Source: Bacteroidota bacterium (GTDB lineage: Bacteria; Bacteroidota; Bacteroidia; Chitinophagales; Chitinophagaceae). From it: a DNA stretch of 64,000 bases. Of the stretch, positions 1-64,000 are shown one piece after another. The notes beneath the pieces are model-generated. The model had not been told where the DNA came from. It saw only the letters and a program-made list of their open reading frames with translations, and ran no database searches. How positions within the stretch are numbered: position 1 is the first letter of the stretch; every line of letters starts with the position of its first letter. The stretch covers positions 41,685 to 105,684 of the forward strand of contig JAKQEA010000042.1 of the NCBI GenBank assembly GCA_029558715.1, given 5' to 3'. The position numbers and the translations under genes were made by a program.

Positions 1-1
1 G

Positions 2-2434
2 TTGCTCCTATGCCTGTACAGTAATGCCCAGGCCCCTGCTCCCCGGCAATTACCCGCCAAAAGAACCACACAACCGGTAAAAATTGATGGCCTCTTAAAT
101 GACTCGGCCTGGAAAGATGCGGCCATGATGACAGATCTTGTTGAATTTCGTCCCAAGATGGGAGCCAAAGAAAATCATGAGAACCGCACAGAAACTTACC
201 TGATGTATAACGATGAGGGTATCTACTTTGGCGGCTATTGTTATGAACGTACCAAAGACAGTATCGCTACTGAACTGGCCGGCCGGGATGGCTTTGGCAC
301 AAATGACTATGTAGGTTTGATATTTGATACCTACTACGATAAGATAAATGGTTTTGAATATTTCGTAACCCCGTTAAATGAGCAATGGGATGCAAAGATG
401 GCTCCCAACAATAACGGCAACAGTGAAGACTTTTCATGGAACGCTGTTTGGCAAAGTGGTGCTGTTATTCATGACAATGGCTGGAGTTTTGAAATGTTCA
501 TCCCCTATGCTGCCATACGATTTGGGAAAAAAGAAGTCCAAGACTGGGGATTAAATATTACACGGCGAAGAAGAAAAACAGAACAACAATATACCTGGAA
601 CCCAATCGATATAAATGTAAACGGGTTTCTTACGCAGGAAGGAATATGGACAGGTATCACCAATATCAAACCACCGCTGCGCTTACAGTTCTCTCCTTAT
701 TTTTCTGTTTATGCCAATCATTTTCCATCAAACCAGCCAGGACAAAAAAACTGGACCAGCCAGGTAAATGGTGGTATGGATGTGAAGTACGGCATCAACC
801 AGGCTTTTACCTTAGATGCCACTTTGATACCTGACTTTGGCCAGGTACAAAGTGATAACCGGGTACTTAATCTTGGTCCTTTTGATATACAGTTTAATGA
901 AAACAGGAACTTCTTTACAGAAGGTACCGAACTGTTTGGAAAAGGAGGATTATTCTACTCCCGCCGGATTGGCGTAGAGCCGGTATATTATGATATTTCA
1001 CTGGGCACTAATGAAAGAATCTTACAAAATCAACTGGAATCGAAATTGATCAACGCTTCAAAAATTTCAGGTCGTACACAAAAAGGATTGGGAATCGGCG
1101 TTTTAAACGCCATTACCAAGCCTCGTTATGCTACAATAGAAGATATAAATACCAAAGAGCAATACAAAAAAGAAGTGGAGCCATTGACCAATTATAATAT
1201 CCTGGTATTAGACCAGACTATGAAAAACAATTCCAGTGTAACATTGGTGAATACAAATGTCTGGCGGGGTGGCAGTGCTTATGATGCCAATGTTACTGCC
1301 GCTTTATTTGATCTGAATGATAAAAAGAATATGTGGAATGTAGGTGGCAAGAGTGCTGTAAGTTCCCGCATCGGTTACATTTCAAACGGAAAAACAGAGA
1401 CAGGCTACAGCCAGCAATTATATGTCGGAAAAACCAGCGGTCGTTTCAATTTCAATGTGTGGCAGGAATTGACTGATACCCGCTATACGCATCGTGACCT
1501 CGGCTATTTTACCAATAATAATTTTTTAGATCATGGATACTGGTTTGGTTACAAGTGGACAGAACCAAAAGGTTTTTACAACAGGATATTCATCAATACC
1601 AATTTCCGGTTCAGCAAATTGCTGAAACAAATTGGCCATATTGACCAGCAATACCAGCAGGCCAATATGAACTTCAATATGAACATACAATCAAAAAAAC
1701 TATGGTGGGTAGGAGCCTTCACCAATTTTATATTTCGTGGCAATGACTTTTATGAGCCAAGAAAAGAGGGCTGGTTTTTCCGTCGTGGATCCAGTCTTGT
1801 CCTGGGCGGATGGTTTGAAAGCAACATGGCAAAGAAATATTCTTTCAATACTGAACTATTTACCCGTACTTTTTTCAATTTCTACGATGCCTTCAGTTAC
1901 GAGATAAGCCTCCGGCAGAATTACCGGTTTAACAACCGGCTCACTGTTTCTCACTATATATATACCAACCCGTTATTTAATAATGTTGGGTTTGTATATG
2001 TACCCGGCAGCAATGATATCAACTTTGCAAGGCGCAAAAGAAATACCATTGAGAACATACTGAGTGTCAAATACAGCTTTACCAATAAAATGGGAATTAC
2101 CTTCAGGGCCAGGCACTACCTGAGCACTGTTGACAATAAAGAGTTTTATTTTCTTCAGCCAGATGGAAAATTAAAAGCTAATCCCACTTTTATCACCGGG
2201 GTAAATCAAAATTTTAATTTGTTCAATATTGATATGGTTTATACCTGGCAGTTTGCTCCCGGTAGTTTTATTAATATAGTATGGAAGAATGCAGTAGAAG
2301 ATTTTGACGGACATATCCAGAGAAGTTATTTCAAAAACTTTGACAGGACGATGAAGGCAGATGATAATAATAATATTTCTTTAAAAGTGATATATTTTCT
2401 TGATTATCTCCAATTAAAGAAAAAGAAAAGCTGA
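2..2434 (+). CDS. DUF5916 surface protein, 5' truncated
   Basis: The reading frame is open to the left edge, so the true start and most of the signal peptide lie outside the window; the visible part opens with the end of a hydrophobic segment followed by an NAQAP cleavage-like stretch. Residues about 20-220 resemble the CBM9-like module that opens DUF5916 proteins (VKIDGLLNDSAW, YNDEGIYFGGYCYE). The remaining ~580 residues alternate aromatic and polar residues and fit an outer-membrane beta-barrel (DUF5916). The family is common in Bacteroidota. Its substrate is not established, and carbohydrate binding is inferred only from the N-terminal module. The gene ends in a hairpin shared with the convergent gene at 2474. 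Confidence 0.85.
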   Translation: MLLCLYSNAQAPAPRQLPAKRTTQPVKIDGLLNDSAWKDAAMMTDLVEFRPKMGAKENHENRTETYLMYNDEGIYFGGYCYERTKDSIATELAGRDGFGTNDYVGLIFDTYYDKINGFEYFVTPLNEQWDAKMAPNNNGNSEDFSWNAVWQSGAVIHDNGWSFEMFIPYAAIRFGKKEVQDWGLNITRRRRKTEQQYTWNPIDINVNGFLTQEGIWTGITNIKPPLRLQFSPYFSVYANHFPSNQPGQKNWTSQVNGGMDVKYGINQAFTLDATLIPDFGQVQSDNRVLNLGPFDIQFNENRNFFTEGTELFGKGGLFYSRRIGVEPVYYDISLGTNERILQNQLESKLINASKISGRTQKGLGIGVLNAITKPRYATIEDINTKEQYKKEVEPLTNYNILVLDQTMKNNSSVTLVNTNVWRGGSAYDANVTAALFDLNDKKNMWNVGGKSAVSSRIGYISNGKTETGYSQQLYVGKTSGRFNFNVWQELTDTRYTHRDLGYFTNNNFLDHGYWFGYKWTEPKGFYNRIFINTNFRFSKLLKQIGHIDQQYQQANMNFNMNIQSKKLWWVGAFTNFIFRGNDFYEPRKEGWFFRRGSSLVLGGWFESNMAKKYSFNTELFTRTFFNFYDAFSYEISLRQNYRFNNRLTVSHYIYTNPLFNNVGFVYVPGSNDINFARRKRNTIENILSVKYSFTNKMGITFRARHYLSTVDNKEFYFLQPDGKLKANPTFITGVNQNFNLFNIDMVYTWQFAPGSFINIVWKNAVEDFDGHIQRSYFKNFDRTMKADDNNNISLKVIYFLDYLQLKKKKS

Positions 2435-2442
2435 ATGCAACT

Positions 2443-2477
2443 TTAAACAGCCGTTTAGAATATAAGCGGCTGTTTAA
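2443..2477. terminator. Bidirectional terminator hairpin
   Basis: Arms at 2443-2453 and 2467-2477 (core AACAGCCG / CGGCTGTT) are complementary around a 13-nt AT-rich loop. It lies between two convergent genes and overlaps the stop codon of the minus-strand gene. Confidence 0.6.
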
Positions 2478-3361
2478 TCCAGGATATTTCCGTATTCCGG
2501 CTTCCATTCATATTTCCAGCGGCGATGGCTCCATAAATAATTAGAAGGATCCTTGCGAATGATTCTTTCTACTTCGTTTTTATACATAACAGTAAGCTCC
2601 TGTGGCGTAAACTGAGAGGCAGATTCTGTCAGCACCTTACAGTCAAAGTGATAATGCCCTCGTTTTATTCTATTAAACCCGGCTATGATAACTGCTGTAT
2701 TATTCTTCACAGCTCCCTTAGCAGGGCCTGTAACAAAAGGTGTGGGTCTCCCAAAAAAATTTACCCAGTAGGCATTTGCAGGATTTCCCGGATTCTGATC
2801 TGCTGCCAGCGCTAAAACATAACGACCTGAAAAAACCTGGTGCATCTTAGTTCTGAATTCAGTAGCAGAAACCAGCACTGTCCCGTGCTTTTTTCTGAAG
2901 TTATAAAATATCCGGTTCAGTATTTTGTTTTTAATGGGCATATAAACACCAACAAACGGAGCAGAAAGCTGTAAGGGATAAAGAATATTTACATACTCCC
3001 AGTTAAACTGGTGACAAGCCATCGCATGAATATTACATCCTTTCTGTATTAGTTCATTTATCGGATCAATATCAGCAGAGCTTCTTTTTAAAGCAGTTTT
3101 GGCCGATATAGAAATGAACTTAACCGACTCTACAAATGTATCAATCAGGTTATGGTAAAACTGCCTGGCTATTTTCAGCCGCTCTTTTTCTGCTTTTTCC
3201 GGGAAAGCAATATTCAGGTTATTCATGACCACATCTCTGCGGTATTTGAACAGATAAAATACAAACACATAAATCACATCAGAGATGAAATACAATACCC
3301 TGAAAGGTAACTTAGATATAAGCCAGAGAAACCCATATACAACATAATACATAGCTGGCAA
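2474..3361 (-). CDS. Lysophospholipid acyltransferase, LpxL/HtrB-like
   Basis: A 295-residue protein with a hydrophobic N-terminus (residues 5-40), as in membrane-anchored late acyltransferases of lipid A synthesis. The H-x4-D/E catalytic motif is present as H117-QFNW-E122. The family moves an acyl chain from acyl-ACP onto a lipid A precursor at the inner face of the cytoplasmic membrane; in Bacteroidota some members may instead acylate aminolipids. It is the last gene of a four-gene operon, 9 bp after nadB. ATG codons at 3361 and 3352 are both possible starts. The family is clear; the exact acceptor is not. Confidence 0.85.
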   Translation of the reverse strand: MPAMYYVVYGFLWLISKLPFRVLYFISDVIYVFVFYLFKYRRDVVMNNLNIAFPEKAEKERLKIARQFYHNLIDTFVESVKFISISAKTALKRSSADIDPINELIQKGCNIHAMACHQFNWEYVNILYPLQLSAPFVGVYMPIKNKILNRIFYNFRKKHGTVLVSATEFRTKMHQVFSGRYVLALAADQNPGNPANAYWVNFFGRPTPFVTGPAKGAVKNNTAVIIAGFNRIKRGHYHFDCKVLTESASQFTPQELTVMYKNEVERIIRKDPSNYLWSHRRWKYEWKPEYGNILD

Positions 3362-3370
3362 AGATAACCA

Positions 3371-4972
3371 CTATAAAACGATGTTCTGTACCAGGTGACT
3401 CTTGCCCGGATAATCTGTATTATAATGCAATCCCCTGCTTTCCTTCCTGAAGCTGGCACCTTTTACAATCAGGTAGCCAACAGTGATCATATTACGAAGC
3501 TCAAGCAATTGAGGTGATAAAGAACTGCTTTGATACAACTGTTCTGTTTCTTCCCAAAGCAGGTCAAGACGTCTTGAGGCTCTTTGTAAACGGACGTCAT
3601 TACGAACAATACCTACATAGTCACTCATTATCAGCTGTAGTTCTTTCAAACTTTGTGTTATCAGAATCATTTCCCTGGGTTCAGTAGTCCCTTCTGCATT
3701 CCAGTCTGGTAAAGACTCGTTAAACGATACATCTTTTACTTTCTCCGCTGCATCAATGAAACACCGGTGTGCAAAAACCATTGCTTCAAGCAATGAATTA
3801 CTGGCTAAACGGTTAGCACCATGCAATCCTGTACTGGCACATTCGCCACAGGCATATAAACTCTTAATAGAACTTCTTCCCCACTCATCTGTTTTTATTC
3901 CTCCGCAGCTATAATGAGCCGCCGGAGCAACGGGTATCATATGTTGTGTTATATCAATTCCAATTGACAGGCATTTTTCATAGATATTGGGGAAATGTTC
4001 AGTAAATTTTTCTTTAGTGAAATGACGGCAATCCAGCCATACATGCTCCGTACCTGTTCGTTTCATCTCACTATCAATGGCCCTGGCCACAATATCACGG
4101 GGTGCCAGGTCTTTTCTGGCATCATACCTTTCCATAAAGGCTTCCCCATTTTTGTTTCTTAATATTCCCCCATCACCCCGAACAGCTTCTGTAATTAAAA
4201 AAGCCTGCCCCCTTACCCCGGGTTCATATAAGGCAGTGGGGTGGAACTGAATAAACTCCATGTTCTCAATTCTTCCTTTTGCCCTGTACACCATTGAAAC
4301 TCCATCCCCGGTTGCAATGGAGGGATTAGTAGTCGTTCTGTAAACCTGTCCATTGCCCCCCGTAGCAAGCAAAGTTATTTTAGACAATATTTTCTCGATC
4401 TTGTTCGTCTCCAGGTTTAATACATACACTCCATAACATTCCACATCAGGTGTTGATTTGGTGATCAGGTATCCAAGGTGGTGTTGTGTTATAATATCAA
4501 TTACAAAGCAATGTTTGATGAATTCGATATTGGCCTGTCTCGCTACAGCATCAAGTAAAGCTCTTTCCATTTCCTTGCCTGTCACATCTTTGTGATGAAG
4601 AATACGAAACTCTGAATGTCCTCCTTCTTTTCCTCTTTTGTATTCTCCGTCATCTTCTCTGTCAAACTGAGCGCCCCAGTCAATAATTTCCTGTACTCTT
4701 TCCGGCCCTTCCTTCACTACAATTTCCACTACTTTCTCATTGCAAAGTCCGTCGCCGGCAATCAGTGTATCCTCAATATGCTTTGCAAAACTGTCATTCT
4801 CCAGGTCATTCACTACTGCAATACCACCCTGTGCATATTTTGTATTGGTTTCATCTGCTGTGGCTTTTGTCATCACCAATACTTTCTTGTCCGGAAATTT
4901 ACTGGCCATTTTTAAAGCGTAAGTCAGCCCTGCAATGCCCGATCCAATAACTAAAAAATCTGTTTTGTGCAT
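3371..4972 (-). CDS. nadB: L-aspartate oxidase
   Basis: A 533-residue flavoprotein. It oxidises L-aspartate to iminoaspartate, the first step of de novo NAD synthesis, and feeds quinolinate synthase NadA. The N-terminal FAD-binding motif GSGIAG is at residues 9-14. The succinate-dehydrogenase-like core (QFHPTALYEPG, APAAHYSCGGI, HGANRLASNSLLE) and a helical C-terminal domain are intact and of normal length. nadA and nadC are not in the window. The gene lies 9 bp from both the lysoplasmalogenase gene and the acyltransferase gene, which indicates one transcript started at ispG. Confidence 0.95.
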   Translation of the reverse strand: MHKTDFLVIGSGIAGLTYALKMASKFPDKKVLVMTKATADETNTKYAQGGIAVVNDLENDSFAKHIEDTLIAGDGLCNEKVVEIVVKEGPERVQEIIDWGAQFDREDDGEYKRGKEGGHSEFRILHHKDVTGKEMERALLDAVARQANIEFIKHCFVIDIITQHHLGYLITKSTPDVECYGVYVLNLETNKIEKILSKITLLATGGNGQVYRTTTNPSIATGDGVSMVYRAKGRIENMEFIQFHPTALYEPGVRGQAFLITEAVRGDGGILRNKNGEAFMERYDARKDLAPRDIVARAIDSEMKRTGTEHVWLDCRHFTKEKFTEHFPNIYEKCLSIGIDITQHMIPVAPAAHYSCGGIKTDEWGRSSIKSLYACGECASTGLHGANRLASNSLLEAMVFAHRCFIDAAEKVKDVSFNESLPDWNAEGTTEPREMILITQSLKELQLIMSDYVGIVRNDVRLQRASRRLDLLWEETEQLYQSSSLSPQLLELRNMITVGYLIVKGASFRKESRGLHYNTDYPGKSHLVQNIVL

Positions 4973-4981
4973 GTGTCAAAA

Positions 4982-5656
4982 TTAATTGGATGACCTGATA
5001 TAGCGAATTGCCCCTTCAGCAATCAGGAATTGTGCTAACCCGTAAGTGAGCATTATAACAATACCAGCTACCTCAAACGCCTGGTAAAATTTGTTTACAG
5101 CAAGAACCGAATCAGAAATAACAAAAAGTAATGCGCCTGTCATCATCCATTTGCCTGCATTCTTATTATTAATGTATAGCATATACATAGCCAGCATAAA
5201 CATGATACTAATAACAACCCCATAAATACGAACCGGCCATTTCATCTCATTCAAATAGGGCGACAACCAGGTAATAAGTGCTGCATAATAAATAATTATT
5301 ACGAGCAGTAGCCATATGCTTCTCTTAACTTTTTCTGCTAAACGAACCTTATAAAAGAAAATGATATAAAAAATATGTGCCAGTAAAAAGGAAGATAACC
5401 CCAATAAAAAGAAAATATCCCTTTGACCCTGGAACATCAGCAATACATCACCACCCCAGGAAAAGAATAATGCAAGTAATATCCACTTCTGCAGCTTGCT
5501 GCTTATGTTACCGGTTTCAATAAAAAAATAAGCCGCTAAAAAAGGAATGATCAATGGCTTGGATAAATACTGAATTATTTCATTCTCCGTTTGTATTCCA
5601 ACAATATCTGTCACCAAAGCAATAAAAAAGCCAATGATCCATAGTCTTTTTTTCAT
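4982..5656 (-). CDS. Lysoplasmalogenase, YhhN/TMEM86 family
   Basis: A 224-residue integral membrane protein with about eight hydrophobic segments, matching the YhhN/TMEM86 family. Family members hydrolyse the vinyl-ether bond of lysoplasmalogen. Whether this organism makes plasmalogens cannot be seen here, so the substrate is inferred. It is the second gene of the ispG operon, with 9-bp gaps on both sides, next to another lipid-active enzyme (the LpxL-like acyltransferase). Confidence 0.8.
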   Translation of the reverse strand: MKKRLWIIGFFIALVTDIVGIQTENEIIQYLSKPLIIPFLAAYFFIETGNISSKLQKWILLALFFSWGGDVLLMFQGQRDIFFLLGLSSFLLAHIFYIIFFYKVRLAEKVKRSIWLLLVIIIYYAALITWLSPYLNEMKWPVRIYGVVISIMFMLAMYMLYINNKNAGKWMMTGALLFVISDSVLAVNKFYQAFEVAGIVIMLTYGLAQFLIAEGAIRYIRSSN

Positions 5657-5665
5657 ACTGCAGAT

Positions 5666-7666
5666 TTATGCATCAATCCAGGCGTCACTTTCCTTTAATA
5701 AGTTAATTAATTCATCCACCGCCACTTCACTGTTTACATTCCGTTTCACCACTTCCTTTCCTTTATACAAAGTAACTTTCCCCGGGCCACTGCCAACATA
5801 ACCAAAATCGGCATCAGCCATTTCACCCGGTCCATTCACAATACAACCCATAATGGCAATCTTTATCCCTTTCAGGTGATTGGTAACGGCCCGGATCTTT
5901 GCAGTGGTCTCCTGCAGATCAAATAAAGTACGACCACAACTTGGACAACTGATATACTCTGTTTTTGAGATCCTTGTCCTGGTGGCCTGCAGGATACTAA
6001 AAGCCGTATTATTAGTAAACTGGTAGATATCTTTTACTTCGAGGTATGTACGACCAGTTGCTTTTACACTTTCCATCTGCGCTTTATTGCTGTAGCCCAG
6101 GCAGATTCCATCACCCATCCCTTCCAAAAATAAAGCACCTGTTTCCGTAGCAAAATGTATCAGATGCTCATCAGGAGTTTGCCAGTTGCTGTCTGTAACC
6201 AATACAACAGGGTTTTTAATACCTCTGCTTTGCAACTCCATAAACATCCTGCGAACAGACTGCATTGCATTACGATTAGTACTGCTCAGACAGATCACCA
6301 CTGTCGGGTCTTTGACTATACTATCTAAAAATGTATAATCATTCAAAGGCGTATCATCACTGTAACAATCCTGCATCACAAAATTCAGTTTATCACTTTT
6401 TATTTCTGCTTCTGCAAAACCACCGGCTTCAAAAATGGGGAAATACTTTGTTTTATCAACTGCCTGTATCCAGGCGCCGGGATAAACAATTACTTTCAAG
6501 GTTCCCGGTAATTCAAAATTCAATAGCTGGCTACCTGTAAAAATATAATCAGCTGCTGCATCACTTATATTCCACTTATCCGTTGCTTCGTTATATGTAT
6601 ACCCTATACTTTGCAGGTGCTGCGGAGTTATTTTCTCTACCTTATGCAGGTCGGCTATTACTACAGGAACATGCCTGCCGCCAATATTATCAATGGGAAA
6701 TGTTTCTCTCCTTTTATACTCAAAAGGGTTATAAGGCAATTTAGAAAAAGTGGGTACTGAACTGCTTCCTTCAGATGAGTTAGCAAGGTTATACCTTTTC
6801 ACCAAATCTTTACAAACAGGTATCTCGAATTCAGGATCTTCTGTTAACGATACCCTGATCGTATCGCCAATTCCATCTTCCAATAATGTACCAATACCAA
6901 CAGCACTCTTTATTCTTCCGTCCTCACCATCACCTGCCTCCGTTACACCTAAATGTAACGGATAACATTCGCCAAATTCATCAGCCATTGTCTTTACCAG
7001 CAACCGGTAAGCCTGCACCATCACCTGCGGGTTACTGCTCTTCATACTCAGTACAATATTGTGATAGGCTTCTGCCCTTGCAATCCGTAAAAATTCCATA
7101 GCACTTTCCACCATCCCGTTTGCAGTATCACCATAACGGCTCATGATCCGATCACTGAGAGAGCCATGATTTGTACCAATCCGCATAGCTGTTCCATACT
7201 CCTTGCATATTTTTACCAGCGGGGTAAACCGTTCCCGGATACGATCTATCTCTTCTGCATACTCCGAATTGGTGTACTCTATCTGTTCAAATTTTTTCTT
7301 ATCCACATAATTACCAGGATTCACTCTCACTTTTTCTATAATCCTTGCCGCGATTTCTGCAGCATTCGGGGTAAAATGAATATCAGCCACCAGGGGTATT
7401 GTATAGCCTCTTTTTCTCAACTCATTTTTTATATTCAGCAGGTTTTCTGCTTCCTTTTTTGAAGGTGCTGTTATACGAACCATCTCTGCTCCTGCTTCAA
7501 TACAACGTATACTCTGCTCTACCGTGGCAATTGTATCCATGGTATCAGTAGTGGTCATAGTTTGTATCCGTATAGGATTAAAATTACCCAGCAGCAGGTC
7601 GCCTATCTTAACTTCCCTTGTTTTAAGACGTTTATATTCAGTAAGTGATTCGCAGTAAAGTTGCAT
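5666..7666 (-). CDS. ispG: 4-hydroxy-3-methylbut-2-enyl diphosphate synthase, long form
   Basis: A 666-residue IspG (GcpE), the penultimate enzyme of the MEP isoprenoid pathway, converting MEcPP to HMBPP. The N-terminal TIM barrel carries the PIRIQTMTTTDT start and the GTNHGSLSDR segment. The C-terminal [4Fe-4S] domain shows CPSC, then GCIVNGPGE with the third Cys and catalytic Glu. At ~660 residues rather than ~370 it is the three-domain form with an inserted middle domain (about 300-540) known from plants, Chlamydiae and Bacteroidota. It leads the operon ispG-lysoplasmalogenase-nadB-acyltransferase. A promoter -7 box ends only 4 nt before the ATG, so the mRNA may be leaderless. Confidence 0.95.
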   Translation of the reverse strand: MQLYCESLTEYKRLKTREVKIGDLLLGNFNPIRIQTMTTTDTMDTIATVEQSIRCIEAGAEMVRITAPSKKEAENLLNIKNELRKRGYTIPLVADIHFTPNAAEIAARIIEKVRVNPGNYVDKKKFEQIEYTNSEYAEEIDRIRERFTPLVKICKEYGTAMRIGTNHGSLSDRIMSRYGDTANGMVESAMEFLRIARAEAYHNIVLSMKSSNPQVMVQAYRLLVKTMADEFGECYPLHLGVTEAGDGEDGRIKSAVGIGTLLEDGIGDTIRVSLTEDPEFEIPVCKDLVKRYNLANSSEGSSSVPTFSKLPYNPFEYKRRETFPIDNIGGRHVPVVIADLHKVEKITPQHLQSIGYTYNEATDKWNISDAAADYIFTGSQLLNFELPGTLKVIVYPGAWIQAVDKTKYFPIFEAGGFAEAEIKSDKLNFVMQDCYSDDTPLNDYTFLDSIVKDPTVVICLSSTNRNAMQSVRRMFMELQSRGIKNPVVLVTDSNWQTPDEHLIHFATETGALFLEGMGDGICLGYSNKAQMESVKATGRTYLEVKDIYQFTNNTAFSILQATRTRISKTEYISCPSCGRTLFDLQETTAKIRAVTNHLKGIKIAIMGCIVNGPGEMADADFGYVGSGPGKVTLYKGKEVVKRNVNSEVAVDELINLLKESDAWIDA

Positions 7667-7670
7667 ATTG

Positions 7671-7678
7671 CAAAACTA
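7671..7678 (-). promoter_or_regulatory. -7 promoter box of the ispG operon
   Basis: On the minus strand TAGTTTTG matches the Bacteroidota TAnnTTTG box and is followed by CAAT and then the ATG of ispG. No clear TTG -33 element lies at 17-23 nt. By the usual box-to-start distance, transcription should begin at or within a few bases of the start codon. Confidence 0.5.
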
Positions 7679-7699
7679 ACAAAGAACCCGCAGCTTGGT

Positions 7700-8329
7700 T
7701 TACCAATCTTTGGCTTGCCCGCCACCCGATTTCGATTTTTCTTTATGAAGCCGCTGGCTCACATCTTTTTCTTTTTGCTCCAGCAGCTTAAGACGCTGCT
7801 CTGCTTCTTTGGGGCTCATTTTGGGTTGCTGTTGCTTTTTCTGTTGCTCTTGTTGCTTCTTTTTGGGATTCTCTTTTTCCTCTTTCTTTTTAGGAGGGTT
7901 TCTCTTTTTTAATTCCAACAGCGCCTTTTGCAGGTTTTCTCTTGCCTCTTTATCATCAGGATTTTGACGGAGTGCATTTTTGTATGCTTCAATACTTTCT
8001 TCCAGTTTTTTTTGCCCGGTAAGTACTACTCCTTTATTGTAATATGATTTTGACTTTAGATCTTTCTCTGTCGTTTTTTCTATCAATACTGAAAACTCTT
8101 TTAAGGCTTCTTCCTGTTTTCCCTGCTTCTGCAAACTGTTGGCCAAATTAAATTTTGCTGTGGTATTAGCAGGATTAGCTGCTACCGCCCTGTTATATTC
8201 AACTGCCGCCTTTTCAAACTGCTGTTGCTTATAGTACCCATTTCCTTTTTGAATCGCCTTTTCATCATCCTGCGATTTTGCAAGCAGTGTAATTAAAAAA
8301 ATTACTGTTATCGAAAAGCATTTTTTCAT
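7700..8329 (-). CDS. batC: TPR protein, BatC-like
   Basis: A 209-residue exported protein. A short signal peptide (residues 1-19) is followed by three tetratricopeptide repeats (about 23-130), then a highly charged K/E/Q tail ending in GGGQAKDW. In Bacteroidota Bat operons BatC is a periplasmic TPR protein coded just after the VWA protein BatB. Here the ATG overlaps the end of the batB-like gene by 4 bp, so the two are probably translationally coupled. The low-complexity tail makes unaided family assignment weaker than the gene order. The role proposed for Bat proteins is envelope integrity or stress tolerance. Confidence 0.75.
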   Translation of the reverse strand: MKKCFSITVIFLITLLAKSQDDEKAIQKGNGYYKQQQFEKAAVEYNRAVAANPANTTAKFNLANSLQKQGKQEEALKEFSVLIEKTTEKDLKSKSYYNKGVVLTGQKKLEESIEAYKNALRQNPDDKEARENLQKALLELKKRNPPKKKEEKENPKKKQQEQQKKQQQPKMSPKEAEQRLKLLEQKEKDVSQRLHKEKSKSGGGQAKDW

Positions 8330-9330
8330 ACTACCAGTTTCTTTTTACGTTCCGGAATTAAGTTTTCTGCCAATAACAAAATAAACATGGCCACAGCAAA
8401 CCATATATAATAAGTTTTAAAATTCATTTGTGAAACATCACCAAATGCTTTTCTCTCTATCTGGGATAATTGGCTCTTAATCGAAGCAATGGCGTCATCA
8501 CTGTTTTGCAGCCTTATATAAATACCGTTTGTGTACTGAGCAATTTCTTTCAGCCCTTCTTCGTTCAATTTGGATATTATTGTATTACCAGCTTCGTCTC
8601 TTTTATTTTGCCCGGTGGCAGGATCAACGATAGATGACCCATCCGGAGAACCGATACCGATCGCATTTATCATCACTCCCTGCGCTGCAAGATCTTTGGC
8701 CGTACTTATTGCATCTGCATCATGATCTTCTCCATCAGAAATAAGCACTACCGTCTTAAATCTTTTTTCAGCACTATTAAAAACTCCTGCACTCATTTTC
8801 AGTGCATCACTGATAACAGTACCCTGCTGGGGTACAGCATCCGGAGTGGCTGAAGATATAAATAGGCTGGCAGCTCCATGATCAACCGTCAATGGCATTT
8901 GCAAATAAGCTTTACCGGCAAACAGTATTAGGGCTATCCTGTCATTCGGCATTTCATTGATCAGTTTATTGACAAATTGCTTGGCTCTTTCCAGTCTGTT
9001 GGGTGCCAGGTCAGCAGCCAGCATACTTTTGCTTACATCCAGTGCTATCGCTACATCAATTCCTTTTCTTTCTACCCCATCCGTATCTCCGGGTACCCTG
9101 GGATTCATTACTGCTATAATACCTGTTGCAATTGCGAGTATAAGTAATATGAATTTTACAGTGAATCCCTTAGAAGAGAAGTTATCAATCAATAATTTTA
9201 CCAGCTTCTTATCACCGATCTTATTTAAAGTATTTCCTTTCCAGCGCAGCAAATAAAGAAACAAACCGACAAGTATGGCAATAGCCACAAAAAGCCATAC
9301 AAACTCATTATATTGAAACTGCCAGTTCAT
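8326..9330 (-). CDS. batB: VWA-domain membrane protein, BatB-like
   Basis: A 334-residue protein with two N-terminal transmembrane helices (about 11-29, 57-75), a von Willebrand A domain (about 90-290) and a C-terminal helix (about 310-327). The MIDAS metal site D98-V-S100-K-S102 is intact, and the AxDLAPNRLERAKQ stretch is typical of BatB. The domain should face the periplasm or membrane surface and bind partners through a divalent metal. batC follows with a 4-bp overlap. batA, batD, batE and moxR, usually adjacent, are absent: a beta-lactamase gene lies 60 bp upstream. Confidence 0.8.
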   Translation of the reverse strand: MNWQFQYNEFVWLFVAIAILVGLFLYLLRWKGNTLNKIGDKKLVKLLIDNFSSKGFTVKFILLILAIATGIIAVMNPRVPGDTDGVERKGIDVAIALDVSKSMLAADLAPNRLERAKQFVNKLINEMPNDRIALILFAGKAYLQMPLTVDHGAASLFISSATPDAVPQQGTVISDALKMSAGVFNSAEKRFKTVVLISDGEDHDADAISTAKDLAAQGVMINAIGIGSPDGSSIVDPATGQNKRDEAGNTIISKLNEEGLKEIAQYTNGIYIRLQNSDDAIASIKSQLSQIERKAFGDVSQMNFKTYYIWFAVAMFILLLAENLIPERKKKLVV

Positions 9331-9390
9331 CGGGTCAACTACTCAAAATTCATGCTACAAAACCACCTGTCTGCCCTACACATAGTGGAA

Positions 9391-10218
9391 TTACATTTTC
9401 CCTTCAAGGAAGCCAAGTTGTTTCAGAATATCTTTCAGCATTTTTATTCTTACCGTCTGCATGTCATAATCCTTATCAGGTGATTCGATATTTAAAACAA
9501 AAAAATATGGGTGATTATTTTCTTCAATCCAGCCTACTATCCAGCCAATAGCATGGCCTTTTTCTGTAAAACCCCAGCCTGTTTTGTAGCCTAACCGGTA
9601 GTTTGTATTGCTCTCAAACAACATGGCCCTTTTTACAATCTCCTGGTAAGTCTTGAAAAAAGGCAGTTGATCGAAGTATAATCTCTTTACTAATCCCAAT
9701 TGCTGGTCTGGGGTTATTTTAAGAGAATTGTTTAGCCAGAAACTGTCAACGGCAGTCTTAATAACTACTTTTTCTGTATCGGTTTTGGCGCCATATTTCA
9801 AACTGTCCAGCCAAAGTTGCATGGTATCTTTACCAATGCGCCGCGCCACTTCCTGGTAATAATAAACAGAAGAAACCCTGAATGCTTCATACATGTTCAG
9901 ATCCTTATTCCAATCAGCTACCCGTCTTTCTACTCCATCCCATTTTATTATCATGCTGTCGCTGCTGATCTTGCCGGTCTGCAAACCAATCAATGAGTTA
10001 ACAATTTTGAATGTGGAGGCAGGCAGGTAGCTGCTATCACGAAAGCGGCTGAGATTATGCACAGTAAATTTGCCCGAAGCATTATCCATTAAGGCAAAAC
10101 AACCTTCCACTTTATTGTCATCAAAATATTTCTTCAGGCTTTTATCCTGTTTGACATTATTGGGAGAGCAGGATTGCAGAAATGCTATCAGTAAAAGGAA
10201 ATAAAAGAATTGTTTCAT
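9391..10218 (-). CDS. Class D (OXA-type) beta-lactamase, lipoprotein
   Basis: A 275-residue serine beta-lactamase with all class D motifs: S68-T-F-K71 (nucleophile and the lysine usually carboxylated), S116-S-V118, and K212-T-G-W. The FWLNNSLKITPDQQ segment and GWIVGW also match OXA enzymes. The N-terminus is a lipoprotein signal with candidate lipobox LQSC (C17), so the enzyme is probably membrane-tethered in the periplasm. The length is normal and no active-site residue is missing. No mobile element flanks it, so it looks like a resident chromosomal gene. The related BlaR sensor domain is excluded by the absence of a metalloprotease part. Confidence 0.9.
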   Translation of the reverse strand: MKQFFYFLLLIAFLQSCSPNNVKQDKSLKKYFDDNKVEGCFALMDNASGKFTVHNLSRFRDSSYLPASTFKIVNSLIGLQTGKISSDSMIIKWDGVERRVADWNKDLNMYEAFRVSSVYYYQEVARRIGKDTMQLWLDSLKYGAKTDTEKVVIKTAVDSFWLNNSLKITPDQQLGLVKRLYFDQLPFFKTYQEIVKRAMLFESNTNYRLGYKTGWGFTEKGHAIGWIVGWIEENNHPYFFVLNIESPDKDYDMQTVRIKMLKDILKQLGFLEGKM

Positions 10219-10237
10219 CTGGGAAATAAAATTTCGG

Positions 10238-10245
10238 CAAAGGTA
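10238..10245 (-). promoter_or_regulatory. -7 promoter box before the beta-lactamase gene
   Basis: TACCTTTG on the minus strand matches TAnnTTTG and lies about 20 nt before the ATG of the class D beta-lactamase gene. No TTG -33 element is seen, so the call rests on the -7 box alone. Confidence 0.35.
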
Positions 10246-10249
10246 GCCA

Positions 10250-10774
10250 TCATTCGGTTCGCTTTAAAATAGCTTTCTGATAACTACCAACTTTGTAACT
10301 GTCAACAGACGGGCTGTTCTCTGTCCCATTGCCGGTTGTAATAATGGGTTTTGCTGAAATACTAAAAAATTCTATCATCAGCTGATCATTCTCTACCCAG
10401 TAATTGCTGATAATTGTAGAGTTCATTACCGTAAACGCTCCACAAAATTTATCAGCAACCCAAAACTGATCGAGCACAATACCATTGTTCTCGTCTATTA
10501 TCCAATGCCCTTTAGCGGTATCTTTTGCAATTAATGTGTAAGGCCGGCTATCTTCAGTAGGTAAACCGTAGATAAGATGCCAGGTGTACTTATTTAGACT
10601 ATCTGCAGGTTGTATTCTTAATTCCATCACTACAGTCTGAGGCTCTTTCACTCCTGTCTTAAACCATTTCAGCTCTCCCTTCCAGTTACCGATCCAATTT
10701 TGAGGGAAAGTGCCTGTTTGAGACAAACCGGATAATGAAATCATAATACTGAATACAGCAAAAAAATTCTTCAT
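10250..10774 (-). CDS. Secreted protein of unknown function
   Basis: A 174-residue protein with a clear signal peptide (hydrophobic residues 4-17, then SQTG). The mature part begins NWIGNWKGEL and is rich in beta-strand and Trp/Tyr pattern, suggesting a small lipocalin- or FABP-like barrel; that is inference from pattern only. Its stop lies 31 bp upstream of the beta-lactamase start, so the two may share a transcript. I do not recognise the family. Confidence 0.65.
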   Translation of the reverse strand: MKNFFAVFSIMISLSGLSQTGTFPQNWIGNWKGELKWFKTGVKEPQTVVMELRIQPADSLNKYTWHLIYGLPTEDSRPYTLIAKDTAKGHWIIDENNGIVLDQFWVADKFCGAFTVMNSTIISNYWVENDQLMIEFFSISAKPIITTGNGTENSPSVDSYKVGSYQKAILKRTE

Positions 10775-10800
10775 TCCTTATATTTTACTAAAAATAAAAA

Positions 10801-10821
10801 GTCCCGGTGATATGCCGGGAC
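10801..10821 (-). terminator. Rho-independent terminator of the small lipoprotein gene
   Basis: A perfect 7-bp stem (GTCCCGG / CCGGGAC) with a 7-nt loop is followed on the minus strand by TTTTTATTTTT. It sits 27 bp after the stop of the 42-codon gene at 10848-10976 and before the next gene, giving that small gene its own transcript end. Confidence 0.75.
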
Positions 10822-10847
10822 CTGAATGAGTTTAGTGATCCTTCACC

Positions 10848-10976
10848 TTAAAGGTAAATACCATTTTTTAAGCGATAGTGTTTATTACCCTGGCAATCCC
10901 TTTTAGTGGCTGCGCAAGAACTGAAAATAAACATAACTACAGCCGCTGTGGCCAGACAAAGCATTAACTTCTTCAT
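10848..10976 (-). CDS. Small lipoprotein, 42 residues
   Basis: A 42-codon frame, ATG to TAA. Residues 1-20 are MKKL plus a hydrophobic stretch ending FSSC, a lipobox with C21 as the lipidated cysteine. The 21-residue remainder, CAATKRDCQGNKHYRLKNGI then YL, has a second cysteine (C28) and is basic. A strong terminator follows 27 bp after the stop, so this is a separately transcribed gene and not chance coding. The upstream region is AT-rich with no Shine-Dalgarno sequence, as is normal in this phylum. The function is unknown; an outer-membrane or inner-membrane anchored peptide is expected. Confidence 0.6.
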   Translation of the reverse strand: MKKLMLCLATAAVVMFIFSSCAATKRDCQGNKHYRLKNGIYL

Positions 10977-11232
10977 ACTTTTTTACAAGTTGGGTCAACA
11001 AATTAATTAATGGAAATTCCAGAGGAATTGGGCGGGTAGAGTTTATCTCATCGTGTATAGAACGAAAGTAATATGTGAAAATTGTATTTCATAACTTCCG
11101 TTGAACTTTTTCCTATTTATTTATGAAAACATACGAAGTAGGTAACTCTATTAGTAGAACCCCGATAAATAGTAATTTTACCTTACTAAAGATTTGTCAA
11201 ATACAACTCATTGCATTTCATACGGAAATAAA
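10977..11232. other. Intergenic region between kbl and the small lipoprotein gene
   Basis: 256 bp, AT-rich. It presumably holds the promoter of the small lipoprotein gene: an AATTTG stretch at about 11000 on the minus strand resembles a -7 box but is imperfect. A short inverted repeat AATTCC-AGA-GGAATT lies at 11015-11029. I see no coding frame. Confidence 0.4.
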
Positions 11233-12420
11233 TTATTTCAACACACCCACCTCTTTCCCAATCTTCGTAAACGCTGCTATCGCTTTATCGAGGTGATGCT
11301 GTTCATGCGCCGCACTTAGCTGCACCCTTATCCTCGCCTGTCCTTTGGCCACCACAGGGAAGAAAAAGCCTATTACATACACACCTTCTTCCAAAAGTTT
11401 TGCAGCCATCGTTTGTGCAAGTACTGCATCATATAGCATGATGGGAACAATTGGGTGATCACCGGGTTTGATGTCGAAACCGGCTTCCGTCATTTTATGG
11501 CGGAAATATTTAGTGTTATATTCCAGTTTATCTCTCAATTCCGTTGTTTCTGTCAGCATATCCAGCACAGCAATAGAAGCACCAACAATTGAGGGAGCCA
11601 ATGTATTACTGAATAAATACGGCCTTGATTTCTGGCGTAGCATATCAATGATCTCTTTTCGGCCAGAGGTAAAACCACCGGATGCGCCACCCAATGCTTT
11701 ACCTAATGTTCCGGTAATAATATCGATCCTTCCCATCACACCCCTGTATTCATGAGTGCCCCGGCCTGTCTTGCCGAGAAACCCCGAGGAGTGGCATTCA
11801 TCAATCATAATACAGGCATCATATTTTTCAGCCAGATCGACGATCTTATCTAATTGTGCTATGGTGCCATCCATACTAAAAGAGCCATCAGTTACAATGA
11901 TCCTGCTGCGGCAGCCGGCGGCTTCCCTCAGCTTAGCTTCCAGGTCATTCATATCGTTATGTTCATAGCGGAAACGCTGTGCCTTACACAAACGAACCCC
12001 GTCAATAATAGAAGCATGGTTCAGTGCATCTGAGATAATGGCATCCTGTTCATTAAATAAAGGTTCAAACACACCGCCATTGGCATCAAAAGCAGCAGCA
12101 TATAATATGGTATCCTCCATGCCAAGAAATTGAGAGATTTTTTCTTCCAATTCTTTATGAATATCCTGTGTACCGCAAATAAAGCGGACACTGCTCATTC
12201 CATACCCTCTTTTATCAATGGCCTCATGCGCTGCTTTGATCACTTTAGGATGGCTGGAAAGGCCAAGGTAATTATTAGCACAAAAGTTCAGGACCGCTTT
12301 ACCGCCCACGATTATTTCGGCTCCCTGGGGACTTTCAATAATTCGTTCTGTTTTATACAGACCCGAGGCTTTTATCTCTTCCACCTCTTTAGCAATGCGT
12401 TGCACCAATTTTTCGTTCAT
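11233..12420 (-). CDS. kbl: Glycine C-acetyltransferase (2-amino-3-ketobutyrate CoA ligase)
   Basis: A 395-residue PLP enzyme of the alpha-oxoamine synthase family. The length and the [14 protein letters not shown] start fit Kbl, which works with threonine dehydrogenase to turn threonine into glycine and acetyl-CoA. The PLP lysine is K241 in [10 protein letters not shown]207 and H210 of the IDECH motif and H135 of LNHAS contact the cofactor. Serine palmitoyltransferase is a close relative and the main alternative in sphingolipid-making Bacteroidota, but the overall match is better to Kbl. tdh is not adjacent. A TATATTTG -7-like box sits at 12438-12445. Confidence 0.88.
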
Positions 12421-12524
12421 GCGGCTTGATTTATGGGCAAATATAAGAATTGGGCCTGTTGAGCGTCTTATAGAACAACTTCACATGAATATGCGATTGT
12501 CAGCCGGAAAAAGAAATTTTAGGT

Positions 12525-12553
12525 TTGCGGTAACATTTTGAAAATTACTTTCG
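12525..12553 (+). promoter_or_regulatory. Putative promoter before the small secreted protein gene
   Basis: TTG at 12525-12527, 18 nt, then TACTTTCG at 12546-12553, one mismatch from TAnnTTTG. Transcription would begin about 17 nt before the ATG at 12576. Confidence 0.4.
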
Positions 12554-12575
12554 TCAAATAGCCTAAACCAACACC

Positions 12576-12800
12576 ATGAAGCGGAAAAATTATCTTTTAT
12601 TCAGCCTGCTGACTGTCCTTCTTACGGCAGCACTGGTTATCCTGAGCTCTTCCTCTTCGACGGAAAAGGCCCCCAAACAGGCTGTCCCAACTTGCTGTAA
12701 AAAAACAAAGGTGAACTGCCCAGAGACCAAAAAAGATATTCCGGCTGATCTTATGCTGGAAAGTCTTTCCCGGCAGTTTATCAGCATTTCCTCCTTCTAA
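12576..12800 (+). CDS. Small exported protein of unknown function
   Basis: 74 residues. It has a basic start (MKRKNY), a hydrophobic segment (8-23), a serine run, then a mature part with a CC pair and a third Cys (CCKKTKVNC), ending in SISSF. It is likely membrane-anchored or secreted. It precedes the sigma-factor gene by 142 bp on the same strand and has its own promoter-like sequence. The family is not recognised; confidence rests on the signal sequence, the promoter and the clean start. Confidence 0.55.
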   Translation: MKRKNYLLFSLLTVLLTAALVILSSSSSTEKAPKQAVPTCCKKTKVNCPETKKDIPADLMLESLSRQFISISSF

Positions 12801-12915
12801 ATATTGATTTTCAACCGATAACAGGTGGCCGGTTAAGCATTTCCCGAAAGTTTTGTCAATTGTTGTAACATTTTGTTCCCTGAACCGTATTATTTAACAA
12901 GCAGGTTCCGTTGAC

Positions 12916-12923
12916 TATTTTTG
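12916..12923 (+). promoter_or_regulatory. -7 box before the ECF sigma gene
   Basis: TATTTTTG matches TAnnTTTG 20 nt before the ATG at 12943. The -33 position lacks TTG, which could mean a weak promoter or recognition by an alternative sigma factor, for example autoregulation. Confidence 0.35.
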
Positions 12924-12942
12924 CCTGCACTATCGGCTGTTT

Positions 12943-13428
12943 ATGACTGAACGAGAATACAATGAATGTGTGAATACGTATGCAGATAATGTGTACCGCT
13001 TCATCCTGAAAAATCTTCGCCATGAAGAAGATGCCCGGGATGTGGTGCAAACTGCCTTTGAAAAAATGTGGCGCAACCGGGATGAGGTAGATGCACAGAA
13101 AAGCAAATCTTATCTTTTTACGGTAGCATACCACCAGATGATCGATCATATTCGAAAAGTAAAACGGATACAATTGCGGGAAGAGTTCAGTGCTGAAGCA
13201 AGAGTGGAGAACCGTCCGGCCAATAACCTGAAAAAGATACTTGACGAGGCCCTGAACAGGCTGAGCGAAACGCAACGATCACTGGTTTTGCTGAAAGACT
13301 ATGAAGGATATAGTTATGAAGAAATAGGCCAGATCATGAACCTGAACCCCAGCCAGGTAAAAGTGTACCTGCACCGGGCAAGGGTTCAGCTGAAAGAATA
13401 TTTAGTGAAAATGGAAAACGTAATCTGA
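12943..13428 (+). CDS. ECF-type RNA polymerase sigma factor
   Basis: 161 residues with region 2 (about 10-80; DARDVVQTAFEKMWRNRD, then SYLFTVAYHQMIDHIRK) and region 4 (about 100-152; LSETQRSLVLLKDYEGYSYEEI, then a helix-turn-helix). It has the standard ECF length and no C-terminal extension. The next gene starts 3 bp later and codes for a membrane protein with anti-sigma-like modules, the usual sigma/anti-sigma pairing. The target regulon probably includes the downstream beta-barrel gene at 14584, as inferred from operon position. Confidence 0.92.
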   Translation: MTEREYNECVNTYADNVYRFILKNLRHEEDARDVVQTAFEKMWRNRDEVDAQKSKSYLFTVAYHQMIDHIRKVKRIQLREEFSAEARVENRPANNLKKILDEALNRLSETQRSLVLLKDYEGYSYEEIGQIMNLNPSQVKVYLHRARVQLKEYLVKMENVI

Positions 13429-13431
13429 TCA

Positions 13432-14553
13432 ATGAATATCAACCGCCATAATTACGAAGAGTATTTTATCCTGTACATGGATAATGAACTGGGTAGTGAG
13501 GAGCGCCGTATGGTGGAAGAATTTGTGCAGCTTCACCCTGACCTGAAAGAAGAACTGGAGATTTTACAACAATTCAAATTAACTCCCGATACTAATATTG
13601 TTTTTGCAGGAAAAGATGAACTATTGAAAGGGGAAGAAGCATCTTCTGTTACCCTTTCTAATTATGAAGAATGGCTGATGCTGTATACCGATAATGAACT
13701 GGATGCTGAACAAAAAGAAATTGTTGAACAATTTGCTGCAAAAAATCCCATCGTTCAACAAGAACTGACTTTGCTGTTGCAAACCCGGCTGCAACCTGAA
13801 CGGGTTGTATTTACCAATAAAGAATCTTTATACAGAAGAGAAGAGAAAGTGCGGGCACTTCCCATCCGCTGGTGGAGAGCTGCAGCTGCTATATTGCTCA
13901 TTGGTTCAGGCATTACCACAGCTATTATTGTAAACAATAAGAAGTCGCCAGGCACCTCCATTGAAGTGGCCGGGCTTACCAATGAAAAACAAAAAACTAC
14001 ACCTGTTGAAACTGTTCAGCCAAAAAACGATGCAGTTGCTACCACAAAAGTTCAAAATGAACCTGCCGGCAGTCCTGCAACAAAAAACAGGCAACAGGAT
14101 AATAATGCCCCCGTATACAAACAGGTAAATAATCCTGTGGCAGTAACGGATAATAATACTATTATTAAAAATGATGCTCCGGAAAAAAATAATGCCCCTG
14201 TAATTGCAGATAACAGTCCTTCTAACAATCTCCCTAAACCGGAGAATAATCCTTATGTAAATAATAATACATCAACTGACGTTGCTGCTAATACAAAAAC
14301 GGATATCCCGGAAAAAAACAATAAATCAACTTCATTAACAGATCGTGTTGTAACATCTCCATCTGCTCAACCGTCAGACAAGAGAACTGCTTCAGTAAAT
14401 GAATCAGATCTAAACCAGGGTGATGGCAAGAAAAACAAACTCCGTGGACTTTTCCGGAAAGTAACACGGACCTTTGAAAAAAGAACTAATATTGACCCGA
14501 CCGACGATGATGACCGGTTATTAGTGGGCGGGTTAGCCATCAGGCTGAAATAA
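13432..14553 (+). CDS. Anti-sigma-like membrane protein with tandem N-terminal modules
   Basis: 373 residues. Two similar ~60-residue cytosolic modules occur in tandem: NYEEYFILYMDNELGSEE at 6-23 and NYEEWLMLYTDNELDAEQ at 77-94, each followed by a helical stretch and an F-x-x-K-E/D-x-L end. They resemble the start of anti-sigma (zf-HC2-type) domains but lack zinc-binding Cys and His. One transmembrane helix follows at about 145-166, then a long Asn/Thr/Lys-rich periplasmic linker (about 175-325), and a basic C-terminus ending DDDDRLLVGGLAIRLK. Position 3 bp after the sigma gene supports an anti-sigma role; this is inferred. Confidence 0.75.
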   Translation: MNINRHNYEEYFILYMDNELGSEERRMVEEFVQLHPDLKEELEILQQFKLTPDTNIVFAGKDELLKGEEASSVTLSNYEEWLMLYTDNELDAEQKEIVEQFAAKNPIVQQELTLLLQTRLQPERVVFTNKESLYRREEKVRALPIRWWRAAAAILLIGSGITTAIIVNNKKSPGTSIEVAGLTNEKQKTTPVETVQPKNDAVATTKVQNEPAGSPATKNRQQDNNAPVYKQVNNPVAVTDNNTIIKNDAPEKNNAPVIADNSPSNNLPKPENNPYVNNNTSTDVAANTKTDIPEKNNKSTSLTDRVVTSPSAQPSDKRTASVNESDLNQGDGKKNKLRGLFRKVTRTFEKRTNIDPTDDDDRLLVGGLAIRLK

Positions 14554-14583
14554 CCTAATTACAAATTTTTAAAAAGAAAGAAT

Positions 14584-15426
14584 ATGAAAAGGATTTTTAC
14601 CCTATGTGCAGCGCTATGTATAGCCGCAATCAGTTTTTCCCAGACAGACACTACTGCTAATCCCAAACCGGCTCCGCAGGATGACACCATCCGTATCGGT
14701 GGCATGGTTATTATCCGTAAGGCCGGCAGCAAAGACAAAGAGGTAATCCGTGACCGGGAATACAAAATGCGGAACCGCCGTGGCGACAAGCCTTCTAATC
14801 TGAGCACCAACTGGTGGATACTCGATCTTGGTTTTTCCAATTACGTTGATAATTCCAATTACACCACAGCGGCATTAAGTGGTTTTGTAGCACCGGGCAT
14901 TGGTGAAGACCAGTTGAAGCTGAGGGCCGGTAAGTCAAGAAATGTAAACCTCTGGTTCTTTATGCAACGATTGAATATAGTCAAACATGTACTGAACCTG
15001 AAGTATGGTATGGGACTGGAGCTAAACAATTATCATTTTGAAACAAATAATATTGTTTTCACCAAGAACCCCACCAATATTTCGCTGGGTAGCACTGATT
15101 TCAAAAAAGTAAAACTGGCTGCCGATTACCTGACAGTGCCCATGATGCTGAACATCAATTTTACGCCTAAAAGAAAAAACGGATTTGGTATCAGTGGCGG
15201 TGTAAGCGCCGGGTATTTATATTCTGCCCGTTACAAAACAAAAGAAGATGGTGATATTGAAAAAGTGAAAAGTGATTTTGACCTGGAACGTTTTAAACTA
15301 TCCTATATCGGGGAATTATCACTCGGACCTGTAAAACTTTACGGCAGCTATGCGATGAAGAATATGTGGGAAAAAGGATTGGATATGACTCCGTATACAC
15401 TGGGCTTCCGGTTTAGCAACTGGTAA
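14584..15426 (+). CDS. Outer-membrane beta-barrel protein, PorT-like
   Basis: 280 residues. It has a signal peptide (1-20, ending SFSQ), a short linker with the charged motif DDTIRIGGMVIIRK, then a barrel-like region of alternating hydrophobic strands (about 75-280) ending FRFSNW with a terminal aromatic residue. This is the PorT-type or 'outer membrane beta-barrel' family common in Bacteroidota. It is the third gene of the sigma/anti-sigma operon, 30 bp downstream, and is closed by a strong terminator, so it is likely an output of that sigma system or part of its signal chain. Confidence 0.75.
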   Translation: MKRIFTLCAALCIAAISFSQTDTTANPKPAPQDDTIRIGGMVIIRKAGSKDKEVIRDREYKMRNRRGDKPSNLSTNWWILDLGFSNYVDNSNYTTAALSGFVAPGIGEDQLKLRAGKSRNVNLWFFMQRLNIVKHVLNLKYGMGLELNNYHFETNNIVFTKNPTNISLGSTDFKKVKLAADYLTVPMMLNINFTPKRKNGFGISGGVSAGYLYSARYKTKEDGDIEKVKSDFDLERFKLSYIGELSLGPVKLYGSYAMKNMWEKGLDMTPYTLGFRFSNW

Positions 15427-15453
15427 ATAAACAGTTTCTCATATTCATACATG

Positions 15454-15485
15454 AAACCGGTCCTGTTTTCAGGACTGGTTTTTTA
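15454..15485 (+). terminator. Rho-independent terminator of the sigma/anti-sigma/barrel operon
   Basis: A 12-bp stem (15454-15465 with 15470-15481, one G-U pair) with loop TTTT is followed by a T run. It lies 27 bp after the stop of the barrel gene. Confidence 0.85.
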
Positions 15486-15683
15486 TTGTAAAAAGGAAAG
15501 ATTACAGGGAAAAAATCCCCGTATCTTTTCTAAACACTCCGTTAAAACATATCCACACTTAATAATAAAATTTTATGGCATTGCGTTTGAGTGATTGGAC
15601 GGACACTTTTACGAATAATGCCATGAATAAATGCGGCTCCCACCTTAGCTGCAGATTAGATCTGGCCTTACCGAAAACACTAC

Positions 15684-16259
15684 ATGGACATGAAAAACTT
15701 CTTCATTCTTACTACTGTTTTTTTAGGGAGCAGTTTGCTGGCTTCGGATTTTCATGCCAAAAAAAGGGCCACCCTCAACAAACGCTTTGATGGCAGCACA
15801 GCTTCCAAAGGTCCCGTAGGGAATATTTCCATTATAATAGACAAATCTGACTACGAACTGAATGTATATGATGATAAAGGCTGGTATGCCACCTACCCTG
15901 TAGTGTTTGGCAACAGCAGCCTGGCCGATAAAAAAATGGAAGGCGATAAGAACACACCCGAGGGAACTTTCCGCATAACCAGCAAGCGGGTACATGAAAA
16001 ATGGAGCCGCTTCCTCGCCATTGATTATCCCACCGCCGCTGACAGGGAGAAGTTCAACCAGCGCAAACAGAGAGGAGAGATTCCTGCCAATGCCCGTATT
16101 GGCGGGGGCATAGGCATTCACGGTACATGGCCGCATGAAGATTTTATGATAGACAGGTATAAGAACTGGACCCTTGGCTGTATCTCAATGAAAAATGAAG
16201 ATGTAAAAGAATTATACGGATTTACGGATTCCGGCACCACCGTTACCATCAGAAAATAA
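15684..16259 (+). CDS. L,D-transpeptidase (YkuD domain)
   Basis: 191 residues. The signal peptide is 1-20; the YkuD catalytic domain spans about 46-189. The conserved H146-G-T and the catalytic cysteine C166 in TLGC (the [S/T]xGC motif) are both present, 20 residues apart. The family forms 3-3 cross-links in peptidoglycan or attaches proteins to it. Starts at 15684 and 15690 (third codon, also ATG) are both possible. It is a monocistronic unit convergent with the hydrolase gene 12 bp away. Confidence 0.88.
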   Translation: MDMKNFFILTTVFLGSSLLASDFHAKKRATLNKRFDGSTASKGPVGNISIIIDKSDYELNVYDDKGWYATYPVVFGNSSLADKKMEGDKNTPEGTFRITSKRVHEKWSRFLAIDYPTAADREKFNQRKQRGEIPANARIGGGIGIHGTWPHEDFMIDRYKNWTLGCISMKNEDVKELYGFTDSGTTVTIRK

Positions 16260-16271
16260 ATAGAATACCTG

Positions 16272-17246
16272 TTATTGCCCGTTGAGGAATTTTCCCACTT
16301 CTGTCTGCCATTTCACAGGGTCATGTTGCAGCAACGATTCATGACCGGCATTTTCATACCCGACCAGTTTTTTTTGGTTCGAAAAGATCGAGGTGTACAC
16401 TTCATCAATTTCACTTTTTAAAACATAACTGTCTTTAGCTCCATACTGCACCAGTGCCGGACAGCTTATGGCTTTTGCATATCTCTTTGTCCGGTGTTTA
16501 TATCCATTAAATCCTCTTTCTATTCCTATCCAGCCGGTAACTAAAAAAGCAAAAGGCTGTTGCGGAAACCCAAGTACTCTTGCTCTTGCTTTCAGGTGAG
16601 ATTGCAGGGAAGAAAAGGGAAGTTCAAGTATCACTCCTGCTGGTTGTATGGGATAATCATGTAACGCTTTTGCAATAACAACCGCACCCATGGAAATACC
16701 CCATAGAAAAATTCTTTTTTCTCCTTTTGCTTTTATATAGTCATACGCCAGCTTTACTTCCTCGGTTTCCCTGACTCCCATGGTGGTGGTGACACCATCA
16801 CTTTTTCCATGTGCCCGCAAGTCGATCAGCATAATATTATATCCCTGGTAGCGGAATTCATTGGCCTCCGACAATAGTTGGCCTTTATTGGACATTACTC
16901 CATGAAAAAGTAACACTGTTCCTTTTGCTACAGAATCAGTCCTGGCATACCATGCTTTTATTGAAATACCATTAGCTGTAGTCAAGTCTACCGTATCGTA
17001 TACAAATGCCGGTTGCTCTGTAAGCTGTGACTTAGGCAGCTTAGGCCCGGTAAAGAGTTTCCATGTTTTTGTAAAAATATTTCCGGAAGGAGAACTATTG
17101 TAGAGTGAGGGGTCGTTATAAAAATGGGTGAGCCGGTACGCATAAAAAGCAGCGCTTATATTAATCAGGATAAACTGAACAAGAATAACCCAGAAAATCC
17201 AACGAAGTAAAGAAGGCATTTTTCGCCTGGTCTTTTTTTCTTCCAT
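16272..17246 (-). CDS. Membrane-anchored alpha/beta hydrolase
   Basis: 324 residues. One N-terminal transmembrane helix (about 13-33) is followed by an alpha/beta hydrolase fold with the oxyanion segment LFHGVMSN, nucleophile elbow G-I-S-M-G, acid in GAKDSYV and base in NAGHESLL. It resembles the BEM46/FrsA-like group of serine hydrolases; the substrate is unknown. Monocistronic: a TACTTTTG promoter box and a palindrome lie just upstream. Confidence 0.85.
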   Translation of the reverse strand: MEEKKTRRKMPSLLRWIFWVILVQFILINISAAFYAYRLTHFYNDPSLYNSSPSGNIFTKTWKLFTGPKLPKSQLTEQPAFVYDTVDLTTANGISIKAWYARTDSVAKGTVLLFHGVMSNKGQLLSEANEFRYQGYNIMLIDLRAHGKSDGVTTTMGVRETEEVKLAYDYIKAKGEKRIFLWGISMGAVVIAKALHDYPIQPAGVILELPFSSLQSHLKARARVLGFPQQPFAFLVTGWIGIERGFNGYKHRTKRYAKAISCPALVQYGAKDSYVLKSEIDEVYTSIFSNQKKLVGYENAGHESLLQHDPVKWQTEVGKFLNGQ

Positions 17247-17258
17247 AAGATATTATTC

Positions 17259-17273
17259 AACCACGCCGTGGTT
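17259..17273. promoter_or_regulatory. Palindrome in the hydrolase gene leader (possible operator)
   Basis: AACCACG-C-CGTGGTT is a perfect 7+1+7 inverted repeat placed between the predicted transcription start and the ATG of the hydrolase gene, where a repressor site would act. There is no T run, so it is not a terminator. Confidence 0.35.
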
Positions 17274-17278
17274 ATCGC

Positions 17279-17305
17279 CAAAAGTAATTTTTACAATGCA
17301 TACAA
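17279..17305 (-). promoter_or_regulatory. Promoter of the alpha/beta hydrolase gene
   Basis: On the minus strand a TTG (17303-17305), 16 nt, then TACTTTTG (17279-17286), an exact TAnnTTTG box. The spacing is slightly short for the phylum. The predicted leader is about 30 nt. Confidence 0.45.
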
Positions 17306-17432
17306 GCTACTATTTGGCAGTTTTTTCTGACTAACCTGTGAATAATATTCTTATTATAAAAAATAAGAGATGCTGTTTTGTGCTTTTCTTTGCACTGCTT
17401 TTGCCTCACTAACGAACCCCGAAAAACCTTTT

Positions 17433-17456
17433 AAAGCAGCCCATCCGTGCTGCTTT
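17433..17456 (-). terminator. Terminator of acs
   Basis: An 8-bp stem AAAGCAGC / GCTGCTTT with an 8-nt loop lies 7 bp after the acs stop. On the minus strand it is followed by a short T-rich stretch. Confidence 0.6.
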
Positions 17457-17463
17457 AATTATC

Positions 17464-19410
17464 TCAGATCTTCCCTTTTTTTATTTCTTCCACTACTCCG
17501 GGATCAAGTAATGTAGTAGTATCTCCGAGATTTTCTGTTTCTCCTTCGGCGATCTTTCTTAGGATACGCCGCATAATTTTTCCGCTTCTTGTTTTAGGAA
17601 GTCCTGGTACAAATTGTATCTTATCCGGTTTGGCAATAGGCCCAATGACACGGGTAACAGTTTGCAGGATATCCTGGCGGGTCATATTTTCATCTCCATG
17701 CATATGCTCATAGATAACAAAGGCATAAACCCCTTGTCCTTTTATATCATGCGGATAACCTACTACAGCACTTTCCACCACACCGGCATGCATATTAATA
17801 GCATTCTCTACTTCGGCAGTACCAAGCCGGTGACCACTTACATTTAATACATCATCTACCCGGCCGGTAATGCGATAATTACCTTTTTCATCTTTCAATG
17901 CACCGTCACCGGTGAAATATAAATTCTCATACGTAGCAAAATAATTAGTACGGCAGCGTTCATGATCACCATAGGTGGTTCTTAATATACCGGGCCAAGG
18001 TGCTTTGATACACAAATTCCCCTTTTGCAGACCCTGCTCATCTTTTTCTGTTACTTCTTTCCCGTTTTCATCTACCAGCAATGGCTGCACACCCGGCATA
18101 GGTAAAGTAGCCCAGCTTGGTTTGGCCGGAGTTATCCCTGCCATATTTGATATCAGGCAGGCACCTGTTTCCGTTTGCCACCAGGTATCCACTACCGGGC
18201 ATTTCTTTTTTCCAATATTATCATTATACCAATGCCATGCCTCTTCATTTATAGGCTCACCAACTGTACCGAGTATTTTTAAAGAAGACAGGTCTTTTCC
18301 CCTGAGCGGTTCCAGGCCAAAGCCCATGAGACTACGGATAGCTGTTGGTGCCGTATAGAGAATATTGACCTTGTGCCTGTCAACAATATCCCAGAAACGT
18401 CCGGCATCAGGCCAGGTAGGGATACCTTCAAACATTACTGAAGTAGCACCAGCACTTAACGGACCATACAAAATATAACTATGGCCTGTAATCCAACCAA
18501 TATCTGCCGTGCAGAAATGAATATCACCAGGTTTATACTGAAATACATTGACAAAAGTGTAATTCGTCCAGAGCATATAACCTGCGCAACTGTGTACTAC
18601 CCCTTTGGGCTTACCTGTGCTGCCGGAAGTATATAAAATGAATAAGGGATCCTCTGCATCCATTTCCTCTGCCGGGAAGGACGCCTTCCCTTCTTTTTCT
18701 ACCTGGGCTTCTGCATGCTCCATTTCATCCTCCCACCATACATCTCTGCCTTTGATCATAGAAACAGGAGTTCTTGTTCTCGTATAAACAATTACCTTTT
18801 TTACTGTTCTATTTCCGATCAAAGCATCATCGATCACACTTTTCAGAGGAATATCTTTATTGCCCCGGTACGCCCCATCACAGGTAACAATATACTCTGC
18901 ATTGGCATCATATAACCTGTCAGCAATGCTTTGTGCAGAGAACCCTCCAAAGATGACACTATGGATAGCACCAATTCTTGCACAACCCAGCACTGCATAA
19001 GCCAGTTCGGGCACCATCCCCATATAGATACAAACTCTGTCACCCTTTTTTACACCATTATTCTTTAACACTTGTGCAAACTGGCAAACCCTTTTATGCA
19101 ACCGGTTATATGTTACCACCCTCACCCTATCCTCCGGGTTATTAGGTTCCCAGATGATGGCAGGTTTATCACCTAATGCGGAGAGGTGACGGTCAATGCA
19201 ATTTTCTGTGATATTCAGTTTAGCCCCTTTGAACCATTCTACTTTTGGCTCTTTAAAATTCCACTCCAATACTTTATCCCATTTCTTTTTCCATTGAAAA
19301 TGATCTGCAACTGAGGACCAGAACCCTTCGGGATCCTCTATACTTTTTTCGTACGCTTCGTGATACTGTTCTAATGATTTTATCTGGTAGGGATATGACA
19401 TGACCGGCAA
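17464..19410 (-). CDS. acs: Acetate-CoA ligase (acetyl-CoA synthetase)
   Basis: 648 residues, the normal length for Acs. It activates acetate to acetyl-CoA via acetyl-AMP. It shows the P-loop LYTSGSTGKPKG, the A5 region VDTWWQTETG, the hinge/A8 region GRVDDVLNVSGHRLGT, and the catalytic lysine K611 in RSGK, the site of regulatory acetylation in other bacteria. It is monocistronic with its own terminator. The divergent neighbour 128 bp away is an MHS-type transporter with a small membrane partner, which suggests uptake of acetate or another carboxylate. Confidence 0.96.
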   Translation of the reverse strand: MPVMSYPYQIKSLEQYHEAYEKSIEDPEGFWSSVADHFQWKKKWDKVLEWNFKEPKVEWFKGAKLNITENCIDRHLSALGDKPAIIWEPNNPEDRVRVVTYNRLHKRVCQFAQVLKNNGVKKGDRVCIYMGMVPELAYAVLGCARIGAIHSVIFGGFSAQSIADRLYDANAEYIVTCDGAYRGNKDIPLKSVIDDALIGNRTVKKVIVYTRTRTPVSMIKGRDVWWEDEMEHAEAQVEKEGKASFPAEEMDAEDPLFILYTSGSTGKPKGVVHSCAGYMLWTNYTFVNVFQYKPGDIHFCTADIGWITGHSYILYGPLSAGATSVMFEGIPTWPDAGRFWDIVDRHKVNILYTAPTAIRSLMGFGLEPLRGKDLSSLKILGTVGEPINEEAWHWYNDNIGKKKCPVVDTWWQTETGACLISNMAGITPAKPSWATLPMPGVQPLLVDENGKEVTEKDEQGLQKGNLCIKAPWPGILRTTYGDHERCRTNYFATYENLYFTGDGALKDEKGNYRITGRVDDVLNVSGHRLGTAEVENAINMHAGVVESAVVGYPHDIKGQGVYAFVIYEHMHGDENMTRQDILQTVTRVIGPIAKPDKIQFVPGLPKTRSGKIMRRILRKIAEGETENLGDTTTLLDPGVVEEIKKGKI

Positions 19411-19538
19411 GTATTTAAATAATATTACTGCTAATGCGGGATAAATTTACAGAATGACGGGCAAATCAGGACGAATCACCGGGAACGATTCCGGTTAAAT
19501 TGTTTCTTACATTTTTTATTAATACTTATCTTACCCGG

Positions 19539-21107
19539 ATGAAACCAACGACGATCCGGAGTGTCATCGCTGCCTCTTCTGTAGGAACCATGATTGAATG
19601 GTACGATTTCTACATCTTTGGTATGCTTGCCAAAACGATTTCTACTCAATTCTTTCCGGAAGGAAATGCCACAGCAGCTTTGCTTAGTACACTGGCGATC
19701 TTTGCAGCAGGATTTATTGTTCGCCCTTTTGGCGCTTTGGTATTTGGCAGACTCGGCGACCTGATCGGCAGAAAGTATACCTTTCTTCTTACTCTTGTTT
19801 TAATGGGTGGTTCTACTTTTTTAATCGGATTGGTTCCCGGCTATAAAACAATTGGTATAGCAGCTCCTTTACTGGTATTGTTACTAAGATTAATCCAGGG
19901 TCTTGCTCTTGGCGGCGAATATGGCGGTGCCGCTACTTATGTAGCAGAGCATGCCCCGGCAAACAAAAGAGGTTTTTATACCAGTTGGATACAAACAACA
20001 GCTACACTGGGATTATTTGTAGCGCTGGGGGTTATCATGCTGGTGAAACTGAATATGCCTGACTCATCATTCAATGCAGAATGGGGTGGATGGCGCTACC
20101 CATTCTGGATATCTATATTACTGGTGGCAGTTTCCGTCTATATCCGGTTAAAAATGTCAGAGTCTCCGCTATTTTCTAAATTAAAAGAGGAAGGAAAGAC
20201 ATCAGTTAATCCATTAAAAGAAAGTTTTAGCCATAAAGCCAATTTCAAAATGGTATTGATGGCTTTGTTTGGTGCAGTGATGGGACAGGGAGTAGTTTGG
20301 TATACCGGGCAGTTCTATGCACAGAATTTTTTAGAAACAAAATGCAATATTGAATTTGAACAAAGCCGGACCATCATGCTTTGGGCTATTGCTTTTGCTA
20401 CGCCTTTCTTTGTATTCTGGGGCTGGCTGAGTGACAAGATCGGGAGGAAATGGATTATGATGGCGGGGATGGCGTTAGCGATATTTACTTACCGTCCAAT
20501 TTTCAATATTTTTCTGGACGACACAAAACCTGGTCCACCCGCAAGTGGATTGGTCAGCGCAACGCCAATCATTTTCGGACCTTCCAAAAAGGAGATCATG
20601 AAGAATGGTGATAGCCTGATTACATACATCCATCGCAATATCAAACATCGTAGTCTGACGTTTGATCAGATGTGGACCGACACCATTTTTGCAAAACCCA
20701 TGAAGGCTATGCCGGATGAAAAGAGTTCAGCTATAGATGGCATGGTATTTTCCAGAATGAGCCAAATAAAAGACATCAATATTAGGCTTGACCGGAGTTT
20801 ATATTGGAAATTCATTGGACTTGTCTTCCTTTTGATCTTATATGTAACCATGGTCTATGGACCTATAGCAGCATTTCTGGTGGAAATGTTCCCCACTAAG
20901 ATCCGTTATACTTCCATGAGCCTTCCTTATCATATCGGCAATGGTGTATTTGGAGGACTGGTTCCCTTTATTGGATTATTACTTACCACTTCCTTTCCTT
21001 CTGATCCTTTAGTGGGATTGTGGTACCCGATTGGTGTGGCAGCACTATGCCTGCTAATTGGTACAGTATACCTGAGAAATAAAATTGATGAAAACGTAGA
21101 AGATTAA
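19539..21107 (+). CDS. MFS transporter, metabolite:H+ symporter (MHS) type
   Basis: 522 residues from the ATG at 19539, chosen because MKPTTIRSVIAASSVGTMIEWYDFYIFG aligns with the conserved MHS start (segments shown: SVGTMIEWYDF); an in-frame TTG at 19500 is less likely. The MFS signature RLGDLIGRKYT and RLIQGLALGGEYGG are present, as is SDKIGRKW in the second half. Usual members have ~430-450 residues. Here about 100 extra soluble residues (roughly 328-435) sit between transmembrane helices of the C-terminal half. Family substrates are carboxylates and compatible solutes. The divergent acs gene makes acetate or a similar acid a reasonable guess. Confidence 0.85.
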   Translation: MKPTTIRSVIAASSVGTMIEWYDFYIFGMLAKTISTQFFPEGNATAALLSTLAIFAAGFIVRPFGALVFGRLGDLIGRKYTFLLTLVLMGGSTFLIGLVPGYKTIGIAAPLLVLLLRLIQGLALGGEYGGAATYVAEHAPANKRGFYTSWIQTTATLGLFVALGVIMLVKLNMPDSSFNAEWGGWRYPFWISILLVAVSVYIRLKMSESPLFSKLKEEGKTSVNPLKESFSHKANFKMVLMALFGAVMGQGVVWYTGQFYAQNFLETKCNIEFEQSRTIMLWAIAFATPFFVFWGWLSDKIGRKWIMMAGMALAIFTYRPIFNIFLDDTKPGPPASGLVSATPIIFGPSKKEIMKNGDSLITYIHRNIKHRSLTFDQMWTDTIFAKPMKAMPDEKSSAIDGMVFSRMSQIKDINIRLDRSLYWKFIGLVFLLILYVTMVYGPIAAFLVEMFPTKIRYTSMSLPYHIGNGVFGGLVPFIGLLLTTSFPSDPLVGLWYPIGVAALCLLIGTVYLRNKIDENVED

Positions 21108-21117
21108 AACTATTTGT

Positions 21118-21366
21118 ATGAACAGTATAAAAAGAGCACTGGGAATTGTCTGGCTGATACTGGCCCCCGCTGTTATTTATTTCCTGGTGGACAGGGCCAT
21201 TGTTCATATTGATCCTGCTGGCAAAAAGGATATTAATAACCCGGTGATCTGGATCATTATCATTGGCATTTTCACACCCATTGCTATAGGGCTGATGATC
21301 TTTGGCTGGTATGCTATTAAAGGAGAATATGATCACCTGCCCGAATCATCAGAAGAACTCTCCTGA
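21118..21366 (+). CDS. Small two-helix membrane protein next to the MHS transporter
   Basis: 82 residues with two transmembrane helices (about 7-25 and 42-64) joined by a short polar loop containing IDPAGKKDINNP, and an acidic tail. It starts 10 bp after the transporter and overlaps the end of the convergent nhaA gene by 34 bp. Similar small proteins accompany MFS transporters in other Bacteroidota (possibly DUF6814; I cannot confirm the number). An accessory subunit role, like YjcH beside ActP, is inferred from position. Confidence 0.75.
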   Translation: MNSIKRALGIVWLILAPAVIYFLVDRAIVHIDPAGKKDINNPVIWIIIIGIFTPIAIGLMIFGWYAIKGEYDHLPESSEELS

Positions 21367-22520
21367 GCTACTTTATTATATTTTATACTCTTCAGCACAA
21401 GCAATCCCCCGGCGGCAGCCAGGAATGAAGCACAGAGTATAGCAATCTTTGAGTTCACGACTGTTGCTTCATCAGTAAAGGCCAGTAGTGTAATAAATAT
21501 GGACATAGTAAAACCGATACCCGCCAGCATGCCGGCGCCAGTAATCTGTTTCCAGGAAACTGAATGCGGCAGATGACCGATTTTTGTTTTAACAGCCAGC
21601 CATGCAAAACTGATAATACCAAGTGGTTTCCCAATAACAAGCCCCGTCATAATGCCCAGGCTGTTCAAAGAAAGCAGGGTATTATAAAAACCTGGTGAAA
21701 GTTTTATACCTGTATTTGCCAGTGCGAATAACGGTACAATAATAAAGGCAACCGGGTAATGCAGATGATGCTGTAACTTATAAGAAGGCGAATCTTCTCC
21801 ACCTTTACCAAAAGGTATGGCAAATGCCAGTAACACTCCGCTGATAGTAGCATGTACACCCGACTGCAGCATAAAATACCACATGACAATACCTGGGAGC
21901 AAAAATAAAAATAGGTTTTTCACTCCTGCTTTACCCATTATAAACAGTCCCGCAAAAATACCAAAGGCAAGAAGCAGGTTAACAAAAGAGACATCATCTG
22001 TATAAAAGATAGCGATAATAATAATTGCTCCCAGGTCATCTATTATAGCGAGAGCTGTGAGAAATATTTTTAATGCTACCGGCACTGATTTACCGGCCAG
22101 CGAAAGTATACCCAAAGCAAATGCAATATCAGTTGCCATAGGAATACCAAATCCGGAAGCCGTAGCAGTACCCATATTGAAGATTGCATGAACGATGGCC
22201 GGTACCAGCATTCCGCCAACCGCAGCGAATACCGGTAACACTGCATTTTTGAACCCGGATAATTCACCAACATAAATTTCTCTTTCTATTTCCAGCCCTA
22301 CCAACAGAAAGAAGACAGCCATTAAGGCGTCATTGATCCAGTGAACAACACTGAGTCCGCCAATTTTAGTATGCCAGAATTGCCCATAGCTTTCTCCCCA
22401 GGAAGAATTGGCAATAAAAATTGAGAGCAATGTGCATACAATTAAAATAATACCAGACGCCTTTTCACTGTTAAAAAACTCGGTGAAAAGACGACTTACA
22501 TATGACTGGGCACCTCTCAT
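21333..22520 (-). CDS. nhaA: Na+/H+ antiporter NhaA
   Basis: 395 residues with the expected 12 helices. The ion-binding aspartates are present as D161-D162 (LAIIDDLGAI), and the ATDIAFALG segment carries D131 of helix IV. It exchanges two protons for one sodium ion and supports Na+ and pH homeostasis. It is monocistronic. Its 3' end overlaps the small two-helix gene. It would help maintain the sodium gradient used by SulP-type bicarbonate uptake 10 kb away; that link is inference. Confidence 0.95.
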   Translation of the reverse strand: MRGAQSYVSRLFTEFFNSEKASGIILIVCTLLSIFIANSSWGESYGQFWHTKIGGLSVVHWINDALMAVFFLLVGLEIEREIYVGELSGFKNAVLPVFAAVGGMLVPAIVHAIFNMGTATASGFGIPMATDIAFALGILSLAGKSVPVALKIFLTALAIIDDLGAIIIIAIFYTDDVSFVNLLLAFGIFAGLFIMGKAGVKNLFLFLLPGIVMWYFMLQSGVHATISGVLLAFAIPFGKGGEDSPSYKLQHHLHYPVAFIIVPLFALANTGIKLSPGFYNTLLSLNSLGIMTGLVIGKPLGIISFAWLAVKTKIGHLPHSVSWKQITGAGMLAGIGFTMSIFITLLAFTDEATVVNSKIAILCASFLAAAGGLLVLKSIKYNKVAQESSSDDSGR

Positions 22521-22595
22521 TCCTTTATATAAAGTACAATATACACAGTAATTACTTTGATTTTACCACCTTTATCTATACCATAAGTACTCATT

Positions 22596-22630
22596 ATAAC
22601 AGGATAACCTGTTATCTGTAAACAGGTTAT
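22596..22630. repeat. Overlapping inverted repeats upstream of the export operon
   Basis: Three arms share the ACAGG/CCTGT core: ATAACAGG (22596-22603), AACCTGTTAT (22606-22615) and AACAGGTTAT (22621-22630). The middle arm can pair with either neighbour, giving two mutually exclusive hairpins. The array ends about 30 bp before the -33 element of the promoter at 22661, where an activator or repressor dimer pair could bind. Confidence 0.55.
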
Positions 22631-22660
22631 AAAATTTTACAATTTTTAAACAATCTGAAC

Positions 22661-22690
22661 TTGTCATTGTTATTGTAGTTAATAATTTTG
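22661..22690 (+). promoter_or_regulatory. Promoter of the export operon
   Basis: TTG (22661-22663), exactly 19 nt, then TAATTTTG (22683-22690): a full match to the Bacteroidota housekeeping promoter. Transcription is predicted to start only about 4 nt before the ATG at 22699, so the first gene would have an extremely short leader. Confidence 0.7.
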
Positions 22691-22698
22691 CGCCTGCA

Positions 22699-22980
22699 AT
22701 GAGAAAAATAGCAGTCATATTATTCCTTGTATTTGCTGCCGTGCAGGTGGCACCTGCTGTTTGTTCGTTTTTCTCACCCGCCACCAGTGTATTTATGGTA
22801 GATGAGGAAAAGGGGGAAGACAAAAACGAATCTGAAAAAAAGTCAAAAAAGGATTATGCTGCATTTGCCAGCTATACAACTGAATTTTCTCACAAATTAA
22901 ATACGGCTTTCCTTCTGGCAGAAAAAATACAGCCCTCCCCCTGTCTTGAAAAGCTTACACCTCCCCCCAATTTTTGTTAA
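22699..22980 (+). CDS. Small secreted protein at the head of the export operon
   Basis: 93 residues. The signal peptide is about 1-23 (hydrophobic core AVILFLVFAAVQV); an acidic/lysine-rich stretch (35-53) follows, then SHKLNTAFLLAEKIQ and a C-terminus PPPNFC with a terminal cysteine. It lies directly behind the promoter and 81 bp before the ABC transporter gene. There is no double-glycine leader, so it is not an obvious peptidase-processed cargo. The function is unknown. Confidence 0.6.
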   Translation: MRKIAVILFLVFAAVQVAPAVCSFFSPATSVFMVDEEKGEDKNESEKKSKKDYAAFASYTTEFSHKLNTAFLLAEKIQPSPCLEKLTPPPNFC

Positions 22981-23061
22981 TCATCACTGCTTCCTGTGTA
23001 TTTAAACGATTATGCCCTGCATAATCCTTTATTCCTGTTACTGATTAATAAAAAATCTCTT

Positions 23062-24717
23062 ATGCCGACTGTTAATAGCCCGGTTCGCAGGATATTAAAC
23101 CTGCTTAAACTGGAACAAAACGAAATCACTGCTATCTATTTCTATGCCATCCTGAATGGACTTATCCAGCTTTCACTTCCCGTGGGTGTGCAAGCTATCA
23201 TCGGGTATGTACTTGGCGCCTCCATGCGGGCTTCGCTGGTGGTACTCATTATCCTTGTTGTATTGGGTGTATTGATTGCAGGTATCATGCAGATCAACCA
23301 GATGAAAATTATTGAGAAGATCCAGCAAAAATTGTTCGTCCGTTACTCCTTTGCCTTTGCGGAGCATATACCCAGCCTGGATTTAAAAAAGAATGATTCC
23401 ATTTACCTGCCTGAACTGGTGAACCGTTTTTTTGATGTGCCACTACTGCAAAAGAGCTTATCGAAAATCCTGCTGGAAATTCCTACTGCTGTTATCCAGA
23501 TATTATTTGGCCTTTTGTTACTGTCTTTTTATCACCCTGCGTTCATCCTGTTCGGGGTTATTCTTGTTACCATTCTGTTCCTGATCCTTAAGTATACCGG
23601 GGGAAAAGGATTAGAAACAAGCCTTCAGAAAAGTAAGCATAAGTACAAGGTGGCCGCATGGCTGGAAGAAACAGCAAGGGTTATCAAATCCATTAAACTG
23701 GGAAAAAGCAATGATCTCCACCTGCAAAAAGCAGATACGGAGATCAGCAATTACCTGGTAGCCCGCAACAATCACTTTAAAGTTCTGCTGTTCCAGTTTA
23801 ATGTACTGGTGATCTTTAAAACAGTTATCACAGCTGCAATGCTGATAGTTGGAACCTTACTGATGGTAAACCAGCAATTAACCGTTGGGCAGTTCATTGC
23901 TGCTGAAATTGTAATACTGCTGGTGTTAAACTCAGTTGAAAAACTGATCATCAACCTTGGCAGTGTATACGATACGCTGACTGCTGTAGAAAAAGCTTCT
24001 GAGATCACAGACCGGCCGGTAGAAAAAGGAGGAACTGTTAACCTGCAGGCGGAGAATAAGGGAGTGAAGTTTGAAATGAAGGATGTCAGCTTCAGTTATA
24101 ACGATGAAACAGATATTCTGAGAAACATATCACTTACCATTCTTCCCAATGAAAAAATCTGTATACAGGGAAAAGACAGTTCCGGTAAATCAACCCTGCT
24201 TAAACTCATGACAGGCTCCTACACTGATTTTAGGGGGTCCATTATGATTGATGATGTTCCGATAGGTAATTATAACCTTGACTCATTGCGGGCACAAACC
24301 GGTGTATTGTTAAACCAGCAAGACATCTTCCAGGGAACATTATGGGAAAATATTTCCTTAGGCAATCCTGCCATAAGCATGGAAGCCGTGAAAGAATATG
24401 CTGCCAAAGCCGGGCTGAATGATTTTGTGGCTACTCTGAAATACGGTTATGATACCCAGCTGGACCCAACCGGTAAGCGGTTACCCCGAAATGTGGTGCA
24501 CCGTATCCTGCTGGTACGGGCACTGGTAAATAAACCGAGATTATTGCTTCTCGAAGAGCCCTGGATGAATTTCAGCAACGGTCATCGAAAACAAATTGTA
24601 CAACTGCTGAACGAATTAGAAAATACAACATTGGTGGTGGTAACAAATGATGAGGAGTTTGCCCGGCACTGCAGCAGGGTCATAATGATTAATGAAAATG
24701 GAAGCATCAACAACTAA
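23062..24717 (+). CDS. ABC exporter (TMD-NBD) with degenerate ATPase motifs
   Basis: 551 residues from the ATG at 23062, preferred over an in-frame GTG at 22996 because family homology begins at NSPVRRILNLLKLEQ. The N-terminal six-helix exporter domain (about 15-310) resembles type I secretion ABC proteins but lacks a C39 peptidase. The nucleotide domain (about 335-551) keeps Walker A (GKDSSGKST, 371-379) and the Q-loop. The signature LSGGQ is replaced by LPRNV (474-478), Walker B reads LLLLEE, the D-loop SALD is lost, and the switch histidine is Asn (N529). HlyD and TolC genes follow. Confidence 0.85.
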   Translation: MPTVNSPVRRILNLLKLEQNEITAIYFYAILNGLIQLSLPVGVQAIIGYVLGASMRASLVVLIILVVLGVLIAGIMQINQMKIIEKIQQKLFVRYSFAFAEHIPSLDLKKNDSIYLPELVNRFFDVPLLQKSLSKILLEIPTAVIQILFGLLLLSFYHPAFILFGVILVTILFLILKYTGGKGLETSLQKSKHKYKVAAWLEETARVIKSIKLGKSNDLHLQKADTEISNYLVARNNHFKVLLFQFNVLVIFKTVITAAMLIVGTLLMVNQQLTVGQFIAAEIVILLVLNSVEKLIINLGSVYDTLTAVEKASEITDRPVEKGGTVNLQAENKGVKFEMKDVSFSYNDETDILRNISLTILPNEKICIQGKDSSGKSTLLKLMTGSYTDFRGSIMIDDVPIGNYNLDSLRAQTGVLLNQQDIFQGTLWENISLGNPAISMEAVKEYAAKAGLNDFVATLKYGYDTQLDPTGKRLPRNVVHRILLVRALVNKPRLLLLEEPWMNFSNGHRKQIVQLLNELENTTLVVVTNDEEFARHCSRVIMINENGSINN

Positions 24718-24727
24718 AAACAACAAC

Positions 24728-26038
24728 ATGAACAAGCTAAAATCATATTCCCTGATTTATCAGTACAACAAAAAGAGTAAGGTGAGGTTATGGTTTTATA
24801 TCTGCCTTGCTGTGTTTATCATCTTTCTTTTTCTCCCATGGACACAAAACATCCGGGCAAGGGGTGCCGTAACTACCCTGTATCAGGACCAGCGGCCGCA
24901 ACAGGTAAACACCATTATCGGTGGCCGGGTGATGAAATGGTTTATCAAAGAAGGAGATTATGTAAATGCCGGTGATACACTGGTTCAGTTATCAGAGGTA
25001 AAGACAGACTATCTTGATCCCGACCTGCTGCAACGAACGCAGGAACAATTAGCTGGTAAACAATTATCTGTCGAGTATTATAAAGATAAAGTTGGGGTAA
25101 CCGGTCAGCAAATCAATGCCATCAACAATGGTTTACAGTTGAAGCTGAGCCAGCTAATGAATAAACTAAATCAGCTACAGTTAAAAGTTCAGGCCGACAG
25201 CGCAGAAGCTGCTGCCGCCCTGAATGATTTCAACATTGCTACTATACAATTTAGCCGGCAAAAAGCCATGTATGACAGTGGCCTGGTTTCATTGACACAA
25301 TTAGAACAACGGAACCAGGTTTATCAAAATGCATTGGCCAAAAAAATCAGTGCGGAAAATAAACTGGCCAATAGCAAGCAGGATTTAACAATAACAAGAA
25401 TTGAAATGAATGCCCAGCAACAGGAAAACATTGAAAAAGTAACAAAGGCACAAGGAGAGCAATTTCAATCACTCACCCAAATTGCCAGCGGCCAGGCTGA
25501 TATTGCAAAACTGGAAAACCAGTTTGCCAGCTACTCTATCCGCAATGGCATGTACTACGTAATTGCGACACAAAGCGGGCAGGTGGTAAAGGCACAAAAA
25601 GCAGGCATCGGCGAGTTTGTAAAAGAGGGTGATATGATTGCAGAGATTGTACCCGATAAAATACAATATGCAGTAGAGTTATTTGTACGGCCGTTGGATT
25701 TGCCACTGCTGGCTTCAGGGCAAAAAGTCCGTTTCATGTTTGATGGTTTTCCGGCCATTGTATTCAGTGGCTGGCCGGATGCTTCTTCCGGAACTTTTGG
25801 CGGCGAAATAGTAGCCATTGAAAGCAATGTAAGTGTGAACGGAAAATTCAGGGTACTGGTGAAAGAAGACCCAAAAGACAAACCCTGGCCCAAACAATTA
25901 AAAATAGGTGCCGGCGCCCAGGGCATCGCCTTGTTGAAAGATGTGCCGGTATGGTATGAGTTGTGGCGGAATATCAATGGCTTTCCGCCTGACTATTACA
26001 AACTATCTGCTGATATGAAACAAAAAAACAAAAATTAA
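24728..26038 (+). CDS. HlyD-type periplasmic adaptor (membrane fusion protein)
   Basis: 436 residues from the ATG at 24728, 10 bp after the ABC gene; an upstream in-frame ATG at 24692 would overlap the ABC gene and add 12 residues. It has a cytosolic N-terminus, one transmembrane helix (about 20-38), a split biotinyl-lipoyl domain (VNTIIGGRVMKWFIKEGDYV and the later QSGQVVKAQKAGIGEFVKEGD), and a long coiled-coil hairpin (about 95-250). It bridges the ABC protein and the TolC channel. The C-terminal part is beta-rich. Confidence 0.9.
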   Translation: MNKLKSYSLIYQYNKKSKVRLWFYICLAVFIIFLFLPWTQNIRARGAVTTLYQDQRPQQVNTIIGGRVMKWFIKEGDYVNAGDTLVQLSEVKTDYLDPDLLQRTQEQLAGKQLSVEYYKDKVGVTGQQINAINNGLQLKLSQLMNKLNQLQLKVQADSAEAAAALNDFNIATIQFSRQKAMYDSGLVSLTQLEQRNQVYQNALAKKISAENKLANSKQDLTITRIEMNAQQQENIEKVTKAQGEQFQSLTQIASGQADIAKLENQFASYSIRNGMYYVIATQSGQVVKAQKAGIGEFVKEGDMIAEIVPDKIQYAVELFVRPLDLPLLASGQKVRFMFDGFPAIVFSGWPDASSGTFGGEIVAIESNVSVNGKFRVLVKEDPKDKPWPKQLKIGAGAQGIALLKDVPVWYELWRNINGFPPDYYKLSADMKQKNKN

Positions 26039-26039
26039 A

Positions 26040-27446
26040 ATGATAAGATATTTGGTAACAGTTTACCTGGTAATGGCTTCATTCAGCCTTTCCGGGCAGG
26101 ATAGTGTAAAAACATTATCAGCCAGCCAGGTTATGCAGTTAGTAAAGCAATACCACCCGGTGGCAAAACAAGCAGCTATACTTATTGAAAAAGCTAAAGC
26201 AGATATTACAATTGCAAGAGGGGGTTTTGATCCGTTATTCTATAACAGCAATGCCCAGAAAACCTTTGATGGTACAGACTATTATCAATACAACCGGCCG
26301 GAATTATCTGTGCCTACCTGGTTTGGTATTGAAGTGGTTGCAGGTCTGGAAAACCTGAGCGGCAGCAGGACAGATCCTACTGAAACAATTGGTGAGACCA
26401 GTTATTTTGGCGTAAGTGTTCCCCTTGCCAAAAACCTGCTGATAGATAAGCGAAGAGCTGTCTTGCAAACGGCAAAAATATTCAGACAGGCATCAGAAGT
26501 GGAGAGAAAAAATATAATCAATAACCTGCTGCTGGATGCCATGAAGAGTTATTGGTACTGGATGCAGCATTACCAGGTATATAAAATTTTGAATGATGCA
26601 GTGCAAATAAATGAGAAACGCTTTGAATTGGTTAAGACAGGTTTCCGCTTAGGTGATCGACCTGCCATCGATACGACCGAAGCACTAACCCAACTACAGA
26701 ATTTCCAGGTAATGCGGGAAAATGCCTGGATGCAGTTTCAAAATGCCGGGCTGGAGTTATCGGTGTTCCTTTGGACAACAGATGACAAGTCGTTTGTACT
26801 GCCCGCTGATGTTGTTCCCGCTGATGAAGATAAATTATTAACCATTACAAGCGCAGACCTTCCCGTTTTAAATGAGTTGCTGGAAGCTACAGTAAAAAAT
26901 CACCCTGAATTGTTAATGTATAATTTTAAACTGGATGCCCTAAATGTGGAAAAAAAGCTAAAGTTTCAGCAATTATTACCAACGTTAAATTTTCGCTACA
27001 ACCAACTGGGTAAAGGATATGATGTACTAAAAACAGCCACCGGCCCTTTGTTTGAAAATAATTATCAGTACGGCCTTAGTTTCGGTATACCTCTCCGTCT
27101 TTCAGAAGGCCGGGGTGAGTATCGGAAAGCAAAACTGAAAATAGCAGAAACAAAACTTGATCAAAACCTGAAGCAATTGCAGGTTCAAACCAAAGTAAAA
27201 AGTTACTTCAATGAACTTGTGGCATTGAAAAACCAGTTAGCAGTTCAGGAGAAAGCTTACAGAAACTACCTTGCCTTGCAGCGGGCCGAAGAAACAAGGT
27301 TCCAGGTTGGTGAAAGTTCTTTATTCCTGGTCAATACCAGGGAAAACAAGGCGCTGGAAGCATTGCAAAAACTACAAGGGCTTAGAACAAAATACCTGGT
27401 CACTGTTAATGCATTACAGTGGGCAGCAGGTTTATTAGTAAATTAG
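26040..27446 (+). CDS. TolC-family outer-membrane channel
   Basis: 468 residues. The signal peptide is 1-19 (ending LSGQ). Two outer-membrane efflux (OEP) repeats of long helices with intervening strands span about 25-235 and 265-460. It starts 1 bp after the adaptor gene and completes a type I-like tripartite exporter. The cargo is unknown and no RTX or bacteriocin gene is adjacent. Confidence 0.9.
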   Translation: MIRYLVTVYLVMASFSLSGQDSVKTLSASQVMQLVKQYHPVAKQAAILIEKAKADITIARGGFDPLFYNSNAQKTFDGTDYYQYNRPELSVPTWFGIEVVAGLENLSGSRTDPTETIGETSYFGVSVPLAKNLLIDKRRAVLQTAKIFRQASEVERKNIINNLLLDAMKSYWYWMQHYQVYKILNDAVQINEKRFELVKTGFRLGDRPAIDTTEALTQLQNFQVMRENAWMQFQNAGLELSVFLWTTDDKSFVLPADVVPADEDKLLTITSADLPVLNELLEATVKNHPELLMYNFKLDALNVEKKLKFQQLLPTLNFRYNQLGKGYDVLKTATGPLFENNYQYGLSFGIPLRLSEGRGEYRKAKLKIAETKLDQNLKQLQVQTKVKSYFNELVALKNQLAVQEKAYRNYLALQRAEETRFQVGESSLFLVNTRENKALEALQKLQGLRTKYLVTVNALQWAAGLLVN

Positions 27447-27461
27447 AATAAATATCATACA

Positions 27462-28229
27462 ATGGATTACCAGCTCATCATTTCTCTGGTTACATTAATT
27501 GCTCTTGAAGTAGTACTGGGCATTGATAACATTATTTTCATCTCCATCCTTGCCGGCAAGCTTCCCCCTGAACAACAGCGCAAGGCCCGGAACATGGGTA
27601 TTTTGCTGGCCATGATCATGCGGCTGGCACTTCTGGCAGCCATTTCGGTTATTATGAAGCTGGATAATGACCTGTTTACCCTCGTTAATATTCCCTTTAG
27701 CGGTAAGGATCTGATACTGATATTGGGTGGCCTTTTCCTGATCTACAAAAGCACCAGAGAGATCTATCACAAAATGGAAGGTGAGCATGAAGACAAAGAA
27801 AAAAAAGTGGGTAAAGCAAGTTTTGCCAATATTATCGGGCAAATTCTTTTACTCGATATAGTATTCTCCGTTGATTCTATAATCACAGCAGTCGGGCTGG
27901 TTGATGAGATTTGGGTAATGTACACAGCTGTGGTAATTACTGTAATTATTATGCTGATCGCTGCCGGCCCCATCAGTAGCTTTGTCAACCGCCACCCTGC
28001 TTTTAAAATACTTGCCCTTAGTTTCCTGTTGCTAATCGGCTTTACACTCCTGGTAGAAGGATTTGATGTTCATGTGCCCAAAGGTTATGTATATTTTGCA
28101 ATGGCCTTTGCATTACTGGTAGATATTATACAAATGAAAGTGGCAGGAAAGAAATCAAACCCTGTAAAACTAAATGAACATTACAGTAGGGGAAAAGATC
28201 AGCAGCCTGCTGTTCATGAAGAACGATAG
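27462..28229 (+). CDS. TerC-family integral membrane protein
   Basis: 255 residues with about seven helices. The two family signatures with membrane aspartates are present: LGIDNIIFISIL near residue 20 and FSVDSIITAVG near 135. TerC-type proteins (for example Alx, MeeF/MeeY) export manganese or other metals, often co-translationally supporting secreted metalloenzymes. It starts 15 bp after tolC, so it is probably in the same transcript. Its 3' end overlaps the convergent dabB gene by 16 bp. Confidence 0.88.
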   Translation: MDYQLIISLVTLIALEVVLGIDNIIFISILAGKLPPEQQRKARNMGILLAMIMRLALLAAISVIMKLDNDLFTLVNIPFSGKDLILILGGLFLIYKSTREIYHKMEGEHEDKEKKVGKASFANIIGQILLLDIVFSVDSIITAVGLVDEIWVMYTAVVITVIIMLIAAGPISSFVNRHPAFKILALSFLLLIGFTLLVEGFDVHVPKGYVYFAMAFALLVDIIQMKVAGKKSNPVKLNEHYSRGKDQQPAVHEER

Positions 28230-30085
28230 GCTACCGGATGATAATTCTTGACATGCTGCCCCAAAAAAATCCGGGCATAAATTCGCAGTACAGCGAACTC
28301 CATGAAAACAAAACTCAGTGCAATAAAACTGATCAGGAGAATTTCTTGCTTGTGAATATGACTAAATAACAGGTCGATGCCGATAAATGTTGGCGTAAAT
28401 GGGAACCCAATGAGACCAAGACAGGAAATCAGGAAGATAAAACCTAATACCGGATGTTCATAAGAATGTCCGTGAAAACGATTAAGATCAATATTATTTT
28501 CAACGTATTTAATTCTCCTGAGGCAAATATATCCAATAGCAGAAGTAATAACAGAGCCGCTAAGGTATATCAGCATATAGTTGTGCCCGAAGTCCTCATG
28601 AAACAGCGTTATTGAAAGAGCAATAAAGAGTTGGGAGGCTATTATAAATAACCAGGCCCTGATAGCATTTTCCCTTTCAGTAAAAGCCTTTAGTATCAGT
28701 AATAGACCCATAAAAGAAAAGATTACGGGTAAATATGCATACAAACCCGCGGGTATCACAGAAGGATATAAATCAAAGTACACACCAGTAATAAAAACTA
28801 TAAGTAAAATGATAATAGCTGCTCTGCCTGTTAGAAAATCCAGCCTGTTACCCATCCATTTAAACGGGCTCCACAGGAAATGAAACATAAATCCATCAAG
28901 ATTCCATTCTTTTACCGACAGGATATACAATGAATTCTTTAATCTTCCTGTAAAAGAATTTGTTTGCTTTTGTTCTTTTGGCTTATAGTTAAAGACCATT
29001 TCATGTATCTGGTAACTTAGCACAGATGGCGAAACCAGTAGCTGATACGTTCTTAAAAAGGCGTTACCGGCAAAATGAATCAATGCCAGAATATGAAGAC
29101 CCAATGCCACTTCAACAAACATCAGCCCGATCTGTGCGATGGAGGAATAAGCTATCTGTGTTTTAACAGTAGACTGTACTCTTGCAATGCTGGCTGCAAC
29201 AATGCTCGTCAACAACCCGGCTGCAATGATGAGCACTTTTACAAATAATAAACTTTCCCAATAGGGATAGGTGCGTAATAATAGAAATACACCAAGGTGA
29301 ACGGATAATGAGCCATAAAAGATTGCACTGGAAGTAGTGGGTCCTTCCATAGCTCTCGGCAACCAGGAAGAAAAGGGAAGCTGTGCCGATTTAGTAGCAG
29401 CTGCAAAAAATAACATCACACATATAAATACACCATACCAGTTATGCTCCAGTAAATGCTCCTGGACAGATGCTGTGTCATTAAGTTTGAAGAAAGTAAT
29501 GTTTTCATGCCATAACTGATGGCTCATCCACATGGTGAGGATCAGGCATATATCACCCAGGCGGTAAATAGAAATTATTTTCAACCCGTTTTTAACGGGC
29601 AAATACCTGTCACGGTAAAAAGCAATCAATAAAAAAGAACAAATCCCCAACACCTCCCAACCCATAAACAGTGTTTCAAAATTACCAGAGAAGATTACCA
29701 CATTGTAAGCAACAAAAAATAAAAGAGTGGTGCTGAAAAAACGTTTAAACCCATCATCCCGGTGCAGATAATACCTGCTGAAAAGAGCTACCAGCAGTGT
29801 AATCACAGAACCAATTAATGCAAATACAGCTGTCACTTTATCAAAATAAAAATCTATAAATATTTCAATATCGGCTGTTTTAAAAAAAGTAATATGCTTA
29901 ATATCCATAACCGGGTGATCATTCATCAGCCAAAACAGGATAAAGAGTACAATACCTCCCAGGTGAATGCCAACAGAACTGATCACTACTTGCGAAATAA
30001 GTTTTTCATTATTCCGGGGAAGTAATACACTGATAAGAAAGCCCAAAAGCGGTATCAAGATAAACAGTTGAATTAGTTGTGGCAT
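28214..30085 (-). CDS. dabB: DabB, NuoL-like proton-conducting subunit of a DIC transporter
   Basis: 623 residues, about 15 transmembrane helices, of the NuoL/MrpA proton-translocating family (GWEVLGICSFLLIAFY, KSAQLPFSSWLPRAMEGPT). No other complex I or Mrp subunit is near. It follows dabA by 8 bp, as in DAB operons, where DabB is thought to couple the proton gradient to CO2 hydration by DabA. It is the last gene of the carbonic anhydrase-sulP-dabA-dabB operon. Confidence 0.9.
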   Translation of the reverse strand: MPQLIQLFILIPLLGFLISVLLPRNNEKLISQVVISSVGIHLGGIVLFILFWLMNDHPVMDIKHITFFKTADIEIFIDFYFDKVTAVFALIGSVITLLVALFSRYYLHRDDGFKRFFSTTLLFFVAYNVVIFSGNFETLFMGWEVLGICSFLLIAFYRDRYLPVKNGLKIISIYRLGDICLILTMWMSHQLWHENITFFKLNDTASVQEHLLEHNWYGVFICVMLFFAAATKSAQLPFSSWLPRAMEGPTTSSAIFYGSLSVHLGVFLLLRTYPYWESLLFVKVLIIAAGLLTSIVAASIARVQSTVKTQIAYSSIAQIGLMFVEVALGLHILALIHFAGNAFLRTYQLLVSPSVLSYQIHEMVFNYKPKEQKQTNSFTGRLKNSLYILSVKEWNLDGFMFHFLWSPFKWMGNRLDFLTGRAAIIILLIVFITGVYFDLYPSVIPAGLYAYLPVIFSFMGLLLILKAFTERENAIRAWLFIIASQLFIALSITLFHEDFGHNYMLIYLSGSVITSAIGYICLRRIKYVENNIDLNRFHGHSYEHPVLGFIFLISCLGLIGFPFTPTFIGIDLLFSHIHKQEILLISFIALSFVFMEFAVLRIYARIFLGQHVKNYHPVAYRSS

Positions 30086-30093
30086 GGGACAGT

Positions 30094-32694
30094 TTAATTG
30101 ATTAAGTAAACAGGTAAGTTCTCCTTCGTTGCATCTACTATATAATTTGTATCCATTTCTTTTGCAGATTCTATCAACCCGGTTACATCCTGCACTGTAT
30201 CTACCTGCTGAACAACCGGCTTATATGGCCTGAACTGACCCTCCTTGAAATAGAAGAATTCCTTAGTTTCAGGTTGCAGTGCTATAATATGCACCCATTC
30301 ATTAATATACCATTCATATATTTCAGGGGCTGACTGGATAGCCTTTAATACCATCTCCGGAAAATGCTCGACAATGATGAGTAATCGTACCGGGTCGTGT
30401 ACTTCAATCATTTGCAGTGGAAGACCAGGACGGAGGTCGCCATCACTACTATTTGCCACACCAATTAACCCCATAACGTTGTGCGGAAGTTTGGTGCCCG
30501 CCCCCAGTTTATAATTATCTACTCTTGAAAAATAATACTCGAGGTTTATACCGCCACATACAAGCCCGATAGGCCGCATCACCCCGGTTAATAATTTTCC
30601 GTCCGGATCTGTCCTGTAATCATATGAGTTTAAAAAAGCTCTTCGGTCCAGAAATAAATTTTTAGTAACACCCCTTCTGCCGATAATACAAAGGCTATTT
30701 GTTCCATGCCCCAGTTCGGGCCTGGGTTCAAACATGGAAACACTTCTTTTCAGAATATCGTTTCTTACTTTTTTTAAGCTGTTTTTTGTATTGATTGATG
30801 CAAACCGGCGGGACCTTTCCTTGGCATTAAGATCAAGAGCTTTGTCAAAAGCTGTAAGATTTTTTTTGTGATACTCAGCATTTAGGGGTGATAACTGATC
30901 TTCATCATAAAAATCAATCATATCTGCAGCAGTATCATGCATACCTCCAACGAATTGAGTGGTAATCGGAATAACAATTCCCTTCTCCTTTAAAAGGCTT
31001 CTTACAACAGAATGATTAGCCATATGTGCAAAGACCCTGGCATTGACCGAACCCGGCCTTCCACTGCAAGCGCCACAATCATGTGCACTGTGATGGGGAT
31101 TATTAGCGCTGCTGCTGCCATGCGCAATAGTGTATACAACCGGGGCGAAATTATCAACAAGCCCTATTCCCCTTAACAGGCCTTCCACTCTTGCCGTCAT
31201 CTCGTCTATCGTATACCCCACCTGCAATCCTTTTTCCTTTTCATAGGGGTTCTTGTTCTCAATAGTCAATGAGGAATGTTTATGCATATGTGCATAGGCA
31301 TTAGAAATGGCAGGGCTCATCTTAGGACGGAAAAGATTCTGTATTAATTTCAGTCCGGCATAGAAACCAAGTGTAAAGGAACTTAAAACACCTCCTGATA
31401 ATGTCTGGGTTTGATTGGTGTAAAGCAATTCATGCTTTCTTTTTCCTTTTACCTCAGTTTCTTTTATTAAATATTTAGGAGTAACCGGTGCAGGACAAAG
31501 CTTTTCATAAAACTGACCGTTTTCTGCCTGGAAAAAGAATTCAACACCAAAAAAACCAGGAGAACCTAATGTCTCACACATTGGATCAACAGACTCGATA
31601 TGACGTCTCAGCGAACATTCTCTTTCATCAATACAAAAAATAGCCTGGAAGTTTTTTTTGATCGGAGAAACAATGGTTTTATCCTTTTGCTGAGCGATAC
31701 CTGCAAGTACTTCATCATAATAGCTCCATTCAAAGGCATTCTGCCAAAGAATAAGTACTTCCTGCAATTCTGTACTATCAATTTCCTTAAACAGATCAAC
31801 AGGAGCTGCTTTTGTGATAGCAGACAGAGGTTTCCATTTTTCCCCTAATTGATGGTCAAGGGCATCGATTTCCAGCAGTAATTCAAATACCACCAGCTCA
31901 TTCAATGATATTTTCCTCCCATCCATTAAAGTATGTGGTGCATCCTCTACTGCTGATACCATTCCACTCCAGCCCTGGTGGGTAAACTGCTGGTCAAAAA
32001 TGTATTGCTCATAGTATTTTTCATCCCCCACTATTATTCTCAACAGCTGATTCATGCTGCATTCCTCTTCCAGCAAAATTTTTCTGGCTCTTTTAGTTTT
32101 AAAGAAACTGACAGTACTATTCTTCTCCAGTTCTTTAATCGATGCCAGGAAACCGTCACGGTGCACAGGAAACTTCCAGATAGAAATACCCTGATCGAGA
32201 TAACTGCAAAGTACCCTGAATAAAAGAGGTTGAACCAGGTTATCTATATCGATATGATAATGATTCTTCCAATTGCTCCTCAACTTGCCAATTCTTGGCT
32301 CATTATGGGTGTCGTAGTTTTTATCCAGCAGATTCGTCCACCATTCCCCCAGCTTATTATACCCCTTTCTGTCGATGATAACTCTATCCAGCACCTGCGA
32401 TTTAATTCGTCTTGTTTTAAACAGCTTGCGATAATCCTCCAATCCTAACGTAACCTGGAAACCAAAAATTTTTCCGGCTTTGAAAATACCATCATAGAAT
32501 TTCATATGCTGGTAAGCATGCAGCGTATTATGATGGATAAAATCTTTGATCGGTGTCTGCGAAGGGAGGTAATGCTTCAGTTCATGCAGCAGCTTTTTTT
32601 CATCAAAGGAGGAGTGCATTTTATCATTGCCAGCTTGGGTATAAGCCGTATAACCGGGAAGTGGCTTCAAAATGGCTGCTGTTAGCTTTCTCAT
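30094..32694 (-). CDS. dabA: DabA, vectorial carbonic-anhydrase-like subunit of a DIC transporter (DUF2309/UPF0753)
   Basis: 866 residues. The zinc-site residues known for DabA align: C354 and D356 in FCIDERE, H525 in IAHGSSS, and C540 in HDCGACSGRPG (compare C351, D353, H524, C539 of the Halothiobacillus protein). DabA with DabB is proposed to take up CO2 and release bicarbonate inside the cell in an energy-driven one-way reaction. It lies 9 bp after the sulP gene. The length is within the family range. Confidence 0.93.
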   Translation of the reverse strand: MRKLTAAILKPLPGYTAYTQAGNDKMHSSFDEKKLLHELKHYLPSQTPIKDFIHHNTLHAYQHMKFYDGIFKAGKIFGFQVTLGLEDYRKLFKTRRIKSQVLDRVIIDRKGYNKLGEWWTNLLDKNYDTHNEPRIGKLRSNWKNHYHIDIDNLVQPLLFRVLCSYLDQGISIWKFPVHRDGFLASIKELEKNSTVSFFKTKRARKILLEEECSMNQLLRIIVGDEKYYEQYIFDQQFTHQGWSGMVSAVEDAPHTLMDGRKISLNELVVFELLLEIDALDHQLGEKWKPLSAITKAAPVDLFKEIDSTELQEVLILWQNAFEWSYYDEVLAGIAQQKDKTIVSPIKKNFQAIFCIDERECSLRRHIESVDPMCETLGSPGFFGVEFFFQAENGQFYEKLCPAPVTPKYLIKETEVKGKRKHELLYTNQTQTLSGGVLSSFTLGFYAGLKLIQNLFRPKMSPAISNAYAHMHKHSSLTIENKNPYEKEKGLQVGYTIDEMTARVEGLLRGIGLVDNFAPVVYTIAHGSSSANNPHHSAHDCGACSGRPGSVNARVFAHMANHSVVRSLLKEKGIVIPITTQFVGGMHDTAADMIDFYDEDQLSPLNAEYHKKNLTAFDKALDLNAKERSRRFASINTKNSLKKVRNDILKRSVSMFEPRPELGHGTNSLCIIGRRGVTKNLFLDRRAFLNSYDYRTDPDGKLLTGVMRPIGLVCGGINLEYYFSRVDNYKLGAGTKLPHNVMGLIGVANSSDGDLRPGLPLQMIEVHDPVRLLIIVEHFPEMVLKAIQSAPEIYEWYINEWVHIIALQPETKEFFYFKEGQFRPYKPVVQQVDTVQDVTGLIESAKEMDTNYIVDATKENLPVYLIN

Positions 32695-32703
32695 TAATTA
32701 TTG

Positions 32704-34284
32704 TTAGTCTTTTTCAGAATGCACCCGGGCCGCATCCTCCATTTTATAAGCGGGTTTAAAATTCCGGAGCTGCACGGCTATATTCTTATCCTTTGAACCA
32801 AAGTTTAAAAAGTCACGCAGTAGCTCCAGCACATCATAATCTATATATACAGTATTCGCCGCATCAATTACTACCTTGCTGTTAGGAGGCAAGTGTGCCA
32901 GTGTTTGTTTGATCGCTGCTTTATTTAAAAAAGAAACTTCCTGTGCAAGGTCAATATGTATTGTTTCTCCTTCATGATGTTTCTCCTTTTTAAAGAAATA
33001 AGCGAATTTCATATTACCCCTGAGAATAAAGAATATGCTCACGGCCAGCCCTATGCCCACACCTTTAAGCAGGTCTGTTACTACTACTGCTATTACTGTA
33101 ACAATAAAAGGAATGAACTGGTGCTTACCGGTACTCCACATATGTTTAAATACTTTCGGGCTGGCCAATTTCAAACCAATCATTATCAGAATAGCTGCCA
33201 GGCAAGCCATCGGGATTTTATTTAACAGCCCGGGAATTATCAATACTGCCAGCAACAGAAATACACCATGTGCAATCGCAGACAGTTTTGTTTTAGCTCC
33301 TGCATTAACATTGGCGGTTGTTCTCACAATTACCGATGTCATCGGTATCCCCCCTATAAGGCCTGATAACATATTACCAATGCCCTGAGCTCTCAATTCT
33401 GTGTTGGCACTTGAAAAACGTCTCAACGGATCCATCTTATCACCGGCTTCAAGGCAAAGAAGTGTTTCAATACTTGCCACTACGGCTATAGTAACTCCAA
33501 CCACCCATACTTTTGGATCAGCAAAGGCCGATAAATCAGGAGTGTTAAATTGACCGATAAACTCACTAAAGGAAGAAGCCATGGGTAATGTAACCAAATG
33601 TTCCTGGCCAATAATAGCAAGAGATGATCCCGTGGATATAAATACCTGGTTCAGAATTATTCCTACTACAACTACTACGAGTGCTCCCGGAACTGCCTTG
33701 ATCTTTTTTAGTGCGGGCACCTTATTAAAAGCAAAAAGTATAACCAATGAAATTATTGTAACAATAATAGCCCCAGTATGAGCATAATTTAAAGAATGTA
33801 TAATCTCTGTAAAAAAACCTTCGTCTTCGCTCAATAGTTTATAAGAAAAAAAATCCCCCTCATGCTCTTTATCATACCCTATAGCATGAGGGATTTCTTT
33901 TTTAATGATTATAATGCCAATTGCTACCAGCATGCCCTCAATAACGCTGGTTGGAAAGTAACTGGAGATAGTACCAGCTTTTATTATTCCAAGTACAAAC
34001 TGGATAAGCCCGGCCAGTACAACAGCAACAAGAAAAACCTCATACCCTAAATCCGTAATAGCAGCTACCACAATAGCAATAAGGCCAGCAGCCGGACCCG
34101 ATACACTGACATTTGAATTACTCAGGAGGCCAACCACAATACCTCCTATTACTCCTGTAATAATTCCCGCAAACGGCGGAGCTCCACTTGCTACTGCTAT
34201 ACCTAAACAAAGAGGTAATGCCACTAAAAACACCACCATCCCTGATAACATGTCCGATTTAATAAACCTGGTATTTAGCTTCAT
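32704..34284 (-). CDS. SulP-family anion transporter, probable bicarbonate transporter
   Basis: 526 residues. It has an N-terminal SulP membrane domain (about 10-415; LPLCLGIAVASGAPPFAGIITG, SVSGPAAGL) and a C-terminal STAS domain (about 443-510). Family members carry sulfate, bicarbonate (BicA), dicarboxylates or chloride. The position between a carbonic anhydrase gene (22 bp) and dabA (9 bp) argues for bicarbonate; the STAS domain is expected in both BicA and sulfate types. No sulfate-assimilation gene is nearby. Confidence 0.88.
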   Translation of the reverse strand: MKLNTRFIKSDMLSGMVVFLVALPLCLGIAVASGAPPFAGIITGVIGGIVVGLLSNSNVSVSGPAAGLIAIVVAAITDLGYEVFLVAVVLAGLIQFVLGIIKAGTISSYFPTSVIEGMLVAIGIIIIKKEIPHAIGYDKEHEGDFFSYKLLSEDEGFFTEIIHSLNYAHTGAIIVTIISLVILFAFNKVPALKKIKAVPGALVVVVVGIILNQVFISTGSSLAIIGQEHLVTLPMASSFSEFIGQFNTPDLSAFADPKVWVVGVTIAVVASIETLLCLEAGDKMDPLRRFSSANTELRAQGIGNMLSGLIGGIPMTSVIVRTTANVNAGAKTKLSAIAHGVFLLLAVLIIPGLLNKIPMACLAAILIMIGLKLASPKVFKHMWSTGKHQFIPFIVTVIAVVVTDLLKGVGIGLAVSIFFILRGNMKFAYFFKKEKHHEGETIHIDLAQEVSFLNKAAIKQTLAHLPPNSKVVIDAANTVYIDYDVLELLRDFLNFGSKDKNIAVQLRNFKPAYKMEDAARVHSEKD

Positions 34285-34306
34285 CTTATTCTGGTTCTTT
34301 TACTAT

Positions 34307-34963
34307 TTAAACGTTTGTCAATTGTTTATCACCTTTTTTCTTTTTCGTAAGGTTTTTAAAGAAATCTACCTCGCCATTTTCAATATTGTAAATCCCGCCA
34401 ACGAGACCAATTTCCCCTTTCTCAAACATTTGTTTTACTATTTCACTGCGGGTTAAAATCTCTTCCAGGCTGTTTTCAACATTTGCGTAGGCCACATTAT
34501 CATGAAAAAGATGCTCTTTGTCGTCCTTTAGCATGGCTTTACTGATAGAGGGTTGAATTCGTTTGAGAAGATCTGTTATATGACCATCCTTTACCCCTTG
34601 CTTGGCACTCTTGATAGCACCACATTCTGTATGTCCTAATACTACTAATATTTTTGAGCCTACGTATTTTACGGCATATTCAATACTGGCCAGAATATCA
34701 TTATTCACAATATTACCCGCCACACGAATGCTGAACAGATCGCCAAGTCCCTGGTCGAATATTAATTCAACAGATGTACGGGAATCCATACAGCTTAATA
34801 TAACTGCAAATGGATACTGCCCTTCCCTTGTTTCATTGATCATTTCCAGGTGATCATGGTCGGCATTGAGATTATTGACAAATCGTTTGTTTCCTTCAAC
34901 CAGGATTTCGTAACACTTATACGGTGTAAGATTCTCGAGATATTCCTTAGAATGTTTTCTCAT
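34307..34963 (-). CDS. Beta-carbonic anhydrase
   Basis: 218 residues, no signal peptide, so cytosolic. The zinc ligands and dyad are C58, D60, R62 (SCMDSR) and H111, C114 (HTECG). It interconverts CO2 and bicarbonate. It is the first clearly assigned gene of the operon with sulP-dabA-dabB, and sequence around its active site differs from the second enzyme at 35663 (GCSDSRVPPDQ), so the two belong to different beta-CA subgroups. Confidence 0.93.
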   Translation of the reverse strand: MRKHSKEYLENLTPYKCYEILVEGNKRFVNNLNADHDHLEMINETREGQYPFAVILSCMDSRTSVELIFDQGLGDLFSIRVAGNIVNNDILASIEYAVKYVGSKILVVLGHTECGAIKSAKQGVKDGHITDLLKRIQPSISKAMLKDDKEHLFHDNVAYANVENSLEEILTRSEIVKQMFEKGEIGLVGGIYNIENGEVDFFKNLTKKKKGDKQLTNV

Positions 34964-35033
34964 CAGTTAAATAGTTTATATAGTTATGATTGTCACAGAT
35001 TGCAACAATACTGTTATAATAAAAATGGTAAAC

Positions 35034-35050
35034 AGGCTTTAAAAAAGCCT
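35034..35050 (-). terminator. Weak hairpin between the small membrane protein and carbonic anhydrase genes
   Basis: AGGCTTT / AAAGCCT form a 7-bp stem with a 3-nt loop 22 bp after the stop of the gene at 35073. The downstream minus-strand sequence is T-rich but not a clean T run. It may partly separate that gene from the operon below. Confidence 0.3.
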
Positions 35051-35072
35051 TTGGAAGATGAATGGGATCAAA

Positions 35073-35444
35073 CTATGCGACATTGGGGGGCGGAACATGA
35101 AGTTCGCCATGATAGGCAATATAAGTGTCTGCGTTCTCGCATTTATGATACCGCAGTATCACGGATAAGAAAGGATCATTATGGTGATGATCATGCAGGT
35201 ACTCTTCAGAAAAAGACGAGCTGTTGGGATTTTTCTCCTCTGTTGTATTACCAAAAGGATTCGCAGCTTCTTCTTCATTAGCTGTAAGAGGGGAATTAGC
35301 ATCAGACATTTTGTATTGCCTGAGAGACTCTTGCTGACTATTATATACGAATGGAGTGCTTATGGTAAGCCAAAGCAACGCCATCATCATAAAAACAGAT
35401 GATATAAGGTTGAAAAGATTATATATATTCTTCGTTCTCTTCAT
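35073..35444 (-). CDS. Small membrane protein with His-rich periplasmic tail
   Basis: 123 residues: a basic start, one transmembrane helix (about 12-30, SSVFMMMALLWLTIS), then an acidic, Asn/Ser-rich segment and a C-terminal part with the cluster HDHHH and further His residues. The tail should be periplasmic. The gene is 109 bp upstream of the carbonic anhydrase gene on the same strand, with a weak hairpin between. I do not recognise a family function; metal binding is only suggested by the histidines. Confidence 0.6.
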   Translation of the reverse strand: MKRTKNIYNLFNLISSVFMMMALLWLTISTPFVYNSQQESLRQYKMSDANSPLTANEEEAANPFGNTTEEKNPNSSSFSEEYLHDHHHNDPFLSVILRYHKCENADTYIAYHGELHVPPPNVA

Positions 35445-35662
35445 TAAAAGCGATGTAAGATAATACTTTGGGGTTTGTTAACCAAGTAAAGCCAATTATT
35501 CTGTGATTACCTGAGAGAGGTTAAAATTAACAGGCTAAGTCTAAAATTGTTGAAGTTTTTTGTCATTTTTTGAAAAATAATCTGTTACAAATTATTTAGA
35601 TTACCGGTTATGTACATTTTCCTATTCTTTATAAGCTATTTTTACTTTCTAAAACCCTGCAC

Positions 35663-36298
35663 ATGAAGCCTTACGAAGTATTACTAAATGATAACAGGCA
35701 CTGGGCGGCCAGAAAGCTGGCAGAAGATCCAACTTTTTTTGAAAGATTACTGCATGTTCAAACTCCTGAATTTCTCTGGATCGGTTGTAGCGACAGCAGG
35801 GTGCCGCCTGATCAGATTACCCAAACAGAACCCGGAGAAATATTTATTCATCGCAATGTGGCCAATCTTGTTGTAAATACAGATGTAAATCTGATGAGTG
35901 TGGTTGATTATGCCGTCAATCATCTCAAAATAAAACATGTGGTTGTGTGTGGTCATTATGGTTGCGGCGGTATAAAAGCAGCTATGTCTAATGAAGATTT
36001 TAACCAGGTGCTTAATATGTGGCTGCGAAACATAAAAGATATCTACCGGATACACCGCAAAGAACTGGAAAGTATAAAGGATGAAGAAAAAAGGGTAAAC
36101 AGGATGGTGGAATTAAATGTAAAAGAACAAGTATTTAACCTTGCAAAAACCGCTCTCATTCAGAGAGCCTGGAGCAGCGAACAGCGACCTGATCTTCATG
36201 GATGGGTGTATGACCTGCACGATGGCTTAATAAAACCTATTGTGGAAATGAAAGCTGGTACAGATATTGACCCGCTTTATGAATTTGAAGATTTGTGA
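35663..36298 (+). CDS. can: Beta-carbonic anhydrase, Can type
   Basis: 211 residues, cytosolic, with zinc ligands C42, H98 and C101 and the D44-R46 dyad (GCSDSRVPPD, CGHYGCGG). It closely matches the E. coli Can group in the Q-I-T-x-x-x-PGEIFIHRNVANLV region. It is transcribed divergently from the DIC operon and converges, with a 3-bp gap, on the nhaD gene. No promoter of the standard form is evident in the 218 bp upstream. Confidence 0.94.
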   Translation: MKPYEVLLNDNRHWAARKLAEDPTFFERLLHVQTPEFLWIGCSDSRVPPDQITQTEPGEIFIHRNVANLVVNTDVNLMSVVDYAVNHLKIKHVVVCGHYGCGGIKAAMSNEDFNQVLNMWLRNIKDIYRIHRKELESIKDEEKRVNRMVELNVKEQVFNLAKTALIQRAWSSEQRPDLHGWVYDLHDGLIKPIVEMKAGTDIDPLYEFEDL

Positions 36299-36301
36299 AA
36301 C

Positions 36302-37627
36302 TCATCCATGGGTTAAATAAAGCTGCAACAGGTAAACCCCAGCACCGGCCAGGTAACCTAATAAGGCCAACCACCCAATTTTTTTGAGGTACCAGAAAAA
36401 TTCTATTTTTTCAAGCCCCATAGCCGCTACACCCGCAGCAGAGCCAATAATAAGTATGCTACCCCCAGTGCCGGCGCAATAAGCAAGAAATTCCCAGAAA
36501 TAGTGATCAGTTGGATATTGTTCCAGGCTATACATACCCTGTGCAGCTGCCACTAATGGAACATTGTCCACGACCGCTGATAAAAAACCTATCAGTACTG
36601 TAATAATTTTGAGATTCCCAATAGAATTATTCATTGACAATGCAAGCTCTGAAAGTATACCTGTAGCCTGCAAGGCCGCTATACTTAACAGAATCCCCAG
36701 GAAAAAAAGAATGCTGGGAGTATCAATTTTACGCAAAGCATGATTTACAGAGAGCAAGCCTTTTTCTGCTTCATCTTTCCCGCTATGGATGAGTTCCGTC
36801 ACCACCCACATAAGTCCCAGCCCAAGTAACACTCCCATATATGGCGGCAGATGTGTAACTGCTTTAAAAACAGGAACGAATAAAAGGCTGGATACTCCGA
36901 CCCAGAAAACAAGGTTTCTTTGTTCTTTGCTGGTTGTTAATCCCTTCGCTGAAATTTGGGTTTTAGTAAACCGGAAATTTCCCCTCAACTGCCGGCTAAT
37001 AATAAAAGCAGGTACAACAAAACAAACCAAGCTAGGTAAAAGAGTTTTAAGAACAATATTTGCGGCGGTAATTTGCCCTCCTATCCACAACATAGTGGTG
37101 GTAACATCGCCTATTGGGCTCCAGGCTCCTCCAGCATTCGCAGAAACAATAACTAATCCGGCAAACAACAGCCGTTCTTTTTTATCAGTAATAAGAATTC
37201 GTAACAATGACACCAGTACAATTGTGGTAGTAAGGTTGTCTAATACAGCCGAGAGAAAAAAAGTAAGCAGCCCGATTACCCATACTAATTTTCTTTTATT
37301 GGTAGTTTGAATACGGCTGGTAATTACCTCAAAACCATCATGGGCATCAATGAGCTCTACAATTGTCATCGCTCCCATCAGGAAGAATAAAATACCGGCC
37401 ACTTCACCTAGATATTCCGTTAACTGGTGAGACGGAGCATGGCTGTCGGCACTAAAAAGAGCATAAATAGCCCAACACAGTACCCCGGTGATCAGTGCCG
37501 TAGCCGCTTTGTTAATATTAAGAGAATGTTCCATTGCAATAGCAGCATACCCGGCAATAAAAATGATGGAAATAGTAATTATCATAGTTATAAAAATAAT
37601 GAAATAAGTTTCAGCAACCCGGTTCAT
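36302..37627 (-). CDS. nhaD: Na+/H+ antiporter, NhaD type
   Basis: 441 residues with about 12-13 helices of the ion transporter (ArsB/NhaD) superfamily. Segments GAMTIVELIDAHDGFEVI, LDNLTTTIVL, NAGGAWSPIGDVTTTMLW and VDNVPLVAA are typical of NhaD. It expels sodium at alkaline pH. It is the second Na+/H+ antiporter of the window and borders the carbonic anhydrase genes, consistent with sustaining a sodium gradient for bicarbonate uptake (inferred). Confidence 0.9.
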   Translation of the reverse strand: MNRVAETYFIIFITMIITISIIFIAGYAAIAMEHSLNINKAATALITGVLCWAIYALFSADSHAPSHQLTEYLGEVAGILFFLMGAMTIVELIDAHDGFEVITSRIQTTNKRKLVWVIGLLTFFLSAVLDNLTTTIVLVSLLRILITDKKERLLFAGLVIVSANAGGAWSPIGDVTTTMLWIGGQITAANIVLKTLLPSLVCFVVPAFIISRQLRGNFRFTKTQISAKGLTTSKEQRNLVFWVGVSSLLFVPVFKAVTHLPPYMGVLLGLGLMWVVTELIHSGKDEAEKGLLSVNHALRKIDTPSILFFLGILLSIAALQATGILSELALSMNNSIGNLKIITVLIGFLSAVVDNVPLVAAAQGMYSLEQYPTDHYFWEFLAYCAGTGGSILIIGSAAGVAAMGLEKIEFFWYLKKIGWLALLGYLAGAGVYLLQLYLTHG

Positions 37628-37646
37628 CTATTTTAAGGTTTTGGTG

Positions 37647-37654
37647 TAGGTTTG
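37647..37654 (+). promoter_or_regulatory. -7 promoter box of gldA
   Basis: TAGGTTTG, an exact TAnnTTTG box, is followed by TAAT and then the ATG of gldA. Only 31 bp separate gldA from the divergent nhaD start. The predicted transcription start falls on or next to the start codon, as at ispG. The -33 position has TTC rather than TTG. Confidence 0.45.
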
Positions 37655-37658
37655 TAAT

Positions 37659-38561
37659 ATGTCAATCGAGGTAAAAAATCTTCTTAAACAATACGGCGAA
37701 CAAAAAGCAGTCAACAACATTTCATTTAAAGTAGGCAAAGGTGAGATTGTTGGTTTCCTGGGACCGAATGGGGCTGGAAAATCTACCACCATGAAAATCA
37801 TCACCGGTTATCTGCAACAAACCAGCGGTGAGGCCCATGTATGCGATATTAATGTGGCGGAGGAACCACTTGTGACCAAAAAGAAAATAGGTTATCTGCC
37901 CGAATTGAATGCCCTCTATTATGATATGTATGTAAGAGAGTACTTAGGGTTTGTGGCCGAATTACACAAGATCAGTAACAAAAAAGAAGCTGTTGAAAAA
38001 GTAATTGAAACAGTCGGACTTACGATTGAAGCAAAGAAAAAGATCGGTCAGTTGTCAAAAGGATATAAACAAAGGGTAGGCCTGGCGGCTGCATTGATCC
38101 ACGACCCTGAAGTCCTGATACTGGATGAACCAACTTCTGGACTTGACCCCAACCAGATCATAGAAATACGGGAAGTAATAAAACAACAAGGAAAAAATAA
38201 GACTGTTTTATTTTCTTCACATATTTTACAGGAAGTAGAGGCCATATGCGACAGGGTAATAATCATTAATAAAGGAAGCCTGGTGGCTGATGATAAATTG
38301 AGTGACCTCAGAAAAGCCTCTTCTTCCAATATTGTGAAAGTTTCTTTTAAAGAAGCAGTGGATGCTCAGTTACTGGAAAAACTTCCTGCCGCTACCAGTA
38401 TCAGGAAAACCGATACGAACAACTGGCAGTTAGCCACACATGATTCTGATCAGTTGCGCAAACAAATTATGGAGTTGTCTTTGCAGCACAACCTCAACAT
38501 CGTTTCTTTGCAAAGCGAAAACCAAAGTTTAGAAGATGTGTTCAGATCATTGACACAGTAA
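37659..38561 (+). CDS. gldA: Gliding-motility-type ABC transporter ATPase GldA
   Basis: 300 residues. Walker A GPNGAGKST (35-43), signature LSKGYKQ (132-138) and Walker B VLILDE (152-157) are all intact, with a C-terminal ~80-residue extension usual for GldA and drug-exporter ATPases. In Flavobacterium GldA works with GldF/GldG permeases coded elsewhere in the genome; none is here. Non-gliding relatives also keep the gene, so motility cannot be concluded. eno follows after 34 bp. Confidence 0.82.
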   Translation: MSIEVKNLLKQYGEQKAVNNISFKVGKGEIVGFLGPNGAGKSTTMKIITGYLQQTSGEAHVCDINVAEEPLVTKKKIGYLPELNALYYDMYVREYLGFVAELHKISNKKEAVEKVIETVGLTIEAKKKIGQLSKGYKQRVGLAAALIHDPEVLILDEPTSGLDPNQIIEIREVIKQQGKNKTVLFSSHILQEVEAICDRVIIINKGSLVADDKLSDLRKASSSNIVKVSFKEAVDAQLLEKLPAATSIRKTDTNNWQLATHDSDQLRKQIMELSLQHNLNIVSLQSENQSLEDVFRSLTQ

Positions 38562-38589
38562 CATACAATTCAATTTTAAAAACAAGTAA

Positions 38590-39885
<1,296 letters not shown>

Positions 39886-39889
39886 AAAA

Positions 39890-39932
39890 GAAGCCGGAAA
39901 TCTGAAAGAAAACCGTTCAGATTTCCGGCTTC
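39890..39932. terminator. Strong hairpin after eno
   Basis: Two perfectly complementary 17-nt arms (39890-39906 and 39916-39932) with a 9-nt loop begin 5 bp after the eno stop. The plus-strand side lacks a T run, so it may act as an mRNA-stabilising or attenuating hairpin rather than a full terminator; the next gene starts 20 bp later. Confidence 0.6.
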
Positions 39933-39951
39933 ATATAAGAACTCCGATATT

Positions 39952-40266
39952 ATGAAACTACTAACCCATATCCCCTCCTGGATCAGAAACAAATATTTCA
40001 TTTCTTTTGCTGCTTTTTGCGTTGTCGTCCTTTTTCTGGACAAAAATGACTTCTTTACTCAACTGGACCGCCGTAAAGAACTCAAAGAGTTGCAGCAAAA
40101 TAAACAGTATTATACTACCCAAATAACTGCCGAACGAAAAGAATTAGAGGCACTTAAGAATAATCCGGCAATCTTGGAGAAATATGCCCGGGAAAAATAC
40201 CTTATGAAACGGGATAATGAGGAGCTCTTTCTGGTATCGGAAAAACCCGATAAAGCAAAGAATTAG
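39952..40266 (+). CDS. Septum formation initiator, FtsB/DivIC-like
   Basis: 104 residues: a short cytosolic start, one transmembrane helix (about 16-34), then a periplasmic coiled coil (about 37-75) and the family end ILEKYAREKYLMKRDNEELFLV. FtsB/DivIC proteins form the FtsQLB divisome complex. The location right after eno is the same as ftsB in Gammaproteobacteria and many Bacteroidota, which supports the call. Confidence 0.88.
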   Translation: MKLLTHIPSWIRNKYFISFAAFCVVVLFLDKNDFFTQLDRRKELKELQQNKQYYTTQITAERKELEALKNNPAILEKYAREKYLMKRDNEELFLVSEKPDKAKN

Positions 40267-40378
40267 CGATTATCGCACAATAAGGCAACCCTGTCCCCGT
40301 TAATATCACGGACATTTATTATATCTCAGCTACCAACGGACAACATCTAATTTCTGGACAAATTAATCGGTTTGCCAA

Positions 40379-40612
40379 ATGACAAATTTTACGCCTGAGG
40401 ATCTTTTACTGTATCTCTACAAAGAAACATCATCTAAACAAACAGCAGCCATTGAAAAGGCTTTGGAAAAAGACTGGACGCTTCGTGAAAAACTTAGTGT
40501 TTTAAAAGCTTCTATGCAACGTCTTGACAAGATCACTGAATCTCCCCGTACTGAAGTTGTACTGAATGTACTGAACCATGCGAGGGAACAGGCTGCACAG
40601 GAAGTTCAGTAA
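40379..40612 (+). CDS. Small protein resembling a stand-alone anti-sigma N-terminal module
   Basis: 77 residues, soluble, helical. TPEDLLLYLYKETSSKQTAAIEKALEKDW resembles the D/E-x-x-LLYLY/D-x-E-L start of anti-sigma domains and the duplicated modules of the protein at 13432. There is no transmembrane segment and no Cys. The gene is monocistronic with a strong terminator 26 bp after the stop. The function is unknown. Confidence 0.65.
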   Translation: MTNFTPEDLLLYLYKETSSKQTAAIEKALEKDWTLREKLSVLKASMQRLDKITESPRTEVVLNVLNHAREQAAQEVQ

Positions 40613-40638
40613 ACCAGTTCCTCTGCTCAAACGTATTT

Positions 40639-40666
40639 AGCATTCGCCGTTGCGGATGCTTTTTTT
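40639..40666 (+). terminator. Rho-independent terminator
   Basis: A 9-bp stem (AGCATTCGC with GCGGATGCT, one wobble) with a CGTT loop is followed by six Ts. It ends the gene at 40379-40612. Confidence 0.85.
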
Positions 40667-40713
40667 ATGCGTTCGACCCTGTGTTCGAATCCACCTTCAC
40701 CCTATCTTGCGGT

Positions 40714-41358
40714 ATGACCCGCAAAGATCGATACAATTTTGTTATTAACTACTTTCAACTGCATGCCCCTGAAGCAGAAACAGAATTGTTATATGATAAC
40801 CCTTATCAACTATTAGTGGCAGTTATTTTATCAGCGCAATGCACGGATAAACGGGTGAATATAACAACACCGGGTATTTTTAAAATCTACCCTACTGTTC
40901 AATCCTTATCAGAAGCCACTTTTGAAGAGTTATTCCCGCTGGTAAAAAGCATTTCTTATCCTAATAATAAAACAAAACATCTTATTGGGATGGCCAGGAA
41001 AGTGGTAAAAGAATTCAATGGAAACATACCCATGACAGTTGATGAATTGATACAACTTCCCGGTGTAGGGCGAAAAACAGCCAATGTGATTACTTCAGTT
41101 ATAGATCAACAACCAAATATGGCAGTTGACACCCATGTTTTCCGGGTAAGTAAAAGAATAGGCCTTGTTCCGCAAACAGCTACTACTCCTTTAGCCGTGG
41201 AAAGAGAGCTGATAAAAAATATCCCTGAAGAACTGGTGCATAAAGCCCATCACTGGCTTATTCTTCATGGCAGGTATACTTGCCTGGCAAGGAATCCAAA
41301 ATGTGATCAGTGTGGTATACAAAAGGCCTGCAGATATTACGTATTGGAAAAACGCTGA
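40714..41358 (+). CDS. nth: Endonuclease III
   Basis: 214 residues from the ATG at 40714; an in-frame GTG at 40681 would add 11 non-conserved residues. It is a base-excision-repair DNA glycosylase/AP lyase for oxidised pyrimidines. The helix-hairpin-helix LPGVGRKTANV carries catalytic K121, and D139 lies in VDTHVFR. The [4Fe-4S] cluster cysteines C190-x6-C197-x2-C200-x5-C206 are all present. Confidence 0.95.
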   Translation: MTRKDRYNFVINYFQLHAPEAETELLYDNPYQLLVAVILSAQCTDKRVNITTPGIFKIYPTVQSLSEATFEELFPLVKSISYPNNKTKHLIGMARKVVKEFNGNIPMTVDELIQLPGVGRKTANVITSVIDQQPNMAVDTHVFRVSKRIGLVPQTATTPLAVERELIKNIPEELVHKAHHWLILHGRYTCLARNPKCDQCGIQKACRYYVLEKR

Positions 41359-41447
41359 GTAAAAATTCATCCCTCAATCGTAAAAACTTATCCACGGAAG
41401 TTACATTTTAGCATAATACTTGCAACAGTTGGCGGACTATTAATTCT

Positions 41448-43394
41448 ATGAAACGCCAACTTGTGAGAAAAACATCCCAGCTTATTACCCTTGTATTTCT
41501 ACTAGTGACCTTAGGCATGAAGGCACAAGTTCCTCCCCAGCAATGGTCAAGACATTATGGAGGTGCTGATGTCGATATTCCCTACTCAATAAAATTTACT
41601 ACTGATGGCGGCACTATCGTAGCCGGTTACACAGATTCAAGAGGTGGTGATGTAAATCCACAGCCCAACCGTGAATACTGGGACCTATGGGTATTAAAAC
41701 TGGATCAATGCGGGAACATTCAATGGGAAAGATCATTTGGCGGTACGGGTTACGAAAGTGCAAGGGATATTTTGCAAACATCAGATGGAGGATATGTGGT
41801 ACTGGGCGAAACCAATTCTACAGATGGAGGTGTAATAAACGGTTATGGCGGCACAAAAGATATCTGGCTGCTTAAACTATCTGCAGCTGGCAACATGGAA
41901 TGGCAAAAAAGATATGGTGGTACAGGGCTTGATATCGGCAATCACATTGCTGCTTCAACAGATGGTGGTTTTCTGATTGCTGCTTCATCTTCTTCCAATG
42001 ATGGTGACATAAGAGGCAATCATAGTACAGGCACCTACACCGATGGGGTGTTGATAAAAATAAATGCAGGAGGCGTGCTGCAGTGGAGCAGATGTTATGG
42101 CGGAAGCAAGAATGAAGAGTTGTTTGATATTGAAGTTATCAACGGAACAACATTCATTGCAGGATTTACAAATTCAGTTGATGGCGACATTCCTCCCAAT
42201 CAGAAAAACTATGATGTCTGGTTATTAGCCATTGATGCCGGCGGAAACAAAATAATGAGCAAAATTTATGGTGGCTCTCAAAATGATGTGGCCTATTGTA
42301 TGTCAAAGGGGGCTAATGGCTCATTGACACTTGCGGGTTACACAACCTCCACCGATGGAGATGTAAGCGGTGCCAAAGGAAGCCAGGATTATTGGATCAT
42401 CAATGTGGATCAGCGGGGCCGGTTAAACTGGCAAAAAGTATTAGGAGGCACAGATGCTGAATATGCCAAAACAATAATTACAGACAGGGACAGTAGCTAT
42501 ATAATTGGCGGTGTTACCTATTCCGATGATGGTGATGTAACCGGTGCATTGGGTGAAGGTGATTTCTGGACTATTAAGCTAAGTCCCGCTGGTGATGTAT
42601 TATGGAAAAGAAATTGGGGTGGCAGCGATAATGACCATTTGCGATTCATGATAAGAAATCCTGTAAGAAACGAATACTATTTAGCAGGGGATTCAGAGTC
42701 AGGTGATGGCGATTTCAATAATGCACAGGGTGATGCAGACTTTGCAGTTATAAAACTAAAGATACCAGAGATCCTTTCCCGGGATTCTGCCGTTTGTAAT
42801 ATAAATAGCTTTACTCCCTTTCAGGACACGATACCCGACATATGCGGCTATGATTCTGCTTTTGTACGGTACATTCCAGTGCCGCTCAGCGGACCATTTG
42901 ATAGTATAAGAACATCAGATACTATATTTATCGGGCAAAGTGTTACACTTCATGCTAATGGTAACGGAACCATTACCTGGAATTCTCATTCTACGTTGAG
43001 TTGCACCAGTTGTACAGATCCCGTTGCTTCACCACAAGCTACTACCATTTACACAGCTATTAATCGTTCTCCTGATGGTTGCCAGGTTTCAGACCAGTTT
43101 ACAGTAGTGGTACTGAACGATGCGCTGGTTAATATACCTACCGGTTTTACCCCTAATGGCGACGGGTTAAATGATTATTTCGGCCCATTGGGGAAAGTGC
43201 CGGACAGTTACCGCCTTCAGGTATTCAACCGCAATGGAGAAGTAGTATTCAGAAGTTCAGCTATCAATCAGCGGTGGGATGGCAGATTCAAAGGAATTAT
43301 ACAACCATCAAGTGTTTTCATATACCTGGTGGATTATAAAGACATACAAAATAAACCACATCAGCAAAAAGGAACTTTTGTTTTAATCAGGTAA
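41448..43394 (+). CDS. Secreted seven-repeat protein with T9SS type B sorting domain
   Basis: 648 residues. The signal peptide is about 1-26. Residues about 36-430 contain seven ~55-60-residue repeats, each opening with a [YFWL]GG[TSA] motif and ending near [ST]xDGD[IV], which fits a seven-bladed beta-propeller. A linker with an Ig/PKD-like segment (about 480-555; CTSCTDPVASPQATTIYT) follows, then the gliding-motility-associated/CHU_C C-terminal domain (IPTGFTPNGDGLNDYF to the end) used for type IX secretion. It is likely exported to the cell surface or medium. It precedes the DUF1800/DUF1501 pair by 27 bp. Confidence 0.85.
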   Translation: MKRQLVRKTSQLITLVFLLVTLGMKAQVPPQQWSRHYGGADVDIPYSIKFTTDGGTIVAGYTDSRGGDVNPQPNREYWDLWVLKLDQCGNIQWERSFGGTGYESARDILQTSDGGYVVLGETNSTDGGVINGYGGTKDIWLLKLSAAGNMEWQKRYGGTGLDIGNHIAASTDGGFLIAASSSSNDGDIRGNHSTGTYTDGVLIKINAGGVLQWSRCYGGSKNEELFDIEVINGTTFIAGFTNSVDGDIPPNQKNYDVWLLAIDAGGNKIMSKIYGGSQNDVAYCMSKGANGSLTLAGYTTSTDGDVSGAKGSQDYWIINVDQRGRLNWQKVLGGTDAEYAKTIITDRDSSYIIGGVTYSDDGDVTGALGEGDFWTIKLSPAGDVLWKRNWGGSDNDHLRFMIRNPVRNEYYLAGDSESGDGDFNNAQGDADFAVIKLKIPEILSRDSAVCNINSFTPFQDTIPDICGYDSAFVRYIPVPLSGPFDSIRTSDTIFIGQSVTLHANGNGTITWNSHSTLSCTSCTDPVASPQATTIYTAINRSPDGCQVSDQFTVVVLNDALVNIPTGFTPNGDGLNDYFGPLGKVPDSYRLQVFNRNGEVVFRSSAINQRWDGRFKGIIQPSSVFIYLVDYKDIQNKPHQQKGTFVLIR

Positions 43395-43421
43395 ACAAAA
43401 TATCACTGTAAAACTTTACTT

Positions 43422-45056
43422 ATGGACAGGAGAGATTTTTTTAAACGGGCCAGAAAAAAATATTCAACAGCAAAAGCAGGACAGTCCGGTGCCCGGCTTT
43501 TTGCCGGTCTGACGCCATACAACGGAAACTGGACAGTCAATGAAGTAGCGCACCTGCTGAAACGTACTATGTTCGGAGCCAGGAAAACTGACATTGATTA
43601 TTTTTTGTCCTTATCTCCCGGTGCCGCAGTGGATGAATTACTTAACAATGTAACGGTACCAAGTCCCCCGGTAAGAGATTATGGATTACTGGAAGATGAA
43701 GGGGTATTTTATGATGACCTTGGTGTAGCCATTGGGCAAACCTGGGTGAATGATCCTAACACTGCCAGCCATCCCGATGTGCGGGGCCAAATCAATAGCC
43801 GCCGGGTAAGCAGCCTGAAAAAATGGTGGTCGGGTCTTATTATTAATCAGAACAGAAGTATACAGGAAAAAATGGTACTGTTCTGGCATCATCATTTTTC
43901 CATACAGGAGTCAGAAGTGAGTAATGCACAAATTTTATACAGGCATCATAATTTACTAAGAACTAATGCCCTTGGCAATTTCAAAACACTGGTACGGGAG
44001 GTAACCATCGATCCTGCGATGTTGATACACCTCAACGGCTACCTTAATTCCATGCAGGCCCCGGACGAGAACTATGCGAGAGAATTGCAGGAGTTATTCG
44101 CAGTAGGTAAAGGAGATGATTCATTATACACTGAAGATGATGTAATAGCCGCAGCCAGGGTTTTAACAGGATGGCGCATCAATGATAACCCATTGGGTTC
44201 TTATCTGGATACAGGGGCACACGACACAGGCTCAAAAACATTTTCTGCATTTTATAATAATACTACTATCAATGGCAGTACTGATCCTGACATGGAGCTG
44301 GATGCATTGATTGACATGATTTTTAACACGACTGAAGCAGCAAGATTCATTTGCCGCAAGTTGTATAAATGGTTTGTTTATTATGAAATAGATGATGCTA
44401 CCGAAGCAGATGTTATTATTCCGATGGCCCAGGTGTTGCAAAGTAATAACTATGATATAAGGCCAGCCCTGTCTATACTTTTCAAAAGTGAACATTTCTA
44501 CGATGTATTGAACCAGGCTTGTTATATCAAAAACCCGTTTGATATAATTGTAGGTACCCTGCGGGAGTTTAATGTAAATTTCCCTGCTTATACTGATTAT
44601 TCAACTGGTTATCCTTTGTTCAATTCGATTTACCAGAATGCGGCAGAGATGCAGCAAGAGTTATTTCAGCCACCCGATGTATCAGGATGGCCTTCTTACT
44701 ACCAGGAACCGATGCATTATGAATTGTGGGTAAACAGTAACTCACTACCCAAAAGGGCTGACTTCACTGATGCATTGGTAAATGACGCTGTAATTGATGT
44801 AAGGGCATTTGCCGGCTATTCATCTAACCCGTCAGATCCAAATCAATTAATTGATGATGTTACAGCATTGCTGCTCCGCTATCCCTTATCGGCTAATTCT
44901 AAAACCTATGTAAAGACACATTTTTTGACCAATAACACGACGGACGATACGATCTGGACCAATGCCTGGAACAGCAACAATAATACCGTGATAAACACCT
45001 CCCTGAGAGAGATGTTCAAATTCCTGATGAACCTGCCGGAGTTTCATTTATGTTAA
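43422..45056 (+). CDS. DUF1800 family protein
   Basis: 544 residues. The N-terminus starts DRRDFFKRARKKY, twin-arginine-like but without a clear hydrophobic core, so export is uncertain. The DUF1800 hallmarks are LLKRTMFGARKTDIDYF, the FWHHHFSI motif, NYARELQELFAVGKGDD and FQPPDVSGWPS. The function of the family is unknown; it is regularly coded together with DUF1501, as here (51 bp), and the pair is thought to act at the cell surface. Confidence 0.9.
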   Translation: MDRRDFFKRARKKYSTAKAGQSGARLFAGLTPYNGNWTVNEVAHLLKRTMFGARKTDIDYFLSLSPGAAVDELLNNVTVPSPPVRDYGLLEDEGVFYDDLGVAIGQTWVNDPNTASHPDVRGQINSRRVSSLKKWWSGLIINQNRSIQEKMVLFWHHHFSIQESEVSNAQILYRHHNLLRTNALGNFKTLVREVTIDPAMLIHLNGYLNSMQAPDENYARELQELFAVGKGDDSLYTEDDVIAAARVLTGWRINDNPLGSYLDTGAHDTGSKTFSAFYNNTTINGSTDPDMELDALIDMIFNTTEAARFICRKLYKWFVYYEIDDATEADVIIPMAQVLQSNNYDIRPALSILFKSEHFYDVLNQACYIKNPFDIIVGTLREFNVNFPAYTDYSTGYPLFNSIYQNAAEMQQELFQPPDVSGWPSYYQEPMHYELWVNSNSLPKRADFTDALVNDAVIDVRAFAGYSSNPSDPNQLIDDVTALLLRYPLSANSKTYVKTHFLTNNTTDDTIWTNAWNSNNNTVINTSLREMFKFLMNLPEFHLC

Positions 45057-45107
45057 TGATCAACCGGCAATAGCAGCATTAATTTAAACTATGTTAAAAA
45101 CCAGAGT

Positions 45108-46709
45108 ATGAACAGGAGAAAATTTTTACGCAATACCGTACCCGTGGCAGTTACTATGCCAGCATTATTAAATGGCTTTTCATTTACTGCCCAGGGTGCA
45201 GAGAGTGACCTGGCAAGATTGCTCGAACAAACATTGACAGATACTGACCATGTGTTTGTACTTGTTCAGTTATCCGGTGGCAATGATGGACTGAACATGG
45301 TGATCCCACTAGATGTATATGGTAACTACTATAATGCAAGGACCAATGTTGCTATTCCACAAAGCCAGGTATTGCGACTGGATGGTACTGATAAATCCGG
45401 CCTGCATCCTGCCATGACAGCGATGCAGAATATGTTTAATGATGGTAAAATGAATATTGTACAATCAGTAGGCTACGAAAATCCCAATTTCTCACACTTC
45501 AGGGCAACTGATATATGGAACAGCGGCGATACAAGAACGGATCGCCGTCAAAGAGTAAGAACAGGTTGGATGGGCCGCTACCTGGAAAGTGAGTACCCTG
45601 GTTATCCAGATGCATATCCTGATGCAACCATGCCTGATCCGCTGGCTATACAGATCAGCAACTTTCCAACCCTGATGATGCAGGGTTCTATTTACTCCAT
45701 GGGCTTATCTATTACAAACCCTGAAAAGATCTATACGTTTGATAATCCGTTTTCTGATTATCCGCTCAACGCTCCACCAGCTAACAAAGAATTGAAGTTT
45801 CTCCGTGTGGTTTCCGAAAAAACCAAAATATACTCTGATATTATCCGGGCAGCATACCAAAGGGCCGCTACAATGGCAACTTACCCCACTGATAATGGGT
45901 TGGCAGAACAATTAAAGATCGTTGCCCGTTTGATAAAAGGTGGTTTGAAAACAAGGGTATATACCGTTACCATGGGAGGGTTTGATACACATAAAAGGCA
46001 GGTAAATGCCAGCGATACAACAACAGGTTTTCATGCCAAACTAATGAAAGATCTTTCTTCAGGTATCAGCGCCTTTCAGCAAGACCTGGAACTGATGGGA
46101 CTGGACGACCGTGTGATGGGAATGACTTATTCTGAATTTGGCCGCCGGATCAAATCAAATGCCAGCCTTGGTACTGATCATGGTGCTGCTGCCCCATTGA
46201 TCATGTTTGGCAAACATGCCAAAAAAGGGATACTAGGAAATAGCCCCGATATACCGGCTGATATACAGGTGGTAAACAATATTCCATTCCAATATGACTT
46301 CAGAAGTGTGTATGCATCTGTCATGGAGCAGTGGTTTTGTGTCAAACAACCGGCTTTAAATACTATAATGCTGCAAAACTACCAGTCTTTACCATTGATC
46401 ACCGGGCCATGTGGTGTACCAGATGATCCCGATGATACTAATAACAATTCAAACAACCTGTTGCTGAAGATGTGGCCTAATCCTTACACTGTTTCTGCTA
46501 CTATCCAGTTCTCTACCACTGGTGGACATACGATGATACAACAGATAGATGCATTAGGCAGGGTAATAAAGGTATTGACTAACCAGGAGTATTCAGCCGG
46601 TACTTACAACGTTGACATTTATAATGACGGATTGGCCTCCGGGGTTTACTTTATCCGGTTACAAAACAAATCGCTTCAAAAAGTGATAAGTGTGATGAAG
46701 ATGCCGTAA
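45108..46709 (+). CDS. DUF1501 family protein with T9SS type A sorting domain
   Basis: 533 residues. The Tat-like signal NRRKFLRNTVPVAVTMPALL comprises a twin Arg, then a hydrophobic stretch. The DUF1501 domain (about 40-435; LVQLSGGNDGLNMVIP, FSHFRATDIW, GGFDTHKRQ, TYSEFGRRI, TDHGAAAPLIMFG) is a sulfatase-like fold. The C-terminal ~75 residues (LLLKMWPNPYTVS to the end) form a type A sorting domain for type IX secretion. Combined Tat-like and T9SS signals suggest folded or cofactor-containing export, then surface display. Confidence 0.9.
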   Translation: MNRRKFLRNTVPVAVTMPALLNGFSFTAQGAESDLARLLEQTLTDTDHVFVLVQLSGGNDGLNMVIPLDVYGNYYNARTNVAIPQSQVLRLDGTDKSGLHPAMTAMQNMFNDGKMNIVQSVGYENPNFSHFRATDIWNSGDTRTDRRQRVRTGWMGRYLESEYPGYPDAYPDATMPDPLAIQISNFPTLMMQGSIYSMGLSITNPEKIYTFDNPFSDYPLNAPPANKELKFLRVVSEKTKIYSDIIRAAYQRAATMATYPTDNGLAEQLKIVARLIKGGLKTRVYTVTMGGFDTHKRQVNASDTTTGFHAKLMKDLSSGISAFQQDLELMGLDDRVMGMTYSEFGRRIKSNASLGTDHGAAAPLIMFGKHAKKGILGNSPDIPADIQVVNNIPFQYDFRSVYASVMEQWFCVKQPALNTIMLQNYQSLPLITGPCGVPDDPDDTNNNSNNLLLKMWPNPYTVSATIQFSTTGGHTMIQQIDALGRVIKVLTNQEYSAGTYNVDIYNDGLASGVYFIRLQNKSLQKVISVMKMP

Positions 46710-46930
46710 AGCGTTTAATCCGAATCAGTTAGTCTAAAGGACATTTGTATTGATTTCCTTCAGACAGGTCATATCATTACAATAAATTATCAGAAGGAAA
46801 ACAATAATTTAAACTTTGTTAATACCCATAATTCAATACATTTACTTTCCTTTTTTCTTACCCTCAAAGAATACATAACCATATCCTCTGGCAAAGCCTT
46901 TTTAGCATAAAAAAGAAAATTTGTTTGAGG

Positions 46931-47857
46931 ATGAGGAAATTTCACCTGGCTGGAGTGCTTTGCTTTTTTTTAGTGTGTCAATCCGTAAAGGGGCAGTACT
47001 ACTTTTTCAACGACAAATACTATGACAATGATGTAGTAATTGAGCTTGGTGGCTCATTTGGCATCATGAATGCGTTTACCGACCTGGGAGGTAAAAAAGG
47101 TATTGGTAAGAATTTTATTAAAGACCTAAACTGGAAAAATTCAAAACCCGGTTTCGGACTTCATGTAATTGCTACCTACAGAAGTGTGATTGGCCTTCGG
47201 CTACAGGGAACATTTGGACAAGTAGTTTCATATGACAGCATTTTAAAAGATGTAAAAGAAACCACTTTTGGCAGGTATGAGCGAAACCTCAGCTTCAAAA
47301 GCAGGATAACAGATATCCAACTTGGGATAGAAGTTCATCCGCTTTTCTTCAAAAATTATTACAATAGAGATGAGGAGCCACCATTCCTGTCTCCCTATAT
47401 TGTAGCAGGTGTTGGTTATTTCTCATTTGATCCCCAGGCAAATCTTAATGGTCAATGGTACTCCCTGCAACCATTAAGTACCGAAGGACAAGGTTTTGCA
47501 GAGTATCCTGACAGGAAACCCTACAAACTCAACCAGTTGAACCTGGCTGCAGGCTTGGGTGTAAAATATGAAGTAACTTCTCTTATTAATGCCAGGCTGG
47601 AAGTAAACCATCGTTTTCTAATGACAGATTACCTGGATGACGTAAGCGAAGACAGCTATATTGATCCGGCTTTATTCAACAACTATCTTTCTGCCGGCAG
47701 GGCTGCTATTGCACAGCAACTATTTGACAGAAGAGCTGAAGTTGATCCCGGGCATATTACCAATCCCGCCTACCATCGGGGAGATCCAAAGGATAAAGAT
47801 GCTTTCTTTACTATTGAGCTAAAAGTGGGTGTAACATTGGGCAGACAGCGGAGGTAG
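46931..47857 (+). CDS. Outer-membrane beta-barrel protein
   Basis: 308 residues from the ATG at 46931 (an in-frame TTG 6 bp upstream is less likely). The signal peptide is about 1-22 (ending KGQ). The rest shows alternating strands with aromatic girdle residues and the segment ELGGSFGIMNAFTDLGGKKGIG, common in Bacteroidota outer-membrane proteins. The C-terminus VGVTLGRQRR is less typical for a barrel. Separate transcript, 215 bp after the DUF1501 gene. The function is unknown. Confidence 0.7.
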   Translation: MRKFHLAGVLCFFLVCQSVKGQYYFFNDKYYDNDVVIELGGSFGIMNAFTDLGGKKGIGKNFIKDLNWKNSKPGFGLHVIATYRSVIGLRLQGTFGQVVSYDSILKDVKETTFGRYERNLSFKSRITDIQLGIEVHPLFFKNYYNRDEEPPFLSPYIVAGVGYFSFDPQANLNGQWYSLQPLSTEGQGFAEYPDRKPYKLNQLNLAAGLGVKYEVTSLINARLEVNHRFLMTDYLDDVSEDSYIDPALFNNYLSAGRAAIAQQLFDRRAEVDPGHITNPAYHRGDPKDKDAFFTIELKVGVTLGRQRR

Positions 47858-48060
47858 ACTCTCTGCTTTGATATTTCACTTAGCTGAATATCTTCCTCGC
47901 TTTCGTAATTAATTGGCATTTAGAGCATTCATCCGCACTTTGTTTCTTTAATTAGACCAGGACCCGGCAGGCTGTAACAAAACAGATCATATTTATTAGC
48001 TTTACAGTACCTGATACCGAAAGTCCGTGCCAGCTATACAACCAACTAAACAACCAGTTT

Positions 48061-50451
48061 ATGCTAGGCGGCACACCAAATCTTTCTGAACCTGTTTTTA
48101 ATAGTCACTTATCATTCAGACCGCTTGTAAATGCCCTGAAGAAAAATATTGCAGAGGGTAATCCCGGCATGCTGAAGCTGTACGGCAATGTGGTCAGGGA
48201 ATTTGAATCTCATCCGGAATTACTACAGAATATAACAGACCTTAATGTTTTACACCCTTATAGTGAGTTGATTGAAGAACTTCTGTCTGCTGTTTTCCCG
48301 CCCACTACTGCCAATTACATGTACGGCATCTCTTTCCCATTTAAAAACCAGGCTGTTTACGCTTCTCCTTTATTTAAAAGCACCCTGGTAAAAAAGGATA
48401 GCAATGAAATTGTAATAAGAGACGATTCAGCTTCTACACTCAATAATGAAAAACTGCATTTCGCCTATGGTTTGATTCTTAAAAAATACCTGGGGTATAC
48501 CAGTTCCGAAACCTCTAAATCGGTTTATCCATATACAGATGAGAAAACCGGTCTTGCCAGGTACATGGAACTCCGGCTGGACGGTCGCTTTATTGATGTA
48601 AGACCTGTTGATGAGATGCCAGCTATGCCAAAAAGTATTTTGGATTACACGAATAACCGCCTGTTGACCATTGAAGAACTGATGCAGCAGATTCCACTCG
48701 AAAAGTTTGTTTTCGAAGGATTAACAGTTATGAGGATCAATGATATTACAGAACAAGCTGTGATAGCTGAAATGAAGAATAAGCTACTTGATTTTAGTGC
48801 TGTTTCAGATACTACAGCCTACACCGAACTGGAAAGACATATTCAAAACCTGATAGGGTTAAAGGATGTGACTATTGGCCTTACTCCTTTCTTTAAAATA
48901 AACGGACATTACGTTTATTCGGACCTCCACAATAGTAATAGTCTTTTATTCCGGCATCTGAACAGTATTTCGGAAAAAGAAGAAATAAGTGACTATTGCA
49001 AATTACTCTTCCGTGATAATCACCAGCCGGTTTTGTATGAAACGCTGAATGAAGAAATTCTTGGTGAGGTTCAATGCCTGGCATATTATAATAAAGCTGG
49101 CAGTCGTAGCATTATTATATGCCCCCTGAAACAACGGAATGATTTATTGGGTATGCTGGAGATCAGTTCCAGGGAACCAGGATACCTGAAACCTGAGCAT
49201 ATCAGTAAAATAGAAGCCGCATTACCATTGTTTACACTCAGTCTGGAAAAAAGCCTGGAACAACTGAATAACCAGATTGACCGGATGATAAAGAAAAAAT
49301 TTACGGCGGTGCAGCCAGCTGTTGAATGGAAATTCACAGAAGCTTCACTGAATCATATTGTAAATCTGCATGAGAAAAAAGATGCGGGCATAGAACGCAT
49401 CGTTTTCGAAGATGTATTCCCCCTGTATGGGGCCATAGATATACGAGGTTCATCAACAGCCCGTTCCCAGTCTATTCAACTGGATATACTGGAGCAATTG
49501 GAGCTGGCCAGGAAAGTAGTAAGAAAAGCCCAGTCCGCTATGTCTTTCCCTTTATTGCAGGAAATCGAATTCAAGATAGACAGGCATATTGCTGCAGCTT
49601 CTGACATACTGCAATCAGAAGAAGAATTAAATGTGTATGATTTTTTACAGGGACAGGTAATTTCGGTTTTTAATCACTTACGTCACACAGAACCTGCAGT
49701 AAAACATGAGATAGAGGAATATTTTTCTTCCCTCGATCCGCAATTAGGTATGTTATACAAACACCGAAAGGATTACGAGAACAGTGTGTCAATGATCAAC
49801 GATACATTGGCCAGGTTTATAGATAAAGAACAAGCTGCTGCCCAAAAAGTATATCCTCATTATTTTGAAAGATATATTACTGATGGACTTGAGTTCAACA
49901 TTTTTATTGGCCAGGCTATAAGCCCAAGAAAAAAGTTTGATGAAATATACCTGCGGAATATGAAAATGTGGCAGCTCACTGTTATTACTAAAGCAGCCAG
50001 GGTAACCCACAAACTGGAGAGCGAACTAAACCATGTACTGCGTACTACCCAGCTTATCCTTGCACACAGTCAACCCCTGTCGATCAGCTTCCGTACCGAG
50101 GAGCGAAAATTTGATGTGGATGGAACTTATAATACCCGCTACGAAATTGTGAAAAAAAGAATTGATAAGGTACGTATTAAAGACACCACCGAACGCCTTA
50201 CACAGCCGGGCAAGATAGCTATAGTGTATTCACAGGCAAAAGATGCCAATGAATACATTGAATACATTGAGTTCCTGCAAAGTAAAGGCTTATTAAAACC
50301 AACCATCGAAAAACATGACCTGGAAGAGTTACAGGGTGTGATAGGTTTAAAAGCTTTGCGGGTGGATGTATTATTCGAGAACGAAACGGCTGAAATTAAG
50401 TCGCCTCCACTTTCAACCGTTACTGACGAACAGTTGCTGAAAGGAAAATGA
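48061..50451 (+). CDS. Large cytosolic protein with GAF-like segment
   Basis: 796 residues with no signal peptide or transmembrane segment. Residues about 250-410 look like a GAF sensor fold (RSIIICPLKQRNDLLGMLEISS, then the helix EHISKIEAALPLFTLSLEKSLEQL). The region after 420 is helical and I cannot place it in a family. No histidine kinase, cyclase or DNA-binding motif is seen. It is monocistronic and ends at a perfect palindromic terminator. A signalling role is plausible from the GAF-like part only. Confidence 0.65.
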   Translation: MLGGTPNLSEPVFNSHLSFRPLVNALKKNIAEGNPGMLKLYGNVVREFESHPELLQNITDLNVLHPYSELIEELLSAVFPPTTANYMYGISFPFKNQAVYASPLFKSTLVKKDSNEIVIRDDSASTLNNEKLHFAYGLILKKYLGYTSSETSKSVYPYTDEKTGLARYMELRLDGRFIDVRPVDEMPAMPKSILDYTNNRLLTIEELMQQIPLEKFVFEGLTVMRINDITEQAVIAEMKNKLLDFSAVSDTTAYTELERHIQNLIGLKDVTIGLTPFFKINGHYVYSDLHNSNSLLFRHLNSISEKEEISDYCKLLFRDNHQPVLYETLNEEILGEVQCLAYYNKAGSRSIIICPLKQRNDLLGMLEISSREPGYLKPEHISKIEAALPLFTLSLEKSLEQLNNQIDRMIKKKFTAVQPAVEWKFTEASLNHIVNLHEKKDAGIERIVFEDVFPLYGAIDIRGSSTARSQSIQLDILEQLELARKVVRKAQSAMSFPLLQEIEFKIDRHIAAASDILQSEEELNVYDFLQGQVISVFNHLRHTEPAVKHEIEEYFSSLDPQLGMLYKHRKDYENSVSMINDTLARFIDKEQAAAQKVYPHYFERYITDGLEFNIFIGQAISPRKKFDEIYLRNMKMWQLTVITKAARVTHKLESELNHVLRTTQLILAHSQPLSISFRTEERKFDVDGTYNTRYEIVKKRIDKVRIKDTTERLTQPGKIAIVYSQAKDANEYIEYIEFLQSKGLLKPTIEKHDLEELQGVIGLKALRVDVLFENETAEIKSPPLSTVTDEQLLKGK

Positions 50452-50508
50452 TATTGCTGATCCCCACAGATCCGGCAACATAAAGCAACAAATTAGCAAC
50501 TGACCTTA

Positions 50509-50548
50509 TAACAACAGGGTCTTTTCAATTGAAAAGACCCTGTTGTTA
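50509..50548. terminator. Perfect palindromic bidirectional terminator
   Basis: A 40-bp perfect palindrome: 18-bp arms around the self-complementary centre AATT, with AAAGACCC/GGGTCTTT inside each arm. It lies between two convergent genes, 57 bp after one and 19 bp after the other, so it serves both strands. Confidence 0.75.
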
Positions 50549-50567
50549 ATTTAATGATTTATATAAT

Positions 50568-53147
50568 TTAAAATCTCCAGCCCAGTGTTACTAATGGCAG
50601 TTTATCTTCTTCTGACATTGTATAAACAAAGGATAATAATATCCGGCGCAACGGTGAAACCCATAAGCCCAGGCCATATCCTGAGGCCCACTTTTCAATA
50701 AAATCATTTTTCAGCCAAACCCTGCCAACATCATAATAGGCTCCTATACCAATTGATCCCGGGAAAAGATAGGTTTTAAAATCAGCAATTTTAAAGCGTA
50801 ATTCTGTTTGATTAAAAAATTTCGATTTACCCGCAAATCTTTGCTGACGATACCCTCTCAGGTTATCTTCATTACCCAGGTATTGGGCCTGGAAAAACTC
50901 AAATCCATCTCCCAGGTTTACACCACCGCCCACCCGGTTAGCCAATACCAATCGTCCCGATGAAGGAAGTAAATTGAAATAAAAAGTAAAACTACTGTTC
51001 AATTGTGTCACATTATCGTAGCTATTATCGTTCAATCCATCCAGGTAACGGACACTGCTCACCCAGTTAATTCCCCTATCAGGCAGTACTTTACTGTTCC
51101 TTGTATCAACAATAAAAGAAAATAATCCTCCAAAATAGCTCTGCCTTTTGAACACCTTAGCCGGGTCCAGACCGATAGCCACTGTATTCAATACAATATT
51201 CCTTTGCTGATTCAGCTTGTCATCAGCTTCCATATGATACATCTGGAAAGTGGGACCAAACAAAAAAGATACTTTATCGGAGAACCGGTGACGGAACTGG
51301 ATATTAAAATCTCCAAGATCATATCTGGCACGATAGAACCTGAATTTACCCGGTTGCGTCTTATCGTATACTGAATTCATACCATAACCAAAGAAGTTGG
51401 TAGTGGTGAAAGGACCTTTGTAATCAAAATCCATCACCAGGTCTGTGTTATTACCCATTATACCAATAAACTCGTTGTTGTACCGGATATTTACAGCTTT
51501 AGTGGAAAAAGCATACTTACCCGAAAACTGGTGCAATGACTTGTAAGGATTTTTTCTGAATCCATGGCGGATGAACTTGAAAGTTGGTCCAAGTGATATA
51601 CCATCGTCAGGATTAAATCCTATTGTACCAAAAAAAGATTGATAAGGATACTTATAATATATCCTTTCAAAAGAATTAACGATGGTATCATTAGCCATCC
51701 TGTTTTTAAACGGCCCTTTTACTGTATTGCCTCCATTTAATTTATCATATAAAAGAATACCCCGCTGAGATTTTGCTGTATTATCAAATACATCACCGCC
51801 TCCGCCCCCTATCAACCGTAATTTGATCTTATCATTACTTCCATTTATCTGAAATCTGTCCTCTCCATCCATACCATATAACCTGACTTCTTTTGTAACA
51901 GCAGGATCAAATTTCCTTTCATACATCTTAACCGATTGTTGTCCATCTTTATCGATCTTATACACCTGAACCAGTAAAGAGCCATCCTCATTCCTCTTAA
52001 TATCAAATAATTCTTTTTTATCGCTTCCCGTTACATTAACGATCTCTGAAATAAAACGATGATACTCCATCACCTCAGCTGCCAGGAATTTTCGTCTGTC
52101 TTTAAGCGTTTGTGCAATTTTATTTGCAGAAATACCTCTTATTTCAGCTGGCTGTTGTGCCATTGCCCTGTCAATCACTTCGTCTGTCATTTGAGAAATA
52201 AATTTGTCAACGGCCTGCTTCCAGTCCTGTTCAGTTAACTGGTTCAGAAAAAACCGATCGAGGTTCCTGGCTGCAAAATTAAACCTGCCTATATTGTTTG
52301 CTTCCGCTTTAAAGCCTTCTAATTGAGGAACCAGCGACCTTTTTCTTACAAGTGATGGCAAAACTCCCTGGTTGATATAAAAAGCCTGGTCACGGTCTTT
52401 AGCTATCGGAAAAAATTGTTTTCCTTTTCCATCATTGATATCATTGGCCCCCCACAGCCACTGGCCTTCATGCCTGTCAAGATCCATAACAAACATGTCG
52501 AGTATCCTGATCTTTAATAAGGAAAGCTGATCAACTGTGTTATCATTATCTTTTTCCAGTTTTTCTGCCACTTCATCTGTGTCATATACTTTCTTAATAC
52601 CAGCGGGTTCCCTTTCTTCCAGCGTAGCCAGCATATTAGAGAAGTCCTTACGATGTTCTCCCAGCCTCGGGTCATCTCCGACATATACAAGCTTTACTTT
52701 TCCATACGGAATACCGGCCGCCTCTGCCAGTGGAATAACTGATAAAGAAGCATAAGGATAAGAAGCAGAAACACCGTCAGAAACAAGGTCAGCTGCCGCT
52801 TCACTTTGCAGATCACCGGGCAGTGTTTTTTCAGTAATAAATTTTTGAATAGACCGAAGGACATACTGCCGGCCATCAGGACCTTCCAGCCGAAGTGATT
52901 TGGTTTGCTTTCCTCCTCCTCTTTTAACAGGGGTAAGCCCACCACCTTCAGTAGCAAGGTTTAGTACTGGTGCCTTTACAGGGGTGTTCCATTCCTTTCG
53001 GTAATTAGCGCCCATCCAGAATATGCGTCCTCCGCTGGTGCTGAATGTTGATGCCTTTGCGGCGGTAGAATCAGTGGCTTTTTGTGCTGAACAATAATGT
53101 AGCGGCACGAAAAAGCATGCAAATAGTAGCAGTTTCGTTGGTCTCAT
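50568..53147 (-). CDS. Outer-membrane barrel protein with kinase-like N-terminal region
   Basis: 859 residues. The signal peptide is about 1-21 (HYCSAQ). Residues about 45-360 are homologous to residues 410-730 of the protein at 53491 and carry a kinase-like motif order: Gly-rich GGGKQTKSLRL (77-87), a lysine in LRSIQK (K102), a D-x-D-R-H-x-x-Q-W loop (222-230) and KDRDQAF (250-256). Residues about 405-460 are Gly/Asp-rich beta (RLYGMDGEDRF, IGGGGGDVFD). From about 500 on it is a BamA/TamA-like surface-antigen barrel ending TLGWRF with a terminal Phe. The kinase reading is inference. Confidence 0.75.
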   Translation of the reverse strand: MRPTKLLLFACFFVPLHYCSAQKATDSTAAKASTFSTSGGRIFWMGANYRKEWNTPVKAPVLNLATEGGGLTPVKRGGGKQTKSLRLEGPDGRQYVLRSIQKFITEKTLPGDLQSEAAADLVSDGVSASYPYASLSVIPLAEAAGIPYGKVKLVYVGDDPRLGEHRKDFSNMLATLEEREPAGIKKVYDTDEVAEKLEKDNDNTVDQLSLLKIRILDMFVMDLDRHEGQWLWGANDINDGKGKQFFPIAKDRDQAFYINQGVLPSLVRKRSLVPQLEGFKAEANNIGRFNFAARNLDRFFLNQLTEQDWKQAVDKFISQMTDEVIDRAMAQQPAEIRGISANKIAQTLKDRRKFLAAEVMEYHRFISEIVNVTGSDKKELFDIKRNEDGSLLVQVYKIDKDGQQSVKMYERKFDPAVTKEVRLYGMDGEDRFQINGSNDKIKLRLIGGGGGDVFDNTAKSQRGILLYDKLNGGNTVKGPFKNRMANDTIVNSFERIYYKYPYQSFFGTIGFNPDDGISLGPTFKFIRHGFRKNPYKSLHQFSGKYAFSTKAVNIRYNNEFIGIMGNNTDLVMDFDYKGPFTTTNFFGYGMNSVYDKTQPGKFRFYRARYDLGDFNIQFRHRFSDKVSFLFGPTFQMYHMEADDKLNQQRNIVLNTVAIGLDPAKVFKRQSYFGGLFSFIVDTRNSKVLPDRGINWVSSVRYLDGLNDNSYDNVTQLNSSFTFYFNLLPSSGRLVLANRVGGGVNLGDGFEFFQAQYLGNEDNLRGYRQQRFAGKSKFFNQTELRFKIADFKTYLFPGSIGIGAYYDVGRVWLKNDFIEKWASGYGLGLWVSPLRRILLSFVYTMSEEDKLPLVTLGWRF

Positions 53148-53490
53148 GGTTGCAGTTTTTGATGGTTTGTTTTGAGGTTGGGGACCTTAAGTTCTGATTG
53201 TAAAAGATACACTTTTTTAAATAATGGATAAAATATTAATACATATCAGCAGGAAAAGCAGAATCTGTGGGTTCTGCCCTTTTCTGGCTACCTGACTGGT
53301 TAGAAATCACAGGCTTGGCCATTTTTTGCAAATTCCCTGTTAATGAGGACAAAGTTTTATGTAAATTGAAAACTTTATTTGAGCAGGTTACGTTATATCG
53401 GGGCAGCCTATGCTATCCGGCCTTACCGGCTTTCACCAGTACCGTCATTTGCCATGATAATTTATACTTTAATCAAGATCAGTTTATCGG
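53148..53490. other. Intergenic region between the two divergent barrel-protein genes
   Basis: 343 bp. It must hold both divergent promoters, but I find no clean TTG/TAnnTTTG pair; the nearest is TATCTTTT on the minus strand around 53200. An imperfect hairpin GCAGAA / TTCTGC at 53258-53277, flanked by AAAAG and CTTTT, is the only structure seen. A frame spanning part of the region has no signal or coding character. Confidence 0.4.
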
Positions 53491-56400
53491 GTGCTTAGAA
53501 AAATATATACCGCCTTTATTGGATTGTTGCTACCCTTGCTGAACCTGTCGCTGTGTGCCCAAACAGATACTATAGCTCAGCGAATTATATTAATTGGCGA
53601 TGCTGGTCAGCTGACCAATGGCAAACACCCGGTCGTAGATGCAGTAAAGAAAAATATTACCCTTGATAATAAGACCACTATCTTATTCCTGGGTGATAAT
53701 CTTTATAAAACGGGACTGCCGGATGACCAATATGCCCTTCAGTATACAAGAGGGAAAGCAATTCTCGATTCACAGGTCTCAATAGCTGATGGTACCCCGG
53801 CAAAAGTTTATATGATACCTGGGAACCATGATTGGGACAATGGACGCCGGGGTGGTCTAGATGCTATCATAAGGCAGCAACTCTATATTGAATTTTTACA
53901 GAAACCCAATGTGGACTTTTTCCCTAAAGACGGTTGCCCCGGACCAAAAGAAATACTTATTGGTAACGACATTGCTCTTATTCTGTTCGACAGCCAATGG
54001 TGGCTGCATCCTTATGATAAACCTGAAATAGAATCCGACTGCTCCTGCAAAACAAAAGAAGAATTAGTAACCCAGATAGCCGATATAGCAGCCCGCAACG
54101 CCAAAAAACTAATTATTCTCGCTTGTCATCATCCTTTTAAAAGCAACGGGATGCACGGCGGGTATTATACTATCAAACAGCATATCTTCCCCCTTACTGA
54201 TATAAAAAAGAACCTGTACATTCCATTGCCAGTTATTGGTTCTATTTACCCGATTGCCCGAAGCGTTTTTGGCACACCGCAGGATACTAAACACCCCAAT
54301 TACGCTAACATGATTGACCAGGTGTCGGACGCCATTAAACCCCTTTCCAAAAATATCGTATTCGTATCAGGACATGATCATAACCTACAGCTGATAAAAG
54401 AAAATAATTATAACTATATCGTCAGCGGTGGCGGTTGCAAACAAAACCGTACTTCTCAAAACAAGAATAGTTTTTTTAATTCCACCTCAGAAGGTTTTGC
54501 TGTAATGGAGATATCTACTACTAAGAATGTTTATATCTCATTCTATACTGTATCAGATTCTGTAACAAAGAAATACAATGAACCGTTATTAAACTTCTCT
54601 GCTATAACGGAAAACCCTGAAGGTGAAATTAAACTTACCAGCGATGAACTTAGTAAAGACAAAGTGATAAGACCGGCAAGTAAGAATTTTCCAGTTGCAA
54701 CCGGACTTAAGAAATTTATAATCGGGAATAACTATCGTACTGAATGGTCAACCCCGGTAGAGATGAAGGTCTTCAAGATCAGTGAAGAAAAAGGAGGTCT
54801 TTCCATAATAAGCCTTGGCGGAGGAAAACAAACACAATCATTGCGGCTGAGAGATAAAAATGGAAAAGACTGGATGCTGCGGACAGTGGATAAACTGGCA
54901 ACAAGGGCCATTCCCAAAAACCTGAGAGGAACTTTTGCAGAAGACATCGCACTGGAGTTAAATTCCGCATCTTATCCGTATGCGCCATTAATTATTCCCC
55001 CATTAGCAGATGCTTTAGATATTGCTGCCCCACATCCTAAACTCTTTTTTGTTCCGGACGATCCTGCTTTCGGTGTTTACAGAACAACTTTCGCTAATAA
55101 AGTTTGCATGCTGGAAGAAAGAAATGCCGTAAATGACAGCCTGGAGATGAAATTGATCAGGCAGCTCTTTCACCAGGCGCCTAAAGAAATAAATCTTTCC
55201 AAGGAAACGGATGAAACTAAAACAACGGCGAAGTTTTTTGACAAGATGCTGGAAGAAAACGATCACCGCCCTATACAGGAGGAAGTATTAAAAGCGAGAC
55301 TGCTTGATATAGTAGTGGGTGATTTTGACCGTCATCTTGATCAATGGAGATGGGGAAGTGTGGACACTGGTAAAGGCAAGATTTATTATCCTATTCCCCG
55401 TGACCGGGACCAGGCCTATTTCTATTCTGATGGCTTTTTGCTAAAAGGATTAAGCCGCAGAGCCCTGCCTTTTCTGAAAGGATTCAGGCATGATATTCCT
55501 AAAATCGACTGGCTGGGGTATAGTGCAAAAGATTTTGATCGTCTTTTCCTTACTGACCTGGATGCCGATGAATGGAAAACTATTATAACAGAAACAGGTC
55601 AGAAACTTACCGATTCTGTTATCCGCAAATCAATAAATGAATTACCGCCTGAAATTGCCCGGATAAGCGGAAACACTATTGCTGAAAAAATGATCAGCCG
55701 CCGCAACCTTCTTTCCACAGAAGGAATGAGGTATTATCATTTCATTTCCAAAAAAGTAAATATCCTTGGCAGCAATAAGAAAGAATATTTTAAGGTCAGC
55801 AATTATGGCAATGGCCTGCAGGTAAAAGTATATGCAAGAACAAAGAAGAGTGATACCAGCTTTGTGATGTACAGCCGGGTGTTTGATCCTTCTGTAACAA
55901 AAGAAATAAGACTATACGGACTGCATGATGATGACCTGTTTGAAATTGAAGAAAATGCCGAATCAAGAATTAAGATCCGTATCATAGGTGGAAAAGGATA
56001 TGACACCTTTGATATAAAAGGACATGTAGAAACCTTACTATATGACCTTAGGGATGGCGGAAACCATATCAAAAACAAAAGCCATGCAAAAAACCGTTTT
56101 TCCAATGACGCTCCTGTGAATGATAAAGACATATTTGGTTTCAACTATAATACAACCCGTTTTCCACAGCTGCATTTTGGTCAAAACACTGATGATGGAT
56201 TTTGGATCGGATCTGCTTTTTCAAAAAGAACTTATGGTTTCAGGAACCTGCCTTATGCAACTGATCAAAGATTTTCAGTATCGTATGCAGTTACCCGAAA
56301 GGCATGGCAGTTTAATTATACCGGAGAGTTTAATCATATCTCCCGGAAAACTGACCTGATAGTTAATATCAATTATTCCTCGCCGGCAATAAGAAATTTT

Positions 56401-57216
56401 TTTGGCCTGGGTAATAACTCCGGGATTGATCTCTCAAAAACAAAGGACTTTTATCAAAGCAGGTTTAAACAGTTTGAAGCAACTGCTTTACTGAGAAAAA
56501 GATTTTTTGAAAAACTGCATCTTTTTGCCGGCCCTTATTTTTTTAGCTACCGGAACGATATTACAGACAACAGGAATAATTTCTTTGGTAAACCATCTCA
56601 AAATGGGCTTGATTCAATCACTATTTATAGTAAAAAAGATTACCTGGGCGCTAAGTTTATGATGCTGGTGGATAACCGTAATAATGATTTGTTCCCCACC
56701 CGAGGTATGCACTGGAAAACTGAATTAGTTTCTGCAACAGGGCTTAAAAAAGGCAATCACAACTACACTGCCTTTACGTCTGATATGTCCGTGTATGCCA
56801 GTTTTACTGATCCGGCAAAATTTGTGGCCGTAGTAAAATTTGGCGGCGGACATATTTTCAGTAAAAACTATGAATATTTTCAGGCTCTTACGCTTGGCTC
56901 GGGTAATAACCTCTATGGTTTTAGAAAAAACAGGTTTGCAGGCACTTCTTCTTTATACAGTGGTCTTGAGTTGAGGATAAAACTCTTTGGTATGAGTTCC
57001 AATGTACTGCCTGGCCAGGTTGGATTAACCGCTTTCTATGATGCCGGCAGGGTCTGGCTTCCGGGTGAACGTTCTTCCCGCTGGCATGGAGGATATGGTG
57101 GCGGCCTTTATTTCATGCCATTTAATCTCTTCGTTATATCGGCCAATGCCGGATTTTCTGAAAAAGAAAGGGTCTTTAACTTTACTCTGGCCAAGCGCAT
57201 CAATTATTCTTACTAA
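53491..57216 (+). CDS. Metallophosphatase / kinase-like / outer-membrane barrel fusion protein
   Basis: 1241 residues, GTG start supported by the signal peptide it opens (hydrophobic 8-21, then CAQTD). Residues 30-345 form a calcineurin-like metallophosphatase with all metal motifs: GDAG (35-38), GDN (68-70), GNHD (111-114), H213-H214 and GHDH (294-297). Residues 410-730 match the kinase-like part of the gene at 50568, with a Gly-rich segment (443-453), TVDK (K468), D-x-D-R-H-x-x-Q-W (611-619) and RDRDQAY (637-643). The rest is a BamA/TamA-like barrel. The protein should sit in the outer membrane with its enzymatic domains in the periplasm. Confidence 0.8.
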   Translation: MLRKIYTAFIGLLLPLLNLSLCAQTDTIAQRIILIGDAGQLTNGKHPVVDAVKKNITLDNKTTILFLGDNLYKTGLPDDQYALQYTRGKAILDSQVSIADGTPAKVYMIPGNHDWDNGRRGGLDAIIRQQLYIEFLQKPNVDFFPKDGCPGPKEILIGNDIALILFDSQWWLHPYDKPEIESDCSCKTKEELVTQIADIAARNAKKLIILACHHPFKSNGMHGGYYTIKQHIFPLTDIKKNLYIPLPVIGSIYPIARSVFGTPQDTKHPNYANMIDQVSDAIKPLSKNIVFVSGHDHNLQLIKENNYNYIVSGGGCKQNRTSQNKNSFFNSTSEGFAVMEISTTKNVYISFYTVSDSVTKKYNEPLLNFSAITENPEGEIKLTSDELSKDKVIRPASKNFPVATGLKKFIIGNNYRTEWSTPVEMKVFKISEEKGGLSIISLGGGKQTQSLRLRDKNGKDWMLRTVDKLATRAIPKNLRGTFAEDIALELNSASYPYAPLIIPPLADALDIAAPHPKLFFVPDDPAFGVYRTTFANKVCMLEERNAVNDSLEMKLIRQLFHQAPKEINLSKETDETKTTAKFFDKMLEENDHRPIQEEVLKARLLDIVVGDFDRHLDQWRWGSVDTGKGKIYYPIPRDRDQAYFYSDGFLLKGLSRRALPFLKGFRHDIPKIDWLGYSAKDFDRLFLTDLDADEWKTIITETGQKLTDSVIRKSINELPPEIARISGNTIAEKMISRRNLLSTEGMRYYHFISKKVNILGSNKKEYFKVSNYGNGLQVKVYARTKKSDTSFVMYSRVFDPSVTKEIRLYGLHDDDLFEIEENAESRIKIRIIGGKGYDTFDIKGHVETLLYDLRDGGNHIKNKSHAKNRFSNDAPVNDKDIFGFNYNTTRFPQLHFGQNTDDGFWIGSAFSKRTYGFRNLPYATDQRFSVSYAVTRKAWQFNYTGEFNHISRKTDLIVNINYSSPAIRNFFGLGNNSGIDLSKTKDFYQSRFKQFEATALLRKRFFEKLHLFAGPYFFSYRNDITDNRNNFFGKPSQNGLDSITIYSKKDYLGAKFMMLVDNRNNDLFPTRGMHWKTELVSATGLKKGNHNYTAFTSDMSVYASFTDPAKFVAVVKFGGGHIFSKNYEYFQALTLGSGNNLYGFRKNRFAGTSSLYSGLELRIKLFGMSSNVLPGQVGLTAFYDAGRVWLPGERSSRWHGGYGGGLYFMPFNLFVISANAGFSEKERVFNFTLAKRINYSY

Positions 57217-57231
57217 TATCGGGCTTTTGGC

Positions 57232-57888
57232 ATGAAATCAGTCAAAACAATACACGGCGGCAATAAGATCATTGCCGGATCAGTTATCTCTTCCACTGTA
57301 TTACTATCCTTCATTTTTTCTTCTGTATTCTTTAATAATGAACCGTCTATTGACAAGGAAGCTTTTGCAGCTATTTCACCTTATATCGCTTCGGGTACTA
57401 CCCGGGTAATGACTTTTATTTCCTTTCTGGGTAAACACAGTTTTCTTATACCGGCAAACCTGCTGTTGATTCTGGTGTTTATGTTGCTAAAGAAAAAATG
57501 GATGGCGGTAAGGGTGGTACTTATTTCTTTAAGCAGCCTTGGATTAATGTCTTTATTAAAAAACCTGCTGAAGCGGCAACGTCCGCCCGATCCTCTTATT
57601 GAAGGTATTACCAATTTTAGCTTTCCCAGCGGGCATGCTTTTATGAGCATGGCTTTTTACGGATTACTGATCTGGTTTACGATAGTAAGTAGTAAAAACA
57701 AATGGCAAAAGAATTCTATCATTATTTTCCTTTCAGCATTGATCCTTGCTATTAGCTTCAGTCGTATTTACCTGCGGGTCCATTATGCTACTGATGTAGT
57801 GGCCGGTCTCTTAATTGGTTTTTTATGGCTTATAGCCTGCCTGTTTATTATTCAGAAAATAGAATCACGGTTTATAAACAAATCGTAG
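57232..57888 (+). CDS. PAP2-family membrane phosphatase
   Basis: 218 residues with about six transmembrane helices. The three-part phosphatase signature is complete: K-x6-RP (KNLLKRQRPP), PSGH, and SR-x5-H-x3-D (SRIYLRVHYATD). Members act on phosphatidate, phosphatidylglycerol phosphate or undecaprenyl diphosphate at the periplasmic face. It starts 15 bp after the metallophosphatase/barrel gene, so the two phosphatases share a transcript. The 3' end overlaps the convergent gene by 24 bp. Confidence 0.9.
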   Translation: MKSVKTIHGGNKIIAGSVISSTVLLSFIFSSVFFNNEPSIDKEAFAAISPYIASGTTRVMTFISFLGKHSFLIPANLLLILVFMLLKKKWMAVRVVLISLSSLGLMSLLKNLLKRQRPPDPLIEGITNFSFPSGHAFMSMAFYGLLIWFTIVSSKNKWQKNSIIIFLSALILAISFSRIYLRVHYATDVVAGLLIGFLWLIACLFIIQKIESRFINKS

Positions 57889-58725
57889 GATAGTAGCTTT
57901 CCCTGTTACTCCTTCATTGGAAATATACATATCACCATTAGATTTAAAAGTAAGTCCTTCCGGCTGAGGAAATAGTTTTTTGCCAAGTTCTGTAACAGTT
58001 TCTACTTTGCCATTAAGACCGGCTATTGCCAGTTGGTTACTGGCAGAAGAAACAATAAACAGTTTTTTTAATACAGGGTGTATAGCTGCTGCTGAAGGCT
58101 GAAATTTTGATGTTTTGTGAGGAGAAAGGTTTCTCACTTCATCCGCATCAATAGTATACAGCGGGCTGTTATCAAATCCTGTTGAATCCAGGTAAAAAGC
58201 AAAAGTACTTACTGATGATTTATTATCCATTTCACAGTTTTTGCAGATAAGCACCAATGCGTTACGGGCAGGGTCGTAGTACATGGCTTCAAAATCATTG
58301 GTGCCGGTAATACCAAGTTTACCTATCTCGTGTCCGTACACTTTCCCGGTGCTGTCCTTAATAACTTTTGTAATCATTCCGTCACTTCGCAAAACATATG
58401 GCACACTGTTTACCAAAACCACATCTTCATAGTCTCCTTTATTCCCAAAAGTATATTCAGCTTTTATGGCCTTACTCTCTTTATCCAAATAGTATATTTT
58501 TCCTGCTTCATCATAATGGGCCACAAATTCATCTTTCCTGTTATCCCAGGCAAGGCCGGATATTTCCCTGAGCTTTAAATCTAATTTGTGAGTGAATACT
58601 TCTGAAAAATTATAATGCGGCGGCGATTTTATTATACGGGGTTTTTTCCCTTTACAAGCAGATTGCGATATGCCAATCAATAAAGCCAGGAAAGAGAATA
58701 GGAACGATAAATTAAAAAATCTCAT
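57865..58725 (-). CDS. SdiA-regulated-type beta-propeller lipoprotein
   Basis: 286 residues. It has a lipoprotein-like signal with candidate C24 (SQSAC; the -3 residue is unusual), then a propeller-like domain with LREISGLAWDNRKDEFVAHYDEAGKIYYL, GTNDFEAMYYD, FQPSAAAIHP and PQPEGLTFKSNGDMYISNE, typical of the SdiA-regulated/esterase-like phytase group. The biochemical role is not established; some relatives are phytase-like. The gene is divergent from the HD/Pycsar gene with a 46-bp AT-rich gap. Confidence 0.8.
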   Translation of the reverse strand: MRFFNLSFLFSFLALLIGISQSACKGKKPRIIKSPPHYNFSEVFTHKLDLKLREISGLAWDNRKDEFVAHYDEAGKIYYLDKESKAIKAEYTFGNKGDYEDVVLVNSVPYVLRSDGMITKVIKDSTGKVYGHEIGKLGITGTNDFEAMYYDPARNALVLICKNCEMDNKSSVSTFAFYLDSTGFDNSPLYTIDADEVRNLSPHKTSKFQPSAAAIHPVLKKLFIVSSASNQLAIAGLNGKVETVTELGKKLFPQPEGLTFKSNGDMYISNEGVTGKATILRFVYKP

Positions 58726-58771
58726 TCTTTTAATTTTTATTAAATTTATTAAAAGTTATCTGTATAACACG

Positions 58772-60028
58772 ATGGAAAATCAGGCTGCTCTTCTGAAGGA
58801 TGCCCAGGACTTTGCTTCCAACCTTATTACGACCAGGGTTGGCAAATCTGTTACATTTCATACGCTTCAGCACACCCGGGAAGTAGTGGCCGCCTGTGAA
58901 AAGATAGCGGAAAATGTACAGTTGCCTGAAGAAGATAAGCTGGCACTATATATATCCGCCTGGTTTCATGATACTGGCTATAGCGCCGGGCAGGCAAAAG
59001 ATCATGAAATTGTAAGTGTGCAGCATGCCGTTGATTTCCTGAATGCACATGGTATAACCGGAGGGTTGATTAATAAAGTCACGGGATGTATCGTTGCTAC
59101 CCGCATGCCCCAAAATCCTTTGACCCTGATTGAACAGATCATCTGTGATGCCGACCTGTTTCATTTAGGAGCAGATAATTTCAAAGAAAAAAGCAGGTTG
59201 CTAAGAGAAGAGTTAAAAGGATTTGGTGGTGAAGACCTTTCTAAAAAAGAATGGCGGCAGAACAATATCGCTTTTCTGGAAGCACATAAATATTTCACTC
59301 CCTATGGACAAAAAAACCTGCAACCCGTAAAAGAAAAGTACCTGGTTGAATTAAAAGAAAAAAAACCAGCAGATATGGCTAAACCTGAAAAAAAGGAAAA
59401 AGAAAAAAAATCCAAAGAGCCAGAACTAAATGAACAGGCTGCAGCGGATGCCAAAGCAAAAAAGGCAAAAGAAAATCAAACCGAAAGGGGTATCAATACG
59501 GTATTCCGTATTATGGCGCAAACACAAAATAACCTGAGCCAGATGGCCGATTCAAAAGCCAATATACTCATCTCTGTGAATGCGATCATACTCTCTATTG
59601 TTATTTCCTCACTTTTTACAGAGCTTCAAAAAAATCCGAATCTGAAGATACCCGTTATGTTATTGGTTACCCTTTGTGTGGTGGTAATTGTTTTTGCAAT
59701 CCTGGCTACCCGGCCCAATGTCAACCACGGCACTTTTACGCAGGATGATATCCATAATAAAAAGACCAATCTGTTATTTTTCGGCAATTTCTATAAAATG
59801 AGCTTGCAGGATTATGACTGGGCCATGCTGGAAATGCTGAACGATAAGAATTATCTGTACGGCAGTATTGTGAAGGATAATTATTTCTTAGGTGTTGTAC
59901 TGGCAAAAAAATACAAGCTGCTGCGTATTGCCTATAATATTTTTATGTATGGCCTTATTATTACTATGATCGCATTTGCCATAGCAGGTATGATTCCGGA
60001 AGCAGGTGAAGTATACACTCCCGGTTAA
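58772..60028 (+). CDS. HD phosphohydrolase fused to a Pycsar-effector-type membrane domain
   Basis: 418 residues from the ATG at 58772; an upstream in-frame ATG at 58670 lies inside the divergent gene and adds unconserved residues. The N-terminal HD domain (about 20-175) has metal ligands H34, H66-D67 and D126. A K/E/A-rich linker follows (about 190-238), then the PycTM/DUF5706-type domain (about 240-405; GINTVFRIMAQTQNNLSQMAD, SKANILISVNAIILSIVIS) with three or four membrane helices. In Pycsar defence the effector senses cUMP or cCMP and damages the membrane. Here no cyclase gene is adjacent. Ends at a strong terminator. Confidence 0.88.
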   Translation: MENQAALLKDAQDFASNLITTRVGKSVTFHTLQHTREVVAACEKIAENVQLPEEDKLALYISAWFHDTGYSAGQAKDHEIVSVQHAVDFLNAHGITGGLINKVTGCIVATRMPQNPLTLIEQIICDADLFHLGADNFKEKSRLLREELKGFGGEDLSKKEWRQNNIAFLEAHKYFTPYGQKNLQPVKEKYLVELKEKKPADMAKPEKKEKEKKSKEPELNEQAAADAKAKKAKENQTERGINTVFRIMAQTQNNLSQMADSKANILISVNAIILSIVISSLFTELQKNPNLKIPVMLLVTLCVVVIVFAILATRPNVNHGTFTQDDIHNKKTNLLFFGNFYKMSLQDYDWAMLEMLNDKNYLYGSIVKDNYFLGVVLAKKYKLLRIAYNIFMYGLIITMIAFAIAGMIPEAGEVYTPG

Positions 60029-60061
60029 TAGCAGTATGCACTGAATAAATAACTTTTTTAC

Positions 60062-60090
60062 AATAATGGGAACTAGTGGTTCCCATTATT
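60062..60090. terminator. Bidirectional terminator
   Basis: Perfect 12-bp arms (60062-60073, 60079-60090; core TGGGAAC / GTTCCCA) with a TAGTG loop, then a T run on the plus strand and a T-rich stretch on the minus strand. It overlaps the stop codon of the RidA gene. Confidence 0.85.
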
Positions 60091-60529
60091 TTTTTGGCAG
60101 GTACGCTATCAATTCAATCTCAAGCCTTGCATCAGCCATAAATAATCTTGGTATCTGTACCCAGGTAGCTGCCGGAAAATCGTTCTTATAATATGCTTTC
60201 CGCACATCATTATATCTTTTCATTGCTTCTATATCTGTAGTGTACAGGTTTTCCTTTACCACATTCTGAAAAGTGGCTCCATAATTTTTCAGTGTTCTCT
60301 CCAGTGCGTCATATACCCTTTTTATTCCTTCCGGATTTACATCCCTTGCTACTGTACCGGATATATAAATGACATTATCCACTTTTATGGCTTGTGCATA
60401 ACCAGCAGTGGTATCCTGCGTACCATTGCCCCAGTTGTATTTTTCTTTTTTGATATTGTTTTCCTGTGCCTGCATGGCGCATACCAATACCAGCTGGAAG
60501 CACAACAGAAGGAAGAATATTTTTCTCAT
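60086..60529 (-). CDS. Secreted RidA-family protein
   Basis: 147 residues from the ATG at 60529, chosen because it opens a clean signal peptide (MRKIFFLLL to AMQAQ); an upstream ATG at 60589 adds 20 residues without signal character. The RidA fold follows (YAQAIKVDNVIYISGTVARD, LKNYGATFQNVVKENLYTTDI), with the conserved Arg region PRLFMADARLEIELIAYLP. Cytosolic RidA deaminates reactive enamines; this copy is exported, so its substrate must be in the periplasm. Confidence 0.88.
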   Translation of the reverse strand: MRKIFFLLLCFQLVLVCAMQAQENNIKKEKYNWGNGTQDTTAGYAQAIKVDNVIYISGTVARDVNPEGIKRVYDALERTLKNYGATFQNVVKENLYTTDIEAMKRYNDVRKAYYKNDFPAATWVQIPRLFMADARLEIELIAYLPKK

Positions 60530-60581
60530 AACTGATAAAATTTGATCTGAAAATACAAATCTCATATCTGCTAAAAACAAA

Positions 60582-60609
60582 AAATCCACCAGTGGTAACC
60601 GGTGGATTT
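60582..60609 (-). terminator. Terminator of korA
   Basis: Perfect 9-bp arms AAATCCACC / GGTGGATTT with a 10-nt loop begin 19 bp after the korA stop. On the minus strand the stem continues into TTTGTTTTT. Confidence 0.75.
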
Positions 60610-60628
60610 AAATTATTCAGAATATCTT

Positions 60629-62485
60629 CTAATTGGCCCTGCCCAGCATTTCTTCCAGCTTCATCACCAGTTCTGTTTTAGTAATGGGTACTCCCATGAT
60701 TTTATTATATCCTTTTGCGTCTGTCATATATACATCTCGGATGATCCTGATAAGCTGGCCGTTATTTATTTCTGGTATTAAAATGGTTTCAAAATTTTTA
60801 ATGATCTGGCCAAGATTTTTCGGGAAAGGACGGATATACCGAAGATGTGCATGGCTTACCGCATGTCCCTGTGACTGTAATTCTGCCACTGCCGATTTGA
60901 TAGCTCCATAGGTAGACCCCCAGCCCAATACCAGTATTTTGCCTTTTTCTGGACCGCTATCCAATTTTTGTTCCGGTATATAATCGGCGATCTTGTCTAC
61001 TTTCTCCTGCCTGATCTTTACCATCAGCTGGTGGTTCTCCGGTTCATAGTTTACATTACCGGTAATGTTTTGCTTTTCCAATCCACCGATCCGGTGCTCA
61101 AGACCTGCTGTACCCGGCACAGCCCAGGGTCTTGCCAGCTTTTCATCCCTCTTATAAGGTGTAAATTTTTCTTCTCCTTCGGCCAATGCTTTTTTGAAAC
61201 TTACTTTTATTTCAGGTAAATCAGCTGACTGAGGATACTTCCATGGTTCAGCGCCGTTGGCAATATATCCATCACTTAAAAAAATAACGGGTGTCATATG
61301 CTGAACAGAAATTCTTACTGCCTCATACACTGCATCAAAACAATCTGTAGGGGTGGATGCAGAAACAATTGGCATAGGACATTCACCATTTCTGCCATAA
61401 TAAGCCTGCATCAGGTCACTCTGTTCTGTTTTTGTTGGCAAACCGGTAGAGGGGCCACCCCGCTGAATGTTTACAATCACCAGGGGAATTTCAAGCATTA
61501 CTGCCAATCCCATAGCCTCTCCTTTTAATGCTATACCCGGTCCGCTGGAAGTTGTTACGCCTAATGCGCCACCATAGGCAGCGCCGATAACAGATGTGAT
61601 GGCAGCTATTTCATCTTCAGCCTGGAAAGTACGGACACCAAAATGCTTATACTTGCTGAGATCATGCAGGATATCCGATGCCGGTGTGATAGGATAGGAA
61701 CCAAGGAATAATGGCAACCCGCTTTTTTGAGAAGCGGCAATCAGGCCATAAGCCACTGCCTGGTTACCCATAATGGAACGGTAAGAACCGGGCTCCATTT
61801 TGGCCTTCTCCACTGAATAGGTGGTGGTAAAAGTTTCAGTAGTATCCCCATAATTATAACCGGCCTGCAATACTTTAATATTGCTCTCCAGGATATCAGG
61901 CTTCTTTCCAAACTTCTCTTTCAAAAAATCGATTGTGTTTTCCATGTCCCGGTTATACATCCAGTAAAGGAAACCCAGTACAAACATATTCTTGGCCCTG
62001 TCCTTTTCTTTCATTCCCATCGTAATGTCCTTCAATGCCTCACGGGTCATTTTGGTAACATCCATCTTTATCACTTCGTAGTTGTCAAGGCTATTATTTT
62101 CTAAGGGATTCTCTCCCTCAGGATAATTTGCCAGCCGGAGATTTTTGGCATCAAACCCATCTGTATTGGCGATAATCTTTCCTCCTTTTTTTAATGCGGT
62201 CAGGTTAACTTTTAAGGCTGCCGCATTCATAGCCACCAGCACATCACAGGCATCTCCCGGAGTAAATACCCTATCCGAGGAAAAGCGCAACTGGTATCCG
62301 CTAACGCCGGGCAGAGTGCCCTGCGGAGCCCTGATCTCCGCGGGGAAATCCGGGAAGGTTGCCAGGTCAAGCCCCAATAGAGCAGTATTATTGGTAAACT
62401 GGCTGCCCGTCAGCTGCATACCATCACCACTATCGCCTGCAAACTTGATTACTACGTCATGTAATACTTCCTGTTTTCTTGCCAT
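60629..62485 (-). CDS. korA: 2-oxoacid:ferredoxin oxidoreductase alpha subunit (gamma-alpha fusion)
   Basis: 618 residues from the ATG at 62485; an ATG at 62554 would add 23 non-conserved residues. The N-terminal gamma domain (about 10-190; FAGDSGDGMQLTGSQFT, FPAEIRAPQGTLPGVSGYQL) is fused to the alpha part (about 215-618; GLIAASQKSGLPLFLGSYPITPASDIL, EDEIAAITSVIGAAYGG, TSSGPGIALKGE), as in KorA/OorA. With the beta subunit it makes succinyl-CoA from 2-oxoglutarate and reduces ferredoxin. korB, normally adjacent, is not on either side. Monocistronic with its own terminator. Confidence 0.9.
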   Translation of the reverse strand: MARKQEVLHDVVIKFAGDSGDGMQLTGSQFTNNTALLGLDLATFPDFPAEIRAPQGTLPGVSGYQLRFSSDRVFTPGDACDVLVAMNAAALKVNLTALKKGGKIIANTDGFDAKNLRLANYPEGENPLENNSLDNYEVIKMDVTKMTREALKDITMGMKEKDRAKNMFVLGFLYWMYNRDMENTIDFLKEKFGKKPDILESNIKVLQAGYNYGDTTETFTTTYSVEKAKMEPGSYRSIMGNQAVAYGLIAASQKSGLPLFLGSYPITPASDILHDLSKYKHFGVRTFQAEDEIAAITSVIGAAYGGALGVTTSSGPGIALKGEAMGLAVMLEIPLVIVNIQRGGPSTGLPTKTEQSDLMQAYYGRNGECPMPIVSASTPTDCFDAVYEAVRISVQHMTPVIFLSDGYIANGAEPWKYPQSADLPEIKVSFKKALAEGEEKFTPYKRDEKLARPWAVPGTAGLEHRIGGLEKQNITGNVNYEPENHQLMVKIRQEKVDKIADYIPEQKLDSGPEKGKILVLGWGSTYGAIKSAVAELQSQGHAVSHAHLRYIRPFPKNLGQIIKNFETILIPEINNGQLIRIIRDVYMTDAKGYNKIMGVPITKTELVMKLEEMLGRAN

Positions 62486-62615
62486 TATTGATAAGTTATT
62501 CTGCGAATTTAAAACAAGTTGGCTTTGGTTGGTGCATTGATTTTTGTCATCCAAAAATGCTACAGGTATGAGAAATATCAGCTACAATTTTTATATTGTC
62601 GTTATAATTATTTGT

Positions 62616-64000
62616 ATGCTTAAAACCCTGAAACTACTCCTGGTCATTTCATTGTTAATACCGGGCTTTATTCTTGCCCAAAATGAAGATGATATTTTTG
62701 AAGCCAACCGGATGAAAAAGATATTCCCTGATGACCGGGTAGCCGCCTCACTGGTGGAAGAAGAATTCACTTTCGACAGGGGAAGAAGTGGCGATAAGCT
62801 GCCGGTAGTAACAGCCACCCGTAATGTGGGTATCAATTTTCTGGCCCTCCGGGAAAGAGCTGGTATCCAGTATTTTGATTTTTACAATTCTTTTTCCAGT
62901 ATCACATCTTTTAAGCAACTGGAAAAAAGAAAAGGGATGTTCGGCATAAAAAAGAACTACAATGTTGGTTTTGCCATTGACCGTTCTGCCAGTTCCAGTG
63001 AAATATTCTCCGATGACAGCCGGGTAAAATATTTCAATATCGGCTTTGCCGGCTATGGAGATATTGCCCGGGTAGAAACAGAAAAGAAATATTTCGACAG
63101 CAAGTACCTTACCTCCGCCTATTTTCATAGCTGGTTCCCGGCAAAAGAAAAGATCATACGGGTGAGAATACCTGATTGGCTGGAGATGGATATCCGTGAA
63201 TTCAACTTTGAAGGCTATAAAGTAACCAAACAAAAAACACAGGAAAAAGGGGAGACCATCATCACATTCAAACTTCAGAATGTGACAGCCATGAAAAATG
63301 AAGCCAGGGCTATCGGCGCTGCTTATCAATATCCGCACCTTGTATTTGTTGTAAAATCATTTAACTATGACGGCAAAAAAGAGAAAGGCTTTGCTGATGT
63401 GGGCGACCTCTACAGCTGGTACAACTACCTGTATAAAAAATGTGTGAACAGGCCCGATGAATTAAAAGCCAGGGTTACTGAGCTTACAAAAGGAAAAGCA
63501 ACCGACATTGATAAAGTAAAATCCATCTTTTATTGGGTACAGGATAATATCAGGTATATCGCTTTTGAAGATGGGCTGGCTGGTTTTATACCGGCCACGG
63601 CACAGGAGGTGTTCAAATCAAAATATGGCGATTGTAAAGGAATGGCCAACCTGATGACTGAGATGCTTAAACTGGCCGGTCTTGAAGCGTATATGACATG
63701 GATCGGCACCCGCCACATTCCTTATGATTATACACTGCCTTCACTCGCAGTAGATAATCACTGTATCAGCACAGTAATGCTGGGCGGAAAAGAATATTTT
63801 CTTGACGGTACAGAGAAATACATACCCTTTGGTGAATATGCCTGGCGTATACAGGGAAAAGAAGTGCTGATAGGCAAAGGTGAAAAGTATGAAGTAAAAA
63901 AAGTACCACTGCAGGATAAGGAAAAAAACAAGATACTTACCCAAACCAGTTTCCAGTTAAAGGATAATGTACTGAAGGGACATGTAAAAGCCACACTGAC
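62616..64000 (+). CDS. DUF3857/transglutaminase-like protein, 3' truncated
   Basis: 461 codons are visible and the frame runs off the right edge. The signal peptide is about 1-21 (ending FILAQ). The N-terminal half is beta-rich (DUF3857-like). A transglutaminase-like domain follows with a Cys-His-Asp triad: C340 in KYGDCKGM, H382 in VDNHC and D397 in FLDGT. These exported proteins are common in Bacteroidota; the enzymatic activity is not known. ATG at 62616 is chosen because it begins the signal peptide. Confidence 0.85.
   Translation, partial: MLKTLKLLLVISLLIPGFILAQNEDDIFEANRMKKIFPDDRVAASLVEEEFTFDRGRSGDKLPVVTATRNVGINFLALRERAGIQYFDFYNSFSSITSFKQLEKRKGMFGIKKNYNVGFAIDRSASSSEIFSDDSRVKYFNIGFAGYGDIARVETEKKYFDSKYLTSAYFHSWFPAKEKIIRVRIPDWLEMDIREFNFEGYKVTKQKTQEKGETIITFKLQNVTAMKNEARAIGAAYQYPHLVFVVKSFNYDGKKEKGFADVGDLYSWYNYLYKKCVNRPDELKARVTELTKGKATDIDKVKSIFYWVQDNIRYIAFEDGLAGFIPATAQEVFKSKYGDCKGMANLMTEMLKLAGLEAYMTWIGTRHIPYDYTLPSLAVDNHCISTVMLGGKEYFLDGTEKYIPFGEYAWRIQGKEVLIGKGEKYEVKKVPLQDKEKNKILTQTSFQLKDNVLKGHVKATL

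What the first reader, a model, noticed from the sequence alone, without database searches (positions are those of the whole stretch)
50568..57216. Paralogous outer-membrane proteins with an atypical kinase-like motif set
Seen: two divergent genes share a ~320-residue region with a Gly-rich GGGKQT stretch, a conserved Lys (LRSIQK / LRTVDK), D-x-D-R-H-x-x-Q-W, and then [KR]DRDQA[FY]. This order resembles the nucleotide Lys, the catalytic DRHxxN-type loop and the metal-binding Asp motif of HipA/FAM20/PI4K-type kinases. Both continue into a BamA/TamA-like barrel; one has an N-terminal metallophosphatase with all metal motifs. Inferred: a phosphotransfer domain and a phosphatase on the periplasmic side of an outer-membrane protein. 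As there is no known periplasmic ATP pool, the donor, or another reaction, is open.
Basis: partly seen in the sequence, partly recalled or inferred. Interest (0 to 1): 0.75.

Follow-up and report, generated by a model that had tools for sequence, protein, structure and literature searches.

The report
Outer-membrane kinases linked to polyphosphate genes
Two neighbouring genes encode proteins with a predicted outer-membrane barrel and a domain predicted to fold like an atypical kinase, which likely acts in the periplasm (one protein also carries a phosphatase-family domain); relatives were found in 110 of 296 sampled genomes of the same phylum, often near a polyphosphate kinase gene, and the kinase-like part matched no Pfam or NCBIfam family with confidence.

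Summary
The 859-aa and 1241-aa proteins are head-to-head paralogues, 37% identical over 849 alignment columns. Their shared ~330-residue domain has no confident Pfam or NCBIfam match. Its model (pLDDT 89) matches protein-kinase-like folds best: CtkA, Golgi casein kinase, PI4KII, CotH, HipA. The C-terminus is a predicted 16-stranded Omp85 barrel with no evident POTRA domain. New here: linkage to polyphosphate kinase 1, within 20 kb in 35 of 110 genomes (2 expected), and in 23 versus 1 of 80 for a recA control, sometimes in one operon-like run; not in the window's own genome. A 2014 survey already listed 'Metallo' Omp85 proteins, calling the phosphatase domain a metalloprotease and not mentioning a kinase. 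Phosphotransfer, donor, substrate and location are untested.

The parts
50568..53147 (-). 859-aa protein: signal peptide, kinase-like domain, all-beta segment, Omp85 barrel
53082..53147 (-). signal-peptide-like N-terminus (residues 1-22)
   Evidence: by eye from the sequence; no predictor was run
52047..53036 (-). kinase-like domain, residues 38-367 (38-372 were folded)
   Evidence: model pLDDT 89, pTM 0.89; fold searches
52902..52919 (-). Gly-rich loop G77-T82 (GGGKQT)
   Evidence: domain G41 is G in 363 of 368; lies between strands 72-77 and 84-88
52842..52856 (-). R98 and K102 (LRSIQK)
   Evidence: R 363 of 368, K 364 of 368; R98 aligns with the HipA nucleotide Lys
52452..52484 (-). candidate catalytic loop D222-L-D224-R-H226-x-x-Q229-W-x-W232
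   Evidence: D222 366, D224 356, H226 360, Q229 363 of 368
52389..52397 (-). candidate metal-binding D251-R-D253
   Evidence: D 364 and 363 of 368; DRDQAF falls on CotH WDxDxxF in hhalign (weak)
51717..52043 (-). all-beta segment, residues 369-477, before the barrel
   Evidence: secondary structure of the model; not searched on its own
50577..51644 (-). Omp85-type barrel with 16 long strands, residues 502-857
53491..57216 (+). 1241-aa protein: signal peptide, metallophosphatase, kinase-like domain, Omp85 barrel
53581..54525 (+). metallophosphatase domain (PF00149; nearest solved sequences GAP50 and purple/tartrate-resistant acid phosphatases, matched over a short stretch)
54700..55755 (+). kinase-like domain, residues 404-755
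   Evidence: 41% identical to the 859-aa copy
55321..55344 (+). candidate catalytic loop D611-F-D613-R-H615-x-x-Q618
   Evidence: alignment
55402..55410 (+). candidate metal-binding D638-R-D640
   Evidence: alignment
56152..57198 (+). Omp85 barrel, residues about 888-1236
   Evidence: PF01103 over 953-1207; limits taken from alignment with the 859-aa barrel
57232..57888 (+). PAP2-superfamily phosphatase, 15 bases downstream on the same strand
   Evidence: PF01569, E 2.3e-20
57865..58725 (-). SdiA-regulated-family protein, recurrent partner
   Evidence: PF06977, E 1.6e-09; directly upstream of the kinase gene on the same strand in 23 instances among 100 loci, but not in that arrangement here
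58670..60028 (+). HD domain plus PycTM membrane domain, recurrent neighbour; the true start is probably downstream of 58670
48061..50451 (+). 796-aa protein without a Pfam family over its cut-off, recurrent neighbour

Best explanation
Each of the two genes encodes a protein with a predicted Omp85-type outer-membrane barrel and a domain predicted to have an atypical kinase fold, which likely faces the periplasm and likely transfers phosphate to a protein, lipid or glycan of the cell envelope. Inferred steps: the barrel serves mainly as an anchor, by analogy with the patatin-Omp85 protein PlpD. D224/D613 acts as the catalytic base, D251 and D253 (D638 and D640) bind metal, and R98/R464 takes the place of the usual nucleotide Lys. 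The donor is most simply ATP, which has been reported in the periplasm. In the 1241-aa protein the metallophosphatase domain would remove phosphate from the same or a related substrate. The conserved link with polyphosphate kinase 1, an SdiA-regulated-family protein and an HD-PycTM protein places the system in phosphate or polyphosphate physiology. Shown here: the sequences, conservation, domain order and gene linkage; the folds rest on predicted models. Not shown: activity, donor, substrate, location.
Against: No activity data. Sequence-level links are weak: hhalign gives CotH E 0.046 and HipA 0.34, against 0.44 for an unrelated control; the profile of barrel-less members finds CtkA only at E 0.62, second to urocanase. 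Foldseek TM-scores are 0.34-0.50 with rmsd 7.6-12.2 A for the five best hits, and only the first has E under 0.001. A PADLOC model of another family, KwaB, matches residues 298-433 of the 859-aa protein at E 0.0029, partly within the domain. The usual nucleotide Lys looks replaced. 12 of 368 copies lack the candidate base Asp, and several full-length copies (L040, L042, L044-L047) have lost motif residues. In the window's own genome both ppk1 copies are on other contigs, and 75 of 110 genomes show no ppk1 within 20 kb on the same contig.
Confidence: 0.55

Rival explanations
1. A kinase fold that does something else: AMP or another group transfer (as recalled for SelO), or a binding-only regulatory domain.
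For: Arg at the nucleotide-Lys position and Q for the catalytic-loop Asn; natural DWSRR and DWGRH copies that lack the base Asp.
Against: Metal Asps and the base Asp are each kept in over 96% of 368 copies, which would be unusual for a binding-only domain.
Confidence: 0.2
2. An outer-membrane assembly or translocation factor of the Omp85 type, whose N-terminal domains only bind clients.
For: Omp85 barrel; Heinz and Lithgow 2014 suggested periplasmic quality control for 'Metallo' and membrane-protein biogenesis for 'noNterm' Omp85 proteins (PMC4104836, passages).
Against: No POTRA domain evident; relatives of the domain exist without a barrel; active-site residues are conserved; linkage is to ppk1.
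Confidence: 0.1
3. The protein uses polyphosphate instead of ATP, as a periplasmic polyphosphate-driven kinase or a phosphate-scavenging enzyme.
For: Operon-like runs with PPK1, Ppx/GppA next to ppk1 in L165 and a histidine phosphatase (SixA-like by my reading) beside ppk1 in L167, fused metallophosphatase and adjacent PAP2 in the window.
Against: PPK1 is a cytoplasmic enzyme (recalled); I know of no route for polyphosphate to the periplasm and did not search for one; no ppk1 beside the window genes.
Confidence: 0.12

Closest known systems
'Metallo' and 'noNterm' Omp85 subfamilies (Heinz and Lithgow 2014, PMC4104836)
   Same: Omp85 barrel with an N-terminal PF00149 domain; the paper notes that the noNterm barrels resemble those of the Metallo group (passages)
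   Different: The paper calls PF00149 a metalloprotease; in its main text the words kinase and phosphatase were not found. Whether its sequences include these proteins could not be checked.
PlpD / patatin-Omp85 proteins (PMC11116518, passages)
   Same: N-terminal enzyme domain on a 16-stranded Omp85 barrel, enzyme in the periplasm
   Different: Patatin lipase instead of a kinase fold; PlpD has one POTRA domain, none is evident here
CotH spore-coat kinases (PF08757)
   Different: No Pfam match in the 30 members tried; CotH acts on spore coat proteins (PMC7821199, listing and passages)
CtkA, HipA and HipT kinases
   Same: Fold; [ND]-x-D-x-H-x-x-[NQ] loop in register (HipA); CtkA is the top profile and Foldseek hit
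   Different: Exported and mostly barrel-linked here; Arg for the nucleotide Lys; no HipA_C match
FAM20 secretory kinases and PI4K type II
   Same: Fold among the top Foldseek hits; FAM20 too works outside the cytosol (recalled)
   Different: No sequence-level match; eukaryotic; different architecture

Membership tests
Protein-kinase-like (PKL) fold | two-lobed kinase fold | tested here: met
Protein-kinase-like (PKL) fold | catalytic-loop Asp and metal-binding Asp | tested here: met
   D187 356, D214 364, D216 363 of 368; D187 in register with the HipA Asp, 17 of 17; D214 and D216 not placed consistently on HipA
Protein-kinase-like (PKL) fold | nucleotide-binding Lys in strand 3 | tested here: inconclusive
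   Arg at the position aligned with the HipA Lys; a conserved Lys four residues on
Protein-kinase-like (PKL) fold | phosphotransfer activity | not testable with these tools
   needs purified protein
CotH (PF08757) | match to the curated Pfam model | tested here: not met
   none of 30 members, E up to 10, subject to HMMER filters
HipA (PF07804) | match to the curated Pfam model | tested here: not met
   none of 30 members; one source names a relative, P0231, a HipA domain-containing protein
FAM20 / PI3_PI4 kinase Pfam families | match to the curated Pfam models | tested here: not met
   none of 30 members
Omp85 superfamily | 16-stranded barrel | tested here: met
Omp85 superfamily | at least one POTRA domain (usual) | tested here: inconclusive
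   no POTRA match at E <= 1 in Pfam and residues 369-477 modelled as all-beta, but that segment was not searched on its own
Omp85 superfamily | (V/I)RG(F/Y)-type loop motif (motif recalled) | tested here: inconclusive
   family consensus NLRGFR; NLRGYR in the 859-aa protein, NLYGFR without the Arg in the 1241-aa one
Omp85 'Metallo' subfamily | PF00149 domain plus Omp85 barrel | tested here: met
   1241-aa protein only; membership in the paper's own set not checked
Calcineurin-like metallophosphoesterase | metal-ligand motifs | tested here: met
   all in the window copy; ligands D37, D69, N112, H213/H214, H295 and H297 kept in 61-65 of 70 aligned rows, window counted twice and two other pairs identical

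The most novel reading that the evidence does not exclude
A phylum-wide family of outer-membrane kinases works outside the cytoplasm on phosphate drawn from the polyphosphate economy: PPK1, encoded in the same gene run, feeds a periplasmic pool of phosphate donor, the barrel-anchored kinase phosphorylates the cell envelope, and the fused metallophosphatase and neighbouring PAP2 enzyme reset it and recover phosphate.
Probability: 0.12. Interest if true: 0.9.

Novelty: new variant of a known kind. Interest (0 to 1): 0.62.

Why it matters
If active, these would be kinases anchored in the outer membrane and working in a compartment where protein or lipid phosphorylation is hardly known (my understanding, not searched in depth). 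The family is common in its phylum and has natural inactive-looking copies beside intact ones. It would correct a published domain label (metalloprotease for a phosphatase-family domain) and may fill in the N-terminus of Omp85 proteins described as lacking one. The ppk1 link gives a direct genetic handle on what it does.

Tried and rejected
Pfam and NCBIfam on the domain gave no confident family: 30 members against Pfam, six families with one member each, best E 0.035 (DUF4032); 82 members against NCBIfam, eleven families with one member each, best E 0.02. phmmer of the whole proteins against the PDB found no kinase. hhalign against CotH and HipA alignments stayed near the noise. Membership in HipA or CotH was rejected on this. 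An anti-phage role was considered because of the PycTM neighbour: PADLOC gives KwaB (E 0.0029) for the 859-aa protein and an 'Endonuclease' effector model (1.4e-05) over residues 84-138 of the 1241-aa one, within its phosphatase domain; I take both as unspecific. Plasmid carriage is rare: 5 of 72,556 records with the 859-aa protein as query. Papers: ten searches, one on periplasmic ATP and the rest for earlier descriptions or related families. In the listed rows, which for searches are only the top of the hits, no paper on a kinase domain in an Omp85 protein was seen; only open-licence PMC papers are held. Seen as found passages: PMC4104836, PMC11116518, PMC7432876, PMC6335424, PMC7821199, PMC9758233, PMC10281475; of these PMC6335424, PMC9758233 and PMC10281475 are not used. 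All others: listings only. No structure was predicted for the metallophosphatase domain; orientation between domains could not be measured.

Rows dropped or approximated before counts; 385 aligned segments, 373 distinct, 368 covering over 80% of positions; 240 of the searched proteins came from similarity searches, so they are not an independent sample; 69 ORFs over 1100 aa plus the window copy, so the window counts twice; two more pairs are the same sequence; 137 rows after leaving out open-ended and short ones; the window's 1241-aa copy is not in that tree, one row labelled without phosphatase (L099, 1179 aa) may hold a diverged one, and one 'barrel-less' row (L066) looks like a split barrel gene; one ppk1 row under the cut-off (G198) and, nine weak recA rows and a second piece of one SdiA row were left out; the place of the window's 1241-aa copy was rounded. 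Expected numbers ignore contig breaks and shared descent; one family (f23) gives 18 of the 35 genomes. One search kept the best 80 of 585 relatives, itself a capped list.
Full report
What is there. Two divergent genes, 50568-53147 (-) and 53491-57216 (+), encode 859 and 1241 residues, 37% identical over 849 alignment columns. They are the only two copies found in the window's assembly. Its phylum is not named by the tools; I infer Bacteroidota from named relatives. Both proteins start with what looks by eye like a signal peptide. Order in the 859-aa protein: kinase-like domain 38-367, all-beta segment 369-477, barrel 502-857. The 1241-aa protein adds a metallophosphatase domain in front (PF00149; nearest solved sequences are GAP50 and tartrate-resistant or purple acid phosphatases).

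Active site. Among 368 distinct near-complete domains, in domain numbering (add 37 for the 859-aa protein): R61 363, K65 364, E140 367, D185 366, D187 356, R188 366, H189 360, Q192 363, D214 364, D216 363. Two MAFFT settings with 30 domains and 17 HipA domains put D187 on the HipA Asp, H189 on its His, Q192 on its Asn, D185 on another Asn, and R61 on its Lys (17 of 17 each); D214 and D216 were not placed consistently. So the base and metal residues are there, but the nucleotide Lys appears to be an Arg, with K65 nearby. In CotH, a D228Q variant is described as catalytically inactive (PMC7821199, passages). Copies that lack D187 exist (12 of 368): two DWSRR lipoprotein-like members (L033, L034) beside intact ones, DWGRH members, and degenerate full-length ones.

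Spread and shape. 110 of 296 genomes drawn across the phylum have the domain at E <= 0.001 with the 859-aa copy as query. A named-genome scan kept the best 80 of 585 relatives; by title they are Bacteroidota apart from one Calditrichaceae MAG. In a tree of 137 domains, the phosphatase domain was detected in 69, the barrel without it in 52 and neither in 16; the three states need 15 changes, and well-supported branches force at least 9 for the phosphatase domain (caveats under Tried and rejected). The kinase-like domain is the constant part of this set by construction; the other parts come and go.

Neighbours. In the 80 named loci: HD-PycTM gene in 43, SdiA-regulated in 24 (21 within 60 bases on the same strand), PPK1 in 19, the 796-aa-type gene in 19, PAP2 in 6. 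Over 110 genomes, ppk1 lies within 5 kb of a kinase gene in 15 (0.51 expected), within 10 kb in 18 (1.02), within 20 kb in 35 (2.03), in 11 of 24 families. In the same 80 genomes: ppk1 23, recA 1, SdiA-regulated 19 within 20 kb. The same-strand run HD-PycTM, PPK1, SdiA-regulated, kinase occurs in 7 instances among 100 loci and in L168. Ppx/GppA lies beside ppk1 in L165, a histidine phosphatase (SixA-like by my reading) in L167, and an App1 phosphatidate phosphatase in L166. Against this, the window's own ppk1 genes are on other contigs, and 75 of 110 genomes show no ppk1 within 20 kb on the same contig.

How it most likely works. An exported kinase, held at the inner face of the outer membrane by the barrel, phosphorylates an envelope component, with the fused phosphatase as its reverse arm in some members. 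A review cites 24 +/- 3 uM ATP per 10^10 bacteria in the periplasm of E. coli given external ATP (PMC7432876, passages), so ATP as donor is possible. The ppk1 link suggests phosphate or polyphosphate physiology and leaves open polyphosphate as donor. Activity, donor, substrate and location are all untested.

What was known. Heinz and Lithgow (PMC4104836, passages) list a 'Metallo' Omp85 subfamily with PF00149, described as a metalloprotease, and a 'noNterm' subfamily with similar barrels. It is plausible that the second includes proteins of the 859-aa type whose kinase-like domain had no model; I could not check the sequence lists. Ten searches of the open-licence library, not all aimed at this question and several with capped lists, showed no paper on a kinase domain attached to an Omp85 barrel.

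Verdict. Observation confirmed; kinase-like reading partly supported, with fold and conservation in favour and function open. New variant of a known kind, interest 0.62.

Noticed in passing
window 58670-60028: HD domain fused to a PycTM domain (PF18967, E 1.2e-34). In 16 of 80 named loci a gene cluster represented by L097 3206-4492, a Guanylate_cyc-domain cyclase matching PADLOC PycC models, lies in the same locus, so a Pycsar-like pairing is possible.
   Followed up: partly
window 48061-50451: 796-aa protein with no Pfam family over its cut-off that recurs beside the kinase genes, in 19 of 80 named loci.
   Followed up: no
L033:1684-2808 and L166:4527-5549: App1-type phosphatidate phosphatase (PF09949) near kinase-like lipoproteins in one genome and directly beside ppk1 in another.
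   Followed up: partly
L035, L036, L037, L038: The 423-425-aa membrane-anchored members without a barrel end in a C-F-[ED]-C motif.
   Followed up: no
L033:7439-9148, L034:4436-6055: Copies with DWSRR in place of DWDRH stand next to intact copies, as if active and inactive kinases were paired.
   Followed up: partly
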